In this document: positions 1-64,000 of the stretch, one piece after another | How positions within the stretch are numbered: position 1 is the stretch's first letter | Layout of the letters: each line of letters starts with the position of its first letter | NCBI GenBank assembly: GCA_016197225.1 | Contig: JACPWC010000056.1 | Span: 124,001 to 188,000, forward strand | From: Chloroflexota bacterium | GTDB lineage: Bacteria > Chloroflexota > Anaerolineae > Anaerolineales > VGOW01 | Direction of reading: 5' to 3' | DNA: 64,000 nt | Translations under genes and position numbers: made by a program | Notes under the pieces: model-generated | Seen by the model: the letters and a program-made list of their open reading frames with translations, nothing else | The model's database searches: none | Told to the model about the DNA's origin: nothing

Positions 1-873
1 CGTCGAGCCAATCAGGCTGATATGTTTGCCAAACATAAAGCGATTGTCTATCTCAAACTTTGGTCCGGCGGTGTTGCCCACTGTCAGCACGCGGCCTCCT
101 TTTCGCACACAACGAAGGCTGGTCATCATCGTGGCCGCGCCCACGTTGTCCACCACCACGTCCACGCCGCGCTTGCCCGTCAACTGGTAAATCTTCTTGC
201 CCCAATCTTCTTTGGAGCGATCAATCAACACGTCCGCGCCGAGCGACTGAGCCAGGGCCAGCTTCTTTTCGTCCGAGCCGACGACGTAAACGGTGCAACC
301 GGCCAGTTTGGCAATCTGGATGGCGGCGGTGTTCACGCCCCCGCCCGCGCCCACGATCAGAATCGTCTCACCCGCTTGAAGCCGGCCTTTGGTGATGAGC
401 GAGTGCCAGGCGGTGTGGAACACGAGACCGGCGGCGGCGGCTTGTTCAAAGGGGAAGCCGTCGGGCAAGCGCAAAAGCTGTCGTTCGGGAATAGCGGCGT
501 ATTCGGCATTCGTGCCGTCAACCGTCTCGCCGAACAGGTGCCAGTTGAAGCACAGGTTATCATTCCCGGCCACACACATTTCACAGTGGCCGCAACCGAC
601 GTTGGTGTTGAGAACGACCCGGTCGCCCACAGAAAAGCCGGCCCTGAGCGAAGTCGAAGAGGCGGCAACGACGCCCGCTCCATCCGAGCCGAGGGTGTGC
701 GGCAGGGTCAATTTGATTCCCGGCCAGCCGTCGCGCACCCACTTGTCCACCCGGTTCATGGCCGCGGCTTTGATCTGCACCAGGACTTCTCCGGGCCGGG
801 GTTCGGGCACTGGCAGTTCACCGTAAGTCATCACTTCCGGGCCGCCGTGTTGAGGGAAGAATGCGGTTTTCAT
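1..873 (-). CDS. Zinc-type alcohol dehydrogenase / quinone oxidoreductase, 3' end cut by window edge
   Basis: The reading frame starts at the ATG at 873 and runs off the window without a stop. The product begins MKTAFFPQHGGPEVMTYGEL and fits the medium-chain dehydrogenase/reductase fold: a GroES-like N-terminal half, a four-cysteine structural-zinc lobe (CGHCEMC then C seven residues on), and a Rossmann segment with a VGAGGGV dinucleotide-binding turn. The usual catalytic-zinc Cys and His-Glu are replaced (MNRVD, GSDGAG), as in the non-catalytic-zinc branch, so the substrate cannot be named. Its ATG overlaps the stop of the upstream membrane-protein gene (ATGA), which implies translational coupling. 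Residues about 72-78 (SSTSLRAG) come from a repeat-like CTTCGACTTCGCTCAGG word. Confidence 0.85.
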   Translation of the reverse strand, partial: MKTAFFPQHGGPEVMTYGELPVPEPRPGEVLVQIKAAAMNRVDKWVRDGWPGIKLTLPHTLGSDGAGVVAASSTSLRAGFSVGDRVVLNTNVGCGHCEMCVAGNDNLCFNWHLFGETVDGTNAEYAAIPERQLLRLPDGFPFEQAAAAGLVFHTAWHSLITKGRLQAGETILIVGAGGGVNTAAIQIAKLAGCTVYVVGSDEKKLALAQSLGADVLIDRSKEDWGKKIYQLTGKRGVDVVVDNVGAATMMTSLRCVRKGGRVLTVGNTAGPKFEIDNRFMFGKHISLIGST

Positions 874-2948
874 TGAGGTTCGGTTGAGGATGCCCGCCGC
901 CACAGCCAGAGAGTAAGGCCGCATCCGATCAGGGTGGCGGCAAGGCCAACAGCCACATCCCACGGGCGATAACGGAATTCGTAGGTATGTTGACCGGCGG
1001 GGGCAGTGACGGCAAGCCAGCGATCTTGTTTAAGCGGCTCCGGTTTCTCATCTCGCCAAACGTACCAGCCAACCCACGAGTTTTCCTCCACGACAAGTTG
1101 CCCAGCGCGATCGGTGGAGCAAGTCACCGTCAAGTCGCCACCGCTACCAGCGGCCTGACATGGCACTTTTTGAGCACCTGAAGCTATGTAGGCATATTCA
1201 GCCTGAGCGTCCTGATAAATAGGGATGTCGCCCAAAAGGCCAACCACCTCGGTATCGGGCGGAGCACCAGTACGATTGGCAATCAAATATGGTTTGGGAG
1301 GCTCCCTGTTTTTCCACTTCCATGCCCAAACAACGTTAGTCACTTTTAGTTGCGCTGCCACCGCAGGCTCGATCCAAAAATGCTCGCCGAAAGGCAGGGC
1401 AATCCAACGATCACCAGTGAGGTAAAGGTCTGATATAACTTGCTGGTAAGACTGGTAAATAGGGCTGGCATCACTAGTGCGAATAAAAACCTGGCTCAGA
1501 TCATAGGCGGTGCTGAACGACCAGTAGAGAGGAACGGCCAGCACCCATGCCACCGAGAGAGTGGCTGATTTGGCTGTGGTGAAAGAAATAGTGAGCTTCG
1601 GCCAGTTGAGCTTCAGCAATTGGTCGAAGCCATAAGCAGCTAGGGCCACAATGGGTGGGACAGCAAGAATGCTCATCAACGACGGATGGCGAAAGCCGTC
1701 GAAGTAAGTGGATAGTTTCGCAAGCCATTTTAGCGGAATGGCACTGCCCATCAGGAAACTCATCATCATGCCCGCGATCAGGCAAAGGGCCAGGCGGGCA
1801 TTGTCGCGACGAATAAAGCGAATAGAAATAATGGCCAGCAGGACCGGCACCCAGCCAATGTAAATGGTGAAGAGTTCAGGAGCGACGAACTTGCCGAGAA
1901 CATTAGTGTTCATGAAGGCCAGGTCGCGGATGACCAGGTTGAGAGGCGCGTATTCGAGCGGTTGAGCGCGAGTAAAGAGAGGGTCGGTTTCTTTGGCAAA
2001 GTTGGGGAGGAAATGGACAGCAGGGATGAGAAACAGACCAGCCATCAAAACACTGAGGCCGACGGCAAGCGCATACTCTTTCCAAACCGGGCGCAGGTGG
2101 AACTCATCATCAAGAAGAAGGAAGAGGAAGGCGGGGGCCCAACTGAGCAGGCTAAGTTGCAGATAGCCCTGGCCGGAGACGATCGCTAGCGCGCCGGTGA
2201 CGGCCAAGGCAAGGGTGGAGCGCCGCTTTCCGGTGAGGGCGAGGTCTATCGCCGCCGCCAGCGCCAAACTACATGAGGCGGTGGAGAGGACGATGCCAAA
2301 TTGGCCGGTGGCCATACGCGCTGACAGGTGACCGCCGACGACGATAAGCATGGCGCTCCACACCCGGGCCACCCGCCCCAGTTTAAGCAGGCGGGCGATC
2401 CACCATTGAGCATAACCGGCGATGATGAAACAGATCACCAGCGCCACTTTGGCCCCGGCCATCACACCCCACAACAGGGTGGTAATCATCACCAGCGGGT
2501 GGAGCTTACTGCCAAATGCGTCGGCCAGCGCTGGCATGCCGCCGTTGATCGTCCCGTCCCACAAAGCGCACAGGCCGCAACGTTGTAATTGCACCCAAAT
2601 ATAATGGGTGTTGAGTTGCCCGCCGATCTCGCTCGACACGGGCCACATGAACGGGTCGAAGTCAAGGTAAGCCCGCCCCACCCACATCGCCCAGCCCGCA
2701 ATGATGCCCAGCTCAACCACCGTTCCCGCGTGGGCGCGCAACCACTCCAGCAAGCTCACCTGTACTTGTTGCTTCATCACCGGCATCCGCCTGTACCTCA
2801 ACCACGTCAACAGTGGCGAGTACACGCCGAACAGGCGCACTTGCATATTATCGTCAGCAGGTTGAAAAGTGGCGCGGCTGAAAGCCAGCCACCCCAACGC
2901 CAATCCAACCATGATAAAAATCAGAGCAACAAGGTTGATGAGTGTCAT
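870..2948 (-). CDS. Multi-pass membrane protein, YfhO / PTPS-related type
   Basis: This 692-residue protein has roughly a dozen hydrophobic segments spread over residues 1-480 and a soluble C-terminal domain ending in one more transmembrane helix. The C-terminal text (ENSWVGWYVWRDEKPEPL, then a region ending in YEFRYRPWDVAVGL) matches the tail of YfhO-like and 6-pyruvoyl-tetrahydropterin-synthase-related membrane proteins. Those are thought to act in lipid-linked glycosyl transfer or cell-surface polymer modification. The function here is inferred from that resemblance only. The stop overlaps the start of the downstream alcohol dehydrogenase, and the start lies 8 bp after the stop of an acyl-CoA dehydrogenase, so the three may be cotranscribed. 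Confidence 0.7.
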   Translation of the reverse strand: MTLINLVALIFIMVGLALGWLAFSRATFQPADDNMQVRLFGVYSPLLTWLRYRRMPVMKQQVQVSLLEWLRAHAGTVVELGIIAGWAMWVGRAYLDFDPFMWPVSSEIGGQLNTHYIWVQLQRCGLCALWDGTINGGMPALADAFGSKLHPLVMITTLLWGVMAGAKVALVICFIIAGYAQWWIARLLKLGRVARVWSAMLIVVGGHLSARMATGQFGIVLSTASCSLALAAAIDLALTGKRRSTLALAVTGALAIVSGQGYLQLSLLSWAPAFLFLLLDDEFHLRPVWKEYALAVGLSVLMAGLFLIPAVHFLPNFAKETDPLFTRAQPLEYAPLNLVIRDLAFMNTNVLGKFVAPELFTIYIGWVPVLLAIISIRFIRRDNARLALCLIAGMMMSFLMGSAIPLKWLAKLSTYFDGFRHPSLMSILAVPPIVALAAYGFDQLLKLNWPKLTISFTTAKSATLSVAWVLAVPLYWSFSTAYDLSQVFIRTSDASPIYQSYQQVISDLYLTGDRWIALPFGEHFWIEPAVAAQLKVTNVVWAWKWKNREPPKPYLIANRTGAPPDTEVVGLLGDIPIYQDAQAEYAYIASGAQKVPCQAAGSGGDLTVTCSTDRAGQLVVEENSWVGWYVWRDEKPEPLKQDRWLAVTAPAGQHTYEFRYRPWDVAVGLAATLIGCGLTLWLWRRASSTEPQ

Positions 2949-2956
2949 AGCTGGTA

Positions 2957-4144
2957 TTAGCGCATTCCCAACTCATTCCGCGCAATCACCATCCGCTGAA
3001 TCTCGCTGGTGCCTTCATAAATCTCTGTAATCTTGGCGTCGCGGAAGTAACGCTCCACCGGCAGTTCCTTGCTGTAACCCATGCCGCCATGAATCTGCAC
3101 CGCCTGATGAGCGCAAAACATCGCCGTCTCCGAGGCAAACAATTTCGCCATCGAAGCTTCCAGCGAATACCGTTCGCCGGTATGCTTGCTCCGCTCCTTC
3201 GTCAGCGCCGCGTTATAGATCAGCAGGCGCGAGGCCTCGATGCGGGTTTTCATATCGGCAATCTTGAACTGAATGCCCTGAAACTCGCCGATCTTATTGC
3301 CAAAGGCCTCGCGTTCTTTGGCGTAAGCGATGCTGGCTTCGTAGGCGGCCTCGGCGATGCCCAGCGCCTGTGAGGCAATGCCAATGCGGCCCGCGTCCAG
3401 CACCGTCATCGCAATCTTGAAACCCTCGCCCTCCTCGCCCAGCCGGTTTTCAACAGGGCAGTGATAATCCTCAAATACAATTTCACTGGTGGCCGAGGCC
3501 CGAATACCCAGCTTTGGCTCGTGCTTGCCGCGCGAAAAACCGGGCTTGTCGGTTTCGACGATGAAGGCGGTGATGCCTTTGTGTTTTTTCTCCGGGGCAG
3601 TCATGGTGAAGAGGATGATGATGTCGGCCACGGGGGCCGAGGTGACCCACGACTTGCGGCCATTGAGGGTGTAGCCGTCGTTTTGACGTGTGGCCCGCGA
3701 CTTCATCGTCCCCGCGTCCGAGCCGGACATCGGCTCGGTGAGCGAGTAAGCGCCGATCTTCTCGCCGCCGGCAATCGGCGCAAGATACTTCTGCTTCTGC
3801 GCCTCCGTGCCAAACTTCAACAGGCCGTGGCAGACCAGTGAGTTGTTGACACTCATGATCGTGCCGTGCGCCGCATCCACTTTGCAGACCTCTTCCATCG
3901 CCAGAACGTAAGAAATCGTATCCAGGCCGGCGCCACCGTACTCTTCCGGCACTTCGATACCCATCAGGCCGAGCGCCCCCATTTTTTTGATCGTCTCAAA
4001 GGGAAACTCGCCCGTCTCGTCGTGGTGGGCGGCCACTTTGGCGATCTCCTTCCGGGCAAAGTCGCGGGCGGTGTTGCGGATCATTTCGTGCTCAGCCGTG
4101 AGCGTCAGACTCAGGCCGTTGTTTTGCAGTTCGGCAACGTTCAT
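2957..4144 (-). CDS. Acyl-CoA dehydrogenase
   Basis: This 395-residue flavoenzyme oxidises acyl-CoA to trans-2-enoyl-CoA and passes electrons to ETF. The signatures are AYSLTEPMSGSDAGTM (FAD/substrate loop, residues about 133-148), QIHGGMGYSKELPVERYFRD near residue 350, and ITEIYEGTSEIQR, which carries the position of the usual catalytic glutamate. Length and colinearity are normal for short/medium-chain family members. It is the first gene of a minus-strand run with the YfhO-like protein and alcohol dehydrogenase; 54 bp separate it from the hydrolase gene upstream. The chain-length specificity is not readable from sequence. Confidence 0.93.
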   Translation of the reverse strand: MNVAELQNNGLSLTLTAEHEMIRNTARDFARKEIAKVAAHHDETGEFPFETIKKMGALGLMGIEVPEEYGGAGLDTISYVLAMEEVCKVDAAHGTIMSVNNSLVCHGLLKFGTEAQKQKYLAPIAGGEKIGAYSLTEPMSGSDAGTMKSRATRQNDGYTLNGRKSWVTSAPVADIIILFTMTAPEKKHKGITAFIVETDKPGFSRGKHEPKLGIRASATSEIVFEDYHCPVENRLGEEGEGFKIAMTVLDAGRIGIASQALGIAEAAYEASIAYAKEREAFGNKIGEFQGIQFKIADMKTRIEASRLLIYNAALTKERSKHTGERYSLEASMAKLFASETAMFCAHQAVQIHGGMGYSKELPVERYFRDAKITEIYEGTSEIQRMVIARNELGMR

Positions 4145-4198
4145 TGGGGAATCCTCCAGAAAACAAGCGCAGGTTGCGAGGATTATAGCATGGGGACT

Positions 4199-5056
4199 CT
4201 AGCGGCATTCCTGCCAAAAGGCTAGGATTTTGGGGGCAATGGCCTCAGGAAGCTGGACATTCAAATCGTGCATGCCGCGAGGAATAAAGAGGATGCGCGC
4301 CGAGGGTTGGGCCTGGCGCAGAAAGTCGAGGGCCGGGGTCAGAAATGGGCGAACGTGAGACATCTGCCCAACCAAATACAGGATCGGATCGCGAACACGG
4401 CCAACATTGGGGCGCAAGTCTTCGCCAACCGTGCGCAGCAGATTTACCCAGGCACGGCGCTCGGCATGTGGCTCAAGATAACAGTCTTTCAACGCCCGCA
4501 ATTCCTCTCCGGGTGAATGACGCAGAATAAGCAGGCCGCGAACCCAGGCAACAACGATCAGCAACGGGATGAAGAGGCGAAAGATCAGCGGACCTATCAA
4601 CGGCGTGGCCAGAGCCAGACGCAAGACATGATAGACCCTCATCAAGCCCCACCAATAGAAAACGCCCTCGATTGCAGTGACGGTGACAACTTTCTCCGGG
4701 TGTTCGCCGGCAAGTGTCAGGGCGATGCCGCCTCCATAAGAAGCGCCGATGAGATGAGCGCGTTCTATTTCCAATTCCTGGAATGCTTGATATAGAACTT
4801 CCGCCTGAGAGGCCGCCGTGTACGAAAAATCAGCCGGCTTATCCGAGCGGCCCACGCCAAGATAATCGAAGGCCAGAACGCGAAAGGGCGGGTTGAGGAA
4901 AGGGACGAGACGCGCCCACTGCCGGTGCGAGGAAAACAGGCCGGGGATTAAAACAACCGGGGGCCGATTGTGAGAGTCGGCGGCCCCTGGAAATTCAACG
5001 TAGTGAAGGCGATGCGGCCCAACCGTGACAAATCGGGAGAGGGGTTTGCCGGTCAC
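4199..5056 (-). CDS. Alpha/beta hydrolase
   Basis: This 285-residue alpha/beta-hydrolase has an N-terminal oxyanion region (VVLIPGLFSSHRQW), the nucleophile elbow GASYGGG with Ser near residue 105, and a C-terminal His in PRGMHDLN. A hydrophobic stretch at residues about 150-175 (LIGPLIFRLFIPLLIVVAW) forms the cap region and might contact the membrane. The ester or other substrate is unknown. It starts 3 bp after the recR stop (5060), so it is probably cotranscribed with dnaX-ybaB-recR. Confidence 0.85.
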   Translation of the reverse strand: MTGKPLSRFVTVGPHRLHYVEFPGAADSHNRPPVVLIPGLFSSHRQWARLVPFLNPPFRVLAFDYLGVGRSDKPADFSYTAASQAEVLYQAFQELEIERAHLIGASYGGGIALTLAGEHPEKVVTVTAIEGVFYWWGLMRVYHVLRLALATPLIGPLIFRLFIPLLIVVAWVRGLLILRHSPGEELRALKDCYLEPHAERRAWVNLLRTVGEDLRPNVGRVRDPILYLVGQMSHVRPFLTPALDFLRQAQPSARILFIPRGMHDLNVQLPEAIAPKILAFWQECR

Positions 5057-5059
5057 GGC

Positions 5060-5683
5060 TTACATGTCGCTTCGGCCTTCGAGGGCGCGGGCCAGGGTGG
5101 TCTCGTCGGCGTACTCCAAATCGCCGCCGACGGGCAGGCCACGCGCCAGGCGGGTGACCCGGATTCCCAACGGCGCGATCTGTTTCTGCAAATACATGGC
5201 CGTGGCTTCACCCTCGTAGCTGGGGTTGGTGGCCAGGATCACTTCGCGCACGGGCGGCTTGCTCTCGCGCAGGCGGGTCATCAATTCTTTGATCCGCAGA
5301 TCATCCGGGCCAACATCTTCGACAGGCGAGATCGCGCCATGCAAAACATGGTAACGCCCGCGATACGAGCGCGTGCGCTCCAGGGCAATCACGTCCAGCG
5401 GCTCTTCGACGACGCAGAGCTGGGCAACGTCGCGAGTCTCGTCGCGGCACAGGCCACACGGGTCGGCTGAGGCCTCGGTCATATTGAAGCACGTCGAGCA
5501 GAAGCGGGTGCGCTCCTTCATTTGAGTGAGCGCCTCGGCCAGCGACTGGGTTTGCTCCGGCGGCTGGCGCAAAAGATAGTAAGTGAGGCGCGAGGCCGTT
5601 TTGGGGCCGATGCCCGGCAGGCGCGAGAACTCATCAACGAGGGCCTGCACCGAGGCGGGGATGACAGTTGTGGGAGGAGGCAT
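5060..5683 (-). CDS. recR: Recombination protein RecR
   Basis: RecR works with RecO/RecF to load RecA at single-stranded gaps. I place the start at the ATG at 5683, giving 207 residues, the normal family size; the frame stays open upstream only through a hairpin repeat. Visible features are the helix-hairpin-helix (FSRLPGIGPKTASRLTYYLL), the four-cysteine zinc finger (FCSTCFN then PCGLC) and the Toprim core (VREVILATNPSYEGEATAMY). The order dnaX-ybaB-recR is the classical conserved cluster. A word-repeat hairpin separates it from ybaB. Confidence 0.96.
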   Translation of the reverse strand: MPPPTTVIPASVQALVDEFSRLPGIGPKTASRLTYYLLRQPPEQTQSLAEALTQMKERTRFCSTCFNMTEASADPCGLCRDETRDVAQLCVVEEPLDVIALERTRSYRGRYHVLHGAISPVEDVGPDDLRIKELMTRLRESKPPVREVILATNPSYEGEATAMYLQKQIAPLGIRVTRLARGLPVGGDLEYADETTLARALEGRSDM

Positions 5684-5691
5684 GAAGCACC

Positions 5692-5772
5692 TGACAAGAT
5701 GACAAGGTGGCAAGATGACACGGTGAATCTCACCCGCCCATCTTGTCATCCACTCATCTTGTCATCCTGTCA
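5692..5772. repeat. Word-repeat hairpin (TGACAAGA type)
   Basis: The left arm 5692-5725 iterates TGACAAGATGAC-like words and the right arm 5739-5772 is its imperfect reverse complement. It fills the ybaB-recR junction, and its right end contains the ybaB stop codon. Confidence 0.85.
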
Positions 5773-6114
5773 CATCCCCGGCAGACCCAACCCGCCCGTC
5801 ACCGATTGCAAACGCTCGGCGGCCAGCACCTGCGAGCGTTCGATGGCTTCGTTGACGGCGGCCACCAGAATATCGCCCAACATCTCGGCGTCACCCGAAG
5901 CCATCAACTCAGGCGAGACGGCAATGGATTGAATCCGTTGCGCGCCAGAGATCACAATCGTGATCGCGCCGCCGCCTGCCGTCACCGTCAGGCGCTCGCC
6001 GGCCAGCGCTTCCTGCGTCTTCGCCATCTCTTCCTGCATCTTCGCCAGTCTTGCCATCATGTTGTTGCCACCGCCCACGTTGCCCGGCATGCGCAACCCT
6101 TTACCTTTTGCCAT
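5770..6114 (-). CDS. YbaB/EbfC nucleoid-associated protein
   Basis: This small dimeric DNA-binding protein (114 residues) is typically encoded between dnaX and recR, exactly as here. The core is recognisable: a Met/Gly-rich start (MPGNVGGGNNMMARLAKMQ), a coiled helix, then VTAGGGAITIVISG and the conserved helical region ELMASGDAEMLGDILVAAVN. The last residues (GLGLPGM) are followed by a stop that lies in the flanking hairpin repeat, so the natural C terminus may have been redrawn by that element. Confidence 0.93.
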   Translation of the reverse strand: MAKGKGLRMPGNVGGGNNMMARLAKMQEEMAKTQEALAGERLTVTAGGGAITIVISGAQRIQSIAVSPELMASGDAEMLGDILVAAVNEAIERSQVLAAERLQSVTGGLGLPGM

Positions 6115-6131
6115 ATTAGTCTCCTTGATGT

Positions 6132-6188
6132 GTTTCCTTCATTTCCCTCGTTTCCTTTGATGAAGGAAATCAGGGAAAAGAAGGAAAT
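6132..6188. repeat. Word-repeat hairpin (TTTCCTTC type)
   Basis: The arms are 6132-6157 (iterated TTTCCTTCATTTCCC words) and 6163-6188 (the complementary AAGGAAATCAGGGAAAA words). It lies between the dnaX stop and the ybaB start. Confidence 0.85.
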
Positions 6189-6189
6189 G

Positions 6190-7731
<1,542 letters not shown>

Positions 7732-7784
7732 AGTTTTTGCCTCAGGGCGAGTCTAACATTCCAACTGCCTTCACGCAAGACGAC

Positions 7785-7828
7785 TTGCCGGCTTCTTAAT
7801 TATCCGGCAAAGTGAGGGATGCTATAAT
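7785..7828 (+). promoter_or_regulatory. Probable tatA promoter with overlapping inverted repeat
   Basis: A perfect -10 (TATAAT, 7823-7828) lies 17 bp after a weak -35 (TTATCC, 7800-7805). The inverted repeat TTGCCGG (7785-7791) / CCGGCAA (7804-7810) straddles the -35 and could be an operator. It is in the divergent dnaX-tatA gap. Confidence 0.6.
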
Positions 7829-7881
7829 AGCCGCAGTGCAGACAAGAGTACGCCTGCACAACTTACACAGAGGAGTTTGCC

Positions 7882-8067
7882 ATGCCTTTTCGATTAGGCG
7901 CACCTGAGTTGATTATTATCCTGGTCATCGTCATCGTCCTGTTCGGCACCAGCCGCATCTCGACGATTGGCCGTGACCTGGGCGCGGCCATCCGTGAATT
8001 CCGCAAAGGAATGGGCGGTGACGAGGCCAAGAAGAAAGAAGAAGAAACGCCCACGAAAGAACAATAA
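7882..8067 (+). CDS. tatA: Twin-arginine translocase subunit TatA/E
   Basis: This 61-residue protein is the pore/assembly subunit of the Tat system, which exports folded proteins. One N-terminal transmembrane helix (GAPELIIILVIVIVLFG) is followed by the amphipathic helix (IGRDLGAAIREFRKG) and a charged Lys/Glu tail. A good ribosome site (AGAGGAG) precedes the ATG. It stands alone; no tatB/C is in the window. It is relevant to the window because the formate dehydrogenase catalytic subunit at 12607 and the binding protein at 62452 both carry Tat signals. Confidence 0.95.
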   Translation: MPFRLGAPELIIILVIVIVLFGTSRISTIGRDLGAAIREFRKGMGGDEAKKKEEETPTKEQ

Positions 8068-8071
8068 CACC

Positions 8072-8143
8072 GACTTATGGCAGTCTAACACTTGCAGACA
8101 CCAAGTGTCTTGGAGACACTTGGTGTCCGCGAAGCCATAAGTC
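8072..8143. terminator. Nested palindrome after tatA (ACCAAGTGTCT family)
   Basis: The inner stem GACACCAAGTGTCT (8097-8110) / AGACACTTGGTGTC (8114-8127) is a perfect 14-bp arm with a 3-nt loop. The outer arms GACTTATGG (8072-8080) and CCATAAGTC (8135-8143) nest around it. It lies between the convergent tatA and LysM genes and probably terminates both. A diverged copy of the inner stem is at 61731-61762. Confidence 0.75.
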
Positions 8144-8158
8144 AAACCGGAAGCGGTT

Positions 8159-8917
8159 CTAAGGTATCAAGAACGTTGTGTGAGTCTGGCCCTGCGGGTC
8201 CACCAACGTCGCCGTCTCGCCAGCCTGCCACATCGCCCCGCCCTGTCCCCAATATAAATCCGTCACCGTGTCGCGCCCCAGGCCGGTGTGAATATTAATG
8301 GCCCCGCCTTGAAACAAACTTAGCACCGGAAACGGGTATACATTGCCCTGGTCGTCGCGCAGAGTCCAGCCGGCCAGTTCCACCGGCCCGCCCAGGTTCA
8401 CCAGCGTCACCTTCTCGGTCGCCAGGTTGCCCGGGTCCACCACCGCCCGGATCGCCAATTGCGGCACGCCCTGTTGAACGACCGAGGTGCCCGTAGGCGG
8501 CGGCGTCACCGACGTGCCCTCTGGGTTGATCAACGCTTCCGCCGTCGCCGTCACCTTCGGCAAACCGCCGACCGGGATCACCAATATCTGCCCTACGCTC
8601 AACGCATTGGGATCAGTCAAGCCATTGGCGGCCAGGATGTCGTCCACCGACACGTCGAAGTCGAGCGAGATGCTTCCCAACGTGTCGCCGCCTTTCACTT
8701 CGTAAAGCGTCGGGGTCACCGTTGCCTGGATGAGTGGCGGCTGGGTTTGTGCGGCTACCTGAGTGGCGGCCAACGGCGGCTGAGGAATGGGCGTGTGGGT
8801 GGCAATCGCCGCCGGCTCCGAGTGGGTGGCATCCCAGATCGCCAGCACCGAGAACGTCACCGCCGCCGAGACAATCGCGTTCAAAATCAAATAGAAGAAC
8901 AATCGCCGCCAATTCAT
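8159..8917 (-). CDS. Membrane-anchored LysM and lamin-tail domain protein
   Basis: The product is 252 residues from the ATG at 8917. An N-terminal signal anchor (LFFYLILNAIVSAAVTFSVL) is followed by a Pro/Thr/Gln-rich linker. Next is one LysM domain (residues about 80-125: YEVKGGDTLGSISLDFDVS, LSVGQILVIP), expected to bind peptidoglycan. The C-terminal lamin-tail-like beta domain (VTLVNLGGPVELAGWTLRD, INIHTGLGRDT, ATLVDPQGQ) covers residues about 165-252. It is likely an extracytoplasmic wall-associated protein. The role is not known beyond the domains. Confidence 0.85.
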   Translation of the reverse strand: MNWRRLFFYLILNAIVSAAVTFSVLAIWDATHSEPAAIATHTPIPQPPLAATQVAAQTQPPLIQATVTPTLYEVKGGDTLGSISLDFDVSVDDILAANGLTDPNALSVGQILVIPVGGLPKVTATAEALINPEGTSVTPPPTGTSVVQQGVPQLAIRAVVDPGNLATEKVTLVNLGGPVELAGWTLRDDQGNVYPFPVLSLFQGGAINIHTGLGRDTVTDLYWGQGGAMWQAGETATLVDPQGQTHTTFLIP

Positions 8918-8997
8918 AATGCGGTGATCATACTCGGAAGCCAAGCGTCTGGCAATCGTCGGGCAAGGTCAACTTGTCCCGCGTTACAATCGGAGCG

Positions 8998-9468
8998 ATG
9001 CCCTACTTGATTGACGGCCACAACGTGATCGGCCAGACACCCGGCCTGTCGCTTGACGACCCGGACGACGAAGTGAAGCTGGTTCTCCTCATCCGCCGCC
9101 ATTGTTTGCGCGAGAGACGCAAGGCTACCCTGATCTTCGACGGCGGCCTGCCCGGCGGCGTGTCCAGCTTGTCTACGAGTGATGTGGCCGTCATCTTCGC
9201 CTCGGATCGTCACACCACTGCCGACGATTTGATCCTCAACCGGATCAGCGGCGAGAAGAATCCATCCGGCCTCATCGTGGTCACCTCCGATCAGAAAATC
9301 GTCTCCGCGGCGCAACGCCGCCGAATCAACGTCCGGCCCTCTGCCGAGTTTGGCCGCGCCCTGACGCAAACGGCAACTTCGGCCAGCGCTTCGGAAAAAG
9401 AGCGCGGCCTGACTCAGAACGAACTTTCGGAATGGGAAGAGTTTTTTAAGCAGAGGAAATCGGGCTAA
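8998..9468 (+). CDS. NYN domain protein, YacP type (probable RNase)
   Basis: The product is 156 residues from the ATG at 8998. The PIN-like NYN fold is evident: LIDGHNVIG at the N terminus with the catalytic Asp, LIFDGG, TADDLIL and VVTSDQKIVSAAQRRR. These acidic residues would coordinate Mg2+ for RNA cleavage. Bacillus YacP/Rae1 cleaves mRNA in the ribosome A site; whether this protein does so is inference. It has its own strong terminator at 9604-9648. Confidence 0.87.
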   Translation: MPYLIDGHNVIGQTPGLSLDDPDDEVKLVLLIRRHCLRERRKATLIFDGGLPGGVSSLSTSDVAVIFASDRHTTADDLILNRISGEKNPSGLIVVTSDQKIVSAAQRRRINVRPSAEFGRALTQTATSASASEKERGLTQNELSEWEEFFKQRKSG

Positions 9469-9603
9469 GGCTGGCGGCTCTCTCATTTGTCTCTCACCAT
9501 CAGTTAAGAGCGCCTTCATTCAGCCGGCTTATGCTGAGGTCAATAACGGCCCTCCGCAAAACCCATCAGCTCGCGCGTCCCTGACATGGAGTGGCCTATA
9601 AAA

Positions 9604-9648
9604 GAAACCGCCGGTGTGCCCCCCTCACACTGGCGGTTTCGTTTTATT
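9604..9648 (+). terminator. Rho-independent terminator
   Basis: The stem GAAACCGCCGGTGTG (9604-9618) / CACACTGGCGGTTTC (9626-9640) is followed by GTTTTATT. It is oriented for the NYN gene. Confidence 0.88.
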
Positions 9649-9649
9649 T

Positions 9650-9692
9650 GACAACGGATGAAACGGATAGAGCGGATTTGAAATTCGTTGTC
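9650..9692. repeat. Word-repeat hairpin (CAACGGAT type)
   Basis: The arms are GACAACGGAT (9650-9659) and ATTCGTTGTC (9683-9692), with internal ACGGAT words. It lies directly behind the terminator and shares vocabulary with 31377, 41629 and 45373. Confidence 0.7.
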
Positions 9693-9709
9693 TCCAGGCA
9701 TCGGCAAGG

Positions 9710-9940
9710 CTACTTGCGAGTTTTCTTCTTTGCCGGCTTTTTGGCCGTCGCCGGTTTGGCCGCCAGCGGGCGTTTGAACACCAGCCCCTCGCCGCCGAGC
9801 ATGCCGGTGTTCATGTCGTCAATCAACTCCCAGCCATCCGCGCCCAGGGCGTTTAGCACGGCGGGAAGAATGGGAAATTTTTGGGCGGCGTGCAACTTCT
9901 CGAACTGCTGGTTGTGCTTTTTGAATTCAGCCACCGTCAA
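9710..9940 (-). CDS. Small DUF4177-like protein with Lys/Ala tail
   Basis: The product is 76 residues, beginning at TTG 9940 or GTG 9934; no ATG is available. The central text (PAVLNALGADGWELIDDM, GEGLVFKRPL) resembles DUF4177-like proteins, in which a GWEL turn precedes a terminal strand. The C terminus is a basic AKKPAKKKTRK tail that might contact nucleic acid. It follows the PAP2 phosphatase stop (9948) by a few bases, so it is probably the last gene of that operon. The function is unknown. Confidence 0.65.
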   Translation of the reverse strand: MTVAEFKKHNQQFEKLHAAQKFPILPAVLNALGADGWELIDDMNTGMLGGEGLVFKRPLAAKPATAKKPAKKKTRK

Positions 9941-9947
9941 GGATACT

Positions 9948-10463
9948 CTAGCCTGGCAGAAGAGTCAAAACGATAGCGCCACAAACCAGGCCACAGGCCG
10001 CCCCGGCGGCCACATCTGAAAAATAATGCACGCCCATCGCCACCCGCGAGAGGGCCACGAGCGGGGCCCAGACCAGCATCAGGGCCGCCCACCAGATCGG
10101 GCCAAGCGCCACCGCCACGACCGCCAGCATCGCTGCCCGCGCCGCGTGGCCGGATGGAAACGAGTGCGGGTCGAGTTTGCGATACCCTTGCCCCCACTCG
10201 CCTGCCGGGCGCTGGCGGCGAAAAGACAATTTGAGAGCCTGCACCAGGATTGCCGTGGCCGCCACCCCGGTAAGACCAAGCAACGCTTCGAACTTCCAGA
10301 AATCGGAGCCGAGCCACAAGGTGAGCAAGAGGCCGACCAGCCACAGTGGGCTGTCGCCGGAGTGCGCCAACAGAATGGCAACGTTGCGAAGCGGGCCGGG
10401 CCGTTCGGCGACCCTGAATCTGGATGAAAGGCGAGCATCAACCTCTGCCAATTCATCCTTCAT
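9948..10463 (-). CDS. PAP2 family phosphatase
   Basis: This 171-residue integral membrane phosphatase has the full three-part signature: KLSFRRQRP (KX6RP), FPSGH, and SRVAMGVHYFSDV (SRX5HX3D). These proteins dephosphorylate lipid phosphates such as undecaprenyl pyrophosphate or phosphatidate at the outer membrane face. I chose the ATG at 10463 because it overlaps the upstream stop (ATGA); the open frame upstream of it is the shadow of the nucleotidyltransferase. The start region reads AAGGATGAAGACAGAAGGATG, an iterated word like those in the intergenic hairpins, so the N terminus may be repeat-derived. Confidence 0.9.
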   Translation of the reverse strand: MKDELAEVDARLSSRFRVAERPGPLRNVAILLAHSGDSPLWLVGLLLTLWLGSDFWKFEALLGLTGVAATAILVQALKLSFRRQRPAGEWGQGYRKLDPHSFPSGHAARAAMLAVVAVALGPIWWAALMLVWAPLVALSRVAMGVHYFSDVAAGAACGLVCGAIVLTLLPG

Positions 10464-11251
10464 CCTTCTGTCTTCATCCTTTCCAAATCCCGCGCCACAA
10501 TCTCGTACTGAAACGGCTTGTCCACATCCATGCCGATTTCGGCGTAAGGGCAGAATACCGGGCGGCCGGTGATGCCCATCTTCTTGCCCACCAACTGCAC
10601 CGCCCGTTCGGCTGTGAGTTGGCGCAAAGCCAACAGCAACAAGGTCTCGTAACCGATCAACGACGCCTGCTTGAACACGTTCTTGCGGGCGTCGGTGATT
10701 TTTTCCCACACCGGGTTATCGCCCTTCACCAGCCGGGTCGCCAGCAAGCCGGAGTCGCCGCCGCACACGGTTGCCCCTTTGAGGCGGGTGTAACTGCGCC
10801 GCGACCCCGGAAAACGTTTCTCCATCACCGGGCGTTCGATGACGCTGTAACAAAAGTCAACATCGGTTTTCAAGCACTCGTCCACCAGCCAGTTGAAATG
10901 CTTGGCGCGAACGGTGGGAATGTCGGCGCTCACCCACAACATGCGCGTGGCCGACGAGTTGAGTTGAAGCCCATATTGCAGACCGGCCCGGGCGTTCGCC
11001 ACCATGCTCCCCGCGCTGGGGATAAAGTCCAACGGCTTGTCGCCGCACCTCAGGCCGGACGCGGGGGTGAGGCCGACGACGACCACCCGACCAACTCGGT
11101 CGGCCCCGGCCAGCGCATCCAACACCCACTGAACCATCGGCTTCCCAGAAATCGAAACCAGCGCCTTCGGCCCGCCCTTTGTGAGCGGATACAACGGATC
11201 GTCAGGCGCGATCTCCCCGCCCGCCGCCACCATCGCGTCAACTTGAGTCAT
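10460..11251 (-). CDS. MobA-like nucleotidyltransferase
   Basis: This 263-residue protein belongs to the NTP-transferase family with a Rossmann-like nucleotide-binding start (VAAGGEIAPDDPLYPLTKG, GPKALVSISGKPMVQWVLDAL) and the metal-binding region MLWVSADIPT. The GG-x-PLYPLTKGxPKAL form replaces the classic GGxSxRMGxxK loop. The acceptor (sugar-phosphate or molybdopterin) is unknown. A molybdenum cofactor role is tempting because a formate dehydrogenase lies 1.4 kb away on the other strand, but nothing in the sequence proves it. The ATG at 11251 gives the usual N terminus. Confidence 0.75.
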   Translation of the reverse strand: MTQVDAMVAAGGEIAPDDPLYPLTKGGPKALVSISGKPMVQWVLDALAGADRVGRVVVVGLTPASGLRCGDKPLDFIPSAGSMVANARAGLQYGLQLNSSATRMLWVSADIPTVRAKHFNWLVDECLKTDVDFCYSVIERPVMEKRFPGSRRSYTRLKGATVCGGDSGLLATRLVKGDNPVWEKITDARKNVFKQASLIGYETLLLLALRQLTAERAVQLVGKKMGITGRPVFCPYAEIGMDVDKPFQYEIVARDLERMKTEG

Positions 11252-11835
11252 GGATTGCCCTCTATCAGGAATTTGCTGTAATAGGTGTGTTGCCGCGCCC
11301 GCGCGTTTCGCGAGTTGTGGGCAAAAGGCGCTTACGTGCAACGGCCAGATTCTAACACTTGACAGCTCGATCACACAACATAAAACCTCAACCTGGGGCA
11401 AGCGCAGGGGAGCGCGCCGCCGCCTTCTGACGGGCGGTCACGGCTACAAACCGCGCTCGCACGGCGTAACCTTGCAATCGCCCTGCTCAATTCGGATAAT
11501 TATTGACTTAATTCTGAGAATGACAATAATAGTATCTAGATTTCCTTCTCCGTAACCTGTTATTTTCGACAACCGTACTACACCCTACAACAGAAGAGGG
11601 GCCAGCATAGCCCGCTAGTTAGTTCGCTGTCATCCATCTTTGGCGGTGAGACAGAAGCCTGCCCTCAAAAACTCCAAGTCTCAGTAGTCGTCATGAACTG
11701 CGTTCACCACCAGCGACGAAAACGGCAAGTGTTGGGCGTTCCCTACCAACGAAGTTCAAGTAAGTGGGCCGCAGATCAACACAGCAAGCGCGCTATTCTG
11801 ACAGCCCGTGCCGCAAACAAGAAGGAGCGTGTTAC
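11252..11835. other. Gene-free 584-bp region upstream of cupin gene
   Basis: I see no credible protein gene here; the short frames have no family text. The region holds a promoter-like pair at 11503-11531 and about 300 bp of unexplained leader before the cupin gene. The stretch at 11490-11580 is clearly AT-richer than its surroundings. Confidence 0.5.
11503..11531 (+). promoter_or_regulatory. Promoter candidate with Fur-like hexamers
   Basis: TTGACT (11503-11508) is followed after 17 bp by ATAATA (11526-11531). Overlapping it, GAGAAT-GACAAT-AATAGT (11516-11533) resembles the tandem GATAAT hexamers of Fur-family boxes. The regulator is inferred only from this resemblance. Confidence 0.45.
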
Positions 11836-12420
11836 ATGGCAAAGACAGGTCAGACGATTGAAAACCCGGTCACCGGCCAGCGGATACTCTTCCTGACTTC
11901 CGCCAAAGAAAATGGCGGAACCCGTTGGGAAGTCGAGTGGTTCATCAAGCCTCATCTGGGGAAATTCCCGCCGGAGCATTTTCATCCGGTCTTCGGGGAG
12001 CGATTTGAAATCCTGTCGGGCGCGGCCCGCTATCGGTTGGACGGTCAAGAGTATCCTGCCCAGCCGGGAGACGTGGTGAACATACCGACCTCCAGCACGC
12101 ATCTGCATCCGTGGAGCGCGAGTGATGAAGGACTGCATATGCGTCATGTCATCGAACTGGCCCAGCCTAACCTCAAGATGCTCAGCGCCGCCGAAGATTT
12201 CTTCGAGTCACTCTTCGCCCTGGCGCGAGATGGCAAAGTGGGCAAGGATGGCCTGCCCAATTTCCTGCAATTCGCCGTTTTGGCCGTAGCCGCCAGCCCG
12301 CTGGCTTATCCGGCCGGCATTCCGATGGGCGCAGTAGACACCTTATTTGGAGGCTTGGCGCGTCTGGGCGGTTGGCTGGGCTATCCAGCGCGTTATCCGC
12401 AGGCCGGCGGAGCGGAGTGA
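11836..12420 (+). CDS. Cupin domain protein
   Basis: The product is 194 residues from the ATG at 11836, which has a strong ribosome site (AAGGAG). The cupin barrel is visible: PPEHFHPVFGERFEILSG (motif 1, His/His/Glu metal ligands), LDGQEYPAQPGDVVNIPTSSTH (motif 2). The C-terminal 70 residues are helical and hydrophobic (FLQFAVLAVAASPLAYPAGI) and may contact the membrane. It lies upstream of the formate dehydrogenase genes on the same strand, 186 bp away. A direct role in formate metabolism is not shown. Confidence 0.85.
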   Translation: MAKTGQTIENPVTGQRILFLTSAKENGGTRWEVEWFIKPHLGKFPPEHFHPVFGERFEILSGAARYRLDGQEYPAQPGDVVNIPTSSTHLHPWSASDEGLHMRHVIELAQPNLKMLSAAEDFFESLFALARDGKVGKDGLPNFLQFAVLAVAASPLAYPAGIPMGAVDTLFGGLARLGGWLGYPARYPQAGGAE

Positions 12421-12510
12421 CACAAACCATCCTGCGCTCCTTCAAGCACAACGGCGCTTCCACTTCGCTTCAGCGCCGCGCCTGATGCCCGCCAATTTAC
12501 GGAGTCTTCC

Positions 12511-12522
12511 AAAAGGAGGTGA
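12511..12522 (+). other. Full-length Shine-Dalgarno sequence without an obvious gene
   Basis: AAAAGGAGGTGA is a near-complete anti-16S match about 85 bp upstream of the formate dehydrogenase start. No convincing start codon or frame lies at the right distance. Confidence 0.4.
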
Positions 12523-12606
12523 GTCCTCGGTCAGCGAGAAACATCAGTGCTTGCTCGTCTCTGTGATCGTATCCAATCAACTCATTTGAGAGAGGAGGAG
12601 CCTTAT

Positions 12607-15600
12607 ATGACACAACAAATGTCTCGCCGGCAGTTCTTGAAACTGTCCGCCGGGGCGATGGGCGGCGTGGCGGCCAGCGAGATGGCCGGGCTTGGCTTCG
12701 ACGCCACGCGCGTTCATGCCCGAACTCACGCCAGGCAGATCAAGCAGGGCAAAGAAGTGCCAAGCGTTTGCCCCTATTGCGCCGTAGGTTGCGGCCAGAT
12801 CGTCACCGTCGCCGACGGCAAAATCCTGGACATCCAGGGCAATTACGACAGCCCGATCAACGTCGGCACCCTCTGCCCCAAAGGCGCGGCCACCTACCAA
12901 CTCGCCAAGAACGACCACCGCTGGACCAAAGCCAAATATCGCGCTCCCAATTCCGACCACTGGGAGGACATCTCGCTCGAAGAGGCAATGGACAAGATCG
13001 CCCAGAAGTTCAAGGCGACCCGCGATGCCAACTTCATCGAGAAGGCCACAGTGGGCGACAAGGAGAAGACCATCAACCAGGTGCTTGCCATCGCTTCCCT
13101 CGGCGGCGCGACGATTGACGACGAGTGGAACTACCTGCACCAAAAGTTGTTGCGGGCCGCCGGAGTGGTCTCGATTGAAAACCAGGCCCGCATATGACAC
13201 TCTGCCTCTGTCCCCGGTCTGGGGATAACGTTTGGCCGCGGCGCGGCCACCACCTTCGCCCGCGATCTGGCGAACTCCGACGCGATCATGATCATGGGCT
13301 CGAACATGGCAGAGTGCCACCCCGTCGCTTTCCGCTGGGTGATGAAGGCCAAAGAAAAGGGCGCCAAGTTGATGCACGTGGACCCGCGCTTCACCCGCAC
13401 CTCGGCCATGGCCGACATCCACGCCCCCATCCGCGCCGGAACCGACATCGTCTTCCTCGGCGCGCTCATCAACTACGTCATCAACAGTGACAAGTGGAAC
13501 AGCGACCCCTTCTTCAAAGAGTACGTCGTCAACTTCAGCAACGCCGCCACCCTCATCTCCGCCGACTACCAGGACCCCGAAGACATGGACGGCGTGTTCT
13601 CCGGCTTCGACGCCGCGAATCGCCGCTACGACACCAAGTCGTGGGCCTATCAGCGCGAAGACGCCCTGGTGCAACCGACCGGCGAGGAGAAGACTTACGC
13701 CGAGATGATCGCGGCCCGCGTGCCGGGCCGCCCCAAGACTGACCCCACCCTGCAAGACCCGCGCACCGTCTTCCAGATTATGAGCCGGCACTACGCCCGC
13801 TACACTCCGGAGATGGTAGAGAACGTGTGCGGTTGCCCGAAGGAGAAGTTTGTCGAGGTGGCCGAGACTTTGCTGGCGAACTCGGGCCGCGAGCGCACCA
13901 GCGCCATTGCCTACGCCGTCGGCTGGACGCAACACACGGTGGGCGTGCAGTTCATCCGCACTGCCGGCATGTTACAGACGCTTCTCGGCAATGCCGGCCG
14001 CCCCGGCGGCGGCATTTTGGCCCTGCGCGGCCACGCTACCATTCAAGGCTCCACCGACATCCCCACGCTCTATCACTCCTGGGCAGGGTACATCAACGCC
14101 GCCGACGCGCGCAAGAACCACGACACCCTCAAGGATTTCATCCTGACCGAAACAGTGCCGACCGCCTTCTGGTCGAACACACCCAAGTTCGTCGTGAGCA
14201 TGCTCAAGGCCTGGTTCGGCGAGGCGGCCACCCCGGAGAATGACTTCGGCTATAACTACCTGCCGAAGATCACCGGCGACCACTCGCACATCCCCATGTT
14301 CGTCCTGATGAATCAGGGCGGCATCAATGGCTTCATCGCCATCGGGCAGAACCCGGCGGTGGGCGGCCAGAACGCCGAATTCCAACGCCAGGCGCTCGGC
14401 AAGCTGGAATGGATGGTGGTGCGCGATTACTTCGAGACGGAGACCGCCGCCTTCTGGAAACGGCCCGGCGTGGACCCGGCGACCGTTGGCACCGAAGTCT
14501 TCTTCCTGCCCGCCGCCCACGTTGCCGAGGGGCAAGGGACGTTCACTAACACCCAACGCCTCCTGCAACAACACGACAAGGCCGTTGACCCGCCGGAGGA
14601 TGCCCGCACCGATCAATGGTTCACCTTCCATTTGGGCCGCCGCCTCAAGGAGCTTTACCAAGACAGCACCAATCCGCGCGATTGGGCGATCCAAAATCTG
14701 CTGTGGGATTACCTGAATCCCGACGAGAACGCCGCATGGCAGATCAAAGATGAGCCGAGCGCCGACCTGATCATGCGCGAGATCAACGGCTACATCTGGG
14801 CCGACAAGAAACTCGTGCCTGGCTTTGCCGCTCTTCAGGACGATGGCTCAACGGTCTGCGGCTGTTGGATTTACAGCGGTGTTTACCCGGAAGAAGGCCG
14901 GAACCGCGCCGCCGAGCGTGAGGGCGACGACTGGGTCAGCCCCAAGTGGGGCTTCGCCTGGCCGGCCAACCGCCACATCCTCTACAGCCGCGCCTCTGCC
15001 GATGCGGCCGGCAACCCGTGGAGCGACCGCAAGAAGTACACCTACTTCGACCCGGCCAAGGACTCCGGCACGAAAGACGCCAACGGCAATCCCATCATCG
15101 GCGCCTGGGTTAACGCAGGCGGTGATAGCATTGACTTCCCGCTCACCAAGAAGCCCGGGGCCGCCGCGAAAGCCGGAGCCGAAGGTGTGGGCCTGGCGTT
15201 CCACGACGGGGCCAGCCCGGCCCTGATGAAGGCTGATGGCAAGTTCTGGCTGTTTGCGCCGAGCGGCGCGGTGGATGGGCCGATGCCCACCCACTACGAG
15301 CCGTACGAGTCGCCGGTGACAAATCCGGTCTACAAGCAACAGCGCAACCCCGTTGCCAAGATTTGGGAAGTGCCGGGCAACCCCTACCACAACCCCGAAG
15401 ATTCAGCGAAGTATCCGATCATCGTCTCCACCTACCGCCTCACCGAGCACTACCTCTCCGGCACGATGAGCCGCTGGCTGCCCTGGCTGGCCGAGCTCAT
15501 GCCGGAGTTGTTCGTCGAGATGAGCCATGAACTGGCGGACGAGAAGGGCGTGAACAACGGCGACTGGGTCACCGTCGTCACCGCCCGGGGCGAGGTGGAA

Positions 15601-15918
15601 GGCCGGGCGCTGGTGACGCGGCGCATGATGCCGTTTGTCATTGACGGCAAGACCTTTCACGAGATCGGCATCCCCTGGCACTGGGGTTATCAGGGTTTGG
15701 CGAGCGGCGATGTGACCAACGACATCAGCGCGCTGGTGGCCGATCCGAACGTCACCATCCACGAAGGCAAGGTGTTCTCGGGCGATCTCCGGTTGGGCCG
15801 CCGCACTGCGCCCGCGCCGGAACTCTACAAGCAAAATGTTGCCCAATACAAGGGGCCGACGACGACGCTGGCCAGCCTCCAGTGCAACGACTCGCTTGGG
15901 GAGGTGTGCAATGCCTAA
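12607..15918 (+). CDS. fdnG: Formate dehydrogenase catalytic subunit, selenoprotein (TGA = Sec at residue 197)
   Basis: This Mo/W-bis-MGD enzyme oxidises formate to CO2. The frame is 1,103 residues from the ATG at 12607 (ribosome site GAGAGGAGG) if the in-frame TGA at 13195-13197 is read as selenocysteine. The text around it, NQARI-Sec-HSASVPGLGITFGRGA, aligns with the Sec site of the FdnG/FdoG family (NQARV-Sec-H). A hairpin with a GGTCT apical loop follows at 13211-13225. A Tat signal (SRRQFLKLSAG) predicts export. The [4Fe-4S] ligands are Cys55, Cys58, Cys62 and Cys90. Downstream motifs include GSNMAECHPVAFRW and GNAGRPGGGI. The frame overlaps the next subunit by 8 bp. Reading it as two broken genes is wrong because the frame and family text continue across the TGA. 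Confidence 0.95.
13195..13225 (+). promoter_or_regulatory. Selenocysteine codon and bacterial SECIS hairpin
   Basis: The TGA is at 13195-13197. Thirteen bases later come TCCCC (13211-13215), loop GGTCT (13216-13220) and GGGGA (13221-13225). The spacing and the GGUCU loop match the SelB-binding element of E. coli fdhF. Confidence 0.88.
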
Positions 15919-16723
15919 GGGAATGTTCGTTGACACTTCCATCTGCATTGGCTGTAAAGCCTGTCAGGTGGCTTGCAAGGAATGGAACGAACTCGGCGGC
16001 GAGCCGGAGGACTTCCGGGAAGTAGAGGGCCGGCTCAAGGCCGTCAACTTCACCGGCAACTCCTACGATAACACCGGCCGGCTCACTGCCACCAACTGGC
16101 GGCACGTGCGCTTCATCGAACGCGGCTCGTCACTCGAAGGCAACATGGCCTGGTACATGATGAGCGACTCGTGCAAGCATTGCGCTCAGGCCGGTTGCCT
16201 GGAAGTCTGCCCGACCCACGCCTTGCGGCGCACCGACCTGGGCAACGTGGTAGTGGACCAGGACGTATGCAATGGCTGTCGGGCTTGCGTCGCCGCCTGT
16301 CCGTTCGGTGTGATCAGCTACAACAAGCAGACGGGCCGGGTGAACAAATGCACGTTGTGCGACGACCGCATCAGCCAGGGGCTGGAGACGGCCTGCGCCA
16401 AAGCCTGCCCGACCGACTCTATCGTCTTCGGCGAAGTGGATGAACTGCGCGTCAGCGCCCGCCAGCGGGTGGAGACGCTGAAATCGCTCGGCCACACCAA
16501 AGCGCAGTTGTACGGCGACACTGACGTGCTGGGCGGGTTGAACGTGTTCTATCTCCTGCTCGACGACCCCGAAGTGTACGGCCAGCCGGTCAACCCACAA
16601 CTGCCTCAGAGAAACCTGGTCTCCGGCTCGTTGTGGAGCATCGGCAGTGCACTCGTGCTGGGCCTCTCGGCCCTCATCGCCTTCCGGTCACGCCGGAACG
16701 GCGTCACAGCAAAGGAGGCCTAG
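15911..16723 (+). CDS. fdnH: Formate dehydrogenase iron-sulfur subunit
   Basis: This 270-residue electron-transfer subunit has four ferredoxin-type cysteine clusters: CIGCKACQVACKEWNE, CKHCAQAGCLEVCPTHAL, CNGCRACVAACPFGVI, and CTLCDD with its partners up to ACAKACPTDSI. These hold four [4Fe-4S] centres that pass electrons from the Mo site to the membrane. A C-terminal helix (LWSIGSALVLGLSALIAF, about residues 240-262) anchors it, as in E. coli FdnH. The ATG at 15911 overlaps the fdnG stop by 8 bp; the open frame upstream of it is a shadow. Confidence 0.95.
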   Translation: MPKGMFVDTSICIGCKACQVACKEWNELGGEPEDFREVEGRLKAVNFTGNSYDNTGRLTATNWRHVRFIERGSSLEGNMAWYMMSDSCKHCAQAGCLEVCPTHALRRTDLGNVVVDQDVCNGCRACVAACPFGVISYNKQTGRVNKCTLCDDRISQGLETACAKACPTDSIVFGEVDELRVSARQRVETLKSLGHTKAQLYGDTDVLGGLNVFYLLLDDPEVYGQPVNPQLPQRNLVSGSLWSIGSALVLGLSALIAFRSRRNGVTAKEA

Positions 16724-16725
16724 CC

Positions 16726-17637
16726 ATGCCCGGTGAACTGCAAATCCCTAATTGGGAATGGTGGATCGTCGTCTACTTCTTCGTCGGCGGCATCGCGGGC
16801 GGGGCCTACTTCACCTCGGCCATCATCGAGTTGGTTGGCCGACCCGAAGACCGGCCCATCGCCCGCATGGGCTACTACATCGCCTTCCCCCTCTCGCTGG
16901 TCTCTGCGGTAGCCCTCATTGCCGACCTGGGAAGCCCGGCACGATTTTGGCACATGGTTGTCTATAGCAGGACGTTCCTGCCCATGCCAAAATGGGACTC
17001 GCCGGTCTCGGTCGGCGCGTACGCCCTGCTGTTCTTCGGCGGGTTCAGCTTCCTGTCGTTCCTCGACGCGCTGGTGGAGACGGGCCGCCTGCCCTGGGCA
17101 CCCTTCCGCGAGAAGTATTCCGGTATGCCGCGCATGATCTACTCGATCCTCGGCGGGCTGAACGGATTCTTCCTCGCCTCGTACACCGGCGTCCTGCTGG
17201 CTCATACCCAATTGCCGGCCTGGGCGGACACGCCCCTGCTCGGCGCGCTCTTCGTCGCCTCCGGGGCCTCCACCGGCATGGCCGCCATCGCCCTCGGTCT
17301 GGCGCTAACCCCGCAGGGAGTGGACATAGGCGAGTCGTGGGCGAAGCTCAAGCAGGCCGACAACATGGCGATGATCCTGGAGATCGCCTTGCTGGTTGTG
17401 ATGCTCGTCTGGCTGGGGAGCGCCGCCGCGCCTCTCCTCAGCGGGCTGAACGGCATCCTGCTGATCGGCGGCGCATTGCTGGTCGGGCTGATCGTCCCGC
17501 TAGCGATGCAGTTCCGCGCCGGTTTCCAGGGCGTCAAGGCCAGTGCCAACGTCACGCTAGTGACGTCGCTCCTGATCCTGGTGGGGGGCTTCATCATGCG
17601 GACGGTGATCGTGATGGCCCCGCAAGGGCTGTTGTAG
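16726..17637 (+). CDS. NrfD/PsrC-type membrane subunit of formate dehydrogenase
   Basis: This 303-residue protein has eight to nine hydrophobic helices and the NrfD-family opening (WEWWIVVYFFVGGIAGGAYF). It replaces the cytochrome b subunit (FdnI) of the E. coli enzyme. It should accept electrons from the Fe-S subunit and reduce quinone. It begins 2 bp after the fdnH stop with a strong ribosome site (AAAGGAGG). Its last 37 bp (17600-17636) are duplicated at 17670-17706, outside the gene. Confidence 0.92.
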   Translation: MPGELQIPNWEWWIVVYFFVGGIAGGAYFTSAIIELVGRPEDRPIARMGYYIAFPLSLVSAVALIADLGSPARFWHMVVYSRTFLPMPKWDSPVSVGAYALLFFGGFSFLSFLDALVETGRLPWAPFREKYSGMPRMIYSILGGLNGFFLASYTGVLLAHTQLPAWADTPLLGALFVASGASTGMAAIALGLALTPQGVDIGESWAKLKQADNMAMILEIALLVVMLVWLGSAAAPLLSGLNGILLIGGALLVGLIVPLAMQFRAGFQGVKASANVTLVTSLLILVGGFIMRTVIVMAPQGLL

Positions 17638-17706
17638 AGTGGGCGTCCCGCTTCGCGTCACGCAAAGCGGGACGGTGATCGTGATGGCCCCGCAAGGGCT
17701 GTTGTA
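17600..17706. repeat. Direct duplication of gene 3' end around a palindrome
   Basis: The 37-bp sequence 17600-17636 is repeated exactly at 17670-17706. The intervening 33 bp carries one arm of an inverted repeat, GTCCCGCTT (17645-17653), whose partner AAGCGGGAC ends at 17673 inside the second copy. Confidence 0.9.
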
Positions 17707-17725
17707 ATGAGTGTGCAACGCTGTA

Positions 17726-17763
17726 AAACGTGAGGCGTAATGACGCCATTGCGCCTCACGTTT
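17726..17763 (+). terminator. Terminator hairpin of the formate dehydrogenase genes
   Basis: The arms AAACGTGAGGCG (17726-17737) and CGCCTCACGTTT (17752-17763) are perfect. The T-tract is short, so efficiency is uncertain. Confidence 0.7.
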
Positions 17764-17995
17764 GTGTTGGGATGCCCCAAATTACGGAAAAACCCTTGCC
17801 ATAATTTATCCCCCTGGAGAGTATCAGACAGAATTTTTTTCGCCTTTTGGGACTTTGGCGGTATTTAGACGGAAACGGTTTGCCTTCTAACACGACGGAT
17901 ATTAGACGGAAAATTCCGCTCACTTAATGATTGGGCCGCTCATCGCCGCATCAGCAAGTGTTAGCAAACAAGTTCAGTTGACAAGGAGATAAGCC

Positions 17996-18649
17996 ATGAA
18001 CACTTCACAAAAAGCCGCTGGCATTGGGGCATTGCTTCAAGGGCTATCCTTTGTCATCGTGCTGGTACTTATCTTCGCGGTATTGCCCGGCTTCGGCTTT
18101 CAAGGGCCAAACGACTTTGCCGATCCAGCGAAAGCTTTACCCTTTATCGCCAGCCAGTCGCTGTTGGCATTTCGGTTGTTCGCCGGTGACATTCTCTTCG
18201 CCGTCTTTCTCATCCTGACCGTGATGGGTCTGTATGAGCGATTACAAACTCATTCGCCGGCCCTCGTGCGCCTGGCAACGGCGGCAGGGCTGATCACAAC
18301 GGCGTCCATCCTGGCTAACGGTACAATCGGTAGCAGCCTCTTTCAACTGGCGCGTCTCTATCCCCAAAACCGTGAAGTTGTCGAGACAGCCTTTTTGACG
18401 CTCACCTTGGTCTCATCCAATGGGGCAGGGATTCTCACGGGTGGCATCTTCGCCTATGGTTGGTGGGCGGTGCTGGTCAGTTGGGTCGCCCTGCGGGCAG
18501 GAACATTCCCTAAGGTCTTGAACTACTTGGGGATACTATTTGGCCTGGCGGGTATCGGAGCTATCTTAATACAGCCCTTGGGCTTTCTCGGGGTTTTTGT
18601 CGGATTAGTTTGGTGTCTCTGGTTAGGCGTGGTGCTACTGCGGGCATAA
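17996..18649 (+). CDS. DUF4386-like membrane protein carried on an integron gene cassette
   Basis: This 217-residue protein has about six transmembrane helices (for example GLSFVIVLVLIFAVLPGFGF, LLAFRLFAGDILFAVFLIL, LGILFGLAGIGAILIQP) and resembles DUF4386-type proteins of unknown function. It has a good ribosome site (AAGGAG). An attC site starts 40 bp after its stop, in the orientation expected for a cassette gene. It interrupts an otherwise logical formate dehydrogenase locus. I infer lateral insertion as a single cassette, perhaps from about 17766 (GTTGGGA) to 18810. Confidence 0.8.
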   Translation: MNTSQKAAGIGALLQGLSFVIVLVLIFAVLPGFGFQGPNDFADPAKALPFIASQSLLAFRLFAGDILFAVFLILTVMGLYERLQTHSPALVRLATAAGLITTASILANGTIGSSLFQLARLYPQNREVVETAFLTLTLVSSNGAGILTGGIFAYGWWAVLVSWVALRAGTFPKVLNYLGILFGLAGIGAILIQPLGFLGVFVGLVWCLWLGVVLLRA

Positions 18650-18689
18650 GCTATGGGCATCAACGTTCTCTTTTCGGGCAAAGGGCGCG

Positions 18690-18816
18690 GCCCAACACGG
18701 CATGAACCCGACGCGGCTACCGCCGCGCCCTCGCGGAGTTTCGGGCAGTTCCGGCGGGTCTTCCTCGCGAAGGAGTCGTTAGTTCACCGCCGCGCGGGTG
18801 ATGCGCGCCGTTGGGC
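18690..18816 (+). other. attC: Integron attC recombination site (127 bp)
   Basis: The R'' core GCCCAAC (18690-18696) and R' core GTTGGGC (18810-18816) fit RYYYAAC...GTTRRRY. Inside them GCATGAACCCG (18700-18710) pairs with CGGGTGATGC (18795-18804) and leaves one extra base on the 5' side, the usual L''/L' asymmetry with an extrahelical base. GC-rich arms continue inward. Orientation places the cassette gene at 17996-18649 upstream of it. Confidence 0.85.
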
Positions 18817-18865
18817 GGCTATCTATCTTCATGGTCATGCAAGGATAAGCAGAAGGAGGTCAAGT

Positions 18866-19153
18866 ATGGCTGGTCGTGATGGCAAAGGTGAAAAATTTGT
18901 TCCGAGTTCACGCAAGTATGATCGCACGATAGATGATGCCTTGAAGACGATGGAGCGGCTGGCCGCGTGGTTCGAAACCGCCAAACAGGAAAATGTGTGG
19001 CGGCAGACGGCTGATCCGCTGGAGGCCGCCATGCTTCACGGCATGTTGACGCACCTCCGGCAGGAGATCGATCAACTCATCGCCCTCGGCGGCGACGAGT
19101 TGCAAGAAACCATTAACGCCCTGCGGACGCTGGCGGCGCAGGAGGAAGCCTGA
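18866..19153 (+). CDS. Small helical protein upstream of fdhE
   Basis: The product is 95 residues from the ATG at 18866 (ribosome site GAAGGAGG); the open frame upstream is only the attC. It is charged and mostly helical (TIDDALKTMERLAAWFETAK, LEAAMLHGMLTHLRQEIDQL), with no cysteines and no membrane segment. Its stop overlaps the fdhE start (TGATG), so the two are translationally coupled. This suggests a role in formate dehydrogenase maturation. I do not recognise a family. Confidence 0.75.
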   Translation: MAGRDGKGEKFVPSSRKYDRTIDDALKTMERLAAWFETAKQENVWRQTADPLEAAMLHGMLTHLRQEIDQLIALGGDELQETINALRTLAAQEEA

Positions 19154-20157
19154 TGGCAACGCGCCAGGCTAAAGCCGATCCGCAAACTGAAGCTCTGTTG
19201 AAACGGCTGGATGACCTCGTCGAGCGCTGGCCCGACCTGGCCGAGCCGGCCGCCTTTTATCGGGCGGCCCTGCCCGCCTTGCGGGCGGCGCAAAAAAACA
19301 TCGAGCCGTTCACGCTCGATGCCGAGGCCGCGAAGCGCAAACTTGAATCCGGCCTGCCCTTGCTTGTCGGCGAAGACTTGCCGCTCGACGTTGAAGCGAC
19401 CCGCGACCTCTTTCTGCGCCTGTGCCGCATTGTCGAAAATACCGCCCCGGAAGAAGCCAAAGCCAGCCGCCCCGGCTGGGGCCTCCGCCTGGCGAAACGC
19501 GGCCAACCCGATTCACTCAAGTTGATCGAGCAGGCTCGAAATGGAAACGGGGCCGCCCTACGCGCCGCCGCCGCCGGACAAATCCGCCGCGCCGTCGAAG
19601 GTAAGGGCGGCACGAGTGGCCGCCCCCTACTTGACCTTTCAACGATCTGGGCCGCGCTCGCCCTCGGCGATTGGCGGCGGCTCGAACTCATCGCCACCAG
19701 CCTCAAACTCGACGCCGAGCTACTGCGACTGTTGGCTCAAAACAGCCTCAAGCCTGCCATGCGCGTTTGGGCGCAAGGCCTCAAAAATGTTGATCTGGAT
19801 GACTGGCGGCGCGGCCAATGCCCTCTGTGCGGCAGTCCGCCCCTCCTCACCGAAATTCAGGGCAAAGAGGGCGAGCGCCGCCTGCGCTGTGGCGTGTGCG
19901 GCGCAAGCTGGCACTACCCGCGCTTGCAGTGCGTGCTCTGCAACAACCAAAACTACAAACAACTCGGCTACATCACGGTCGAGGGCGAAGAAGAAAAATA
20001 CAGCCTGCAAACCTGCGACGCCTGCCGGGGCTATCTGAAAGTCGTCGTCACCTACGATCCGATCCCGGTCGCTCAACTTCCGGTGGAAGATTTGGCGACT
20101 CTGCATCTCGACCTGATTGCCGCCGAGCGCGAGTACACCCGCGCACCGGCGCGATAA
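19153..20157 (+). CDS. fdhE: Formate dehydrogenase accessory protein FdhE
   Basis: This 334-residue cytoplasmic protein is needed for activity of the Tat-exported formate dehydrogenase. The rubredoxin-like C-terminal domain carries paired CxxC motifs (CPLCGSPP, RCGVCGASW, CVLCNNQN, TCDACRGYLKVV). The N-terminal half is helical. It is coupled to the 95-residue gene before it. Residues about 150-159 (EGKGGTSGRP) are encoded by a palindrome of the GTAGGGGC...GCCCCTAC type, in frame. Confidence 0.92.
   Translation: MATRQAKADPQTEALLKRLDDLVERWPDLAEPAAFYRAALPALRAAQKNIEPFTLDAEAAKRKLESGLPLLVGEDLPLDVEATRDLFLRLCRIVENTAPEEAKASRPGWGLRLAKRGQPDSLKLIEQARNGNGAALRAAAAGQIRRAVEGKGGTSGRPLLDLSTIWAALALGDWRRLELIATSLKLDAELLRLLAQNSLKPAMRVWAQGLKNVDLDDWRRGQCPLCGSPPLLTEIQGKEGERRLRCGVCGASWHYPRLQCVLCNNQNYKQLGYITVEGEEEKYSLQTCDACRGYLKVVVTYDPIPVAQLPVEDLATLHLDLIAAEREYTRAPAR
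19601..19630. repeat. Palindrome inside fdhE
   Basis: The arms GTAAGGGCGGC (19601-19611) and GCCGCCCCCTAC (19619-19630) are nearly perfect complements and lie in the fdhE frame. Confidence 0.65.
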
Positions 20158-20164
20158 GCGAAGT

Positions 20165-20216
20165 GATCTACGAAGGGCCACGAAAAGAAATCTCAGCTTC
20201 GTGGTCTTCGTGGATC
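20165..20216. repeat. Word-repeat hairpin (CCACGAAG type)
   Basis: Arm 20165-20184 (GATCTACGAAGGGCCACGAA) pairs with 20198-20216. It fills the fdhE-mrp gap. Confidence 0.8.
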
Positions 20217-20239
20217 AACAGCAAAGGTTTCATGCTACG

Positions 20240-21364
20240 ATGAACCTGTTCGGATTCTTGAATCGCTCGCCCGTCGTCACACCTGATCAGGTCATGCTTG
20301 CTCTCGGCAAAGTGCTGGAGCCGGAAGTCAACCGCGATCTGGTTTCGCTGGGCATGGTGAAGAACGTCGCCGCCCGCAACGGCGTGGTTAGCTTCACCGT
20401 CCGCCTGCGTGAGGCGGGCAGTCCTTTGCAAGTGCCCATCGAGCGGCGGGCGCGGCACGCTGTGCTGGCCATCCCCGGCGTGAAAGATGTCAACATCACT
20501 TTTGAAACCGGCCCCCGCTCGCAACTGCGCGACACCTCCAAGCTCAACTTCGGCGCGAAAGCCGTCGTCGCCGTCGCCAGTGGCAAGGGCGGCGTGGGCA
20601 AGTCCACCGTCGCCGTGAATCTTGCGGTGGCGCTGGCGCAAATGGGTCAGCGCGTCGGCCTGTTGGATGGCGACATTCACGGCCCCAACGTGCCACTGAT
20701 GATGGGGATTGCCGACCAGCGCCCCTTTGCCTTCGGCGAACAGATTCTCCCGCCCGCCGCCCACGGGGTCACCGTCATGTCTATGGGCCTCCTGGTTCCG
20801 GCCGAAGCGCCCGTCATCTGGCGCGGGCCGATGATGCACCAGGCCATCCGCCAACTCTTGCGCGACGTGATGTGGGGCGAGCTTGACTACCTGATCGTAG
20901 ACTTGCCGCCCGGCACCGGCGACGTTCAGTTGACGCTCACTCAATCCCTGCCACTGGCCGGGGCGATGTTGGTGACGACGCCTCAGGACGTGGCAATGGC
21001 CGATGTCATCAAAGGCGGAGAAATGTTCCACCAACTCGACGTGCCGGTGTTGGGCTTAATCGAGAACATGAGTTACTATATCTGCCCGCACTGCGGCCAG
21101 CCGGATTACATTTTCGGCGAGGGCGGCGGCGAACAGTTGAGTCAGAGATTGAATACGACTCTACTGGCGAAAGTGCCGCTCGACTCGGCGGTGCGCGCCA
21201 GCGGCGACAGCGGGACGCCGGTGGTGTTGGCCGCGCCCGACTCACGGGCGGGCCAGGCATTCAGCCAGGCGGCGGAGGCCGTCAACACTAAAGTCAAAGC
21301 CCTGCCCCCGCGTGAGATTCCTTATGTGTATATGCCTGATCCCGATCTAAGGATCATCAGTTGA
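20240..21364 (+). CDS. Mrp/NBP35-type Fe-S cluster carrier ATPase
   Basis: The product is 374 residues from the ATG at 20240. An N-terminal MIP18/DUF59 domain covers residues 1 to about 90. A P-loop ATPase follows, with a deviant Walker A (ASGKGGVGKSTVAVNLA), LDGDIHGPN, DYLIVDLPPGTGDVQLTL and the cluster-binding CPHCG loop in the Mrp position. It would assemble or deliver [4Fe-4S] clusters. Its place between fdhE and fdhD suggests supply to the formate dehydrogenase, although Mrp proteins are general carriers. Confidence 0.93.
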   Translation: MNLFGFLNRSPVVTPDQVMLALGKVLEPEVNRDLVSLGMVKNVAARNGVVSFTVRLREAGSPLQVPIERRARHAVLAIPGVKDVNITFETGPRSQLRDTSKLNFGAKAVVAVASGKGGVGKSTVAVNLAVALAQMGQRVGLLDGDIHGPNVPLMMGIADQRPFAFGEQILPPAAHGVTVMSMGLLVPAEAPVIWRGPMMHQAIRQLLRDVMWGELDYLIVDLPPGTGDVQLTLTQSLPLAGAMLVTTPQDVAMADVIKGGEMFHQLDVPVLGLIENMSYYICPHCGQPDYIFGEGGGEQLSQRLNTTLLAKVPLDSAVRASGDSGTPVVLAAPDSRAGQAFSQAAEAVNTKVKALPPREIPYVYMPDPDLRIIS

Positions 21365-21370
21365 TAACCT

Positions 21371-22174
21371 ATGTCTCAAACCAAGACCGACGGTATTCAC
21401 CCTCTCGATTACACCCTCTACGAAAACGGCGCGTGGCAGGCGATGGCCGGGGCCATCACCGAAGAAGCCCTGGTGTGCATTCACCTCAATGGCCGCGAAC
21501 TGGCGACGTTCATGTGCACGCCGCGCGAACCGGACGAACTGGCCCTGGGCTTTCTGCGCGCCGAAGGACTCATCCACAGCCTGGCCGAAGTGCGCGCCCT
21601 GACGATCTCGGAGGACGGCCGGTGCGTGGATGTCTGGCTGGATCACGCTGTTGAACTGCCGGCACGCCGCATCATCACTTCGGGCTGTGGCGGCGGCGTC
21701 ACCTTCGACGACATGCGCGCCCGGCACACCCCGCTCAACACAAACGCGACGGTCACCCCTGAGCAAATCTTCGCCCGGATGCGCGAGTTGTATCAGGCCG
21801 GCGATCTGTACAGCGTCACGCAAGGCATTCACACTTCGGCCCTCAGCGACGGCGAGCGGCTACTGCTGGTGGCCGAAGACGTGGGCCGCCACAACACCAT
21901 TGACCGGCTGTGGGGCAAGGCCCTCAAGCAAAACATCTCCACCGAAGGCAACATCCTGCTGGCAACCGGGCGCATCAGTTCGGAGATGCTGGGCAAGGCG
22001 GCAAAGATGGGCGTCCCCATTGTTGTCTCGCGCACCTCGGCCACCAGCCTCTCGGTAGAATTGGGCCGGGCGTGGAATATCACCGTCGTCGGCTACGCGC
22101 GCCGCAACAGCCTGCGTGTGTACACCGCCCTGCACCGCATCGCCCTCGAAGCCCAAACCGTTGCGCCGGCCTGA
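21371..22174 (+). CDS. fdhD: Formate dehydrogenase sulfurtransferase FdhD
   Basis: This 267-residue enzyme transfers sulfur from IscS to the bis-MGD cofactor, which formate dehydrogenases require. Family motifs are present: TSGCGGGVTFDD, TQGIHTSALSDG, EDVGRHNTIDRLWG, ILLATGRISSEMLGKAAKMG and SRTSATSLSVELG. The catalytic loop reads C-G-G-G where E. coli has C-x-x-C, so only the first cysteine is kept. It starts 6 bp after the mrp stop and closes the accessory operon. Confidence 0.95.
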   Translation: MSQTKTDGIHPLDYTLYENGAWQAMAGAITEEALVCIHLNGRELATFMCTPREPDELALGFLRAEGLIHSLAEVRALTISEDGRCVDVWLDHAVELPARRIITSGCGGGVTFDDMRARHTPLNTNATVTPEQIFARMRELYQAGDLYSVTQGIHTSALSDGERLLLVAEDVGRHNTIDRLWGKALKQNISTEGNILLATGRISSEMLGKAAKMGVPIVVSRTSATSLSVELGRAWNITVVGYARRNSLRVYTALHRIALEAQTVAPA

Positions 22175-22243
22175 ACGCCAACCAAACACAACAACGAATT
22201 GGGGAAAGGAACGAATGCAAGACCAGGTGGCGCATTCCGTTCG

Positions 22244-23404
22244 ATGACAAAGAAACAATCCGCTAAATCCGTTCAATCCGTTGACGAAATAAGCCGGCCT
22301 CTCCTCAACTGGTACGCCGCCAACGCCCGCGACCTGCCCTGGCGCAAGACTCGCGATCCGTATCGAATCTGGATCAGCGAGATCATGTTGCAACAGACTC
22401 AGGTGGAAGCCGTCATCCCGTATTACCGCCGCTGGCTGAAAAAATTTCCGACGGTGAAGGCGTTAGCCGAAGCGCCGCTCAAAGACGTGCTGGCGATCTG
22501 GGAAGGGTTGGGCTACTACTCGCGCGCCCGAAATTTACACAAAGCCGCCCGGAAGCTCGTGGCTGAACACGATGGGCGACTGCCAAAGACAGTGGAAGGG
22601 CTGAGGCAGTTATCAGGGATTGGGCGGTACACGGCAGGGGCCATCGCTTCCATTGCCTTCAACGCTGATACCGCCGTGCTGGATGGCAACGTCAAACGTG
22701 TCCTCGCCCGCGTCTTCAATCTCGCCGATGACGTGAAAAGTCCGGCAGGCGAAAAGAAGTTGTGGGCGCTGGCCGAAAGCCTGGTGCCGCCGGGCAACGC
22801 CGGCGATTACAACCAGGCCGTGATGGATTTGGGCGCGACCATCTGCCGCCCGCAAAACCCAACGTGCTTGCTTTGCCCCCTGCTCGGCTTGTGCGAAGCG
22901 CAAAAGTTGGGCCTGCAAAACGAACGCCCGGTAGCAAAGAAGAAGCCGCCCACGCCGCACTATGATGTGGCCGCTGGCATCATCCGAAAGAACGGGCGAG
23001 TGCTGATCGCCCAGCGCCCGGCAGACAAATTGCTCGGCGGCTTGTGGGAGTTTCCCGGCGGCAAGGTCGAGCCGGGCGAGAGTTTGCCCGATTGCCTGCG
23101 GCGCGAGATTCAGGAAGAGTTAGGAATCAAAATCGAAGCGGGCGAGCAACGGCTCACGCTCAAACACGCTTACACCCATTTCAAGATCACATTGCATGTG
23201 TTTGAAGCAAAATGGGCGAGCGGCAAAGCGCGGGCGCTTGAAGTGGCCGATTTTAAGTGGGCGCTCCCCCGCGAGCTAGCGGCTTACCCGATGGGCAAAA
23301 CGGATCGGGCGATTGCGGCATTCATTTCTGCCGATACATCTCAACCCGGCGAAACGACTCAACATAGCCCATCTCGTAAAACGCGGGCAGGTGTGCATCG
23401 TTGA
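22244..23404 (+). CDS. mutY: A/G-specific adenine glycosylase MutY
   Basis: MutY removes adenine opposite 8-oxoguanine. The product is 386 residues from the ATG at 22244; a TTG at 22199 is possible but less likely. It shows the helix-hairpin-helix (LRQLSGIGRYTAGAIASIAF), catalytic Asp region (MLQQTQVEAVIPYY), the [4Fe-4S] loop C-x6-C-x2-C-x5-C (CRPQNPTCLLCPLLGLC) and a C-terminal Nudix-like domain (EFPGGKVEPGESLPDC, REIQEELGI). Residues 7-16 are encoded by an AAATCCGTTCAATCCGTTGACG word arm. The last 27 codons overlap the convergent GNAT gene. Confidence 0.95.
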   Translation: MTKKQSAKSVQSVDEISRPLLNWYAANARDLPWRKTRDPYRIWISEIMLQQTQVEAVIPYYRRWLKKFPTVKALAEAPLKDVLAIWEGLGYYSRARNLHKAARKLVAEHDGRLPKTVEGLRQLSGIGRYTAGAIASIAFNADTAVLDGNVKRVLARVFNLADDVKSPAGEKKLWALAESLVPPGNAGDYNQAVMDLGATICRPQNPTCLLCPLLGLCEAQKLGLQNERPVAKKKPPTPHYDVAAGIIRKNGRVLIAQRPADKLLGGLWEFPGGKVEPGESLPDCLRREIQEELGIKIEAGEQRLTLKHAYTHFKITLHVFEAKWASGKARALEVADFKWALPRELAAYPMGKTDRAIAAFISADTSQPGETTQHSPSRKTRAGVHR

Positions 23405-24176
23405 CATAGATGTTCTCGGTCTGGGTGTCGAGGTCAAAATACTTGTCGTGCAGGTGAGCCAGCAAGGCCCGACCGACTATCGCCGGGTCGCCCTGCTCGG
23501 TCTGTATGACCAAACGCGAGAGCATGTAGCGCTGGCGCTGGAAGGCCAGCCAGCCGCGGTCACCGCCGGGCAAGGTCACGGTCAAACAAAAAACGTCGGT
23601 TGCGTTGTGCAACGACTCGGTCTGGTTCGTCCACGGCGGCAGAGTTGTTCGAGTCTCAAGCAGGGCCAGGGCCTCGGCGCGGGCCATCCATTGAACATCG
23701 CCAAACGGGTAAACCGGCGGCGGCCCCGGAGGCCGGCGCAGGATGAGCAGTTCGCCCGTTTCATAAAATCCAAGTTTTAGAAAAAGTTTTTGGGCCGGAA
23801 CGTTGTTCTTGATGACTTCCAACATGGTGAAGCGAATGTCCAGACGCTCAGCCGCCTCCAGCAGGGCAACCATGAGTGTCCGTCCCGCCCCGTGACGGCG
23901 GCTTGTCGGCAAAACGCCCAGCCGGGTGATCCACGCCCGCCCGGCGCGAACGCCCAACATCCCTAGCCCCTGCATCACGCCCTCATCCATCGCCACAAAA
24001 GAATTTTCCAGATTGATGTCGTACACGTGAATGTATTCGGTCATCTTGGCGATGTTCATCGGCATCGGCACAAGATAATCCACGCGAGACTTGTTGTAAA
24101 TGGTTGTCAGTTCTTTAAGTGTGAACTTGCTGGCTGGGATAAGCTCAAGCGGGTTGTCTGAGGGAGCCAGGGCCAT
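23322..24176 (-). CDS. GNAT family N-acetyltransferase
   Basis: The product is 284 residues from the ATG at 24176; a GTG at 24191 is also possible. The acetyl-CoA loop is RHGAGRTLMVALLEAAERL, preceded by ITRLGVLPTSR and followed by NNVPAQKLFLKLGFYETGE, which together define the GNAT fold at residues about 50-160. A second alpha/beta region (residues 170-284) resembles a degenerate GNAT repeat (VYVND-like HLPAFYEMGYVESFRRVEM). The substrate is unknown. It follows a response regulator by about 17 bp, so they are probably cotranscribed. Confidence 0.85.
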   Translation of the reverse strand: MALAPSDNPLELIPASKFTLKELTTIYNKSRVDYLVPMPMNIAKMTEYIHVYDINLENSFVAMDEGVMQGLGMLGVRAGRAWITRLGVLPTSRRHGAGRTLMVALLEAAERLDIRFTMLEVIKNNVPAQKLFLKLGFYETGELLILRRPPGPPPVYPFGDVQWMARAEALALLETRTTLPPWTNQTESLHNATDVFCLTVTLPGGDRGWLAFQRQRYMLSRLVIQTEQGDPAIVGRALLAHLHDKYFDLDTQTENIYVNDAHLPAFYEMGYVESFRRVEMYRQK

Positions 24177-24193
24177 GTCGTGAGGATACACAA

Positions 24194-24556
24194 TCAGCGA
24201 AGATGGGAAGCGACCTGCTCAAGAAGAGTCGCAACTTTGATAGGTTTGCTGATGTAGCCGTTACAACCATAAGCTTTGACCATCTGGCGGGCCGTCTCTT
24301 CGGGCCAGGCGGTAACGACGACAATAGGAGTGTGCGCCGTTTCGGGCGCGCGACGCAGTTGGGAGGCAACGGTCTGGCCGTCGAGGTCGGGCAGGCCCAG
24401 GTCGAGCAGGATCAGGTCGGGGCGCTCGTCGGCTGCCATTTGCAAGCCGGTCTCGCCGTCTGGCGCGTGGAGAACTTCGTAACCGTTGGCCGTCAGCACC
24501 CGCTCGACCAGCAGAACGTTGTCTTCAATATCTTCGATCAACAGGACTCGCGGCAT
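24194..24556 (-). CDS. Stand-alone response regulator (CheY-like receiver)
   Basis: This 120-residue single receiver domain has all conserved residues: acidic pair Glu8/Asp9, phospho-acceptor Asp52 (LILLDLGLPD), Thr82 and Lys104 (YISKPI). There is no output domain, so it must act by protein-protein contact. No histidine kinase is nearby. Its start lies 2 bp from the stop of the Gfo/Idh gene, indicating one operon with the oxidoreductase and the GNAT protein. Confidence 0.95.
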   Translation of the reverse strand: MPRVLLIEDIEDNVLLVERVLTANGYEVLHAPDGETGLQMAADERPDLILLDLGLPDLDGQTVASQLRRAPETAHTPIVVVTAWPEETARQMVKAYGCNGYISKPIKVATLLEQVASHLR

Positions 24557-24558
24557 GA

Positions 24559-25545
24559 TCAGGCAACCCGAACGGGTTTCCCCGTTTTAGCCGACTCGTA
24601 CAGGGCGACGAGGGTGGCAACGTGTCCCCGGCTCTCGGCCAGCGACACGCGCGGCGGCTTGCCATTCAAGATAGCGTCGTGCAAGTCTTCCACTTCGCCT
24701 TCGTAAAGTTGCCTCTCGGCCACCGGAACGACCTCGTCGGCGTCGTTCCGCCTCAGAATCAATTTTGCTGTTGCGTCCGGCTTGAAAGGTTGAGTAAGCA
24801 TAATCGCGCCGGCCCGGCCTACGATCTCGGCGTGGGTGCGAAACGGCGAGCGAAAGCCGCAATCGAACTGAGCGAACCGGTCACCCGAATAACGAAGCTG
24901 GCCGACGAACCAGCCGTCAACGCCGGTAGAGTCCTGTTTCTGCCACCCAACCACTTCGACGGGTGGCCCGTCGAAAACATATTGAGCCAAGCTGATCGGG
25001 TAACATCCTACATCCCAAACACTGCCGCCGCCCAGCGCCGGGTCGAGGCGCACATCAACAGCTCGCGTCAGGTTGAAGGTAAAGGACGCCTTCACCAGCG
25101 AAACGTCGCCAATCGCCCCGCTCTCGATCAACTCTTTCACCTTGAGCGTCTGCGAATGGTGGCGATACATGAAGGCTTCGGCCATGACTTTGCCGGTTCG
25201 TTTTGTGGCTTCGGTCATTCTGTCCACTTCGGCAGTTGTGAGGGCAAAAGGCTTTTCCACCAGCACATGCTTGCCGGCTTCGGCGCACTTCACCGCCCAC
25301 TCGGCGTGGAGGCTGTTTGGCAGGCTGATGTAAACGATGTCAATGTCGTCGTCGGCCAGCAAGGCTTCGTAACTGCTGTAAGCCTTCGGGATATTCCACT
25401 CTTTGGCGTAAGCGTCGGCTTTGGCCCGGTCGCGGCTGGCAACGGCGGCCAGTTCGCCCCGCGCCGAAGCGCGAATCGGCGGGATGAGGGCGCGATTGAT
25501 CTTGGCAGTGCTGAGGAGGCCCCAGCGAAGTTTCTTGATTGGCAT
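24559..25545 (-). CDS. Gfo/Idh/MocA family oxidoreductase
   Basis: This 328-residue NAD(P)-dependent oxidoreductase starts at the ATG at 25545. The N-terminal Rossmann fold (LRWGLLSTAKINRALIPPI) and the diagnostic GKHVLVEKPFALTTAEVDRM place it in the family. The C-terminal alpha/beta domain carries GGGSVWDVGCYPISLAQYVF. Family members act on sugars, inositols or biliverdin; the substrate here is unknown. A word-repeat hairpin lies directly upstream. Confidence 0.92.
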   Translation of the reverse strand: MPIKKLRWGLLSTAKINRALIPPIRASARGELAAVASRDRAKADAYAKEWNIPKAYSSYEALLADDDIDIVYISLPNSLHAEWAVKCAEAGKHVLVEKPFALTTAEVDRMTEATKRTGKVMAEAFMYRHHSQTLKVKELIESGAIGDVSLVKASFTFNLTRAVDVRLDPALGGGSVWDVGCYPISLAQYVFDGPPVEVVGWQKQDSTGVDGWFVGQLRYSGDRFAQFDCGFRSPFRTHAEIVGRAGAIMLTQPFKPDATAKLILRRNDADEVVPVAERQLYEGEVEDLHDAILNGKPPRVSLAESRGHVATLVALYESAKTGKPVRVA

Positions 25546-25559
25546 AACGGAATGCAATG

Positions 25560-25632
25560 CACCACGAAGACACTAAGTCACGAGGGCACAAAGCCTTTCT
25601 TTGTGTCTTTGTGTCCTCGTGACTTCGTGGTG
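25560..25632. repeat. Word-repeat hairpin (CACGAAGACAC type)
   Basis: Arm 25560-25593 and arm 25600-25632 are imperfect complements built of CACGAAG/CACAAAG words. It fills the lipA-oxidoreductase gap. Confidence 0.85.
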
Positions 25633-25636
25633 AAAC

Positions 25637-26590
25637 TTATCCAGGTTGGCCGTAAAGCTGGCGATGGACGGCGCTCAGGGCGCGCACCTGCCGGTCGGCG
25701 TGATACGAGGAGCGCACCAGCGGCGCGCACTCCACCCACTTGAAGCCAATTTCGTAACCGTACTGCTTGAGTTCCTTGAACTCGTCGAGGGTGTAATAAC
25801 GTTCGATAGGCAAATGCTTCTTCGACGGCTGAAGATACTGGCCGACGGTGAGAATGTCCACGCCCCAACTGCGCTGATCGCGCATCACCGCCTTCACTTC
25901 GCCCATCGTCTCGCCCAGCCCCAGCATGATGCCCGACTTGGTCAACACGTCCGGCTCAAGCTTCTTGGCGTTGGAAAGGGTGGCGGCGGCCCACTCGTAG
26001 TTGTCCTGCGGCTGAACTTTCTTGAACAGTCTCGGCACGGTCTCGACGTTGTGGTTGAGAATTTCGGGACGGGCTTCCATCACGATTTGCAACGCCTCAA
26101 GGCTGCCTTTGAAGTCGGGGATGAGGACTTCGATGGAACAGCCGGGGTGAATTTCGCGGATGCGTTGGATGACCATCGCAAAGATTGGCGCACCGCCGTC
26201 TTTGCGTTCGTCGCGATTAACGCTGGTGATGACGGCGTGGCGCAGGTTCATAGCCTTCACCGCCTGAGCCACCCGCTCCGGCTCGGCAAAATCGAGCGGC
26301 GATGGCCGCCCGTGTTTGATGTCACAAAAGCCGCAGGTTCGGGTGCAGACATCGCCCATCATCAAAAACGTCGCCGTCCCGGCCCCCCAGCACTCGCCCA
26401 TGTTCGGGCACATCGCCTCTTCACAAACGGTGTGCAGAGTCTTGGCCCGCATCAACTGTTTTAGATTTTCGTAGGTCTCGCCGCCGGGGGCGCGGACTTT
26501 GATCCACTCCGGGCGGCGGAGCGGCGCGGGGACGGCCTGAATTTCTTCGGGATGAATCAGGCGGTCGCGCGTGGGTTCAGTAACGGGCAT
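25637..26590 (-). CDS. lipA: Lipoyl synthase
   Basis: This radical-SAM enzyme (317 residues) inserts two sulfurs into protein-bound octanoate. Both clusters are visible: the auxiliary [12 protein letters not shown] and the radical-SAM CTRTCGFC, plus the C-terminal RSSYHA serine ligand. The usual SVDRDDLPDGGA box reads [12 protein letters not shown], a mild variant. Its ATG shares one base with the Uma2 gene stop (TAATG). The partner octanoyltransferase lipB is 4 kb away. Confidence 0.97.
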
Positions 26591-27234
26591 TAGAAGACTC
26601 CAAGTTCTTTTAGCACAGCCACTGTGTTGGGCAATTCGTCCTTTTCATTCGGCCACAACCAGTTGATTTTGAGTTTGAAGTTTGGCAAGGCAACGGAGTG
26701 GATGATACCGTCTACGGGCGCAACTTCAATCAGCCGCTCGCCCTGCCGCTGGTAAAACTGCGTGCCTGTCGGGCCGTAAGGGTCAATCAGCCACAACTCA
26801 CGGACGCCCGCCTTCTCGTAATTCTCGCGCTTGACGCCACGATCGTATTGAGCGGTTGAGTTGGAAAGAATCTCAATGACGAGATCGGGCGCCTCCATAA
26901 TTTCGTTGTCTGCAAAGATATGGAGTCGATCTTTGCGAACGAAAAGGATATCAGGCTCATAAGTTTGGTGAAGTGAAATACGGACTGCTGATCGTGAGCC
27001 ACGCACTTCACCCAGACTGAAAAAATCTGCAAACAGGCCAATCACTTTGACAAGAAACACTTGCAAGCGCTCGTGAATGTCAGAGGGAGTAGGCATGATA
27101 ATGAGTATCCCGTCTATAAGTTCTGCTTTTCGATCCTCTGGCGCGAGGCGAATAAAGTCTTGATGGGTGAGGCGCGGCGGCGACGTTTCCATCATTTCCA
27201 CACGGCGAACGGGAGGATTGGCTAAAGTTGTCAT
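26590..27234 (-). CDS. Uma2 family (DUF820) putative endonuclease
   Basis: The product is 214 residues from the ATG at 27234. The PD-(D/E)XK-like core is clear: [40 protein letters not shown] and [14 protein letters not shown]. Such proteins are common and often multi-copy in Chloroflexota and Cyanobacteria; their biological role is unresolved. It is translationally coupled to lipA downstream, which is probably incidental. Confidence 0.9.
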
Positions 27235-27336
27235 GGCGGTGCTCCAGTTAGATTTTACGCCACTTTTGGGTTTTAGACGGTCAGGAGTTCCGGGCAGGTA
27301 TAATCGGCGCACTTCACTTCAACAAGGAGCACAGCT

Positions 27337-28320
27337 ATGAATTATCGTCGTCTGGGCAGTTCCGGCCTCAAAGTCAGCGAACTGTCGTTTGGCTCGTGGG
27401 TGTCGTTTCACAATCAGCTTGGCGAGGAGACGGCGGCGGAGTGCATGAAGGCCGCCTACGAGGCCGGCGTCAACTTCTTCGACAACGCCGAAGTGTACGC
27501 GCTGGGCAAGTCGGAGGAGATCATGGGCGCGGCGCTCAAAAAGCTGGGCTGGCGGCGATCCAGTTACGTCATCTCCACCAAGTTCTTTTGGGGCCTGCAC
27601 GAGGGGCCAAACGAAGAGAACACCCTCAACCGCAAGCGGCTGATGGAAGGCATTGATGCCTCGCTCAAGCGCCTGCAGTTGGACTATGTTGATCTAATCT
27701 TCTGCCACCGTCCCGACCCGGAGACGCCGATTGAAGAGACGGTTTGGGCGATGCACGACATCGTCTCTCAAGGGAAAGCTTTGTATTGGGGGACAAGTGA
27801 GTGGAGCGCCGCCGAGATCATGGCCGCCTGGCAGATAGCCGACAAGCACCACCTGCACAAGCCGCAAATGGAACAGCCGCAGTATCACATGCTTCACCGC
27901 GAGCGGGTGGAAAAAGAGTATGCCCGTCTGTATAAAGACATCGGGCTGGGAACGACGATCTGGAGTCCGCTGGCGTCGGGCATTCTCACCGGCAAATACA
28001 ACGACGGCATCCCCGCCGACAGCCGGGCCAACCTCAAAGGCTATGAGTGGTTGAAGGAGAGCGTGATCACGCCGGAGCGAGTCGAGATCGTGAAGAAGCT
28101 CAAACCGGTGGCCGACGACCTCGGCTGTACGATGGCCCAGATGGCATTGGCCTGGTGTTTGAAGAATCCCAACGTCAGCACGGTGATCACCGGGGCCAGC
28201 CGCGTCTCGCAAGTTCACGAGAACTTGAAAGCGTTGGAAGTCGCGCCCAAACTCACCTCGGAGGTGAGGGATCGGATTGAGGGGATTTTGCAGAACAAGC
28301 CAAAGGCCGAAGATGACTGA
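27337..28320 (+). CDS. Aldo/keto reductase (Kv-beta-like)
   Basis: This 327-residue NADPH-dependent oxidoreductase is of the potassium-channel beta-subunit type. The catalytic Asp-Tyr pair is in [18 protein letters not shown], the Lys in [10 protein letters not shown] and the His in [13 protein letters not shown]. The C-terminal NADPH-binding motif is [20 protein letters not shown] good ribosome site (AAGGAG) precedes the ATG. The substrate is unknown. Confidence 0.94.
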
Positions 28321-28326
28321 ATCGAT

Positions 28327-29433
28327 TCACTCTGAAAGCCGGTAAAGCCGATTCTTTTCGATGGCCCGCGCCGCCATTTGGCCGCAGGCGCGCACGACGA
28401 AAATAAGCGGGCGAAATCGTTCGTCGTGGGTCAGGCCTTTCTTATAGCGGGCATAAATCTGCTGAACGATGACGCCAAGTTTGAACAGGCCGCAAACGTA
28501 GTAAAACAGAATGTTCGACAAATCGCGCCCGCTCTGGCTGGCGTATCGCTCGATGAATTCCTGCCGATTGATGAAGCCGGGCCGGCCAACAAGGCTGAAA
28601 TCCTGCATAACGGCCGGGGCGCCCGCCTCTGCCCAATAAGCCAGAGTCGTGCCCACGTCCATCAGCGGGTCGCCAATCGTCGCCATCTCCCAGTCAAGAA
28701 GAGCCACTGGCCGGGTGAGGTCTGCCGGGTCGAGCAACACATTGTCGCAACGGAAATCGTTGTGGATCAAGGCCGGGGCCGAGTCGGGCGGGCGGTTGGC
28801 GGCCAACCACACGCCCACCTGCTCCATTTCGGCGATGTCGTCCGTCTGCGCGTTCGCGTAGCGTTTTGTCCAGCCCTCTACTTGCCGCTCGACGTAGCCT
28901 TGCGGCTTGCCCAGATCTCCCAGCCCGGCGGCAACGTAATCCAGCCGGTGCAAGTCCGCCAATGTCTCGATCAAAGAGAAGCACAAGCGCCGCATCAACG
29001 ACGGTTCAAGCGTCAGGCCCTCAGGCGTGTTGTTGCGCAGGATGACGCCGCGCACGCGCTCCATCACGTAGAACGGCGCGCCGATAACGCTTACGTCCTC
29101 GCAGTAAGCCAGTGGTTTCGGGACTTTGTGATAAGCGGGGTGGAGCGCGGCCAGGATGCGATACTCGCGCCCCATGTCGTGGCCGCCTTTGATATTCGCG
29201 CCGAACGGCGGGCGGCGCAGAACCAGTTCGTGGCCGCCTGCCCGGAGAAGATACGTGAGATTGGAGTAGCCGCCGGGAAACTGCTGAATGGTGAGCGGGC
29301 CGCCGACGCCGGGCAAATGTTCACGCAGATAAGATTCCAACTGCGCCGGGTCGAGGGCTTCGCCGGCGCGCACGCTGGCGGGTTGATCGATCCATTTTGG
29401 GTCGGGAGAGTCAGATGGAGAGGTCAAGGCCAT
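28327..29433 (-). CDS. Phosphotransferase family protein (APH fold), partner of acyl-CoA dehydrogenase
   Basis: This 368-residue aminoglycoside-phosphotransferase-like kinase has QFPGGYSNLTYLL (glycine loop), ELVLRRPPFG (Lys/Arg), LIHNDFRCDNVLLDP (catalytic loop with HNDFRCDN) and ALLDWEMATIGDPLMDVG (metal-binding DWE). Proteins of this group are regularly adjacent or fused to acyl-CoA dehydrogenases (ACAD10/11), where they phosphorylate 4-hydroxyacyl-CoA. The 23-bp overlap with the acyl-CoA dehydrogenase gene supports that pairing here. Confidence 0.92.
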   Translation of the reverse strand: MALTSPSDSPDPKWIDQPASVRAGEALDPAQLESYLREHLPGVGGPLTIQQFPGGYSNLTYLLRAGGHELVLRRPPFGANIKGGHDMGREYRILAALHPAYHKVPKPLAYCEDVSVIGAPFYVMERVRGVILRNNTPEGLTLEPSLMRRLCFSLIETLADLHRLDYVAAGLGDLGKPQGYVERQVEGWTKRYANAQTDDIAEMEQVGVWLAANRPPDSAPALIHNDFRCDNVLLDPADLTRPVALLDWEMATIGDPLMDVGTTLAYWAEAGAPAVMQDFSLVGRPGFINRQEFIERYASQSGRDLSNILFYYVCGLFKLGVIVQQIYARYKKGLTHDERFRPLIFVVRACGQMAARAIEKNRLYRLSE

Positions 29434-30607
29434 AGCCTTTCAAAATATGCCGGGCGACGACGTTCTTGTGCACTTCGTCCGCGCCGTCGTAAATGCGCGC
29501 GGCGCGTTCGTGCCGATACCAGAACGACAACACGGTGTCGTCGGTGATGCCCAGCGCGCCGTGCGCCTGAATCGCGCGGTCGAGGACTTTGTGAAGCGTG
29601 TTGGCAACGTAGAACTTGATAACTGAAATTTCGACGCGGGCCGCGTGCGCGCCAACCTCGTCAATCCGGCGCGCGGCGTCCAGCACCAGCAAGCGCGAGG
29701 CGTTGATTTCGGCGCGGCATTCGGCGATCCAGTGCTGGACGGCTTGTCGCGTCGCCAGCGGCTGGCCGGGCGCAATCTCGCGCGCCACAGCGCGGCGGCA
29801 CAGCAAGTCGAGCGCGCGCTCGCAGATGCCAATCCAGCGCATGCAGTGATGGATGCGGCCCGGCCCCAGTCGTTCCTGAGCCAGCGCAAAGCCGGCGCCT
29901 TCTTTGCCAATCAGGTTCGACTGCGGCACGCGGCAGTTCTCAAGCATCACTTCGGCGTGGCTCAGGTAATCTTCGCCGGCCTCGCCCATCAGTTTGATGT
30001 TGCGAACGATTCGAAAGCCGGGCGTGTTCGTTGGCACGATGATCTGGCTGGCGCGTTGATGGGGTTTGGGCGCGCCAGGGTTGGTGACGGCCATGACGAT
30101 GGCAAACGCCGCCCCCTCCGCCGCTGACGCGAACCACTTGTGGCCGTTGACCACGTAATCGCCGCCATCTTTCACCGCAGTCGCGCTCAGCCAGACCGGA
30201 TTCGATCCGGCATGTTCCGGCTCGGTCATGGCAAAGCAACTCCGAATCTCGCCGCGCGCGAGCGGGAGGAAAAATCGCTCCTTCTGCTCCAGCGTGCCGT
30301 GCGTCATCAGCAATTCCATGTTGCCGATGTCGGGCGCCTGGCAGTTGAAGACGAAGTGGCCCAGCGGCGAGCGCCCCAGCGCCTCGCTTACTTGCGCGAA
30401 CTCCAGCAAGCGCAACCCCATTCCGCCATACTCCGCCGGCAGGTGCGGCGCCCACCAGCCGCGCTCTTTCACCATCTGCCGTTTCTCGGTGAGCGCCGGC
30501 AGAACAGCGCGGAAGCCGTCGCTCAACAGCGCCGCCTCCAGCGGGATGATTTGCTCCTGTACAAAGGCGTGTATCTCTTCCAGCAAAGTCGAAAGTTGAA
30601 CGGTCAT
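29411..30607 (-). CDS. Acyl-CoA dehydrogenase, ACAD10/11-like
   Basis: This 398-residue flavoprotein begins with an alpha-helical N-terminal domain (LLEEIHAFVQEQIIPLEAAL). It contains CFAMTEPEHAGSNPVWL, YVVNGHKWFASAAEGA and the C-terminal QAHGALGITDDTVLSFWYRH, RIYDGADEVHKNVVAR. The C-terminal signature matches the ACAD10/11 clade, which together with the overlapping kinase gene degrades 4-hydroxy fatty acids. That substrate is inferred from the clade, not shown here. Confidence 0.92.
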   Translation of the reverse strand: MTVQLSTLLEEIHAFVQEQIIPLEAALLSDGFRAVLPALTEKRQMVKERGWWAPHLPAEYGGMGLRLLEFAQVSEALGRSPLGHFVFNCQAPDIGNMELLMTHGTLEQKERFFLPLARGEIRSCFAMTEPEHAGSNPVWLSATAVKDGGDYVVNGHKWFASAAEGAAFAIVMAVTNPGAPKPHQRASQIIVPTNTPGFRIVRNIKLMGEAGEDYLSHAEVMLENCRVPQSNLIGKEGAGFALAQERLGPGRIHHCMRWIGICERALDLLCRRAVAREIAPGQPLATRQAVQHWIAECRAEINASRLLVLDAARRIDEVGAHAARVEISVIKFYVANTLHKVLDRAIQAHGALGITDDTVLSFWYRHERAARIYDGADEVHKNVVARHILKGYGLDLSI

Positions 30608-30620
30608 GGGGCCATACCCT

Positions 30621-31367
30621 TCATTTTGTCGTTTGACTTATCACCATTTCTCTCTCGAACACTTTCCCAAACTGCGCCTCAACTTCATCCATCACTTCAG
30701 TCATCGTCGGCGGCTCGGCCAGCAGGTCGGCCATTGAGACGACGCCGTGATCTTTGATGCCGCATGGGACGATGCCGTCGAAGTAAGTCATGTCCGGCTC
30801 GACGTTGAGGGCAAAACCGTGCTGGCTGATTCCTTTAGCGTCCACTTTGACACCGATGGCGGCGATCTTGGACGGGGCGAGCCGGGCGTGCGGCGGGCAG
30901 TGCGGGCAACGCGAGGCCACGTCGGGTTGCACCCAGACTCCGGTCAGGCCGCCGATTTGGCCTGACACGAGTCCAAAGTGGGCCAGGGCGCGAATCAGCG
31001 CCTCTTCAAGTTGGCGAACGTAGCCGACGTAATCGGCTTGAGGGAGGTGGCCGTTTCCATCTACCGGGCGGCCCAACCTGAGAATCGGGTAGCTCACCAG
31101 TTGGCCGGGGCCGTGATAGGTGATGTCGCCGCCGCGATCCACCCATTCCACTGTCACGCCACGCTTTGCCCTTTCTTCTTCGCCCAATAACAAATTCTCA
31201 ATGTGACCGGAGCGGCCAAGCGTGTACGTGTGCGGGTGCTCAAGCAGGAGAAGCGTGTCGGGAATCGAATCGGCGGCGCGCTCGGCGGCCAGGCGCTTTT
31301 GCAGTTCCCATGCTTCTTGGTAAGGGATTAGGCCGAGACGGCGAACTTCGCAGATAGTTGCTGGCAT
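30621..31367 (-). CDS. lipB: Octanoyl-[ACP]:protein octanoyltransferase
   Basis: LipB transfers octanoate from ACP to lipoyl domains (248 residues). The substrate loop RGGDITYHGPGQLVSYPILR and the catalytic Lys/Cys pair (KIAAIGVKVD; DGIVPCGIKDHGV) are intact. Between them is a CPHC-containing insertion of about 20 residues (ASRCPHCPPHARLAPS), longer than in E. coli LipB and possibly metal-binding. Confidence 0.95.
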   Translation of the reverse strand: MPATICEVRRLGLIPYQEAWELQKRLAAERAADSIPDTLLLLEHPHTYTLGRSGHIENLLLGEEERAKRGVTVEWVDRGGDITYHGPGQLVSYPILRLGRPVDGNGHLPQADYVGYVRQLEEALIRALAHFGLVSGQIGGLTGVWVQPDVASRCPHCPPHARLAPSKIAAIGVKVDAKGISQHGFALNVEPDMTYFDGIVPCGIKDHGVVSMADLLAEPPTMTEVMDEVEAQFGKVFEREMVISQTTK

Positions 31368-31376
31368 AAAAGATTC

Positions 31377-31452
31377 GTCAACGGATTGAACGAATTTATC
31401 GGATTTGATAATTTGTTTTTTGAAATCCGCTCAATCCGGTAAATCCGTTGAC
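31377..31452. repeat. Word-repeat hairpin (AACGGATTGAACGAATTT type)
   Basis: The left arm from 31377 and the right arm to 31452 share iterated CAACGGATT/AATCCGTTG words around an A/T-rich loop. It fills the gap between the hydrolase and lipB. Confidence 0.88.
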
Positions 31453-31463
31453 GGAAATCGTTG

Positions 31464-32135
31464 TCAATTCAAGTTGGCCTTGAAGAACTTCCTGACTCGT
31501 TCCCAGGCATCTGCCGCCGCTTGAGGGCGATAGCTTTGCGGGTCGTCATCGCGGAAGAAGGCGTGGCCGGAATTGGGATAGACTTTGACTTCGTGCGGGA
31601 TGTTGTGCCCGGTGAGCAGTTTATCAAATTGCTCGACGGCGCCAACGGGAATGGAAACGTCGGCGTCGCCAAAGAGGCCGAGCACCGGGCAGCGAATCGC
31701 GCCAAGCTTATCGAAGAGCATTTCCATGCGCCCGCCGTAGAAAGTGCAGGCGGCTTTCAGGCCCGGCTCGAGGATGGCGAGATTGAGGGCCATGCGCCCG
31801 CCGAAGCAGAAGCCCACCGCGCCGATCTTGCCGTTGCAGTCCGGGTGCGCTCTGAGCGCCGGGTAAACGCCATGAATGGCTTGCGGCGCGTCCAGGCCAT
31901 ATTTCTGCATCAGGGCCATCGCCTTTTCGTTCTCGCCAACCTGGGCCAGTTCACCGTGATAAACGTCGGGCGCAAAGGCCAGGTAGCCTTCGGCGGCAAA
32001 ACGGTCGGCGACGTTGCGAATGTTGTCGTTCAGTCCCCACCACTCCTGCACGACGATCAGGCCGGGCCAGGGGCCGTCGCTGGAGGTTGGGCGGGCGAGG
32101 TAGCCGGAGAGGGGGCCGAGGGTGAGGGTGGGCAT
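31464..32135 (-). CDS. Dienelactone hydrolase family protein
   Basis: This 223-residue alpha/beta hydrolase carries the Cys-Asp-His triad of the family: GAVGFCFGGRMA (Cys), LFGDADVSIP (Asp) and NSGHAFFRDD (His). The opening IVVQEWWGLNDNIRNVADR is typical. Family members open dienelactones from aromatic degradation, but many have other or unknown substrates. Confidence 0.93.
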   Translation of the reverse strand: MPTLTLGPLSGYLARPTSSDGPWPGLIVVQEWWGLNDNIRNVADRFAAEGYLAFAPDVYHGELAQVGENEKAMALMQKYGLDAPQAIHGVYPALRAHPDCNGKIGAVGFCFGGRMALNLAILEPGLKAACTFYGGRMEMLFDKLGAIRCPVLGLFGDADVSIPVGAVEQFDKLLTGHNIPHEVKVYPNSGHAFFRDDDPQSYRPQAAADAWERVRKFFKANLN

Positions 32136-32157
32136 GAGGGGACTCTTGGGTGGAGAA

Positions 32158-32967
32158 TTAGAGAATTTTTACAAATCTCGCATCTCGCTTCTCAAATTGC
32201 ATCACATATTTTAGCCCTGCCGAGCGAGCGGTGTCCATTGCAACTTCGCAGTCGGCGCCGACGAATTTGGGCTGGTGGGAGTCGGAGCCGAGGGTGATGC
32301 GCTCGCCGCCCATTTCAACATACCAGCGTAGAATGTCCAGGCCCGGAGTAAGAACGTTGCACTTGCTCCGCAGGCCTTTGGTATTAATGTCGAGGGCGAT
32401 GCCGCGCTCGATGCAGTTTTTTAGCACCGGGCGGATGCAGTCTTCGTAGTTGCAAGGATCATACGCTTGCGGGCCATAAACCTCGGAAGCCGTGCGAACC
32501 GGCACGTCGAAGTGGCTGAGGATGTCGAAGCCGCCGACGCGAGTCACGGCTTCTAATTCTTCAAAGAACTGACGAAAGGCTTCGTCGGCGGTGCGGGAGC
32601 GGAAGTAATTGGGATCGAAGATCGTCTCCGGGCCGACCCAGTGAAGCGAGCCAAGAACGTAATCGAACGGGTAACGCTGGAGCATGGCCTGCGCTTCAGT
32701 TTGATAAATATGCGGCTCGCCGATTTCGATTCCGGCGCGGATGATGAGCCGACCGGCGAACGTTTGACGACAACGCTCAAGCTCGGCGGCCCAGGCTTCC
32801 AGCTTGAACCAGTCGCGGCAGGTTTCGCCGGGGTGGAGATCGTAGTGTTCGGTGAAGCCAATTTCGGGGATGCTGTTTTCAACGGCGCTCCGGCACATCT
32901 CGGCCATCGGGAATTTGCAATCGCACGAGAAGTCGGAGTGCATGTGGTAGTCGTGAGGAATGGGCAT
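32158..32967 (-). CDS. PHP-type histidinol-phosphatase family protein
   Basis: This 269-residue polymerase/histidinol-phosphatase fold protein has the first metal motif DYHMHSDFSCDCKFPM, FTEHYDLHPGE, IRAGIEIGEP and the C-terminal ITLGSDSHQPKFVG. It fits HisK-type phosphatases. No other his genes are nearby, so a different phosphoester substrate is possible. Confidence 0.88.
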   Translation of the reverse strand: MPIPHDYHMHSDFSCDCKFPMAEMCRSAVENSIPEIGFTEHYDLHPGETCRDWFKLEAWAAELERCRQTFAGRLIIRAGIEIGEPHIYQTEAQAMLQRYPFDYVLGSLHWVGPETIFDPNYFRSRTADEAFRQFFEELEAVTRVGGFDILSHFDVPVRTASEVYGPQAYDPCNYEDCIRPVLKNCIERGIALDINTKGLRSKCNVLTPGLDILRWYVEMGGERITLGSDSHQPKFVGADCEVAMDTARSAGLKYVMQFEKRDARFVKIL

Positions 32968-32970
32968 AGA

Positions 32971-33036
32971 GATTAGAGGTCAGAGGTCGGAGTTCAGAGG
33001 TCGGAAATCTGACTTCTGACTTCCGACATCTATCTT
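32971..33036. repeat. Word-repeat hairpin (AGAGGTC type)
   Basis: Iterated AGAGGTCAGAGGTCGGA words (32971-33006) face iterated TCTGACTTCTGACTTCCGA words (33007-33036). It occupies the entire cysS-PHP gap. Confidence 0.88.
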
Positions 33037-34458
33037 CTATTTTTGGACTCGCTCCCACACTTGCCCCTCTTTTCCGTCGCGGACGAGGAGGCCGTGAGTG
33101 AGAAGTTCGGCGCGGAGGCGGTCGGCGGTGGCAAAGTCTTTGGCGGCGCGGGCGGCGGCGCGTTGCTCAATGAGCGAGCGCTCGTCGGGCGAGAGATCGG
33201 TTGGGGAAGCAGAGGCGGCGGCAACGTCGAAGAGGCGGAGTCCCAGCACGCTATCCCACTCGTTCAACACTAGGGCTTTGGCCGAGGGCGGCAGGTCAGA
33301 CTTGGCCATCTCCCAGATCAACGGCAGGACTTGCGGGAAGCCCAGGTCGTCGTTGATGAGGGTGTGGAATTTGCCGCGATAACTGTTGAGGACGGTGTTG
33401 GACATTTCGGTGGTGCTGGTGTCGGCCCGCCATTCGTTGGCGTAGCGGCGCAGGCGCTCCAGCGAGCTTTGAGCGGCGTGGAGCGAGTCCCAGGTGACGT
33501 TCATGTGGCCGCGATAGTAGATGCCGAGGCAGAGCAGGCGGAAGGCCAGCGGCTCAATGCCTTCTTCGTGCAAGTCTTTGAGGCGCAAGACGTTGCCCAC
33601 CGAGCGGGCCATCTTGCGGCCTTCGGCCAGCAGGTGCGCGCCGTGCATCCAGACGCGAGAGAAGGGGAGGCCAGTCGCGCCTTCACTTTGCGCGATCTCG
33701 TTTTCATGATGGGGGAATACCAGGTCTTCGCCGCCGGTGTGAATGTCCAACTGTTGCCCCAGGTATTCCATGCTCATGGCCGAGCACTCGATGTGCCAGC
33801 CGGGGAAGCCCGGCCCCCATTTTGATCGCCAGCGCACCAGCCGGTGCTCACCCGCCGAGCGCCAGAGCAAAAAGTCGCTGGGGTCGTCTTTGTTCTCGTC
33901 AATCTCCACCCGGTTGATGCCGGCCTGCAAGTCGGCCAGGGCGTGACCGGAGAGGCGGCCATAGTTGGGAAACTTTGAAACGTCGAAGAAGACCGAGCCG
34001 TTCTTTTCGTAAGCCAGCCCCTTGCTCTCCAACTCTTCGACGAGCGAGAGCATCTGGTTGATGTGGTCGGTGGCTTTGGGGTAGTGCTGGGCCGGTTGGA
34101 TGTTCATGGCCGCCAGCGACTCGAGGAAGTCGGCGGTGTAGAAGGCGGCGACCTCGGCGGGCGTTTTCTTTTCGGCGGCGGCGGCGGCCAATACCTTGTC
34201 TTCGCCGGGGGTGATGGTGAGCGAGTCGTCTTCGGCCATATGGCCCACGTCGGTGATGTTCATGATCTGGGTCACCGAGTGGCCGTTGTATTCCAGCACC
34301 CGGCGGACGAGGTCGGCCATGAGCCAGGTGCGCAGGTTGCCGATGTGGACGTAGCGATAGACGGTCGGGCCGCAGGTGTACATCTTCACTTCGTTCGGCG
34401 TGAGCGGTTCGAATTTGTCTTTGGCGCGAGTCAGGGTGTTATAAAAATAAATGTCCAT
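33037..34458 (-). CDS. cysS: Cysteinyl-tRNA synthetase
   Basis: This class I synthetase (473 residues from the ATG at 34458) charges tRNA-Cys. It has the zinc ligand region MYTCGPTVY, the HIGH box as HIGNLRTW, zinc residues in GWHIECSAMSMEYLG and HTGGEDLVFPHHENEIAQSE, and the KMSKS loop as KMARSVGN, a non-canonical form. The C-terminal tail has the helical tRNA-binding text SLIEQRAAARAAKDFATADR. Confidence 0.96.
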   Translation of the reverse strand: MDIYFYNTLTRAKDKFEPLTPNEVKMYTCGPTVYRYVHIGNLRTWLMADLVRRVLEYNGHSVTQIMNITDVGHMAEDDSLTITPGEDKVLAAAAAEKKTPAEVAAFYTADFLESLAAMNIQPAQHYPKATDHINQMLSLVEELESKGLAYEKNGSVFFDVSKFPNYGRLSGHALADLQAGINRVEIDENKDDPSDFLLWRSAGEHRLVRWRSKWGPGFPGWHIECSAMSMEYLGQQLDIHTGGEDLVFPHHENEIAQSEGATGLPFSRVWMHGAHLLAEGRKMARSVGNVLRLKDLHEEGIEPLAFRLLCLGIYYRGHMNVTWDSLHAAQSSLERLRRYANEWRADTSTTEMSNTVLNSYRGKFHTLINDDLGFPQVLPLIWEMAKSDLPPSAKALVLNEWDSVLGLRLFDVAAASASPTDLSPDERSLIEQRAAARAAKDFATADRLRAELLTHGLLVRDGKEGQVWERVQK

Positions 34459-34535
34459 AATGAAGCCCTCCTGCCGGCCATTGTACGCCCGCAAACAAGC
34501 GCGCTGAATAGGACGCAGGTTGTTTCAATTGTATA

Positions 34536-34949
34536 TCAAAGCTTTTCAAAGGCTGATATTTTCACCCGCCACTCATCTGGAATGAGAATTGAGCGCCCCG
34601 CGGCATAATCGTAAGCCACCTGCACCGTGCGGCCCGTTGCCACCTCCACCCCGTCCACCAGCATCCTGTATTCCATATCCATGCTTTTATTGCCCAGCCG
34701 CAAGACGCAAACCGCCACCTCCACCATTTGGCCCAGCAGAACCGGGCGTTTGTAACTGCACGTCGCCTCGGCCACAATCTGGCCCACTGCGTTAAAATCA
34801 TGCACATCTGCCCACAGACCGGCGGCGATGATGTACTTAAGCCGGGCCTGCTCCATGAACGACAGGTAGCGGGCATGGTTGAGGTGGCCCTGGGCGTCCA
34901 GGTCGGAGTAGCGAACCTCAAGTGAAATGGAAAAGTTGAAAGTCGTCAT
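34536..34949 (-). CDS. Acyl-CoA thioesterase (4HBT hotdog fold)
   Basis: This 137-residue hotdog-fold protein has the YbgC-type opening VRYSDLDAQGHLNHARYLSFMEQARL, in which the Asp in SDLDAQGHLNH is the usual catalytic position. The remainder (VAEATCSYKRPVLLGQMVEV) fits 4-hydroxybenzoyl-CoA-type thioesterases. It stands alone between cysS and the divergent lipoprotein gene. Confidence 0.92.
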   Translation of the reverse strand: MTTFNFSISLEVRYSDLDAQGHLNHARYLSFMEQARLKYIIAAGLWADVHDFNAVGQIVAEATCSYKRPVLLGQMVEVAVCVLRLGNKSMDMEYRMLVDGVEVATGRTVQVAYDYAAGRSILIPDEWRVKISAFEKL

Positions 34950-34993
34950 CTTCCCTTAATCCTGCCTTTATCATAACGGAGTATATCAAACTC

Positions 34994-36367
34994 ATGAAAC
35001 GACTCTTCCCGCTCCTGCTCCTCATTCCGCTGACTCTGTCTTGCAACGCCATCGTCCGTCAACTAAGTTTTGGGGTGACACCGCCTCCCCTCCCCACCCG
35101 GCCACCGGCCCCGACCGAGTCCGGGGCCATCCCAATTTCACCCACCCTCCCCCCGCGCGCGACGGCGACGCCGTTCGTGCTGGCGCTGGAGAAAATCGCC
35201 ACCCCGCCCACCGAGTGCAGCGAGTCGCCGCTCGGCCTGGACGGCGACAAGATCGTCGAAGTTGCCTACGTGCCCAGCGGCTTCTGTTTCAACGGCGAAC
35301 TTGATCTGTTTGAGACGGGCGGCCATCTGTACGTCGCCCAGTCTCTGGCCTTCAACGCCGCCTTCTTCATCACCGATGTCACCGACCCAGCCAACCCGGC
35401 CATCGCCGGCATGTGGCAGTGGAACGAATACACTTACACGGCAGATGTCAAGGCGTTCAAGCAGGGCGAGCGCCGTTTCCTCTCGCTCTCGTTGGAGCCA
35501 AGCCCCAGCAACTTGTGCGGCGTGGCAATTGTGGAAGTGACCGACCCGGCCAACCCAATTTTGATTGGGCGCTACGAGGGCAAAAACACCGGCTCGTCTT
35601 CAGCCTGGTGTGACACGCACACTACCCAGATCAGTCGCGACGAAAACGGCGACGGCGCTTACATTTATGCGTCAGCAGTCAACACCGGCGACTTGCGGGT
35701 GCTGGATATTCGCGACCTGACTCACGTTTACGAAGTCGGGCATTACTCCCACCCGCTTCGCAGTGAAAGCACGTTTGTTCACGATACCACGATTGTCGGT
35801 GACCGGGTGTACGTGGCTTACTGGGCGGCGGGGCTGGTCATTTTGGATCGGGGGCAATTGGAGTCGGGGGCCGAGGTGAAGCCGCTCAACCCGCCCAACA
35901 GCATTGACCCGGACGGGCTGGAGATTCACCAGGCTTACCCAACGGCTGACGGCAATTTTGTCTTTGTCGAAGATGAGGTGAATTACGACGGGGAAACCAG
36001 CCAGCTTCGGATGTATGACATCCGCGATCTTTCCGAGCCGAAAGAAGTGTTGCAGGTTGCCCTCGACGGGCCGTTTTCGTCGCCGCACAATATGCTGGTG
36101 GACGGCGACCTGCTCTACGTGGGCTGGTACACCGACGGCGTGCGAGTCTTTAAATATGACGTGAGCGACCCCAACGCGCCGACCGTGGAGCCTTACGCCT
36201 TTAAAGCAGTGCGCTCGAAAAAAACCGAGGGCGTTTTTGGAAGCGACATTTATGACGGCGTTTGGGGCGTGCGCCTGCACGCCTGCGAAGTGGGCGGCCA
36301 GAAAACTACGTGTGTTTATGCAAGTGACTTGACGAGAGGGCTGGTTATTTTGGCGTTTGAGCCGTAG
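34994..36367 (+). CDS. LVIVD-repeat lipoprotein
   Basis: This 457-residue exported lipoprotein has the signal MKRLFPLLLLIPLTLSC with lipobox LTLSC, then a Pro/Thr linker (residues 30-60). The rest is a beta-propeller-like series of LVIVD repeats, for example VTDPANPAIAGMW, VTDPANPILIGRY, LRVLDIRDLTHVYEVGHY, YWAAGLVILDRG and RVFKYDVSDPNAPTV. Such repeats are found on secreted surface proteins; no enzyme function is apparent. Confidence 0.88.
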   Translation: MKRLFPLLLLIPLTLSCNAIVRQLSFGVTPPPLPTRPPAPTESGAIPISPTLPPRATATPFVLALEKIATPPTECSESPLGLDGDKIVEVAYVPSGFCFNGELDLFETGGHLYVAQSLAFNAAFFITDVTDPANPAIAGMWQWNEYTYTADVKAFKQGERRFLSLSLEPSPSNLCGVAIVEVTDPANPILIGRYEGKNTGSSSAWCDTHTTQISRDENGDGAYIYASAVNTGDLRVLDIRDLTHVYEVGHYSHPLRSESTFVHDTTIVGDRVYVAYWAAGLVILDRGQLESGAEVKPLNPPNSIDPDGLEIHQAYPTADGNFVFVEDEVNYDGETSQLRMYDIRDLSEPKEVLQVALDGPFSSPHNMLVDGDLLYVGWYTDGVRVFKYDVSDPNAPTVEPYAFKAVRSKKTEGVFGSDIYDGVWGVRLHACEVGGQKTTCVYASDLTRGLVILAFEP

Positions 36368-36486
36368 GCCTTGCCCCCATCCCCACCCCTTCCCCCGTTG
36401 GAAACTGCACCCAACAAGGGAAGGGAGTTCCCTCCCCTGTTGTGATGTTCTTCCACAACGGTGCTCAAGCGGGAACGGAGTTAAAA

Positions 36487-36519
36487 AAACGCCCCTGCCG
36501 GGTCTTGGCAGAGGCGTTT
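36487..36519 (-). terminator. Terminator of the cold-shock gene
   Basis: The arms AAACGCCCCTGCC (36487-36499) and GGCAGAGGCGTTT (36507-36519) form the stem. Read on the minus strand it ends in a run of seven T. Confidence 0.88.
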
Positions 36520-36537
36520 GGTTTGTTGGAGAGAGCG

Positions 36538-36750
36538 TTATTTGAGAGTCACGTTCGCGGCTTGCAAACCCTTGGGGCCTTTCTCAATGGAAAACTCTAC
36601 CATCTGGCCTTCTTTGAGCTTGCGGTAGCCTTCCATTTCGATGGCCGAATAGTGGACAAACACGTCCTCGCCGCCATCATGGGCAATGAAGCCGTAGCCC
36701 TTGGTGGCATTGAACCACTTCACGGTACCGGTAATACGTTCGTCTGACAT
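36538..36750 (-). CDS. Cold-shock protein
   Basis: This 70-residue single OB-fold RNA chaperone has RNP1 (KGYGFIAH) and RNP2 (VFVHYSAI) with flanking aromatic residues ([12 protein letters not shown]). It has a GGAGG ribosome site. A strong promoter at 36896-36924 predicts a 5' untranslated region of about 140 nt, as is usual for cold-inducible csp mRNAs. Confidence 0.97.
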
Positions 36751-36895
36751 TGGACTTGCCTCCTATGGCACAAAAAATAGGGTTGTTAGGCGCTAGCGTC
36801 CCTCGCTTTGCTCACGAAAAATGGCCTGAGCAACGACCCGCCCAGACCATCAAAAGTGAGACCTCCGAGAACTTACTGCATCCTAATTGGCCGCG

Positions 36896-36924
36896 ATTTT
36901 ACTATGCTGAAAAAAAACCGTCAA
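36896..36924 (-). promoter_or_regulatory. csp promoter
   Basis: Read on the minus strand, TTGACG (36924-36919), a 17-bp spacer and TAAAAT (36901-36896). It is strong by consensus. Confidence 0.75.
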
Positions 36925-36944
36925 CTAGGCCATCAGTCCAAATC

Positions 36945-36973
36945 TTTACGCCCTGCCTCCTTCGTGGTATCAT
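36945..36973 (+). promoter_or_regulatory. typA promoter candidate
   Basis: TTTACG (36945-36950), a 17-bp spacer, TATCAT (36968-36973). The leader would include the hairpin at 37032-37075. Confidence 0.55.
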
Positions 36974-37031
36974 CTCCCTAGCACTATCGAGTCTCAACCT
37001 CGGCCTGCACCACCGCCGGGGTTTTTGTTTG

Positions 37032-37075
37032 CAATAACCAGTAACCAATAACTAATTACTGGTTATTGGTTATTG
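37032..37075. repeat. Word-repeat hairpin (CCAATAA type) at typA start
   Basis: Arm CAATAACCAGTAACCAATAAC (37032-37052) pairs with 37056-37075. It ends only 12 bp before the chosen typA start codon, where the ribosome site should be. Confidence 0.88.
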
Positions 37076-37087
37076 ATGATTGAAGCT

Positions 37088-38935
<1,848 letters not shown>

Positions 38936-38941
38936 TTTTGT

Positions 38942-38972
38942 AGGGGCAGACCTGTGTGTCTGCCCCTTTTTT
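38942..38972 (+). terminator. typA terminator
   Basis: The arms AGGGGCAGAC (38942-38951) and GTCTGCCCCT (38958-38967) are followed by a T-run. Confidence 0.92.
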
Positions 38973-38974
38973 GA

Positions 38975-39140
38975 TCCAGGAAGTCATACGAAGGAGTACG
39001 AAAGGCGGGGCAACCAGCGCAGGGTTAGGTATCTATGACAAAGACCCGATGACTGAGGAGCCGTGTGAGGCCGCGAAACGAGTCTCACGCACGATTCTGA
39101 ATCGGCGGCGGGGAGGGTGATCTCCCTGCCGCCCGAAACT
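38975..39140 (+). mobile_element. Group II intron remnant (3' end with domains V and VI)
   Basis: The segment 39058-39097 (GAGCCGTGTGAGGC... GTCTCACGCACGATTC) matches the domain V pattern GAGCCGUAUGxG-GAAA-CxCACGUACGGUUC, with an enlarged loop that still contains GAAA. The hairpin 39104-39133 (GGCGGCGGGGAGG / CTCCCTGCCGCC) is in the domain VI position. The upstream text (GGGTTAGGTATCTATGACAAAGACCCGATGACTGAG) resembles intron sequence that follows reverse-transcriptase genes. No reverse transcriptase or intron 5' end is left. It lies just behind the typA terminator and antisense to the gene cassettes. Confidence 0.75.
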
Positions 39141-39183
39141 TGGGCGACGTGACCATGCGCCAAAATCATATACCGCTGTGGCG

Positions 39184-39402
39184 CTATTCTTTTGAATCTT
39201 GTTTGCCGATAACTTTTCTCAACTCATCGATATTAACTGATATTGTGCGCTTCGCTTTTTTATCCCAAAACTGCATGACACCCGTTGCTGAGTCGATTTG
39301 AAATAGTACAGTGCCTAACTGTGAGACTACCACCGAGCCTAGTGTATCGTGCTGTGTGATTCGCCATTCGGGATCGCTGCTTCTCTTGGGTTGTGCGCTC
39401 AT
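39184..39402 (-). CDS. Small unknown protein, last gene of the cassette-like island
   Basis: The product is 72 residues from the ATG at 39402, which has a weak GAGG site. The sequence (EWRITQHDTLGSVVVSQLG, GVMQFWDKKAKRTISVNIDEL) looks like a small beta-rich globular domain. I do not recognise a family. The frame stays open upstream into the nuclease-like gene; a longer form starting there is possible but would overlap. Base composition is more AT-rich than the flanks, like its two neighbours. Confidence 0.55.
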   Translation of the reverse strand: MSAQPKRSSDPEWRITQHDTLGSVVVSQLGTVLFQIDSATGVMQFWDKKAKRTISVNIDELRKVIGKQDSKE

Positions 39403-39470
39403 TGCTCTTGCCTCTATGGATGGATTGGCACAAAACAGTTCGCGGCCCTTTTCGATCCAGGCTAGAAGGA

Positions 39471-40415
39471 TTACGTTGCGGGGCGGATCTCGATTGTGGG
39501 TATCTCGATATCTTGTCCGCTCGATTCTCGCATACCAATGTGCGGCAGGCCAAATTTCTCTGCCCCAGTGTTCAAAGCCAGCACTAATAGCCGGATACCC
39601 CAAGTATCGGTCATTCTGTATCGTGACATGAGCTGTAGTGTCAAATCGTAGATGAGTTGGAAAGTCTTGCTTTCGTTCAGTATAGCCGAGTGGAAGGCGA
39701 AGAAGGAAAGTGTCTTAAAGGTAGCATCGGAAAGTCTAGCTTGCTGTTCAGAGCTTGCTCCAAGATCATGGGATGCTCCAATAAACTTTGTGGCAGGCTC
39801 TAATGGCTCATTAGTCCTATAACCGACAGGAACAACGAAGAAAGGAACGCCGAGTGCCTTCTGGTCAATATTGTACTGGTCAAGTTCGACCCATGACTTG
39901 ATCACAGCCATGGCGTTATTAACCCACTGTTGATCGGCCATTTTGTCTGAAGTGAAATCTAATATTGGCCTTCCAAGGGGCACTTCCATACTTTCTGCTG
40001 GCTGGAAGACATCAAACAGATGCTCATCGGAATCAGGAACTAGCGTGAGAGACTTAATCCCAATCTTGGCGGAACATGTCGTTATGCTCAGGGTTTGATA
40101 CACCTGAACTGAATTGGCTTTTTTGTCAATGAGGCATATTAACAAAGGATACTTGTGGCTGAGCAACCATTCCACTGATTTCGAGTCCTCATATCCAATT
40201 TCGCGTTTCTCACTTTTCACCTGCACAAAGTAATAGTTCTGCACATGCAGTCTATGCCCAATCCGGGTGCCGAGCGTACAGTACAAATCGATTCCGGCAT
40301 CCTCGGGATGCGGGACAGGAGTGGAAGTGCCAAACGCCGAGAAGATGTACTGTGCCAAGTATTCAGAGCGAGTACCTTCATGAAAATTGGGGGCGATTGC
40401 TCCAGTTATTGTCAT
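39471..40415 (-). CDS. DUF4365-like protein with PD-(D/E)XK nuclease motif
   Basis: The product is 314 residues from the ATG at 40415. The N-terminal region NFHEGTRSEYLAQYIFSAFG, EDAGIDLYCTL and YYFVQVKSEK gives the E...D...xVK pattern of PD-(D/E)XK nuclease-like folds, as in DUF4365. The remaining 200 residues are unassigned. A GTG at 40559 is in frame, but the 48 extra codons would be encoded by the attC site, so I reject it. Two such proteins in tandem suggest a defence or DNA-processing pair; this is inference. Confidence 0.7.
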   Translation of the reverse strand: MTITGAIAPNFHEGTRSEYLAQYIFSAFGTSTPVPHPEDAGIDLYCTLGTRIGHRLHVQNYYFVQVKSEKREIGYEDSKSVEWLLSHKYPLLICLIDKKANSVQVYQTLSITTCSAKIGIKSLTLVPDSDEHLFDVFQPAESMEVPLGRPILDFTSDKMADQQWVNNAMAVIKSWVELDQYNIDQKALGVPFFVVPVGYRTNEPLEPATKFIGASHDLGASSEQQARLSDATFKTLSFFAFHSAILNESKTFQLIYDLTLQLMSRYRMTDTWGIRLLVLALNTGAEKFGLPHIGMRESSGQDIEIPTIEIRPAT

Positions 40416-40461
40416 CGTGTCACACTTGAATTGATACTGACCCGCCGAATTAAGTCTGCGC

Positions 40462-40531
40462 GCCCAACGGGTACACATCAGCCGTTTGCGGAGCGCCAGC
40501 GGAGCAAATCGGCTCCATGCGGTTGTTGGGC
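40462..40531 (-). other. attC: Integron attC recombination site (70 bp)
   Basis: On the minus strand the site opens with GCCCAAC (40531-40525) and closes with GTTGGGC (40468-40462). Inside, GCATGGAGCCG pairs with CGGCTGATGTG and leaves an extra base on the 5' side. A further stem (ATTTGC / GCAAA) continues inward. The layout gene (40559-41389), attC, next gene is that of a cassette array. Confidence 0.8.
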
Positions 40532-40558
40532 CGCAATCTGGTATGCTCGACAAATCCA

Positions 40559-41389
40559 CTACGCATCTCCTGAAACCTGTAGTCGGAGTTTAGTGAATTT
40601 CAATGGCGGGTTGAAGTTGAAATACGGATCCAAGTAGTAACGCATGGATGCATCGATCCCTTGAGCTTGAACGACCAAGCCGTTGGTGTTGAACATTATG
40701 ACTTTCAAGAGGTGATGTAAAAGCACTGAAAACGCATACCCTTCGTCGTGTAAGAAAAACCTTGTTGAACCATCATCATTACCGAAATCCATTAAGCCGT
40801 CATTTTGTAATAGACATAGTCCAGGTTGGTATATCAGATGCGGTGCATTGTCCCAACCAACCTGATTACCAGCATTGCGGAAGTGCTCAAGAAACACATT
40901 CGTGTCCTTCCAGCCAGCATACCCAACAACGTACGCCCTTATGCTACTCAGTTTTTGAAGTTTTCTCACCTCAGCATCAGTGCCATTGACTATCCCGGCT
41001 CCTTTCTGAAGCAATAATACCTTCTGAGAACTTCTAAATGCCGAGAATAAGCTTATTGGTTCACCAGTTGAGAGATTCGACTTCACTTCAATGACGGCGA
41101 TAACCCCTTCAGCCAAATAGGTGTTGACCGGCGTCAAGCTGGTGATAACAGGGAAATCCCCGCGATAGATGATCACGTCTTGTTGACCTGACCTTTGCCC
41201 TCGGCCATCGATGATCTCTCCGCTTCCTATAACTATGTTCTTTGGAAGAAAGCTTGATAAAACATCCTTCACGAAGTGCTCCCGCGCAAACCCTAAATCC
41301 GTTGATTGCTGTAGCGCTTCCCTCGAGTAGGAATACCACTCGCTCATCAATCGTTCGATAGCTCCGGCATAGCTCAGGAAATTGAACAT
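40559..41389 (-). CDS. DUF6602-like protein with PD-(D/E)XK-type motif, cassette gene
   Basis: This 276-residue protein has SGQQDVIIYRGDFPV, then VIAVIEVKSNLSTGE, the D...ExK spacing of restriction-endonuclease-like folds, with an N-terminal helical region (REHFVKDVLSSFLPKNIVIGSG). This matches DUF6602-type proteins that occur near restriction and defence genes. It ends 28 bp before an attC site in the expected orientation. Its codons are visibly more AT-rich than those of neighbouring core genes, which supports recent acquisition. The exact target is unknown. Confidence 0.72.
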   Translation of the reverse strand: MFNFLSYAGAIERLMSEWYSYSREALQQSTDLGFAREHFVKDVLSSFLPKNIVIGSGEIIDGRGQRSGQQDVIIYRGDFPVITSLTPVNTYLAEGVIAVIEVKSNLSTGEPISLFSAFRSSQKVLLLQKGAGIVNGTDAEVRKLQKLSSIRAYVVGYAGWKDTNVFLEHFRNAGNQVGWDNAPHLIYQPGLCLLQNDGLMDFGNDDGSTRFFLHDEGYAFSVLLHHLLKVIMFNTNGLVVQAQGIDASMRYYLDPYFNFNPPLKFTKLRLQVSGDA

Positions 41390-41628
41390 AGCTCAACCTG
41401 TGAGTTGAAAGTAATGAACTGCGGGCCAACTCTATTTTAAACCGCACCGCCCTTAAAAGTGTTATGACCGGTGCGCCCGTAAATTTTTATGGCCGCTGCG
41501 GCATGAAAAACCTATGTGCCGCAAACAGCCAATCATGGCTAAAGTGTACGCCACTCCTGTTTCCTGTCAACAACAGCGATTGCCTGGAATGCCGTGTGCG
41601 CGCAAAGATTGATACTGTTGGCGAAATC

Positions 41629-41699
41629 GGCAACGGATGAGGTAACGGATGTAGCGGATGGACGCGCTATCCGTTACATCCGTTACAAAATCCGTTGCC
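41629..41699. repeat. Word-repeat hairpin (AACGGATG type)
   Basis: The arms begin GGCAACGGAT (41629-41638) and end ATCCGTTGCC (41690-41699), with iterated GTAACGGATG/CATCCGTTAC words inside. Confidence 0.9.
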
Positions 41700-41849
41700 A
41701 GTAGTGGGCGCAACAATTCGCCAACAGCATCAAAGGTTGTCGGGGCCAAATCTGCCGGAGTGGTGCGGACGCGAAGCGGGCAACCCGCCCCGAGCATCTT
41801 CAATTCGTGGCCGACATGTTTTACGTGCACACGAATGCCGCAGCCTCAC

Positions 41850-41876
41850 TTGCCGTTTTCCTCAGCGGTGTATAAT
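41850..41876 (+). promoter_or_regulatory. Promoter for a leaderless L,D-transpeptidase mRNA
   Basis: TATAAT (41871-41876) ends 6 bp before the ATG at 41883, so transcription would start at about the start codon. The -35 is TTGCCG (41850-41855) with a short 15-bp spacer. Confidence 0.55.
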
Positions 41877-41882
41877 CCTGCC

Positions 41883-43028
41883 ATGCGCCGCACTCTCATC
41901 GGCATTGTCTTATATGTTCTGCTCTTCGCCCTCACGCCAATGGCGAAGGCCGAGGACGCGCCGTCACCCGTGTCTTCCCTCGAAGACCAAAGCGACCTGT
42001 GCGTGGCTGGGTATCAGTTGGCGCACATGGGCCAGTGCCCGCTGGAAGGCCCCGGCGGGCGGGCCGAACTGCGCCAGCGTTACGAACTGCCGGCCCAACT
42101 GCCTGCGCTCGAAGTCGCCTTCTTCGAGCCAGCCCAACCGCCCATCACCCGCGCTTACGCCAGAGTCACGGTTGCCGATGCGCCCGTGTTCGCCAGGCCG
42201 GAAGATGCGGCGGCGGGCGTCGTGAAACGCGCCATCCGCAAAGGCTTCATCTACGTTAGCATTGGCAAGACGGTTGAATACAACGGCGAAGAGTTCATCC
42301 GCATCAACAGCGATGAATACATGCGCCGGGCCGACCTGTCGCTGGTCTCGCCATCCGATTATCAAGGCTTTCTGCTGGCCGAACAACCCCAGCGCCCCTT
42401 CGCCTGGGTCGTGCGCAAGTTCCAGCCGCGCCTCACTCCGAACGGCCAGAAGAATCCTGAAGCCCCCGTTCTCAACCGTTACGACCTCGTCCAGATTTAC
42501 GGCAAAAGGCGCGCGGGCGAGTACGACTGGTATCTGGTGGGCAATGACCAGTGGGTGGAACAGCGCAACCTGTCCGTCGTCGAAGTCATCGGGCCGCCGG
42601 AGGGCGTGACCGGCAAGTGGATAGCCGTCAACCTGTTTGAGCAGACGATGTCCGTTTACGAAGGCGAGCAGATGGTGTACGCCTCACTCGTCTCCAGCGG
42701 CCTGGGCGCATGGCCTACCCGCCCCGGCCTCTTCCAAATTTACAGCAAGCTGGAGAGCACCAAGATGAGCGGCGCGTACGCCGCCGACAAATCTGATTTC
42801 TATTTTCTCGAAGATGTGCCCTGGACGATGTATTTCGATCAGTCCATCGCCCTGCACGGCGCATACTGGCACGACGGCTACGGCTTCCGCAAATCGCACG
42901 GCTGTGTCAACCTCTCACCCATCGACTCGTTCTGGCTCTACAACTGGGCCGAGCTTGGCACCAGCGTTTTCGTCTACGACCCCAGCGGCCAAACGCCCAC
43001 CAACCTGCCCGCCGGCGGCGGCCCCTGA
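41883..43028 (+). CDS. L,D-transpeptidase (YkuD) with signal peptide
   Basis: This 381-residue exported cell-wall enzyme has a signal peptide (MRRTLIGIVLYVLLFALTPM ending at AKA), SH3-like regions at residues about 80-230, and a C-terminal YkuD domain. The catalytic motif is intact: IALHGAYWHDGYGFRKSHGC and VNLSP, with His and Cys in HxxxxxxxxxxxxSHGCVN. It would form 3-3 peptidoglycan cross-links or attach proteins to peptidoglycan. I reject the frame upstream of 41883 because it reads through a repeat and a promoter. Confidence 0.93.
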   Translation: MRRTLIGIVLYVLLFALTPMAKAEDAPSPVSSLEDQSDLCVAGYQLAHMGQCPLEGPGGRAELRQRYELPAQLPALEVAFFEPAQPPITRAYARVTVADAPVFARPEDAAAGVVKRAIRKGFIYVSIGKTVEYNGEEFIRINSDEYMRRADLSLVSPSDYQGFLLAEQPQRPFAWVVRKFQPRLTPNGQKNPEAPVLNRYDLVQIYGKRRAGEYDWYLVGNDQWVEQRNLSVVEVIGPPEGVTGKWIAVNLFEQTMSVYEGEQMVYASLVSSGLGAWPTRPGLFQIYSKLESTKMSGAYAADKSDFYFLEDVPWTMYFDQSIALHGAYWHDGYGFRKSHGCVNLSPIDSFWLYNWAELGTSVFVYDPSGQTPTNLPAGGGP

Positions 43029-43070
43029 ATCTCCAACCTCCAATTCTCCAATTCTCTAATCTCCAACCCT

Positions 43071-43949
43071 TTGATTTCCTTCCTTTCCCAACTTTCCCAA
43101 TCCACCCCTCTGATTCTCGACGGGGCAACCGGCACCGAACTGGATCGCCGGGGTGTGGACATTGGCCTGCCGCTGTGGTCGGCCAACGCCCTGCTGGCCG
43201 ACTCTGCCGCCGACGTTCTGCGCCAGGTTCATCTCGACTATCTCAACGCCGGGGCCGACATCATCACCGCGAATACCTTTCGCGCGCATCGCCGGGCGCT
43301 GGCGAAAAGCGCCTATCATGATCAAGCGCGCGAACTGACTCAGCGAGCGGTGGCAGTGGCAAAAGAGGCAGTAGGACGACGCGAAGCGGGCAAATCGTCC
43401 TACATTGCCGGCTCCATTGCCCCGCTTGAGGACTGTTACCAGCCACAACTTGTGCCGCCGGAGGCCGAGTGCCGGGCCGAACATTCCGAGCGCGTCCATC
43501 ATCTCGTCGAAGCCGGGGTTGACCTTCTGCTCATCGAAACCATGAACACGATCCGTGAGGCAGCGATTGCGGCCAGGCTGGCCGTCATCACCGGCCTGCC
43601 AACTATCGTCAGCTTTGTGTGCGGCGCAGACGGGCGTTTGCTCTCCGGCGAGTCGCTCACAGCGGCGGCGCAGGTGATGACCCCGCTCGGCGTGGCCGCC
43701 GTTGGCGTGAATTGCACAGCCACACCCGTCATCGCCGACTGCCTCAAAGAGTTACGCTCGGCCACCGACCTGCCGTTGATCGCTTACGGCAACATCGGCT
43801 ATGCCGACGCCGACGGCAACTGGGTTTGCACCGACGCCATCGAGCCGGACGCTTACGCCAACTACGCCAGAGAATGGAAAGCGAACATTATCGGAGGATG
43901 TTGTGGAACCACGCCTGAACACATTCGGAGAATCGCCAATGCCAGTTAG
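43071..43949 (+). CDS. Homocysteine S-methyltransferase family protein
   Basis: This 292-residue enzyme uses a TTG start at 43071; no ATG precedes the essential opening LILDGATGTELDRRG. Zinc-binding cysteines are in GVNCTATP and GGCCGTTPEH. It would methylate homocysteine from S-methylmethionine or a corrinoid/folate donor. Residues about 101-111 (RREAGKSSY) are encoded by a palindrome (43371-43403). The last 11 bp overlap the S41 protease gene. Confidence 0.92.
   Translation: MISFLSQLSQSTPLILDGATGTELDRRGVDIGLPLWSANALLADSAADVLRQVHLDYLNAGADIITANTFRAHRRALAKSAYHDQARELTQRAVAVAKEAVGRREAGKSSYIAGSIAPLEDCYQPQLVPPEAECRAEHSERVHHLVEAGVDLLLIETMNTIREAAIAARLAVITGLPTIVSFVCGADGRLLSGESLTAAAQVMTPLGVAAVGVNCTATPVIADCLKELRSATDLPLIAYGNIGYADADGNWVCTDAIEPDAYANYAREWKANIIGGCCGTTPEHIRRIANAS
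43371..43403. repeat. Palindrome inside the homocysteine methyltransferase gene
   Basis: GTAGGACGA (43371-43379) and TCGTCCTAC (43395-43403) are perfect arms. The loop contains CGCGAAGCGGGC, a word also present at 17647 (reverse) and 41772. Confidence 0.85.
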
Positions 43950-45372
43950 ACGTTTATCACTCGTTGCCCTTCTGCTCCTCACTCTGTCGTGCAACACCCT
44001 CACCCGCGCCTTCACTCCGGTTGAGCCGACTCTCGCGCCGCCCCCGGCAGTGACGGACGCCCCGACGATTCCGGTTATCACCGAGACTCCGCTTACGCCA
44101 ATTGACATTGAAGGCGCGCCACCGATTCTCTACACGCCGCCCGGCTGTCAAAACGTCCCACCGGCCACCGTTCCACCGGCCACCACTGTGGCCGAGCCAA
44201 CGGCCACCCCGCTGGTGGCGGGCAACCCGGAGATTTCGACCGATGAGCAAAAACGAATCTTTGAAAAGCTGGTAGGCACTATCGAGCGCGTGTACGTCTA
44301 TCCCGATTACAACGGCAAGGACTGGCCCGGCATCGTCAACAACTATCGGGCCAAAGTGGAAGCCGGGCTGAACACCGAGACGTTTTATATTGAAATGAAT
44401 GCGATGATTGCCGATCTGGGCGACGAACATTCGCATTTTGAGTCGCCGGCAGAAGTCGCGGCCTCAAACGCGGATTTGTCAGGGGCGTTGGATTATGTGG
44501 GAATTGGAATCCTGGTGCAGTCGCTTCCTGAAAAGGGGCGGGTGACGGTGCTGGCCGTCTTTCCAAACTCGTCGGCAGAGCGCGGCGGGTTAAAGGCCCA
44601 CGACAGCATTCTGGCTGTAGATGGCTCGCCGATTGCGCAGGACGGCGAGGCGCATCCGCAGTGGGTGCGCGGCCCCGAATGTTCGGCGGTAGTGTTGTCG
44701 GTGGAGTCGCCGGGGCAGTCGCCGCGAGACCTGGCATTCATTCGTTATCGCATCACCGACCCTCAGCCCATTGACGCCAAACTGGTGAACACGACCGACG
44801 GCTCGCGCATCGGCTACATCTTCCTGCCCACCTTCTTCGACGAGACCATTCCCGGCCAGGTGGAGCAGGCCCTGCAGGATTTTGGCGATCTTGATGGATT
44901 GATTCTGGACAACCGGATGAACGGCGGCGGATCAAGTTTGGTGGTTGAACCCATTTTGAGTTACTTCACGTCCGGCAAGCTGGGTGAATTTGCAAGCCGC
45001 AATGACTCGCGCTCGTTCAACGTCGCTTCTAATCCCATTCACAACTCGCAGACCGTGCCGCTGGTGGTGTTGGTGGGTGAGGACACCGTGAGCTTTGGCG
45101 AAATTTTTTCCGGCATTCTGCGAGACATCGGGCGGGCGAAAATTGTCGGCCAGACGACGCTAGGCAACGTGGAGACCATGTACGGCTACGACTTTGAAGA
45201 TGGCTCGCGGGCCTGGATTGCGCAGGAACGATTCGACCCGCCCGTGTCGCATGAATTTTGGGAGCAAACCGGCATTGTGCCCGACGTGGAAGCCTTCGCC
45301 GACTGGGACACGTTTACGTTTGAAAATGATCCGGCGGTGACGGCGGCGGTGGAATTGCTGGGGCATAAATAA
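43939..45372 (+). CDS. S41 family (C-terminal processing) peptidase lipoprotein
   Basis: The product is 477 residues from the ATG at 43939. A lipoprotein signal (SLVALLLLTLSC) is followed by a Thr/Pro-rich linker to residue about 95. Then come an S41 N-terminal helical region (IFEKLVGTIERVYVYPDYNG), a PDZ domain (YVGIGILVQSLPEKGRVTVL, AERGGLKAHDSILAVDG) and the protease core: LDGLILDNRMNGGGSSL, VLVGEDTVSFGEIFSG (putative nucleophile Ser) and the TTLGNVET region. It is an extracytoplasmic tail-specific protease. Confidence 0.92.
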   Translation: MPVRRLSLVALLLLTLSCNTLTRAFTPVEPTLAPPPAVTDAPTIPVITETPLTPIDIEGAPPILYTPPGCQNVPPATVPPATTVAEPTATPLVAGNPEISTDEQKRIFEKLVGTIERVYVYPDYNGKDWPGIVNNYRAKVEAGLNTETFYIEMNAMIADLGDEHSHFESPAEVAASNADLSGALDYVGIGILVQSLPEKGRVTVLAVFPNSSAERGGLKAHDSILAVDGSPIAQDGEAHPQWVRGPECSAVVLSVESPGQSPRDLAFIRYRITDPQPIDAKLVNTTDGSRIGYIFLPTFFDETIPGQVEQALQDFGDLDGLILDNRMNGGGSSLVVEPILSYFTSGKLGEFASRNDSRSFNVASNPIHNSQTVPLVVLVGEDTVSFGEIFSGILRDIGRAKIVGQTTLGNVETMYGYDFEDGSRAWIAQERFDPPVSHEFWEQTGIVPDVEAFADWDTFTFENDPAVTAAVELLGHK

Positions 45373-45436
45373 GACAACGGATTCAACGAATTACACGGAT
45401 AGCGATTGATCCTTTGAATTCGTCAAATCCGTTGTC
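45373..45436. repeat. Word-repeat hairpin between convergent genes
   Basis: Arm GACAACGGATTCAACGAATT (45373-45392) pairs with 45416-45436. Its position suggests a bidirectional terminator. Confidence 0.85.
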
Positions 45437-45437
45437 C

Positions 45438-45896
45438 TCATCTCACCCCCCACTCCCACATTCCATAAGCCACTTTCTTGTCCAGCGGGTGGCCGGACTG
45501 GCTCAGGGCGACTCCAATCTCGCCATGATGATAGGACTCGTGGGCAATGGCATAACCGACGAACGCGGTTGGATGCGGCTTGAAGCCTTTGATTTTTCCC
45601 GCCTGCGCGCCCGCCTCTATTAGTTTCGCCATCGCCTGGCCCGACGCTTCCAACGACTTCTTCAACAGCTTCTTGTCGCCCGTTTTCTCTTTCGGAATCT
45701 TCGTCAGCCCTTTCGACAAGTCAGGCGTCAACTCCAACCACATCAAGCGCGTGTTGTGAACATGGGTAAACATCGCGCCCACGCTCCGGCCCTTGCCGCC
45801 TGCCGTGTCTTCCAATGCTTCCGAAGGAATCGCTTCGAGCAGGTAGAGGTTGATGCGGCAGTGGATGTTCCAAGTGTCAACGAGCGAGTCGTCCAT
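45438..45896 (-). CDS. DinB-family protein
   Basis: This 152-residue four-helix metal-binding protein has the three His positions spread as THVHNTRLMWLEL near residue 42, and HESYHHGEIGVALSQ near residue 115, with KGRSVGAMFTHVH. DinB-like proteins are thiol transferases or metal enzymes, often stress-linked. It is the last gene behind tag and the YciI gene, so it may be part of an SOS-controlled unit. Confidence 0.9.
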   Translation of the reverse strand: MDDSLVDTWNIHCRINLYLLEAIPSEALEDTAGGKGRSVGAMFTHVHNTRLMWLELTPDLSKGLTKIPKEKTGDKKLLKKSLEASGQAMAKLIEAGAQAGKIKGFKPHPTAFVGYAIAHESYHHGEIGVALSQSGHPLDKKVAYGMWEWGVR

Positions 45897-45904
45897 AGCT
45901 TCTC

Positions 45905-46210
45905 CTATTGCTTCTGTTGAGAGACCAAAAGAATATTCCAGAGTCGAACACTCTGAACCACCAACAAGCCAGAGACGCTCCAGGAATCATCATAGAGCCT
46001 TTCGCGGACTTCAGCCTCGCTCTCGGCTTCGACGATCAGCAGGATTTCACCAGTATCGGCCAGCGGCCCGCCAAGCAGAACAAAGCCCTCGGCGGCCAGT
46101 TGGTTCATAAACTGCGCGTGTTCGGGCCAGCCCTCTTGCTCGCGCATGGTTTTGCCTGCGACCCAGGCGGGGCCGCGCCTTCGAATCACGACAAAGGTAT
46201 TCTTATCCAT
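45905..46210 (-). CDS. YciI-like protein
   Basis: The product is 101 residues from the ATG at 46210. The ferredoxin-like YCII fold is indicated by FVVIRRRGPAWVAGKTMREQ, HAQFMNQLAAEGFVLLGGPL and ILLIVEAESEAEVRERLYDD. The active-site His-Asp pair of the family is in this region (H in EHAQFM). The ATG overlaps the tag stop (ATGA), so it is translationally coupled to tag. Its role is unknown. Confidence 0.88.
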   Translation of the reverse strand: MDKNTFVVIRRRGPAWVAGKTMREQEGWPEHAQFMNQLAAEGFVLLGGPLADTGEILLIVEAESEAEVRERLYDDSWSVSGLLVVQSVRLWNILLVSQQKQ

Positions 46211-46767
46211 CAGACTGCATCGTAGCGAAAGCAATCCACCGCGTGATCATTCACCAGGCCCGCCGCCTGCATAAAGGCATAGCAAATTGTCGAGCCGACG
46301 AACTTGAAACCGCGCTTGAGGAGGTCTTTGCTCATCGCGTCCGACTCTTGGGTCTTGGGCGGAATCTCGGACAAGGACTTGAAACTGTTTTTGATGGGTT
46401 GGCCGCCGACAAAACCCCAAATGTACTTGTCGAACGAGCCGAACTCGCGCTGGACTTCGAGGAAGGCGCGGGCGTTGCTAATGGCGGCCCGCACCTTGAG
46501 TTTGTTGCGGACGATGCCTGGGTCGGCCAGCAGGCGGGCCACGTCAGCCTCAGTATAAGCCGCCACTTTTACAGGGTCGAACCCATCAAACGCCCGGCGG
46601 TAGTTTTCGCGCTTGTTGAGGATGGTCTGCCAGGTCAGACCGGCCTGCGCCCCCTCCAAAATCAGGAACTCAAAGAGTCTCCGGTCGTCATGGACGGGAA
46701 CGCCCCACTCGGTATCGTGGTAGTCAATCATTAGCTGGTTTTGGCCGGGCCAGGCGCACCTTTTCAT
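46210..46767 (-). CDS. tag: DNA-3-methyladenine glycosylase I
   Basis: This 185-residue base-excision enzyme removes 3-methyladenine. The family text is complete: RCAWPGQNQLMIDYHDTEWG (zinc Cys and His), FEFLILEGAQAGLTWQTILN and the C-terminal GSTICYAFMQAAGLVNDH with the remaining zinc ligands near the terminal DC. A promoter with a LexA box over its -10 lies directly upstream, giving a leaderless, damage-inducible transcript. Confidence 0.96.
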   Translation of the reverse strand: MKRCAWPGQNQLMIDYHDTEWGVPVHDDRRLFEFLILEGAQAGLTWQTILNKRENYRRAFDGFDPVKVAAYTEADVARLLADPGIVRNKLKVRAAISNARAFLEVQREFGSFDKYIWGFVGGQPIKNSFKSLSEIPPKTQESDAMSKDLLKRGFKFVGSTICYAFMQAAGLVNDHAVDCFRYDAV

Positions 46768-46772
46768 GGCTA

Positions 46773-46803
46773 GAACTTTAGTTCTATCTCGCCTGCCTGT
46801 CAA
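46773..46803 (-). promoter_or_regulatory. tag promoter with LexA (SOS) box
   Basis: On the minus strand: TTGACA (46803-46798), a 17-bp spacer, TAAAGT (46780-46775). The palindrome GAACTAAAGTTC (46773-46784) covers the -10. The ATG is 7 bp downstream of the -10, so the mRNA is predicted to be leaderless. Confidence 0.85.
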
Positions 46804-46828
46804 CAACCCCTGCCTTAAAATTTGCCGG

Positions 46829-46857
46829 TTGACTTAGAACTTGCGTTCGCATATAAT
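46829..46857 (+). promoter_or_regulatory. lexA promoter with LexA (SOS) box
   Basis: TTGACT (46829-46834), a 17-bp spacer, TATAAT (46852-46857). GAACTTGCGTTC (46837-46848) lies in the spacer and fits GAAC-N4-GTTC, indicating autorepression. Confidence 0.9.
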
Positions 46858-46903
46858 CTGAGCATCAACAATAGACCATCCGGTCTGGAGATTGGAGAGT
46901 AAC

Positions 46904-47560
46904 ATGGCTAAAGGCAAACTTTCGGAACGACAGCGCGACATCCTGGATTTTATTCGGGAATTTCAGCGCCAGTACGGCTACCCACCCACCATCCGCCAAA
47001 TCGGCGAAAAGGTGGGCATCTCGTCCACCTCAGTCGTCAACTACAACCTGAACAAGTTGGAGAAGGACGGCTATCTCAACCGCGATCTTAAAGTGTCGCG
47101 CGGCCTGCGGCTGGTGGAAGCCGCCGAGGCGGTGCTAAGCAACGTCGTCGGCCCCGTCGTCCGAATCCCGCTGGTGGGCCGTATCTTTGCCAGCCAGCCC
47201 GTGCCAGTGCCGGGCGCCGCCACTTCATTCGCCCCGGACGAAGCCATTGAGATCACGCGCGGCCTGGTCAAAGACCCGGAAAATCTGTTCGCCCTGCAAG
47301 TGCGCGGCGACTCGATGATTGACGCGATGGTGAACGACGGCGATATTGTGGTGATGCGAAAGCAAGAGCAGGCCCGCAACGGCGAAATGGTGGCCGTGTG
47401 GCTGAATGATCGTGAAGAGACGACGCTCAAGCACTTCTATCTCGAAAACGGTCGTGTCCGCCTGCAACCCGCCAACCCGACAATGGGCCCCATCTACGCC
47501 GATCCGAGGAACGTGCAAGTGCAAGGCAAAGTGGTGCTGGTGCTAAGGCAGATGAAGTAG
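46904..47560 (+). CDS. lexA: LexA repressor
   Basis: This SOS repressor (218 residues from the ATG at 46904) has a winged helix (GYPPTIRQIGEKVGISSTSV) and an S24 peptidase domain. The catalytic Ser is in GDSMIDAMVNDGD and the Lys in ETTLKHFYLE. The self-cleavage loop reads VGRIFASQPVPVPG, giving Ala-Ser in place of the usual Ala-Gly bond. It is preceded by its own SOS box and is divergent from tag. Confidence 0.96.
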   Translation: MAKGKLSERQRDILDFIREFQRQYGYPPTIRQIGEKVGISSTSVVNYNLNKLEKDGYLNRDLKVSRGLRLVEAAEAVLSNVVGPVVRIPLVGRIFASQPVPVPGAATSFAPDEAIEITRGLVKDPENLFALQVRGDSMIDAMVNDGDIVVMRKQEQARNGEMVAVWLNDREETTLKHFYLENGRVRLQPANPTMGPIYADPRNVQVQGKVVLVLRQMK

Positions 47561-47650
47561 CTCAAAGAGCTGGCACTGGTACCGAATTCTTATATCACAG
47601 TACTTGGGTTAGTGATAGTCTAAGCTCAGTGTAAAAACTGAATAAACTCC

Positions 47651-47733
47651 GATAAAGGCAAATCCAGTGAAAACTGGAGACGCAAAGCTATGGGTCTAAC
47701 ACCGCGAAAGCGGTTATGACCGCCAGGCCTCCG
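47651..47733 (+). ncRNA. Cyclic-di-GMP-I (GEMM) riboswitch
   Basis: The core reads GGCAAA, hairpin TCCAGT-GAAA-ACTGGA (47663-47678), GACGCAAAGC, then the receptor stem GGTCTAACACCGC-GAAA-GCGGTTATGACC and the closing GCCAGGCCTCCG. GNRA tetraloop, CTAA/TATG receptor and GACGCAAAGC are the hallmarks of the GEMM-I aptamer. A terminator 26 bp later is the likely expression platform. Confidence 0.9.
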
Positions 47734-47758
47734 AAGAGAAAACGCGCTGTTTGCTCCA

Positions 47759-47790
47759 ACGGGCCTGGAAATTCCAGGCCCGTTTTATTT
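47759..47790 (+). terminator. Riboswitch expression-platform terminator
   Basis: Stem ACGGGCCTGG / CCAGGCCCGT with loop AAATT and a TTTATTT tail, between the aptamer and the subtilase start. Confidence 0.88.
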
Positions 47791-47827
47791 TCCAAACATC
47801 GTGCCTGGCGCTCGAAAGAGAGGTTAC

Positions 47828-49524
47828 ATGACAAAAAACCATTCTCGTTATTTCAAACGCATCGCATCAACGATGATTGCCCTGTCTCTCATCGCAGCGT
47901 TGCTGGCCGCGCCCTCCCGCGCGCCCGCGCTTGCTTCGGCCAGCCCGCAATCCTACATCGTCCAGGGCGGCAATATTGATCGCCTCAGCGGCATCGTCGA
48001 GCGTTACGGCGGCACGGTCACTTCGCGGCTGGAGATCATTCACGCTGTCGGCGCGCTACTCTCGCCCTCGGTCATCAGCCGCTTGCAAACCGAGCCGGGC
48101 ATCACTGCTGTTACCCCGAACACTCAAGTCAAACTTGTCAGTGGCGGCGGTGACGGCGATGACATGGAAGTGGGCACAGGCTCCAACTCGCCAGCGACTG
48201 ACTATCCAGATGTTGTCGGCGCTGATGTGGTTTGGGCGCAAGGCGTCATTGGCAAGGGTGTCACCGTCGCCGTTGTAGACACCGGGCTGGGCAAACACAA
48301 GGGCCTCTTCCGCGATGTGAAGGGCGCCAAAAAGGCGCCGATGGTGAATGGAACGGCGTTGCCCCCGGAGTCAGGCTCGTGGGTGTGCGCGTGCTCAACG
48401 AAGAAGGGTACGGCACTTACGAGCAAGTCATCAAAGGCATCGAATGGGTCGTCAAGAATAAAGACAAATACAAGATTCAGGTGATGAATCTTTCAATGAC
48501 CGGGCCAATCGCCGCGCCCTACTGGGCTGACCCGCTCAGCCAGGCTGTGACCGCGGCCTGGGCTGCGGGCATCACAGTTGTCGTCGCCGGCGGCAATGGG
48601 GGGCCGGACGCAATGAGCATCGGCGTCCCCGGCTACAATCCCTACGCTATCACGGTCGGCGTCTTCACCGACAACTACACGCCAGGCGATTGGAGCGACG
48701 ACTATATCACGCCATTCTCTGCCGCCGGCCCCACCACCGACGGTTTCGTCAAGCCCGATCTGGTCGCGCCGGGCGCGCACATGGTCTCCACCATGCTGGC
48801 CCGCAGTTATCTTGCGCGCAACCATCAGGCGAGTCAGATCAGCAACAACTACTTCTCAATGGCCGGGAGTTCACAGGCGGCGGCCACCGTCTCCGGAGTG
48901 GCGACCCTGGTTCTATCCCACAACTCCGGTTTGACTCCCGATCAGGTCAAGTTCCGGCTCACGGCAACAGCCCGCCCATGGATTGATTTATCCACCTGCC
49001 CGGCCGGCGTCGTCCAACTTACGACAGAACCCGACAGTTGCCGGGCGCTCTACAGCATGTGGCAACAGGGCGCTGGCCGGGCGGCGGCATCCGAGGCAGT
49101 GTTTGGTGACTTGCCTGCCCTCTCAGCCAACCAGGGCATGGACATCCAGGCTGACTTGCGCGGCGAGGTTCACTACGAAGGCTACTCTTACTACAATCCC
49201 GAAACTGAAACCTTCCAACTGCGCGGCGATGGTTTTGGGCAATGGGCTGGCGGTTTTGGTCAGTGGGCCGGTGGTTTCGGTCAGTGGGCCGGTGGTTTCG
49301 GCCAGTGGGCCGGTGGTTTCGGCCAGTGGGCTGGCGGCTTTGGTCAGTGGGCCGGCGGCTTTGGCCAGTGGGCTGGCGGCTTTGGTCAGTGGGCCGGTGG
49401 TTTCGGCCAATGGGCTGGTAGTTACGGCGATGCAAGCTTCGCCGCAGGATATGTGAACGGCACAGGCTTCGGCCAGTGGGCCGGTAGCAAACAATGGATT
49501 GGCTTTTTGGAGGACGGAGGGTAG
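47828..49524 (+). pseudogene. Subtilisin-like (S8) protease, frameshifted and missing the catalytic-His segment
   Basis: The first frame (ATG 47828, to about 48330) gives a signal peptide (MIALSLIAALLAAPSRAPALA), an inhibitor-like propeptide and the Asp motif VTVAVVDTGLGKHKGLF. The second frame (from about 48335) resumes with NGVAPGVRLVGVRVLN, VVVAGGNGGP and the Ser motif YFSMAGSSQAAATVSG. The HGTH block that normally lies between them is absent from both frames. This suggests a deletion with a -1/+2 shift, near GGCGCC-AAAAA-GGCGCC. Nine FGQWAGG heptads and a tail end the frame. The c-di-GMP riboswitch upstream would have controlled it. An assembly error remains possible. Confidence 0.78.
49231..49419 (+). 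repeat. Nine tandem 21-bp units encoding FGQWAGG
   Basis: Nine uninterrupted copies of a 21-bp unit read (G)FGQWAG in the subtilase frame. They differ mostly at third positions, so selection has kept the peptide. A tenth FGQWAG copy lies 12 codons downstream. Confidence 0.95.
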
Positions 49525-49554
49525 CTTATCGAAAAAATGACATCGGCCATAAAT

Positions 49555-49588
49555 AAAACAGGGAGCGGCTCACCCTGCTCCCTGTTTT
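49555..49588. terminator. Bidirectional terminator
   Basis: The arms AAAACAGGGAGC (49555-49566) and GCTCCCTGTTTT (49577-49588) separate the convergent subtilase and cyclase genes. The last T is shared with the cyclase stop codon. Confidence 0.88.
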
Positions 49589-52500
49589 CACAACTCGCTC
49601 AACAACTTGTTGCACTTCTCCAACTCCAGCTTCGCGCCCAGTTTTTCGAAGACCTGCCGGGCTTCTTCTCCATGACATTTTGCTTGAACCGCATTCGCCA
49701 TCTTACTTGCCAGCAAGCCAAACTGATAATTCGTCTTCGCATTCTCAAATTGAGCATCCAGCCGCTGGAAAATAGCGGCGCTTTCTCGTAGTGCGGCCTC
49801 AGCTCCGACAAAGTTGTTTTCCGTCAGAGCAATAATGCCCACTTGCCGGGCCAGCCAGCCCTGGTGGTCAGACTCGGCCTGATTGGCCTCTTTCAAAATC
49901 ACTTGCACCTGAGAAATCAAACCGCGCGCTCGTTCCAGTTCGCCCCGGCCAACACACATCTCGCTCTCCAGCAGAAGCACATCGGCCAACGTATCGCGGG
50001 TCTCAATCTCGGCAAACAACACCTCACTCTCAGTCAGGTGAGCGGCGGCCTTGTCCCAGTCGCCCACCGCATTCCACAGACGGCCCAGATTCATGTGAGC
50101 GCGAGCCACGTAAAACATATTGCCAATTTGTTGCGCCACCTTCAGCCCAAGCTCCAACTCGGCCCGGGCCGCGGCCACATTGCCCTGGTCGGTGAACAGC
50201 AGGCCGCGATTGTTGTGAGCAATGGCAATGCCGTCGGCGTCGCCAATTTGCTCCAACAGTCTCAGGCAATGGCTGTAATTTTCCAATGCCTGCTTCCACT
50301 CGCCGAGCCGCCAACTCATCATGCCCAGGTTGTTATAGGCTCGCGCCACGCCGGCCACATCACCCATCGCCTCACTCAACGCCAGGCTTTGGCGCACGTA
50401 GTCGGCAGCCCGGGTCAGGTCGCCGCTTTCAAAGGCGACAGCGCCCAAGCGATTATTAATGGAGGCAACGATGTCATGAGCCGGCGTTTTGCCCACCAGG
50501 GCCAGAGCCTCTTGCAAGTGAAGCCGGGCCTCGTCGAACTTGCCTCGTTGAAAATGGATCCAACCGATCTCGTTGAGAGTCTGCGCCCGTTCCAGCGAGG
50601 CCGGTTCAGCCGACTCATTTAGAGTGGCCTTCGCCAGATCAAAACACATCAACGCTTCATCATAAGAGCCTTGCCGGGCAAACGTAGTGCCTACCTTGCG
50701 TTGTAGAACAACTCGCTTTTGCAAAGAGCGGGCCAGCGGCTCGGCGGAAATAATGGCGAGCGCATCTTCGTAATGAGAGCGCGCCGGAGGATACTCACCG
50801 GCAAACATCAGCACATCGCCCAGGCCGGCGTGAATCTCAAAAGCCTGCTCGGGCGTGTGGCGCACTTCGGCGAGCAACACCAGGGCCTGCTCAAGGTGTT
50901 GGCGAGCCTGCGAATTGGCGTGGCCGCGCAGTGCTTTGCGCCCGGCCAGAAGCAAATAATGAAGGGCGCGGTCGAGGCGCGGACTCCAGGAATAGTGCCG
51001 GGCCAGCAGTTCGATCTGACTATCGAGCCGGTTGGCATACAACTTCTCAATGGCCTCGCCCACCTGCCCGTGCAGGATACTGCGCTCGCGTTTGAGCAAC
51101 GTCGAGTAAATCGTTTCCGAGGTGAGGATATGTTTGAATTCGTATTTCGAATCGGGCGCGTCGGCGTCGGGCAGGAGAAATTCGCGCTCGATCAGATGCG
51201 CCAGAGCAACTCGGGTTGCGCTCTCGTCCGGCGAGCCTAAAACGGCGTTCAAGAGAGGCAAGCTGAACTGCCGGCCAATCACCGAGGCCACTTGCAGAAT
51301 CCGGCGCTGAACCGATTCGAGGCGGTCAAAGCGGGTGAGGATCAGGTCTTGCAACGTGCCGGGCACGCCGATGGCGGCCAGGTCCACGCCCGGCTTCAAC
51401 TGCCAGTGGTCGTCGCCCCGTTGAATCAGGCCCGAGTCGATCAGCATCCGCAGAATTTCTTCAAGGTAAAACGGGATGCCGGAAGCGCGCTGGATGATCT
51501 GATCGCGCAGACTTCCCGGAATGTTCGGCATGTCCAGGAGTTGGGCAAGCAACTGCTCGCTCTGGCTGGGCGGCAGGCTTTGAAGCGCCAGCTCGACGAA
51601 ACGATCGGGAAATTGTTTGCGGGCGCGTTCGGCGATCTCGGCCAGCGCCCCAATCTGAAGCGGGCGCGAGATGGCGTAAATGATGAGGGGCGTGTCGCGC
51701 AGTGAGTCGAGCAGGAAGGCAATGAGATCGAGCGAGGCTTCGTCGGCCCAGTGCAGGTCTTCGAGGATGAGAAGCAGAGGGCGGTTGTGGGCTTCGGCCA
51801 CCAGCAGGTCGCGCGTGGCAGCAAAAATTTGCTGGCGCAGTTTCCCGGCGTCAAGGTAACGCAAGCGTTCGGCGGCGGCTTTGTCCGAAGGTTCGAGGGC
51901 GAGCAGATGCTCAAGGTAGGGCAGGAGGTTGCCAGACGTTTCCCAGAACGAGTCGGCTACCCGCCTGGCAAGTTGTTCGCGCACTTCGGCTTCGGGCGAG
52001 TCGGTTGTCAGGCCAAGATAATCTCGCAGGATGTCCTGAAAGATCCAATAGGAAACCGCGCGGCGATAGGTGAGGCTGTGGCCTTCAAGGATGAGGAGCG
52101 GAGTCTGGCGGACGAAATTTTTGAGTTCGGCGGTGAGGCGGCTCTTGCCCATGCCGGCGTCGCCGGTGATGAGAACGAACTGGCCCTTTTTATCGTTGAT
52201 CAGGCGGTTGACGGCCTGATAAAGCTGGCCGAGTTCGGCGTCGCGGCCCACCAGCGGCGCGTGCAAGCCTTCGATGCCGCGCACCGAGCCGGGGTGAGTC
52301 TTGGAGCCGAGGACACGATAGGCCGTCACCGGTTGGGAGACGCCTTTGAGGGTGAGAGGCGGCAGAGGCGCATAACTGAACAGGGCTTTGGTGGCGTGAT
52401 AAAGGCTTTCGCTGACGATGGTTGTGCCGGGGGCCGCCGCCTGCTCCAACCGGCTGGCCAGGTTCACGGTGTTGCCGATGGCGGTGTAGTTCATCATCAG

Positions 52501-53064
52501 GTTGGAGCCGACACTGCCGACGATGACGGCCCCGGAATGCAGGCCGACGCGGACTTTTAATTCCACGCCGAGTTGATCCTTGAGGTCCTGACTCAGGCGG
52601 GCCACGTCGGTTTGCATGTCAAGCGCGGCGCGGGCGGCGAGTTCGGCGTTGTTCTCGTGGGCAATCGGCGCGCCGAAGAGGGCGATGAGTCCGTCGCCGA
52701 TGAACTTGTCCACCATGCCATCGTATTTATAAACGTTCGTCGCCAGCAGGTGGCTGTACTGTTGAATGATGTTGTAAGTTTCTTCGGCGTCGAGCTGGCT
52801 GGAGAGGGCGGTATAGCCTGAGATGTCGGCGAAGAGGACGGTGACGTTGCGGCGCTGGCCGGCGGCTTCCAGCCCGGCCTGTTGAAAACGCTCCATGAGG
52901 TCAGCGCCCATCATTGTGCCGAGATGTTCGGGAGAGAACGAGGCGGCGACGGGGGTGGCGACGGGCAACATGCCGGTCGCGCCCAGCCGCGCTCCGCAGT
53001 TACCGCAAAACCTCATGCCCGGCGGGCTGTTAAAGCCGCATCGGGCGCAAATGAATGCCGACAT
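49588..53064 (-). CDS. Adenylate/guanylate cyclase - AAA ATPase - TPR regulator
   Basis: This 1,158-residue multidomain signalling protein starts with a double zinc ribbon (CARCGFNSPPGMRFCGNCG). A class III nucleotide cyclase domain follows (residues about 70-250: VTVLFADISGYTALSSQLD, DKFIGDGLIALFGAPIAHEN). Next is an AAA/NACHT-like ATPase (LVGRDAELGQLY, Walker A ITGDAGMGKSRL, Walker B LLLILEDLHWADEASLDL). Last comes a long TPR array from about residue 690 (repeats such as ARAYNNLGMMSWRLGEWKQA). The domain order matches cyclase-ATPase regulators of unknown input. Cyclase activity is inferred from the intact metal Asp residues. Confidence 0.95.
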   Translation of the reverse strand: MSAFICARCGFNSPPGMRFCGNCGARLGATGMLPVATPVAASFSPEHLGTMMGADLMERFQQAGLEAAGQRRNVTVLFADISGYTALSSQLDAEETYNIIQQYSHLLATNVYKYDGMVDKFIGDGLIALFGAPIAHENNAELAARAALDMQTDVARLSQDLKDQLGVELKVRVGLHSGAVIVGSVGSNLMMNYTAIGNTVNLASRLEQAAAPGTTIVSESLYHATKALFSYAPLPPLTLKGVSQPVTAYRVLGSKTHPGSVRGIEGLHAPLVGRDAELGQLYQAVNRLINDKKGQFVLITGDAGMGKSRLTAELKNFVRQTPLLILEGHSLTYRRAVSYWIFQDILRDYLGLTTDSPEAEVREQLARRVADSFWETSGNLLPYLEHLLALEPSDKAAAERLRYLDAGKLRQQIFAATRDLLVAEAHNRPLLLILEDLHWADEASLDLIAFLLDSLRDTPLIIYAISRPLQIGALAEIAERARKQFPDRFVELALQSLPPSQSEQLLAQLLDMPNIPGSLRDQIIQRASGIPFYLEEILRMLIDSGLIQRGDDHWQLKPGVDLAAIGVPGTLQDLILTRFDRLESVQRRILQVASVIGRQFSLPLLNAVLGSPDESATRVALAHLIEREFLLPDADAPDSKYEFKHILTSETIYSTLLKRERSILHGQVGEAIEKLYANRLDSQIELLARHYSWSPRLDRALHYLLLAGRKALRGHANSQARQHLEQALVLLAEVRHTPEQAFEIHAGLGDVLMFAGEYPPARSHYEDALAIISAEPLARSLQKRVVLQRKVGTTFARQGSYDEALMCFDLAKATLNESAEPASLERAQTLNEIGWIHFQRGKFDEARLHLQEALALVGKTPAHDIVASINNRLGAVAFESGDLTRAADYVRQSLALSEAMGDVAGVARAYNNLGMMSWRLGEWKQALENYSHCLRLLEQIGDADGIAIAHNNRGLLFTDQGNVAAARAELELGLKVAQQIGNMFYVARAHMNLGRLWNAVGDWDKAAAHLTESEVLFAEIETRDTLADVLLLESEMCVGRGELERARGLISQVQVILKEANQAESDHQGWLARQVGIIALTENNFVGAEAALRESAAIFQRLDAQFENAKTNYQFGLLASKMANAVQAKCHGEEARQVFEKLGAKLELEKCNKLLSEL

Positions 53065-53133
53065 TTGGCAAAATTTTACTCTGGCGAAGCGGCGGGTGCG
53101 TTAGGGTTGGTGGGGTTTTGTTGGCGTGGCGCG

Positions 53134-53547
53134 CTAGAGTTTTCGCAGGAAATCGCCGAGTGGCTCGAAATCTTCTTCGGGGAAGATGGCGTCGTAGGCG
53201 TCTTTGGAAATGCGCCGCTGGAGGGCGCGGCGGGCGACGACGACGACGAAGTATTGGTGAGCGTGCTGACTGCGAAAGCCTTCAAGGCGGCGCACGCCGC
53301 CGCCAGGTTGAACCGAGTTGACCGGCTCAACCAGGATCGCCCGTCCGTCTTTTTTCAACGCTTCGTTGAGCACGATGCTGGGGATGTACAACAGCCATTG
53401 CTTGGGGGCAATGAGGACGTTGAAGTTGAGCGGCCAGTGGGCGTGCGGCGCGGCGGCTTCCACCAAAAAGTCGCACAGCGCGGCTTCCAGTTGACTGCGA
53501 ACAATATGACCGTTGGGTAACGCCCAGCCGGGCCGGCGATGAGGCAT
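53134..53547 (-). CDS. Unknown protein, possibly a nuclease-like fold
   Basis: The product is 137 residues from the ATG at 53547. The text VRSQLEAALCDFLVEAAAPH, FNVLIAPKQWLLYIPSIVLN, and RAILVEPVNSVQPGGG has the spacing of small restriction-like folds, in which an N-terminal R-S-x-x-E helix is followed by two strands. Catalytic acidic residues are not clearly conserved, so I do not assign activity. It lies between the cyclase and creatininase genes on the same strand, with gaps of about 70 bp. Confidence 0.6.
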   Translation of the reverse strand: MPHRRPGWALPNGHIVRSQLEAALCDFLVEAAAPHAHWPLNFNVLIAPKQWLLYIPSIVLNEALKKDGRAILVEPVNSVQPGGGVRRLEGFRSQHAHQYFVVVVARRALQRRISKDAYDAIFPEEDFEPLGDFLRKL

Positions 53548-53614
53548 AGTCGGCCATCCTTTTCAGACTCTTCGGGGCGCAAACTGCGCGAAAACCCGAA
53601 GGGTCTGGCCTGTT

Positions 53615-54298
53615 TCAATCAAACCGCAACTTCTCCACAATGTCGGCCACAGCGGCGTCGAAGATTCTTTGCATCAGGGCATCGTCGGCAGAGTAAGGGC
53701 CGCCGAACACGCCGTCGCCGTAAAGGGCGCGAGTCTCGGCGGCGTTGAGGATGCGCGAGGCTTCAGCCGGTTGCTTCATACCTTCAGGCAGATCGGCCAC
53801 CCGGCAAAAGCGGAAGGCTTCGATCCAGGCGGCATGGTTGCTTACCAGCCCGGCGCTCTCGGCCACCGCCGTCATCGACGGGGCAACCCACCACGAATAC
53901 CACCCCACTTTGAGGCCGGGCAGGTCGTTGACAAGTTCGGCCAGCAGGGCCGTGGCCGGGTTGTTGCCGCCGTGTCCGTTGACGAACAACAATTTCTTGA
54001 AGCCCTGGGCATGCACCCAGCGCGCGATGTCTTCGACGACAGCCAGGAACGTTTGAGTGCGCAGGCTGATCGTGCCCGGATATTTGGCGAAGTAGGGCGA
54101 GATGCCAAAGTTAAGCGGCGGGGCGACCGGCACTTTCGTTTGCTCGCTGGCCGCCGTCGCCAGCGCCAGCGGAATTTTGATGTCGGTGAGCAAGCTAAGG
54201 TAGCCGTGCTCCTCGCACGCGCCGAGGATCAGCATCAGCCGGTCGTCGGTCTTGAGATAATTCTCAACGTCCATCCAATTCAGGTCTTCGAAGCGCAT
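53615..54298 (-). CDS. Creatininase family amidohydrolase
   Basis: This 227-residue metal-dependent amidohydrolase has LILGACEEHGYLSLLTDIKI (metal Glu/His/Asp), PPLNFGISPYFAKYPGTISL, LLFVNGHGGNNPAT (metal His) and a C-terminal acidic region. Family members include creatininase and the MftE/ArfB-type enzymes. The true substrate is open. The metal ligands appear intact. Confidence 0.92.
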   Translation of the reverse strand: MRFEDLNWMDVENYLKTDDRLMLILGACEEHGYLSLLTDIKIPLALATAASEQTKVPVAPPLNFGISPYFAKYPGTISLRTQTFLAVVEDIARWVHAQGFKKLLFVNGHGGNNPATALLAELVNDLPGLKVGWYSWWVAPSMTAVAESAGLVSNHAAWIEAFRFCRVADLPEGMKQPAEASRILNAAETRALYGDGVFGGPYSADDALMQRIFDAAVADIVEKLRFD

Positions 54299-54309
54299 GG
54301 CAATTTATT

Positions 54310-54363
54310 GACGGATGACGGATGACGAAAGAAAATTTCGTCTTTCGTCCGTCGTCATTCGTC
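54310..54363. repeat. Word-repeat hairpin (GACGGATGACGAA type)
   Basis: Arm 54310-54332 (iterated GACGGATGACG words) pairs with 54340-54363. Its right arm carries the stop codon of the SGNH gene. Confidence 0.85.
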
Positions 54364-55071
54364 GTTCGCAAGAGCTTTGCGCGCCGCCGGAAGCGCCAGC
54401 CGCGCCCACTCAGCGTACATTTTGCCGGAGGGGTGCAGGCCGTCGGCGGCGATCAAGGTTGGGTCGGCGGCGGCGGTGCGCGAAAAAGGTGTCACGTCAA
54501 CGTAGTGGGCGCCGAGCCGCTCTGCTTCTTCGCGGTTGACGGCGTTGAAGGAGTTGATGGCGGCGGCAATGGCAACCGGGTCGCGGCCAGAGGCAAACGG
54601 GGTCACGCCCCAATCGGGAATCGAAAGGACGAGGACATGACCCGGTTGCCCACCGGCAAAGGCGATGGCCCGTTGAAGCAAGGCCACGAATTGCTCGCGG
54701 TATTCATCCAGTCCCCGGCCACGATATTGATTGTTGACGCCGATCAGCAGTGACACCAGTTCATAAGTCCCTTGCAGGTTGGCTTTGTCAATGCCGGATG
54801 AGAGTTCGTCGGTCGTCCAGCCGGTGGTGGCAATAATAGTTGGCTCGCCGACATTGAAGCCCTGAGTTTGCAACAAGGCCGCGAGTTGAACCGGCCAACG
54901 CTCGCCGGGCGCAGCACTTTCGCCAATGGTGTAGGAATCGCCCAACGCCAGAAAACGCACTCTCTTCTCACTTTCGTTCATGCCGGCCTGCTCAAGTGGC
55001 GCACCGCAAGCGGCCAACACCCACACGACACAGCAAATCGCCCGCAACGCTTTTAGCAGTTTATGCCTCAC
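54355..55071 (-). CDS. SGNH/GDSL hydrolase lipoprotein
   Basis: The product is 238 residues from a GTG at 55071, chosen because it leaves a short basic n-region, a hydrophobic core and a lipobox (ICCVVWVLAACG). The hydrolase blocks are ALGDSYTIGESA (block I Ser), SLLIGVNNQYRG (GxND-like block III) and ADGLHPSGKMYAEW (block V Asp/His). It is an exported esterase or carbohydrate deacetylase of unknown substrate. Its last codons (ANDE-stop) are part of the 54310-54363 hairpin. Confidence 0.88.
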   Translation of the reverse strand: MRHKLLKALRAICCVVWVLAACGAPLEQAGMNESEKRVRFLALGDSYTIGESAAPGERWPVQLAALLQTQGFNVGEPTIIATTGWTTDELSSGIDKANLQGTYELVSLLIGVNNQYRGRGLDEYREQFVALLQRAIAFAGGQPGHVLVLSIPDWGVTPFASGRDPVAIAAAINSFNAVNREEAERLGAHYVDVTPFSRTAAADPTLIAADGLHPSGKMYAEWARLALPAARKALANDE

Positions 55072-55153
55072 AGGCCGCCATGTCAACGCCCATGTTGCCA
55101 ACCGGTGCTTGCCAACAGCCAGCGCCCCGCCACGGCGCTGTTGACGACGATAT

Positions 55154-55285
55154 CTACTTCGTTGGCTTGCCCAGGCCGTGCCCGGCTTTGGTTTGAATGC
55201 GAATCAGAGTCGGCGCATCTCCGGCTTGCGCCGCTTGCAGGGCGGCGGCAAACTTGAAGGAATGGCCGGGCGTCGGCTTGGTTGG
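55154..55285 (-). pseudogene. Prolyl oligopeptidase relic (C terminus only)
   Basis: On the minus strand the frame ending at TAG 55154-55156 reads [20 protein letters not shown], then [17 protein letters not shown]-stop. This is the last 40 or so residues of S9A prolyl oligopeptidases, including the catalytic His in AGHG. The rest of the gene is absent; the upstream text is out of frame and Pro/Thr-rich. It is a remnant of a deleted gene. Confidence 0.8.
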
Positions 55286-55343
55286 TGGTGGAGGTGGGAG
55301 GGCAAGTGAGGGCAGGCATGGGCGATTCTTTTACGTCCGCGCC

Positions 55344-58300
55344 TCACACTACAACATTCACCAACTTCCCCGCCACATAAATCACCTTGCGCGGCGTCTT
55401 GCCGTCCAGATACTTCTTCACCTGCTCGCTGGCCAGGGCGGCCTGTTGCGCTTCGGCTTCGCTCAGGCCAACGGGCATCGTCAGCCGGTCGCGCACTTTG
55501 CCGTTCACTTGCAGAACCAGGGTGATCATCTCGTCGGCGGTCAACCCTTCATCGTAAACAGGCCACTTCTGTTGATGGATCGAGTAGGCCCGGCCCTTGC
55601 GCGCCCAAATTTCTTCGGCCATGAACGGCGCAATCGGGGCCAGCAGTAACAGCAGTGTGTCGCTAGCTTCGTCAAAGGCGGCGTCGCTCACCGACTGGCT
55701 TTGCGCGTCGTGCAGGGCGTTGGTGAACTCCATCAGCGCCGAGATGACGGTGTTGAAGCGGAAGCCTTCGATGTCGCTCGACACCTTCTTGATCGTCTTG
55801 TGTAATTTCCGGCGCAGTTCGCGATCCACCTGCTCGGTCTGCTCATTCGCCGCCGGGCGCGCGGCGGGCATCAACAGCAAATCCCAGGCGCGCCTCAGCC
55901 AGCGGTGTGTGCCGGCCAGGCCGTTGGTGTTCCAGGGCGTGGCCTGCTCGAAGTCGCTGATGAACATTTCGTAAGCACGCAGAGCGTCGGCGCCCCACTC
56001 GACCACCACTTCGTCGGGCGTGATCACGTTGCCCTTGCTCTTCGACATCTTCTCTTTGCCGTCGGGCGCTAAAATCATGCCCTGGTTACGCAGTCGTTTG
56101 AACGGCTCGGCGAACGGCACGTAACTCAAGTCGTGCAGGGCCTTCGTCCAGAAACGCGCGTACAGCAAATGCATCACCGCGTGCTCCGCGCCGCCCACGT
56201 ACATATCCACCGGCAACCAGTAAGCGGCTTCCTTCTTGTCGAAGGCGGCCTCCTCATTCTTCGAGTCGGCGAAGCGCAGGAAGTACCACGACGAGCAGGC
56301 GAAGGTGCCCATGGTGTCCGTCTCGCGGCGGCCCTTGCGGCCACCGGGCAGAGTCACGTCGGTGAATTCGGGGATGGTGGCGAGAGGCGATTCCCCTGTG
56401 GCCGTCGGCTCGTAGCTTTCGACGTTGGGCAGGCGCACCGGCAGTTCATTCGGGGCCACCGCCACTTCACCGTCGTCGGTGTGGATGATCGGGATCGGCG
56501 TTCCCCAGTAACGTTGACGGCTGATTCCCCAGTCGCGCAACTTGTAGTTGACCCGGCGCACGCCCTTGCCCGTCTTCTCCAACCATTCGATCACACTCGG
56601 TTTGGCCGTCTCGCCGGGGGCGCCGGAGAACTCGCCGGAGTTGATCATCGTCCCGTACTCGTCGTGGAACAGGGCGTCGCGATAGAATTCGACGGCGTGC
56701 AACATCTCCATCACCGTTCGCTTGCCGCGCACGTTCGGCTCCAGCTCGTGGCAACGCGCCAGAATTTGCCGCTCGCTCTCCACGCCGCCGAACGTCCAAA
56801 CATCGCCCGGCCCGAAGATGAACAGCCAGCGCGCGCCGACAACTTCGTTCCACTTGCCGGGCGCGACAAACTGTTGGGCGATCTCGACGTAGCGATCCAG
56901 CCTGGCCAGTGGGATGGTGATGTACAGCGACCCTTGCCTTTCCTCAAAGGGGATGCCGTCGGCGCGCAGGGCGGCGGCGAACCCGTCCTTCATCGTCCCG
57001 CCGAGCGCGAACGATTTCGCCAATCCATCAGTGCGCTCGATGACGGGCAGGATCGGCAGGCCGAACTTCATGGCGAATTCAAAGTCGCGCGCGTCGTGGG
57101 CCGGCACGGCCATGATCGCGCCCGTGCCGTAGCCCATCAGCACGTAGTCGGCCACCCAAATCGGGATGCGCTCGCCGTTGACCGGGTTGACGGCATACGC
57201 GCCGATGAAGACGCCGGTTTTTTCTTTCGTCTCGTCAGTGCGCTGCGCTTCGCTCTCGGCTTTCGCCATCGCCACGTAAGCGCCCACGTCGGCCTTGCGG
57301 TCGGACGTGGTCAGCTTCTCGACAAACGGATGCTCGGGCGAGAGCACCATGAACGTCGCGCCCCACAGCGTGTCGGGCCGGGTGGTGAAGACAGTGATAG
57401 AGTGATCAGTGATCAGTGGGTCAGTGTTCACCGATGACTGTTCACTGATCATTGGGAACCGCACTTCTGCGCCCTCGCTCCGTCCGATCCAGTTGCGTTG
57501 CATGAGCTTGATATGCTCCGGCCAGTCAATCGTGCCCAGGTCAGCGATCAGGCGGTCGGCGTAAGCGGTGATGCGGAAGAACCACTGCATCAGCGTTTTC
57601 TTTTCCACCAGCGCCCCACTGCGCCAGCCGCGCCCGTCAATCACCTCTTCATTCGCCAGCACCGTCTTGTCCACCGGGTCCCAGTTGACGATGGCTGGCG
57701 CGCGATACGCCAGGCGAAACTTGCTCAAGAAGTCCTTGCGTTCTTTGGCGCGCATCAGCTGCCACTGTTCAGCCGTCATCTCTGGCGCGTTTGGAATCTT
57801 GCTTGTGCCGCTCTCGCTCAACTCTGTTTCCAGTTCCGCAATCGGCCGCGCCGAGTTCGCGCGCGGGTCGTACCACGAGTGATACAACTGCAAGAAGATC
57901 CACTGCGTCCAGCGATAGTATTCGGGCGTAGACGAGTTGATCTCGCGGCTCCAGTCGAACGAGATGCCGATCAGCCGGAACTGCCGTTTGTAGTTCGCTG
58001 AGTATTGAGCAATCAGCTTGGCCGGGTTGGTCTTCGATTTGATGGCCGCATTCTCAGCCGGCAGGCCGAACGCATCCCAGCCCATCGGGTGCAAAACGTT
58101 GTAGCCGCGCATCCGGTAGAAGCGGCTCAAGACGTCGGTCGGCACGTAGTTGCGGCAGTGGCCCACGCTCAAGCCGTCGCCCGAGGGATACGGGAAGAAG
58201 TCGAGAATGTAGGCTTTAGGGCGCTCGTCGGCGGGCGTGGTCGCGTACAGCGTGTCGGCTTCCCACTTCGCCATCCATTGCGATTCAAACTCTTGCGGCG

Positions 58301-58484
58301 TGTACTTTTCGTTGGCGGAGAATCCGACGAACTTCTTCGCCGGTTTGGCCGCCGACTTCTTGGCAACTGCCTTCTTCGTCGCCTTCGCTTTCGGCGCAGT
58401 CTTCCTGACCGTCGTTTTCTTTTTAGCGGCTACTTTCGTCGCCGTCTTCTTTTTGGTCGCTGTTTTCTTCTTTGTCGTAACCAT
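55344..58484 (-). CDS. leuS: Leucyl-tRNA synthetase with Lys/Ala-rich N-terminal tail
   Basis: This class I synthetase has 1,046 residues from the ATG at 58484, longer than the usual 800-900. It has the HIGH region (FPYPSGDGLSVGHCRNYVP), CP1 editing text (VFTTRPDTLWGATFMVLSPE), KEKMSKSKGN and a C-terminal LQVNGKVRDRL. Two additions stand out. Residues 1-53 form a histone-H1-like tail of Lys/Ala/Thr repeats. Residues about 344-364 (ISEQSSVNTDPLITDHSI) are encoded by an in-frame word-repeat hairpin at the mouth of the editing domain. The T-box at 59261-59478 lies upstream. Confidence 0.95.
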   Translation of the reverse strand: MVTTKKKTATKKKTATKVAAKKKTTVRKTAPKAKATKKAVAKKSAAKPAKKFVGFSANEKYTPQEFESQWMAKWEADTLYATTPADERPKAYILDFFPYPSGDGLSVGHCRNYVPTDVLSRFYRMRGYNVLHPMGWDAFGLPAENAAIKSKTNPAKLIAQYSANYKRQFRLIGISFDWSREINSSTPEYYRWTQWIFLQLYHSWYDPRANSARPIAELETELSESGTSKIPNAPEMTAEQWQLMRAKERKDFLSKFRLAYRAPAIVNWDPVDKTVLANEEVIDGRGWRSGALVEKKTLMQWFFRITAYADRLIADLGTIDWPEHIKLMQRNWIGRSEGAEVRFPMISEQSSVNTDPLITDHSITVFTTRPDTLWGATFMVLSPEHPFVEKLTTSDRKADVGAYVAMAKAESEAQRTDETKEKTGVFIGAYAVNPVNGERIPIWVADYVLMGYGTGAIMAVPAHDARDFEFAMKFGLPILPVIERTDGLAKSFALGGTMKDGFAAALRADGIPFEERQGSLYITIPLARLDRYVEIAQQFVAPGKWNEVVGARWLFIFGPGDVWTFGGVESERQILARCHELEPNVRGKRTVMEMLHAVEFYRDALFHDEYGTMINSGEFSGAPGETAKPSVIEWLEKTGKGVRRVNYKLRDWGISRQRYWGTPIPIIHTDDGEVAVAPNELPVRLPNVESYEPTATGESPLATIPEFTDVTLPGGRKGRRETDTMGTFACSSWYFLRFADSKNEEAAFDKKEAAYWLPVDMYVGGAEHAVMHLLYARFWTKALHDLSYVPFAEPFKRLRNQGMILAPDGKEKMSKSKGNVITPDEVVVEWGADALRAYEMFISDFEQATPWNTNGLAGTHRWLRRAWDLLLMPAARPAANEQTEQVDRELRRKLHKTIKKVSSDIEGFRFNTVISALMEFTNALHDAQSQSVSDAAFDEASDTLLLLLAPIAPFMAEEIWARKGRAYSIHQQKWPVYDEGLTADEMITLVLQVNGKVRDRLTMPVGLSEAEAQQAALASEQVKKYLDGKTPRKVIYVAGKLVNVVV
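57393..57455. repeat. Word-repeat hairpin inside leuS (TGATCAGTG type)
   Basis: Iterated GTGATCAGTGATCAGTG words face TGTTCACTGATCATTGG words. It is in frame and contributes about 20 residues to the synthetase. Confidence 0.85.
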
Positions 58485-58518
58485 CGTCGTTGTTCCTCTT
58501 CTCTTCCTCATTTTCATA

Positions 58519-58571
58519 GCACGGATATACAGAATGTACGGATGAGATCCGTACATTCTGATAATCCGTGC
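58519..58571. repeat. Near-perfect palindrome upstream of leuS
   Basis: GCACGGATATACAGAATG... pairs with ...CATTCTGATAATCCGTGC over 25 bp, with loop GAG. It lies between the hydrolase stop and the leuS start. Confidence 0.92.
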
Positions 58572-58574
58572 TCT

Positions 58575-59189
58575 TCATTCCTTTAGAAACTGAATCAACC
58601 TCTCGTTGAAAACTTTCCCAAGTTTCTGCGGCGCGCGGGCCGCAAGCTCTGGCTGGCCCTCGCCAAACTCAAAGACGTGAAGTTGCGAATTGGGAATCGC
58701 CTTCGCAAACATCTCGGCCTGCGAGACGGGCAGGAAAAAGTCGGCGTCCACCCACAAGATCAACGTTGGCACCTTCATCTCGCCGGGCAAACTCTCGCTC
58801 AACTGCTCCGCGCCCTCAGCGGCCACCAGCGCCAGCTTGGTGATCCGGCCCGGTTCGATCATGGCCGCCCGCCAGGCGACGAGGCCGCCCCAGTTGTAGC
58901 CCACCAGCGTCACCCGCGAGATCGCCAGCCGGTCGAAAACATCCAGCACGCAATCTACCGCGCTCTCGGTCGAGATCGGTCCATCGGGCCGCGCCGCGTC
59001 GCCGAAGCCCGGCAGTTCAACGGCAACAGCCCGGAAGCCCGCCGCCGCCACTTCTTCGAGAGTCGTGTTCCACGCCTGCCAATTGTTCAGGGGCGGAATC
59101 CGGCCATGCAAAAACACGACGGCTGGCCCTGAGCCGGCAAGTCTGGCGTGAGCGCGCCCGAAGGCTGTGTCAACGAATCGCGAATCCAT
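58575..59189 (-). CDS. Alpha/beta-hydrolase-fold protein lacking the nucleophile Ser
   Basis: The product is 204 residues from the ATG at 59189. The fold is clear (PAVVFLHGRIPPLNNWQAWN, GFRAVAVELPGFGDAARPDG, PTLILWVDADFFLPVS), but the nucleophile elbow reads LVGYNWGGLV, with Asn where Ser, Asp or Cys is expected. It may be inactive or act through another residue. It is the first gene after the T-box leader and precedes leuS, an unusual position for a hydrolase. Confidence 0.82.
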   Translation of the reverse strand: MDSRFVDTAFGRAHARLAGSGPAVVFLHGRIPPLNNWQAWNTTLEEVAAAGFRAVAVELPGFGDAARPDGPISTESAVDCVLDVFDRLAISRVTLVGYNWGGLVAWRAAMIEPGRITKLALVAAEGAEQLSESLPGEMKVPTLILWVDADFFLPVSQAEMFAKAIPNSQLHVFEFGEGQPELAARAPQKLGKVFNERLIQFLKE

Positions 59190-59196
59190 CAAAGTG

Positions 59197-59252
59197 ACGA
59201 AGGACGGATGACGAAGGACGAAAGTTGCGCCTTCGCCCTTCATCTTTCGTCG
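59197..59252. repeat. Word-repeat hairpin (GACGAAGGACG type) in the T-box leader
   Basis: Iterated GACGAAGGACGGATGACGAAGG words face CTTCGCCCTTCATCTTTCGTC. It lies between the T-box terminator and the hydrolase start. Confidence 0.82.
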
Positions 59253-59260
59253 TAAAAACA

Positions 59261-59478
59261 AAATCCCCCCGTCCGCTAGGGACGAAGGGATTCTCCGTGG
59301 TACCACCCTAATTCCTGTGCTAGGATCAGCGCAGGCTCTCGACGCTATAACGGGCCAGCCCGCTCAGTTTGTCTGAGTGCTCAGGAGCGAGTTCAGCCAT
59401 ATGGTGTTCCCGCAAACACCGCCGGATTTTCACCAATTCGTCCGACTCTCTGGCGGGATGGCTTACTACTCCCCTTCA
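59261..59478 (-). ncRNA. T-box riboswitch leader
   Basis: Read on the minus strand: GGAGTAG, stem I with AGAGAG and GAAC blocks, CGGGCTGGCCCGTTATAGCG, then AATTAGGGTGGTACCACGG (T-box motif at 59308-59294) and a terminator AATCCCTTCGTCC / GGACGGGGGGATT followed by TTGTTTTT (59292-59254). The T-box binds uncharged tRNA to prevent termination. The specifier cannot be fixed by eye; a CTG (Leu) in GGCTGAAC would suit leuS. Confidence 0.92.
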
Positions 59479-59492
59479 TTGCATTTTATGCG

Positions 59493-59520
59493 GTAGGGGC
59501 GATTCATGAATCGCCCCTAC
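59493..59520. repeat. Perfect 28-bp palindrome (GTAGGGGC family)
   Basis: GTAGGGGCGATTCA / TGAATCGCCCCTAC is a loopless palindrome between the T-box and tRNA-Ala. Related cores are at 38942 and 19601. Confidence 0.9.
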
Positions 59521-59540
59521 GATAATTGCCCCTACAATTT

Positions 59541-59616
59541 TGGTGGACCCAGAGGGATTCGAACCCTCGACCTTCTCAATGCCATTGAGACGCGCTCCCA
59601 ACTGCGCTATGGGCCC
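59541..59616 (-). tRNA. tRNA-Ala (GGC anticodon), CCA encoded
   Basis: A cloverleaf is readable: acceptor GGGCCCA/TGGGTCC with the G3-U70 pair that specifies alanine, anticodon loop ATGGCAT and T arm GAGGG-TTCGAAT-CCCTC. CCA follows the discriminator A. Confidence 0.96.
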
Positions 59617-59629
59617 GCAAACTTCAAGG

Positions 59630-59702
59630 TGGACCTGGAGGGAGTTGAACCCTCGACCTCCTCAGTGCGATTGAGGCGCGCTCCCAACTGCGCTACAGGC
59701 CC
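59630..59702 (-). tRNA. tRNA-Ala (CGC anticodon)
   Basis: Acceptor GGGCCTG/CAGGTCC with G3-U70, anticodon loop ATCGCAC, T arm GAGGG-TTCAACT-CCCTC. CCA is not encoded. It is 13 bp from the other tRNA-Ala and probably processed from one transcript. Confidence 0.96.
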
Positions 59703-59714
59703 ACAACTTTGGGC

Positions 59715-59743
59715 ATTGTACCCGACGGATTCTGGCCTGTCAA
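59715..59743 (-). promoter_or_regulatory. tRNA-Ala promoter
   Basis: On the minus strand TTGACA (59743-59738), a 17-bp spacer, TACAAT (59720-59715), 12 bp before the first tRNA. Confidence 0.88.
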
Positions 59744-59848
59744 GCAAACACGCTCAAAAAAATTTATGTATCGTTTCCATCCATCCTACCCAAAGCCTAT
59801 CTTCGGCCCAAACCATTATGCTCCATAATTTGCAAAAGGACTCAACCC

Positions 59849-61765
59849 ATGCGCAAGCTCTTCACCTTCACCTTCATTCTGACACTGTTGATCGCCGCCT
59901 GCCGGCCTGCCGCCACCGCCGGCCCGGCCCCGACCTCGGTGGTGGCCGCCACTGCCGGGGCGACGATCTCCCCTTCAACTCCACTTGCCACAACCGGCGG
60001 CCAGACAGCCACTGCCACCATCAGCGAAATCAAAGGAACTGCTGAAGAACGACTTGCCGTCAATGTAGACTGGGCAACTGCCATCATTGGGCAGGCGCTG
60101 GCCACCGGCAACCAGGTGCGCACCGGTTCAGAGTCGCTGGCAACCATTCAGTTCGCTCAAGGCACACTCGCCCGCCTCGGCCCGGAGGCAGTCTTCACTG
60201 TTTCTGAACTTGGCGGCGACTCGCAGAACCCGCTCATCAAACTGCAACTGGCCGCCGGGCAACTCTTCATCCTCATCACCGGCTCGCTGGGCAAGGGCGG
60301 CGTTGAGGTAGAAACACCCATCGGTGTGGCCGCCGTGCGTGGCTCATTGATGAGCGTTGAAGTCACCGACGATGGTCGCATCATCGTCACCTGCCTTGAG
60401 ACGACGGGCAACTGCCAACTGGAAAACGAAAGCGGCTCAGTCGAGATTCAATCCGGCCAGCAGGCCGAGATCGTCAGCGCCGACGAACCACCTACGCCCG
60501 CCGAGCAGATTGACGATTCGCAACTCAACGAGTGGTTTCAGAACAACCCCGAAGCTCAGGCCATCGTGCTGGAAGACGCCGATGCCGACGGCTACACCAT
60601 TCTTCAAGGCGACTGCGACGACAACGACGCCGACATCCACCCCGACCTGGACGACACGCCCAACGACGGCCTGGATCAAAATTGCGATGGCGATGATGGA
60701 GTCCAGCCCGACGAAGACGGCGACGGCTACACCGTGTTCGACGGCGACTGCGACGACGACAATCCCAAAGTCAACCCCGGGGCCGCCGACTCGGTTCAAG
60801 ATGGCCTCGACGTAAATTGCGACGGCTTCGACGGCATTGATGAGGAACTCTACGACGGCGATTACGACGACGACGGTCTGGCCGACGCCGGCGACAATTG
60901 CCCGGACGTTTACAATCCCGATCAGTCCGACTCAGACGGCAACAAAGTGGGCGACGTTTGCGACGCGGGTGAGGCCGCCGACATCATCGGCGATACGGAC
61001 GGCGACGGCCTCCCCGACACCTTCGACCTGTGCCCCGATCAATTTGGGGCAGCCGATCTCGCCGGTTGCCCGGATGAGGTTGAAGTCAAGGACAGTGATG
61101 GAGACGGGCTGGGCGACGATGTGGACTTGTGCCCGTTCGATGCCGGCCCGGCAGAAAATAGCGGTTGCCCGGCTACTGGCAACACGACCAACGATCAAGA
61201 CGGTGACGGCGTGACTGACGACGTTGACCAGTGCCCCGATAAGTTTGGCGACGCGGCCCACGACGGTTGCCCACCGCCCGACTCGGATGGCGACGGCCTG
61301 GCCGATGATGTTGACCAATGTCCGTTCGATTTTGGCTCAACTGAGAACGGCGGTTGCCCCGGCAGTGGCGGCAATACCGACAGCGATGGCGACGGCATCC
61401 CCGACGATTCCGATCAGTGTCCGACTCAGTTTGGCGATTCGGCGCACAGGGGTTGCCCCGACAACAGCGGCGGCGACCAAGACGGTGACGGCATTTCGGA
61501 TGATAAGGATCAGTGTCCGGATAAATTCGGAGACGCGGCGCATGACGGTTGCCCCCCGCCCGACTCGGACGGCGACGGTGTGACTGACGACGCGGACTGC
61601 GCGCCGTTCGACGCCAGCATTTACCCCGGCGCAAACGATCCGTTCGGCGACGACGTTGACCAAAACTGCGACGGCTTCGACGGCGGCGTGAGGAACCCGC
61701 GCATTATTCTGGCGCATAGCAACCTTTTCAAACATCAAGTGTCTCCAAAGGCGCTTGGTGTTTGA
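59849..61765 (+). CDS. FecR-domain lipoprotein with MopE and thrombospondin type 3 calcium-binding repeats
   Basis: This 638-residue surface lipoprotein (signal [18 protein letters not shown]) has a FecR-like beta domain (residues about 50-200: [39 protein letters not shown]). MopE-type modules follow ([29 protein letters not shown]). A long array of Asp-rich TSP3 repeats comes next ([20 protein letters not shown] and relatives), closed by a final MopE unit ([10 protein letters not shown]). It is predicted to bind many Ca2+ ions. The last 23 residues ([20 protein letters not shown]...) and the stop are supplied by a repeat palindrome at 61731-61762. Confidence 0.9.
61731..61762. repeat. ACCAAGTGTCT-family palindrome
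   Basis: The arms AACATCAAGTGTCT and AGGCGCTTGGTGTT pair through G-U wobbles. It is a diverged copy of the stem at 8097-8127 and overlaps the end of the FecR lipoprotein gene. Confidence 0.7.
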
Positions 61766-61782
61766 CGGGCAAGGAGTCTTCA

Positions 61783-62451
61783 ATGCCTCAAGCCCGCTTT
61801 ATCCCACTTTTGCACTATCAGGAATACCCCGTCGAAGAAATGGAACGCCGCGCCGCCGAGTTCTATGCCGAGGTCAAGTGGCGGCGCACGGTGCGCCATT
61901 TTTCGGATCGGCCCGTGCCACGCGACGTTATCGAAAATTGCTTGCGAGCGGCGGGCACTGCGCCCAATGGCGCCAACATGCAGCCCTGGCACTTTGTGGT
62001 AGTGAGCAACCCGGAGATCAAAAAGAGGATTCGAGAGGGCGCAGAAGAAGAGGAGCGCGATTTTTATGGTGGACGCGCGCCGGCCGAGTGGCTGGAGGCG
62101 CTGGCCCCGCTGGGCACCGACGCGCACAAGCCGTTTCTCGAAATCGCGCCTTATCTCATCGTCATCTTCGCCCAAAGCTTCGGCTTTCTTCCTGATGGCC
62201 GCAAAGTAAAACACTATTACGCGCAAGAGTCGGCAGGCATTGCCACCGGCATGTTGATCACCGCCATTCATCACGCCGGCCTAGCCTCGCTTACGCACAC
62301 GCCAAGCCCGATGGGGTTTCTGAACGAAATATTAGGCCGCCCGTCTCACGAGCGCCCGTTTTTGATTTTGGTCGTGGGCTACCCGGCAGAGGACGCAACC
62401 GTGCCGGACATCAGCAAGAAGCCGCTGGAGGAGATTGCGACGTTTGTGTAA
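61783..62451 (+). CDS. Nitroreductase family protein (iodotyrosine-deiodinase-like)
   Basis: The product is 222 residues from the ATG at 61783 (ribosome site AAGGAG). FMN-binding text is typical: [59 protein letters not shown] and [18 protein letters not shown]. The whole sequence is closest in layout to the iodotyrosine deiodinase/BluB-like branch, which performs reductive dehalogenation or flavin chemistry. The substrate is not known. Confidence 0.92.
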
Positions 62452-63291
62452 TTAGGCCGGCGCAAACGGACTGAGCGGCTCAAGCGGCGACTCGGATGCA
62501 GGCAGAGGAGGAAGGGATTCGGCGGCAACGGCGGCTTCAATGAAAGCCTGGGCGAGATCAGGACGTGGTGAAGTGGTTGGGATGCAGAAGCAGTCTTCCC
62601 ACAACTCTGCGCCTTCGGCGGGGAGGGTGAACGTCCAACCGGCAGTATTGAGAGAGTGGCCGACGGCAAGAGCGGCCTGCTCAAGTGACGTTGATTGGAC
62701 GCGAAGCGTGGAGATTAGAGATTTGGCTTGAGCGCGGGCGAGGGCGTCTCGGGTGTTGATCGAGTGGCCGAGCGATTTGAGGGCGGCGCGAAATGAGTCG
62801 GCGGGCGGAAGATGGACAGGCTCGGTGCGGGCCAGGGCGAAGAACTCGGTCCAGGAGGCGGGCGGCGTTATCCCACGCGAGAGGATGCCGATGACGCCCC
62901 GGTTCGCCGGCAGGCTGAAGGCGTTGAGCGGATCGTAAGCGCGCTGAGGCAAGGCGGGCGCAGGCACCGGTTCAAGTTCGCGCACCAGGCCGCGCTGGAT
63001 AAGGCCGGTGAGGATATGAGCAGGGACGACGGCTAAATCGTAACCATCTATTGCTTCGGCCACAGTTTTGCCAGCATAGGGGCCGAGTCTAAGCGCCAAA
63101 CCTGTTGCCTCGGCGGCTTGTGCGAGCGCCTGGAATGGAATCGTATGAGCCAACCCGACAGACAAGCGAAGGGCGCGAGCAGGCGTTTGAATTTGAGTTG
63201 GGGCGGCAGCGGGCGGAGGCTTCAGGCCCAGCAATGCGCCGGCGCCGGCGGCTCCGGCAAGTTTGAGGAAGTTTCGGCGTGAGAGTTTCAC
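62452..63291 (-). CDS. Tat-exported PotD-like solute-binding protein
   Basis: The product is 279 residues with a twin-arginine signal (MKLSRRNFLKLAGAAGAGAL). The mature part resembles polyamine-type periplasmic binding proteins: YDLAVVPAHILTGLIQRGLV, RAYDPLNAFSLPANRGVIGI, PPASWTEFFALA. It is shorter than PotD (about 350) and no ABC transporter genes are adjacent, so it is an orphan binding protein or a degenerate one. Confidence 0.75.
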   Translation of the reverse strand: MKLSRRNFLKLAGAAGAGALLGLKPPPAAAPTQIQTPARALRLSVGLAHTIPFQALAQAAEATGLALRLGPYAGKTVAEAIDGYDLAVVPAHILTGLIQRGLVRELEPVPAPALPQRAYDPLNAFSLPANRGVIGILSRGITPPASWTEFFALARTEPVHLPPADSFRAALKSLGHSINTRDALARAQAKSLISTLRVQSTSLEQAALAVGHSLNTAGWTFTLPAEGAELWEDCFCIPTTSPRPDLAQAFIEAAVAAESLPPLPASESPLEPLSPFAPA

Positions 63292-63321
63292 AGGGCGGAA
63301 GTTTGGCTCAAAAAGAGATTT

Positions 63322-63367
63322 GCGTCAAGCGAGACACCGGGTGTCTCGTCCTGCGTCATCTTGACGC
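63322..63367. repeat. Nested palindrome upstream of tRNA-Pro
   Basis: Outer arms GCGTCAAG (63322-63329) and CTTGACGC (63360-63367) enclose GAGACACC-G-GGTGTCTC (63331-63347). The outer right arm is also the -35 of the tRNA promoter. Confidence 0.8.
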
Positions 63368-63389
63368 TCTAAGTAGGGGCAGTTATACT
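63361..63389 (+). promoter_or_regulatory. tRNA-Pro promoter
   Basis: TTGACG (63361-63366), a 17-bp spacer, TATACT (63384-63389), 10 bp before the tRNA. Confidence 0.85.
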
Positions 63390-63399
63390 GCGGGCACTT

Positions 63400-63472
63400 C
63401 GGGGTGTGGCTCAGTTGGTAGAGCACCGCGTTTGGGACGCGGGGGTCCGCGGTTCAAGTCCGCGCACCCCGA
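63400..63472 (+). tRNA. tRNA-Pro (TGG anticodon)
   Basis: Acceptor CGGGGTG/CACCCCG with the C1-G72 pair typical of bacterial tRNA-Pro, D arm CTCAGTTGGTAGAG, anticodon loop TTTGGGA and T arm CGCGG-TTCAAGT-CCGCG. CCA is not encoded. Confidence 0.96.
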
Positions 63473-63477
63473 CAAGG

Positions 63478-63512
63478 CAAGCAAGTCGGTCTAAGATTGG
63501 GCCGATTTTGCT
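63478..63512 (+). terminator. Probable tRNA-Pro terminator
   Basis: AAGCAAGTCGG and CCGATTTTGCTTT form an imperfect stem just after the tRNA. Confidence 0.55.
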
Positions 63513-63557
63513 TTAAGGCCGATGAGGCTGAATCGGACTTTTGTCGTTCGACTTGAT

Positions 63558-64000
63558 ATGAAAAGCTTTCTCGCTTTGTTGTTAATGATGGTGTCAATCG
63601 GGGCCTGCGCCCCGCCGCGTCAAACGCCAGTCGTCGTCGCGCCCACCCAGGCCCCTGCCCCCGTCTTCACTTTGGCGCCGGCGTTGCCCACCTCGTTACC
63701 AACCTCAACCCCGGTTGCCGCCATTGAGCCTTCGCCACTCCCCACCCTTGCCCCCGAAAAACTCGTCCAGTTTGCCTGGTTCTACAAAGCGCCCACCAAC
63801 GTTGATCTGGAGACGCTGGTCGCCAATTACGATACATTCATCCTCACTCACAAGGATGAAGAGATCCGCGACACCTTGCGAGCCTATGGTGTGGACGCCC
63901 CGATTTTACAGTACATGCGCTTCGACGCCATCAATGACCCCGACTCGTGCAAGGCCACGCCGCGAGGCAATCAGGCCGCTTACCTTGAGGGCGACTTCTG
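63558..64000 (+). CDS. Lipoprotein, putative glycoside hydrolase, 3' end cut by window edge
   Basis: The frame opens at the ATG at 63558 and is still open at 64000 (147 residues seen). A lipoprotein signal (LLLMMVSIGACAPP) is followed by a Pro/Thr/Ala linker to residue about 70. Then comes text of a putative glycosyl-hydrolase barrel (LVQFAWFYKAPTNVDLETLV, NYDTFILTHKDEEIRDTLRA, APILQYMRFDAINDPDSC). The family looks like the uncharacterised GHL15-type hydrolases common in Chloroflexota. Activity is not proven. Confidence 0.75.
   Translation, partial: MKSFLALLLMMVSIGACAPPRQTPVVVAPTQAPAPVFTLAPALPTSLPTSTPVAAIEPSPLPTLAPEKLVQFAWFYKAPTNVDLETLVANYDTFILTHKDEEIRDTLRAYGVDAPILQYMRFDAINDPDSCKATPRGNQAAYLEGDF

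Follow-up and report, generated by a model that had tools for sequence, protein, structure and literature searches.

The stretch of DNA analysed here, called the window, is 64 kb long (G000:C56:124001-188000) and lies on a contig of 192 kb (C56) in a genome of 4.8 Mb and 126 contigs that is 98% complete with 0.8% contamination. It holds a formate dehydrogenase (fdh) operon in the order fdnG-fdnH-nrfD, an insertion, a gene for a 95-aa protein, fdhE, mrp and fdhD. From nrfD onward the features are as follows, with positions counted in the window:

16726-17637, plus strand: nrfD-like membrane subunit, the last gene before the insertion (TIGR03148, 52.1 bits, below cut-off)
17600-17636 and 17670-17706, plus strand: exact direct repeat of 37 bp of the nrfD 3' end, including the stop codon, copies 70 bp apart; left margin of the inserted stretch
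17726-17763, no strand assigned: inverted repeat of 17 bp (AAACGTGAGGCG.../...CGCCTCACGTTT), a possible transcription stop or margin hairpin
17784-17936, plus strand: attI-like site; scored core 17901-17936 (ATTAGACGGAAAATTCCGCTCACTTAATGA followed by TTGGGC), putative crossover between 17930 and 17931
17931-18810, plus strand: putative mobile gene cassette, running from TTGGGC to G; its TTGGGC matches R'' exactly, and its start coincides with the attI match
17996-18649, plus strand: cassette gene, DUF4386 membrane protein of 217 aa (PF14329, 51.1 bits, cut-off 27.6)
18690-18816, plus strand: attC of 127 bp, found with a covariance model; R'' 18690-18696, L'' 18700-18710, L' 18795-18804, R' 18810-18816
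18866-19153, plus strand: conserved 95-aa operon gene, the first after the insertion, recognised by its orthologues
19153-20157, plus strand: fdhE (Pfam FdhE_C and FdhE_central, above cut-off)
20240-21364, plus strand: mrp/apbC (ApbC NF008669, 324 bits, just below cut-off)
21371-22174, plus strand: fdhD (TIGR00129, above cut-off)

The preliminary description of this DNA held that a cassette splits fdnGH-nrfD from fdhE-mrp-fdhD, and this arrangement was recovered: nrfD stops at 17637, and the 95-aa gene and fdhE-mrp-fdhD follow on the far side of the insertion. An uninterrupted orthologous locus, for which it had suggested a search, is present in G931, a genome of the same class, where nrfD and the next gene are 46 bp apart compared with 1,229 bp in the window. 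The syntenic nrfD orthologues in G931 and Anaerolineales bacterium H5_CFX7 are 63-72% identical, and orthologues of the 95-aa gene (58-73% identical) lie directly before or near fdhE in G931, H5_CFX7, G879 and G810. In H5_CFX7 the same gap is filled by an unrelated 241-aa ORF with no attC, and at two more distant loci what lies upstream of the 95-aa gene and fdhE is other DNA or a contig end. DUF4386 and attC were absent from all other syntenic loci examined. Conservation of the DUF4386-like gene at this place, which the preliminary description had named as evidence against a cassette, was thus not found, and the idea that DUF4386 is a conserved gene of the operon was rejected on the same ground. 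Judged from the compared loci, the cassette is a genuine insertion that interrupts the operon. About 290 bp of AT-rich DNA to the left of the crossover is also missing from G931.

No other sampled genome of the order was found to have the fdh operon, which may therefore be horizontally acquired; for the same reason, the insertion may predate the transfer and may have taken place in another host. Within the operon, fdnG (12547-15918) appears as two ORFs of 216 and 876 aa with the break right after ...NQARI, a pattern consistent with an in-frame selenocysteine TGA like that of FDH-N. A GC-rich hairpin lies between the two copies of the 37-bp nrfD duplication.

DUF4386 is a predicted membrane protein family. 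The cassette gene has a G+C content of 0.546 compared with 0.63 in the flanking operon, and its product had no match in the defence library. Its nearest homologues in the order are 29-37% identical, and none of them adjoins an attC apart from one weak match; among plasmid records the only relatives were 34% matches in Haladaptatus. Because no sigma-70-type promoter was found at 17500-19000 and the gene is co-directional with the operon, it is probably expressed by read-through.

The attC sites of the window

The core sites of the 127-bp sequence, R'' GCCCAAC and R' GTTGGGC, are complementary and fit RYYYAAC and GTTRRRY. The inner boxes are L'' GCATGAACCCG and L' CGGGTGATGC, with an extra base on the L'' side, and the site begins 40 bp past the DUF4386 stop codon on the same strand. 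In these respects, the attC marks and the correctly oriented DUF4386-like gene 40 bp before them, the preliminary description was confirmed. A covariance model with 18 pairs was trained on 12 attCs taken from arrays that have an integrase, in the host and related genomes, and the sites of the window were left out; in some training attCs the spacers or loops were shortened so that their lengths agreed, and 12 of 22 pairs in the training alignment showed a compensatory change. The search of both strands that had been proposed gave 58.2 bits for 18690-18816 on the plus strand, with an E-value of 1.8e-12 in the 64-kb window that is rough, like all those of this model, owing to shortened calibration. 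The opposite strand reached only 7.7 bits, an asymmetry expected of attC.

Exactly two matches were found in the whole window, the second being 40531-40462 on the minus strand. The best scores in two negative controls were 15.4 bits in 127 kb of loci from the phylum and 19.8 bits in 1.17 Mb of the host's own genome. In addition, the R''-L'' part of the first site has 23 of 24 bases in common with the first attC of a cluster on another contig, C103. It could be argued that the sequence is a chance palindrome or a transcription terminator behind an ordinary DUF4386 gene, since most DUF4386 homologues in the order have no adjoining attC and the single-strand folding energy is usual for the composition: outer and inner arms pair on both strands, with z of -1.48 and -1.30. 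Folding energy was for that reason not relied on as evidence. We regard this explanation as extremely improbable in view of the held-out score of 58.2 bits, where more than 1 Mb of background stayed below 20 bits, the strand asymmetry, the agreement with the C103 site, the lack of the DUF4386 gene in syntenic loci and the existence of a cassette-free orthologous locus. On its sequence, 18690-18816 is a genuine attC.

The second attC belongs to another unit on the opposite strand, composed of the following features:

41424-41459, minus strand: second attI-like site (CTTTTAAGGGCGGTGCGGTTTAAAATAGAG followed by TTGGCC), putative crossover between 41430 and 41429
40559-41389, minus strand: cassette gene, DUF6602, a PD-(D/E)xK / NucC-like nuclease (PF20247, 71.2 bits; PADLOC PD_DExK 85.9 bits, NucC 38.3 bits)
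40531-40462, minus strand: second attC (held-out covariance model, 45.2 bits, E 3.5e-9)
39471-40412, minus strand: DUF4365-like gene that follows the second attC immediately (PF14280, 19.3 bits, below cut-off)

No attC was detected downstream of the DUF4365-like gene, which is probably the next cassette of this unit. The unit as a whole (39471-41459, minus strand) looks like a defence-type cassette. The words "single" and "lone", which the preliminary description applied to the first cassette, therefore do not hold, given a second attI-cassette-attC unit in the same window and two integrase-bearing integrons in the genome.

The left junction and its likeness to attI

The left end of the cassette was originally placed at 17766, where GTTGGGA stands 230 bp before the ATG. 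We replaced it by 17931, which is more likely on sequence grounds: the junction here falls between A and TTGGGC, the TTGGGC at 17931-17936 is exactly complementary to R'' and stands 65 bp 5' of the ATG, as at other cassette starts here, and the position coincides with an attI match. The sequence before TTGGGC (CGGAAAATTCCG...TAATGA) resembles the attI sites of the host.

This likeness was scored with a 36-bp profile derived by iteration from the stretches between intI and the first cassette at 32 loci. The final profile rests on a cleaned set of 16 integrase-adjacent sites, with nothing from the window, and these are sites recognised by position and sequence rather than by experiment. The TTRGGC with which the profile ends is a feature that every cassette start has. 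Over both strands of the window, 17930 ranked first among 127,930 positions with 25.6 bits, 41430 on the minus strand ranked second with 21.6 bits, and the third position scored 11.8 bits. The two leading positions coincide exactly with the left ends of both window cassettes and are set off from the third by about 10 bits. When sites from the own genome and its nearest relatives were left out of the profile, 41430 came first (23.5 bits) and 17930 second (16.6 bits), followed by a position at 10.9 bits. With the left 30 bp scored alone, 17930 held rank 2 and 41430 rank 4; after removal of the own-genome and nearest sites, the same 30 bp placed 41430 at rank 1 and 17930 at rank 47. Under the full profile the integrase-linked attI sites of the host itself scored 28.2 and 24.4 bits, so the left junction of the window cassette scores like a true attI, and the proposal that it is a secondary site was not supported. 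In 1.43 Mb of the own genome, more than 21 bits were reached only by these two attI sites (on contigs C15 and C55), the two window sites and one further place.

The flank points the same way in composition: the GC content is 0.46 on the attI side of the cassette and 0.47 in the host's own attI leaders, and ACGGAAA occurs at 17784, 17869 and 17906, which are 3 of its 7 occurrences in the 64-kb window. An alignment of 17707-17940 to the C15 and C55 leaders was only marginal, and when 201 relatives were searched for the first unit's leader, only 21-bp chance matches turned up. Taken together, the sequence features suggest that the 17930 site is likely to be an attI. Another attI-like site, with 25.7 bits followed by TTGGGC, is present at C56:35915 on the minus strand (locus L226 15915); no attC was found behind it, and it is possibly an empty docking site or a chance match.

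An alternative is that a host integrase placed a circular cassette into an attI-resembling chromosomal site (attG) between nrfD and fdhE, and that there was never an integron at this place. Insertions at single recombination sites have been documented (PMC2426708), and attG sites are described as genomic targets of cassettes (cited in PMC12901181). Two intact IntI are available in the genome, and no remnant of intI was detected at the locus. A chance attI-like site is also conceivable, as a few other, unrelated genomic places in the 1.43 Mb reach 18-26 bits. However, in its likeness to attI the 17930 site is on a par with the host's real attI sites, and R' is complete in the window, with TTGGGC after the crossover, which would be rare for a random target, although the searches favour intact R' boxes. 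The AT-rich stretch of roughly 290 bp that precedes the crossover and is missing from the uninterrupted relative also speaks against such an event. An integron remnant is favoured over an off-target insertion because of the low GC content, the ACGGAAA repeats and this extra DNA on the attI side that is not in G931. We consider the off-target explanation somewhat unlikely.

Integrases, arrays and dispersed attC sites of the host

The preliminary description reported no integrase in the window, and this proved correct. Two full-length IntI genes are encoded elsewhere in the genome, at C15:31482-32423 on the minus strand (493.7 bits) and C55:3054-3995 on the plus strand (491.0 bits), compared with the family cut-off of 265 bits for TIGR02249. 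No trace of intI was detected near 17.9 kb or 41.4 kb, and there was no IntI match beyond chance in the window. A motif scan found attC-like sites adjoining both IntI genes; the C15 array has at least 8 attCs, the C55 array has 2 and lies at the contig end, and a contig of 5.3 kb, C28, has 3 more. Contamination or mis-assembly was considered and rejected, as C56 is 192 kb long and the tetranucleotide profiles of C15 and C55 match that of C56 (0.96-0.97). The first cassette of the C55 array also carries a DUF4386 gene; the possibility that the window cassette is a recent copy of it was rejected, there being no similarity detectable by BLASTP.

The two integrases are 88% identical to each other and 84-87% identical to the IntI of one genome of the same genus. 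They resemble the IntI4 family (PDB 2a3v) in that both exceed the TIGR02249 cut-off and the C15 enzyme aligns with IntI4 over its full length (332 bits); they differ from it in forming, by sequence comparison, a local lineage. Among 301 genomes sampled from the order, 106 (35%) have an IntI match at E <= 1e-60, and 103 of these matches are above the family cut-off. Chloroflexota had been described as not a classic host of integrons, which holds only in part: Chloroflexi appear with intI in a list as early as 2008 (PMC2426708), and the phylum is among those in a 2021 list (PMC8618304). Its role as an integron host is hence not new, whereas the frequency of IntI in this order is notable. Among the better genomes of the same sample, IntI is found in 46%; several sampled genomes have two to four copies, and some copies have in-frame stops.

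Further attCs lie outside the integrase-bearing arrays. A third candidate unit on contig C16 (C16:55577-57197; locus L254 15577-17197) has an attI-like site of 18.7 bits that is followed after 95 bp by a GTPase-like ORF; 1.47 kb downstream lies an attC that is decayed and reaches 19.8 bits. The leaders of this unit and of the second window unit agree over 32 bp at 97%, and also in GGCGGTGYGGYTKAAAATAGAG beside the crossover; a whole-genome search for further copies of this leader found no other place. A leader common to these two units argues for a common origin over two random target sites, and independent targets of off-target insertion would not be expected to have it in common.

Two attCs without a recognisable attI form the cluster on C103, between mfd and lon (locus L017 7995-10680). 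The genes of the cluster are a SLATT-type 2TM gene, a membrane gene and an alpha/beta hydrolase gene, lying between lon and an AlkZ-like gene near mfd. Since integrase-less clusters of this kind exist in the same genome, the window unit might be a fragment of an ordinary cassette array (a CALIN remnant) that was relocated by rearrangement and lost its neighbours, its attI likeness being coincidental; the complete R' followed by a GGCT start, like the cassette starts of the C15 array, would agree with this. Such an origin is nevertheless very unlikely, because the attI match falls exactly at the left end of both window cassettes, and the space between the attC and the next operon gene is only about 50 bp and shows no sign of another cassette.

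On C42 a single attC (C42:16324-16389, minus strand; locus L183 10325-10390) occupies the extreme end of a PAS/GAF/HD-type ORF of 1054 aa, and its R' is cut right after G (CCG/TTCTCAAG). This is the pattern expected, from the sequence, of an insertion at a random secondary site, and as the signature of such an event it lends some plausibility to off-target insertion in this host. Because intact R' boxes are favoured by the attC searches, there may be more insertions of the C42 type than were counted. It seems that cassettes outside arrays have met with more than one fate in this genome.

Nature of the unit and relation to known integron forms

We suggest, at slightly better than even likelihood, that 17784-18816 is a small integrase-less integron, composed of an attI-type site, the DUF4386 cassette and attC, on which a host IntI could work in trans. 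The unit would be lodged between nrfD and the fdhE-side genes with the cassette oriented as the operon, and the bottom strand of attC would fold into an R/L-box hairpin recognised by IntI. One or the other of the two IntI encoded elsewhere would act in trans to insert or excise the cassette, and in an empty site TTGGGCGGCTATC would follow immediately on the left half, which ends at 17930. The attI piece may have arrived with an integron whose intI is now gone, and the DUF4386 gene would be transcribed with the operon by read-through. The lack of an intI remnant argues against a lost-intI origin.

In the usual description of an integron, intI, attI and the array stand together on one platform, and cassettes elsewhere are usually treated as debris or rare off-target events. 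At the window locus no intI stands beside the putative attI, which was recognised by the sequence-derived profile and lies at the cassette start. The cassette itself has a single co-directional ORF before attC and a core site at the other end. In having an attI-like site and then a cassette with attC in canonical orientation, the locus is like a sedentary chromosomal integron; unlike one, it lacks intI, holds one cassette only and lies inside a metabolic operon.

A CALIN, as IntegronFinder defines it, is a cluster of attC sites lacking an integron integrase. The locus is like one in that its cassette bears an attC and has no intI close by, while IntI is encoded elsewhere in the genome. CALINs by default need two attCs (PMC9024848), at least 2 within 4 kb, whereas the window locus has one, together with an attI-like site, which CALINs need not have. 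With a single cassette at a secondary or attG site it has in common that one cassette lies outside any array and was probably placed by an integrase in trans; its left junction is attI-like with R' intact, unlike that on C42. The locus would work like an integron and consists of integron parts, and we regard it as a new variant: an attI-cassette-attC unit that lacks an integrase of its own while the genome encodes IntI on other contigs. At least two such units are present here.

If several such units are indeed what they appear to be, cassettes would be parked beside host metabolic or defence genes and yet still be movable, and integron biology would be extended in a phylum whose integrons, although known, have received little study. 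A further, unlikely possibility is a distributed integron, in which the two IntI are shared and act in trans on orphan attI sites (17.9 kb and 41.4 kb in the window, and C16). Each docking site would then hold its own cassette, and delivery would be into host operons and not into one array.

Elsewhere in the window, 47647-47735 matches a c-di-GMP-I riboswitch (Rfam RF01051, 79.6 bits).
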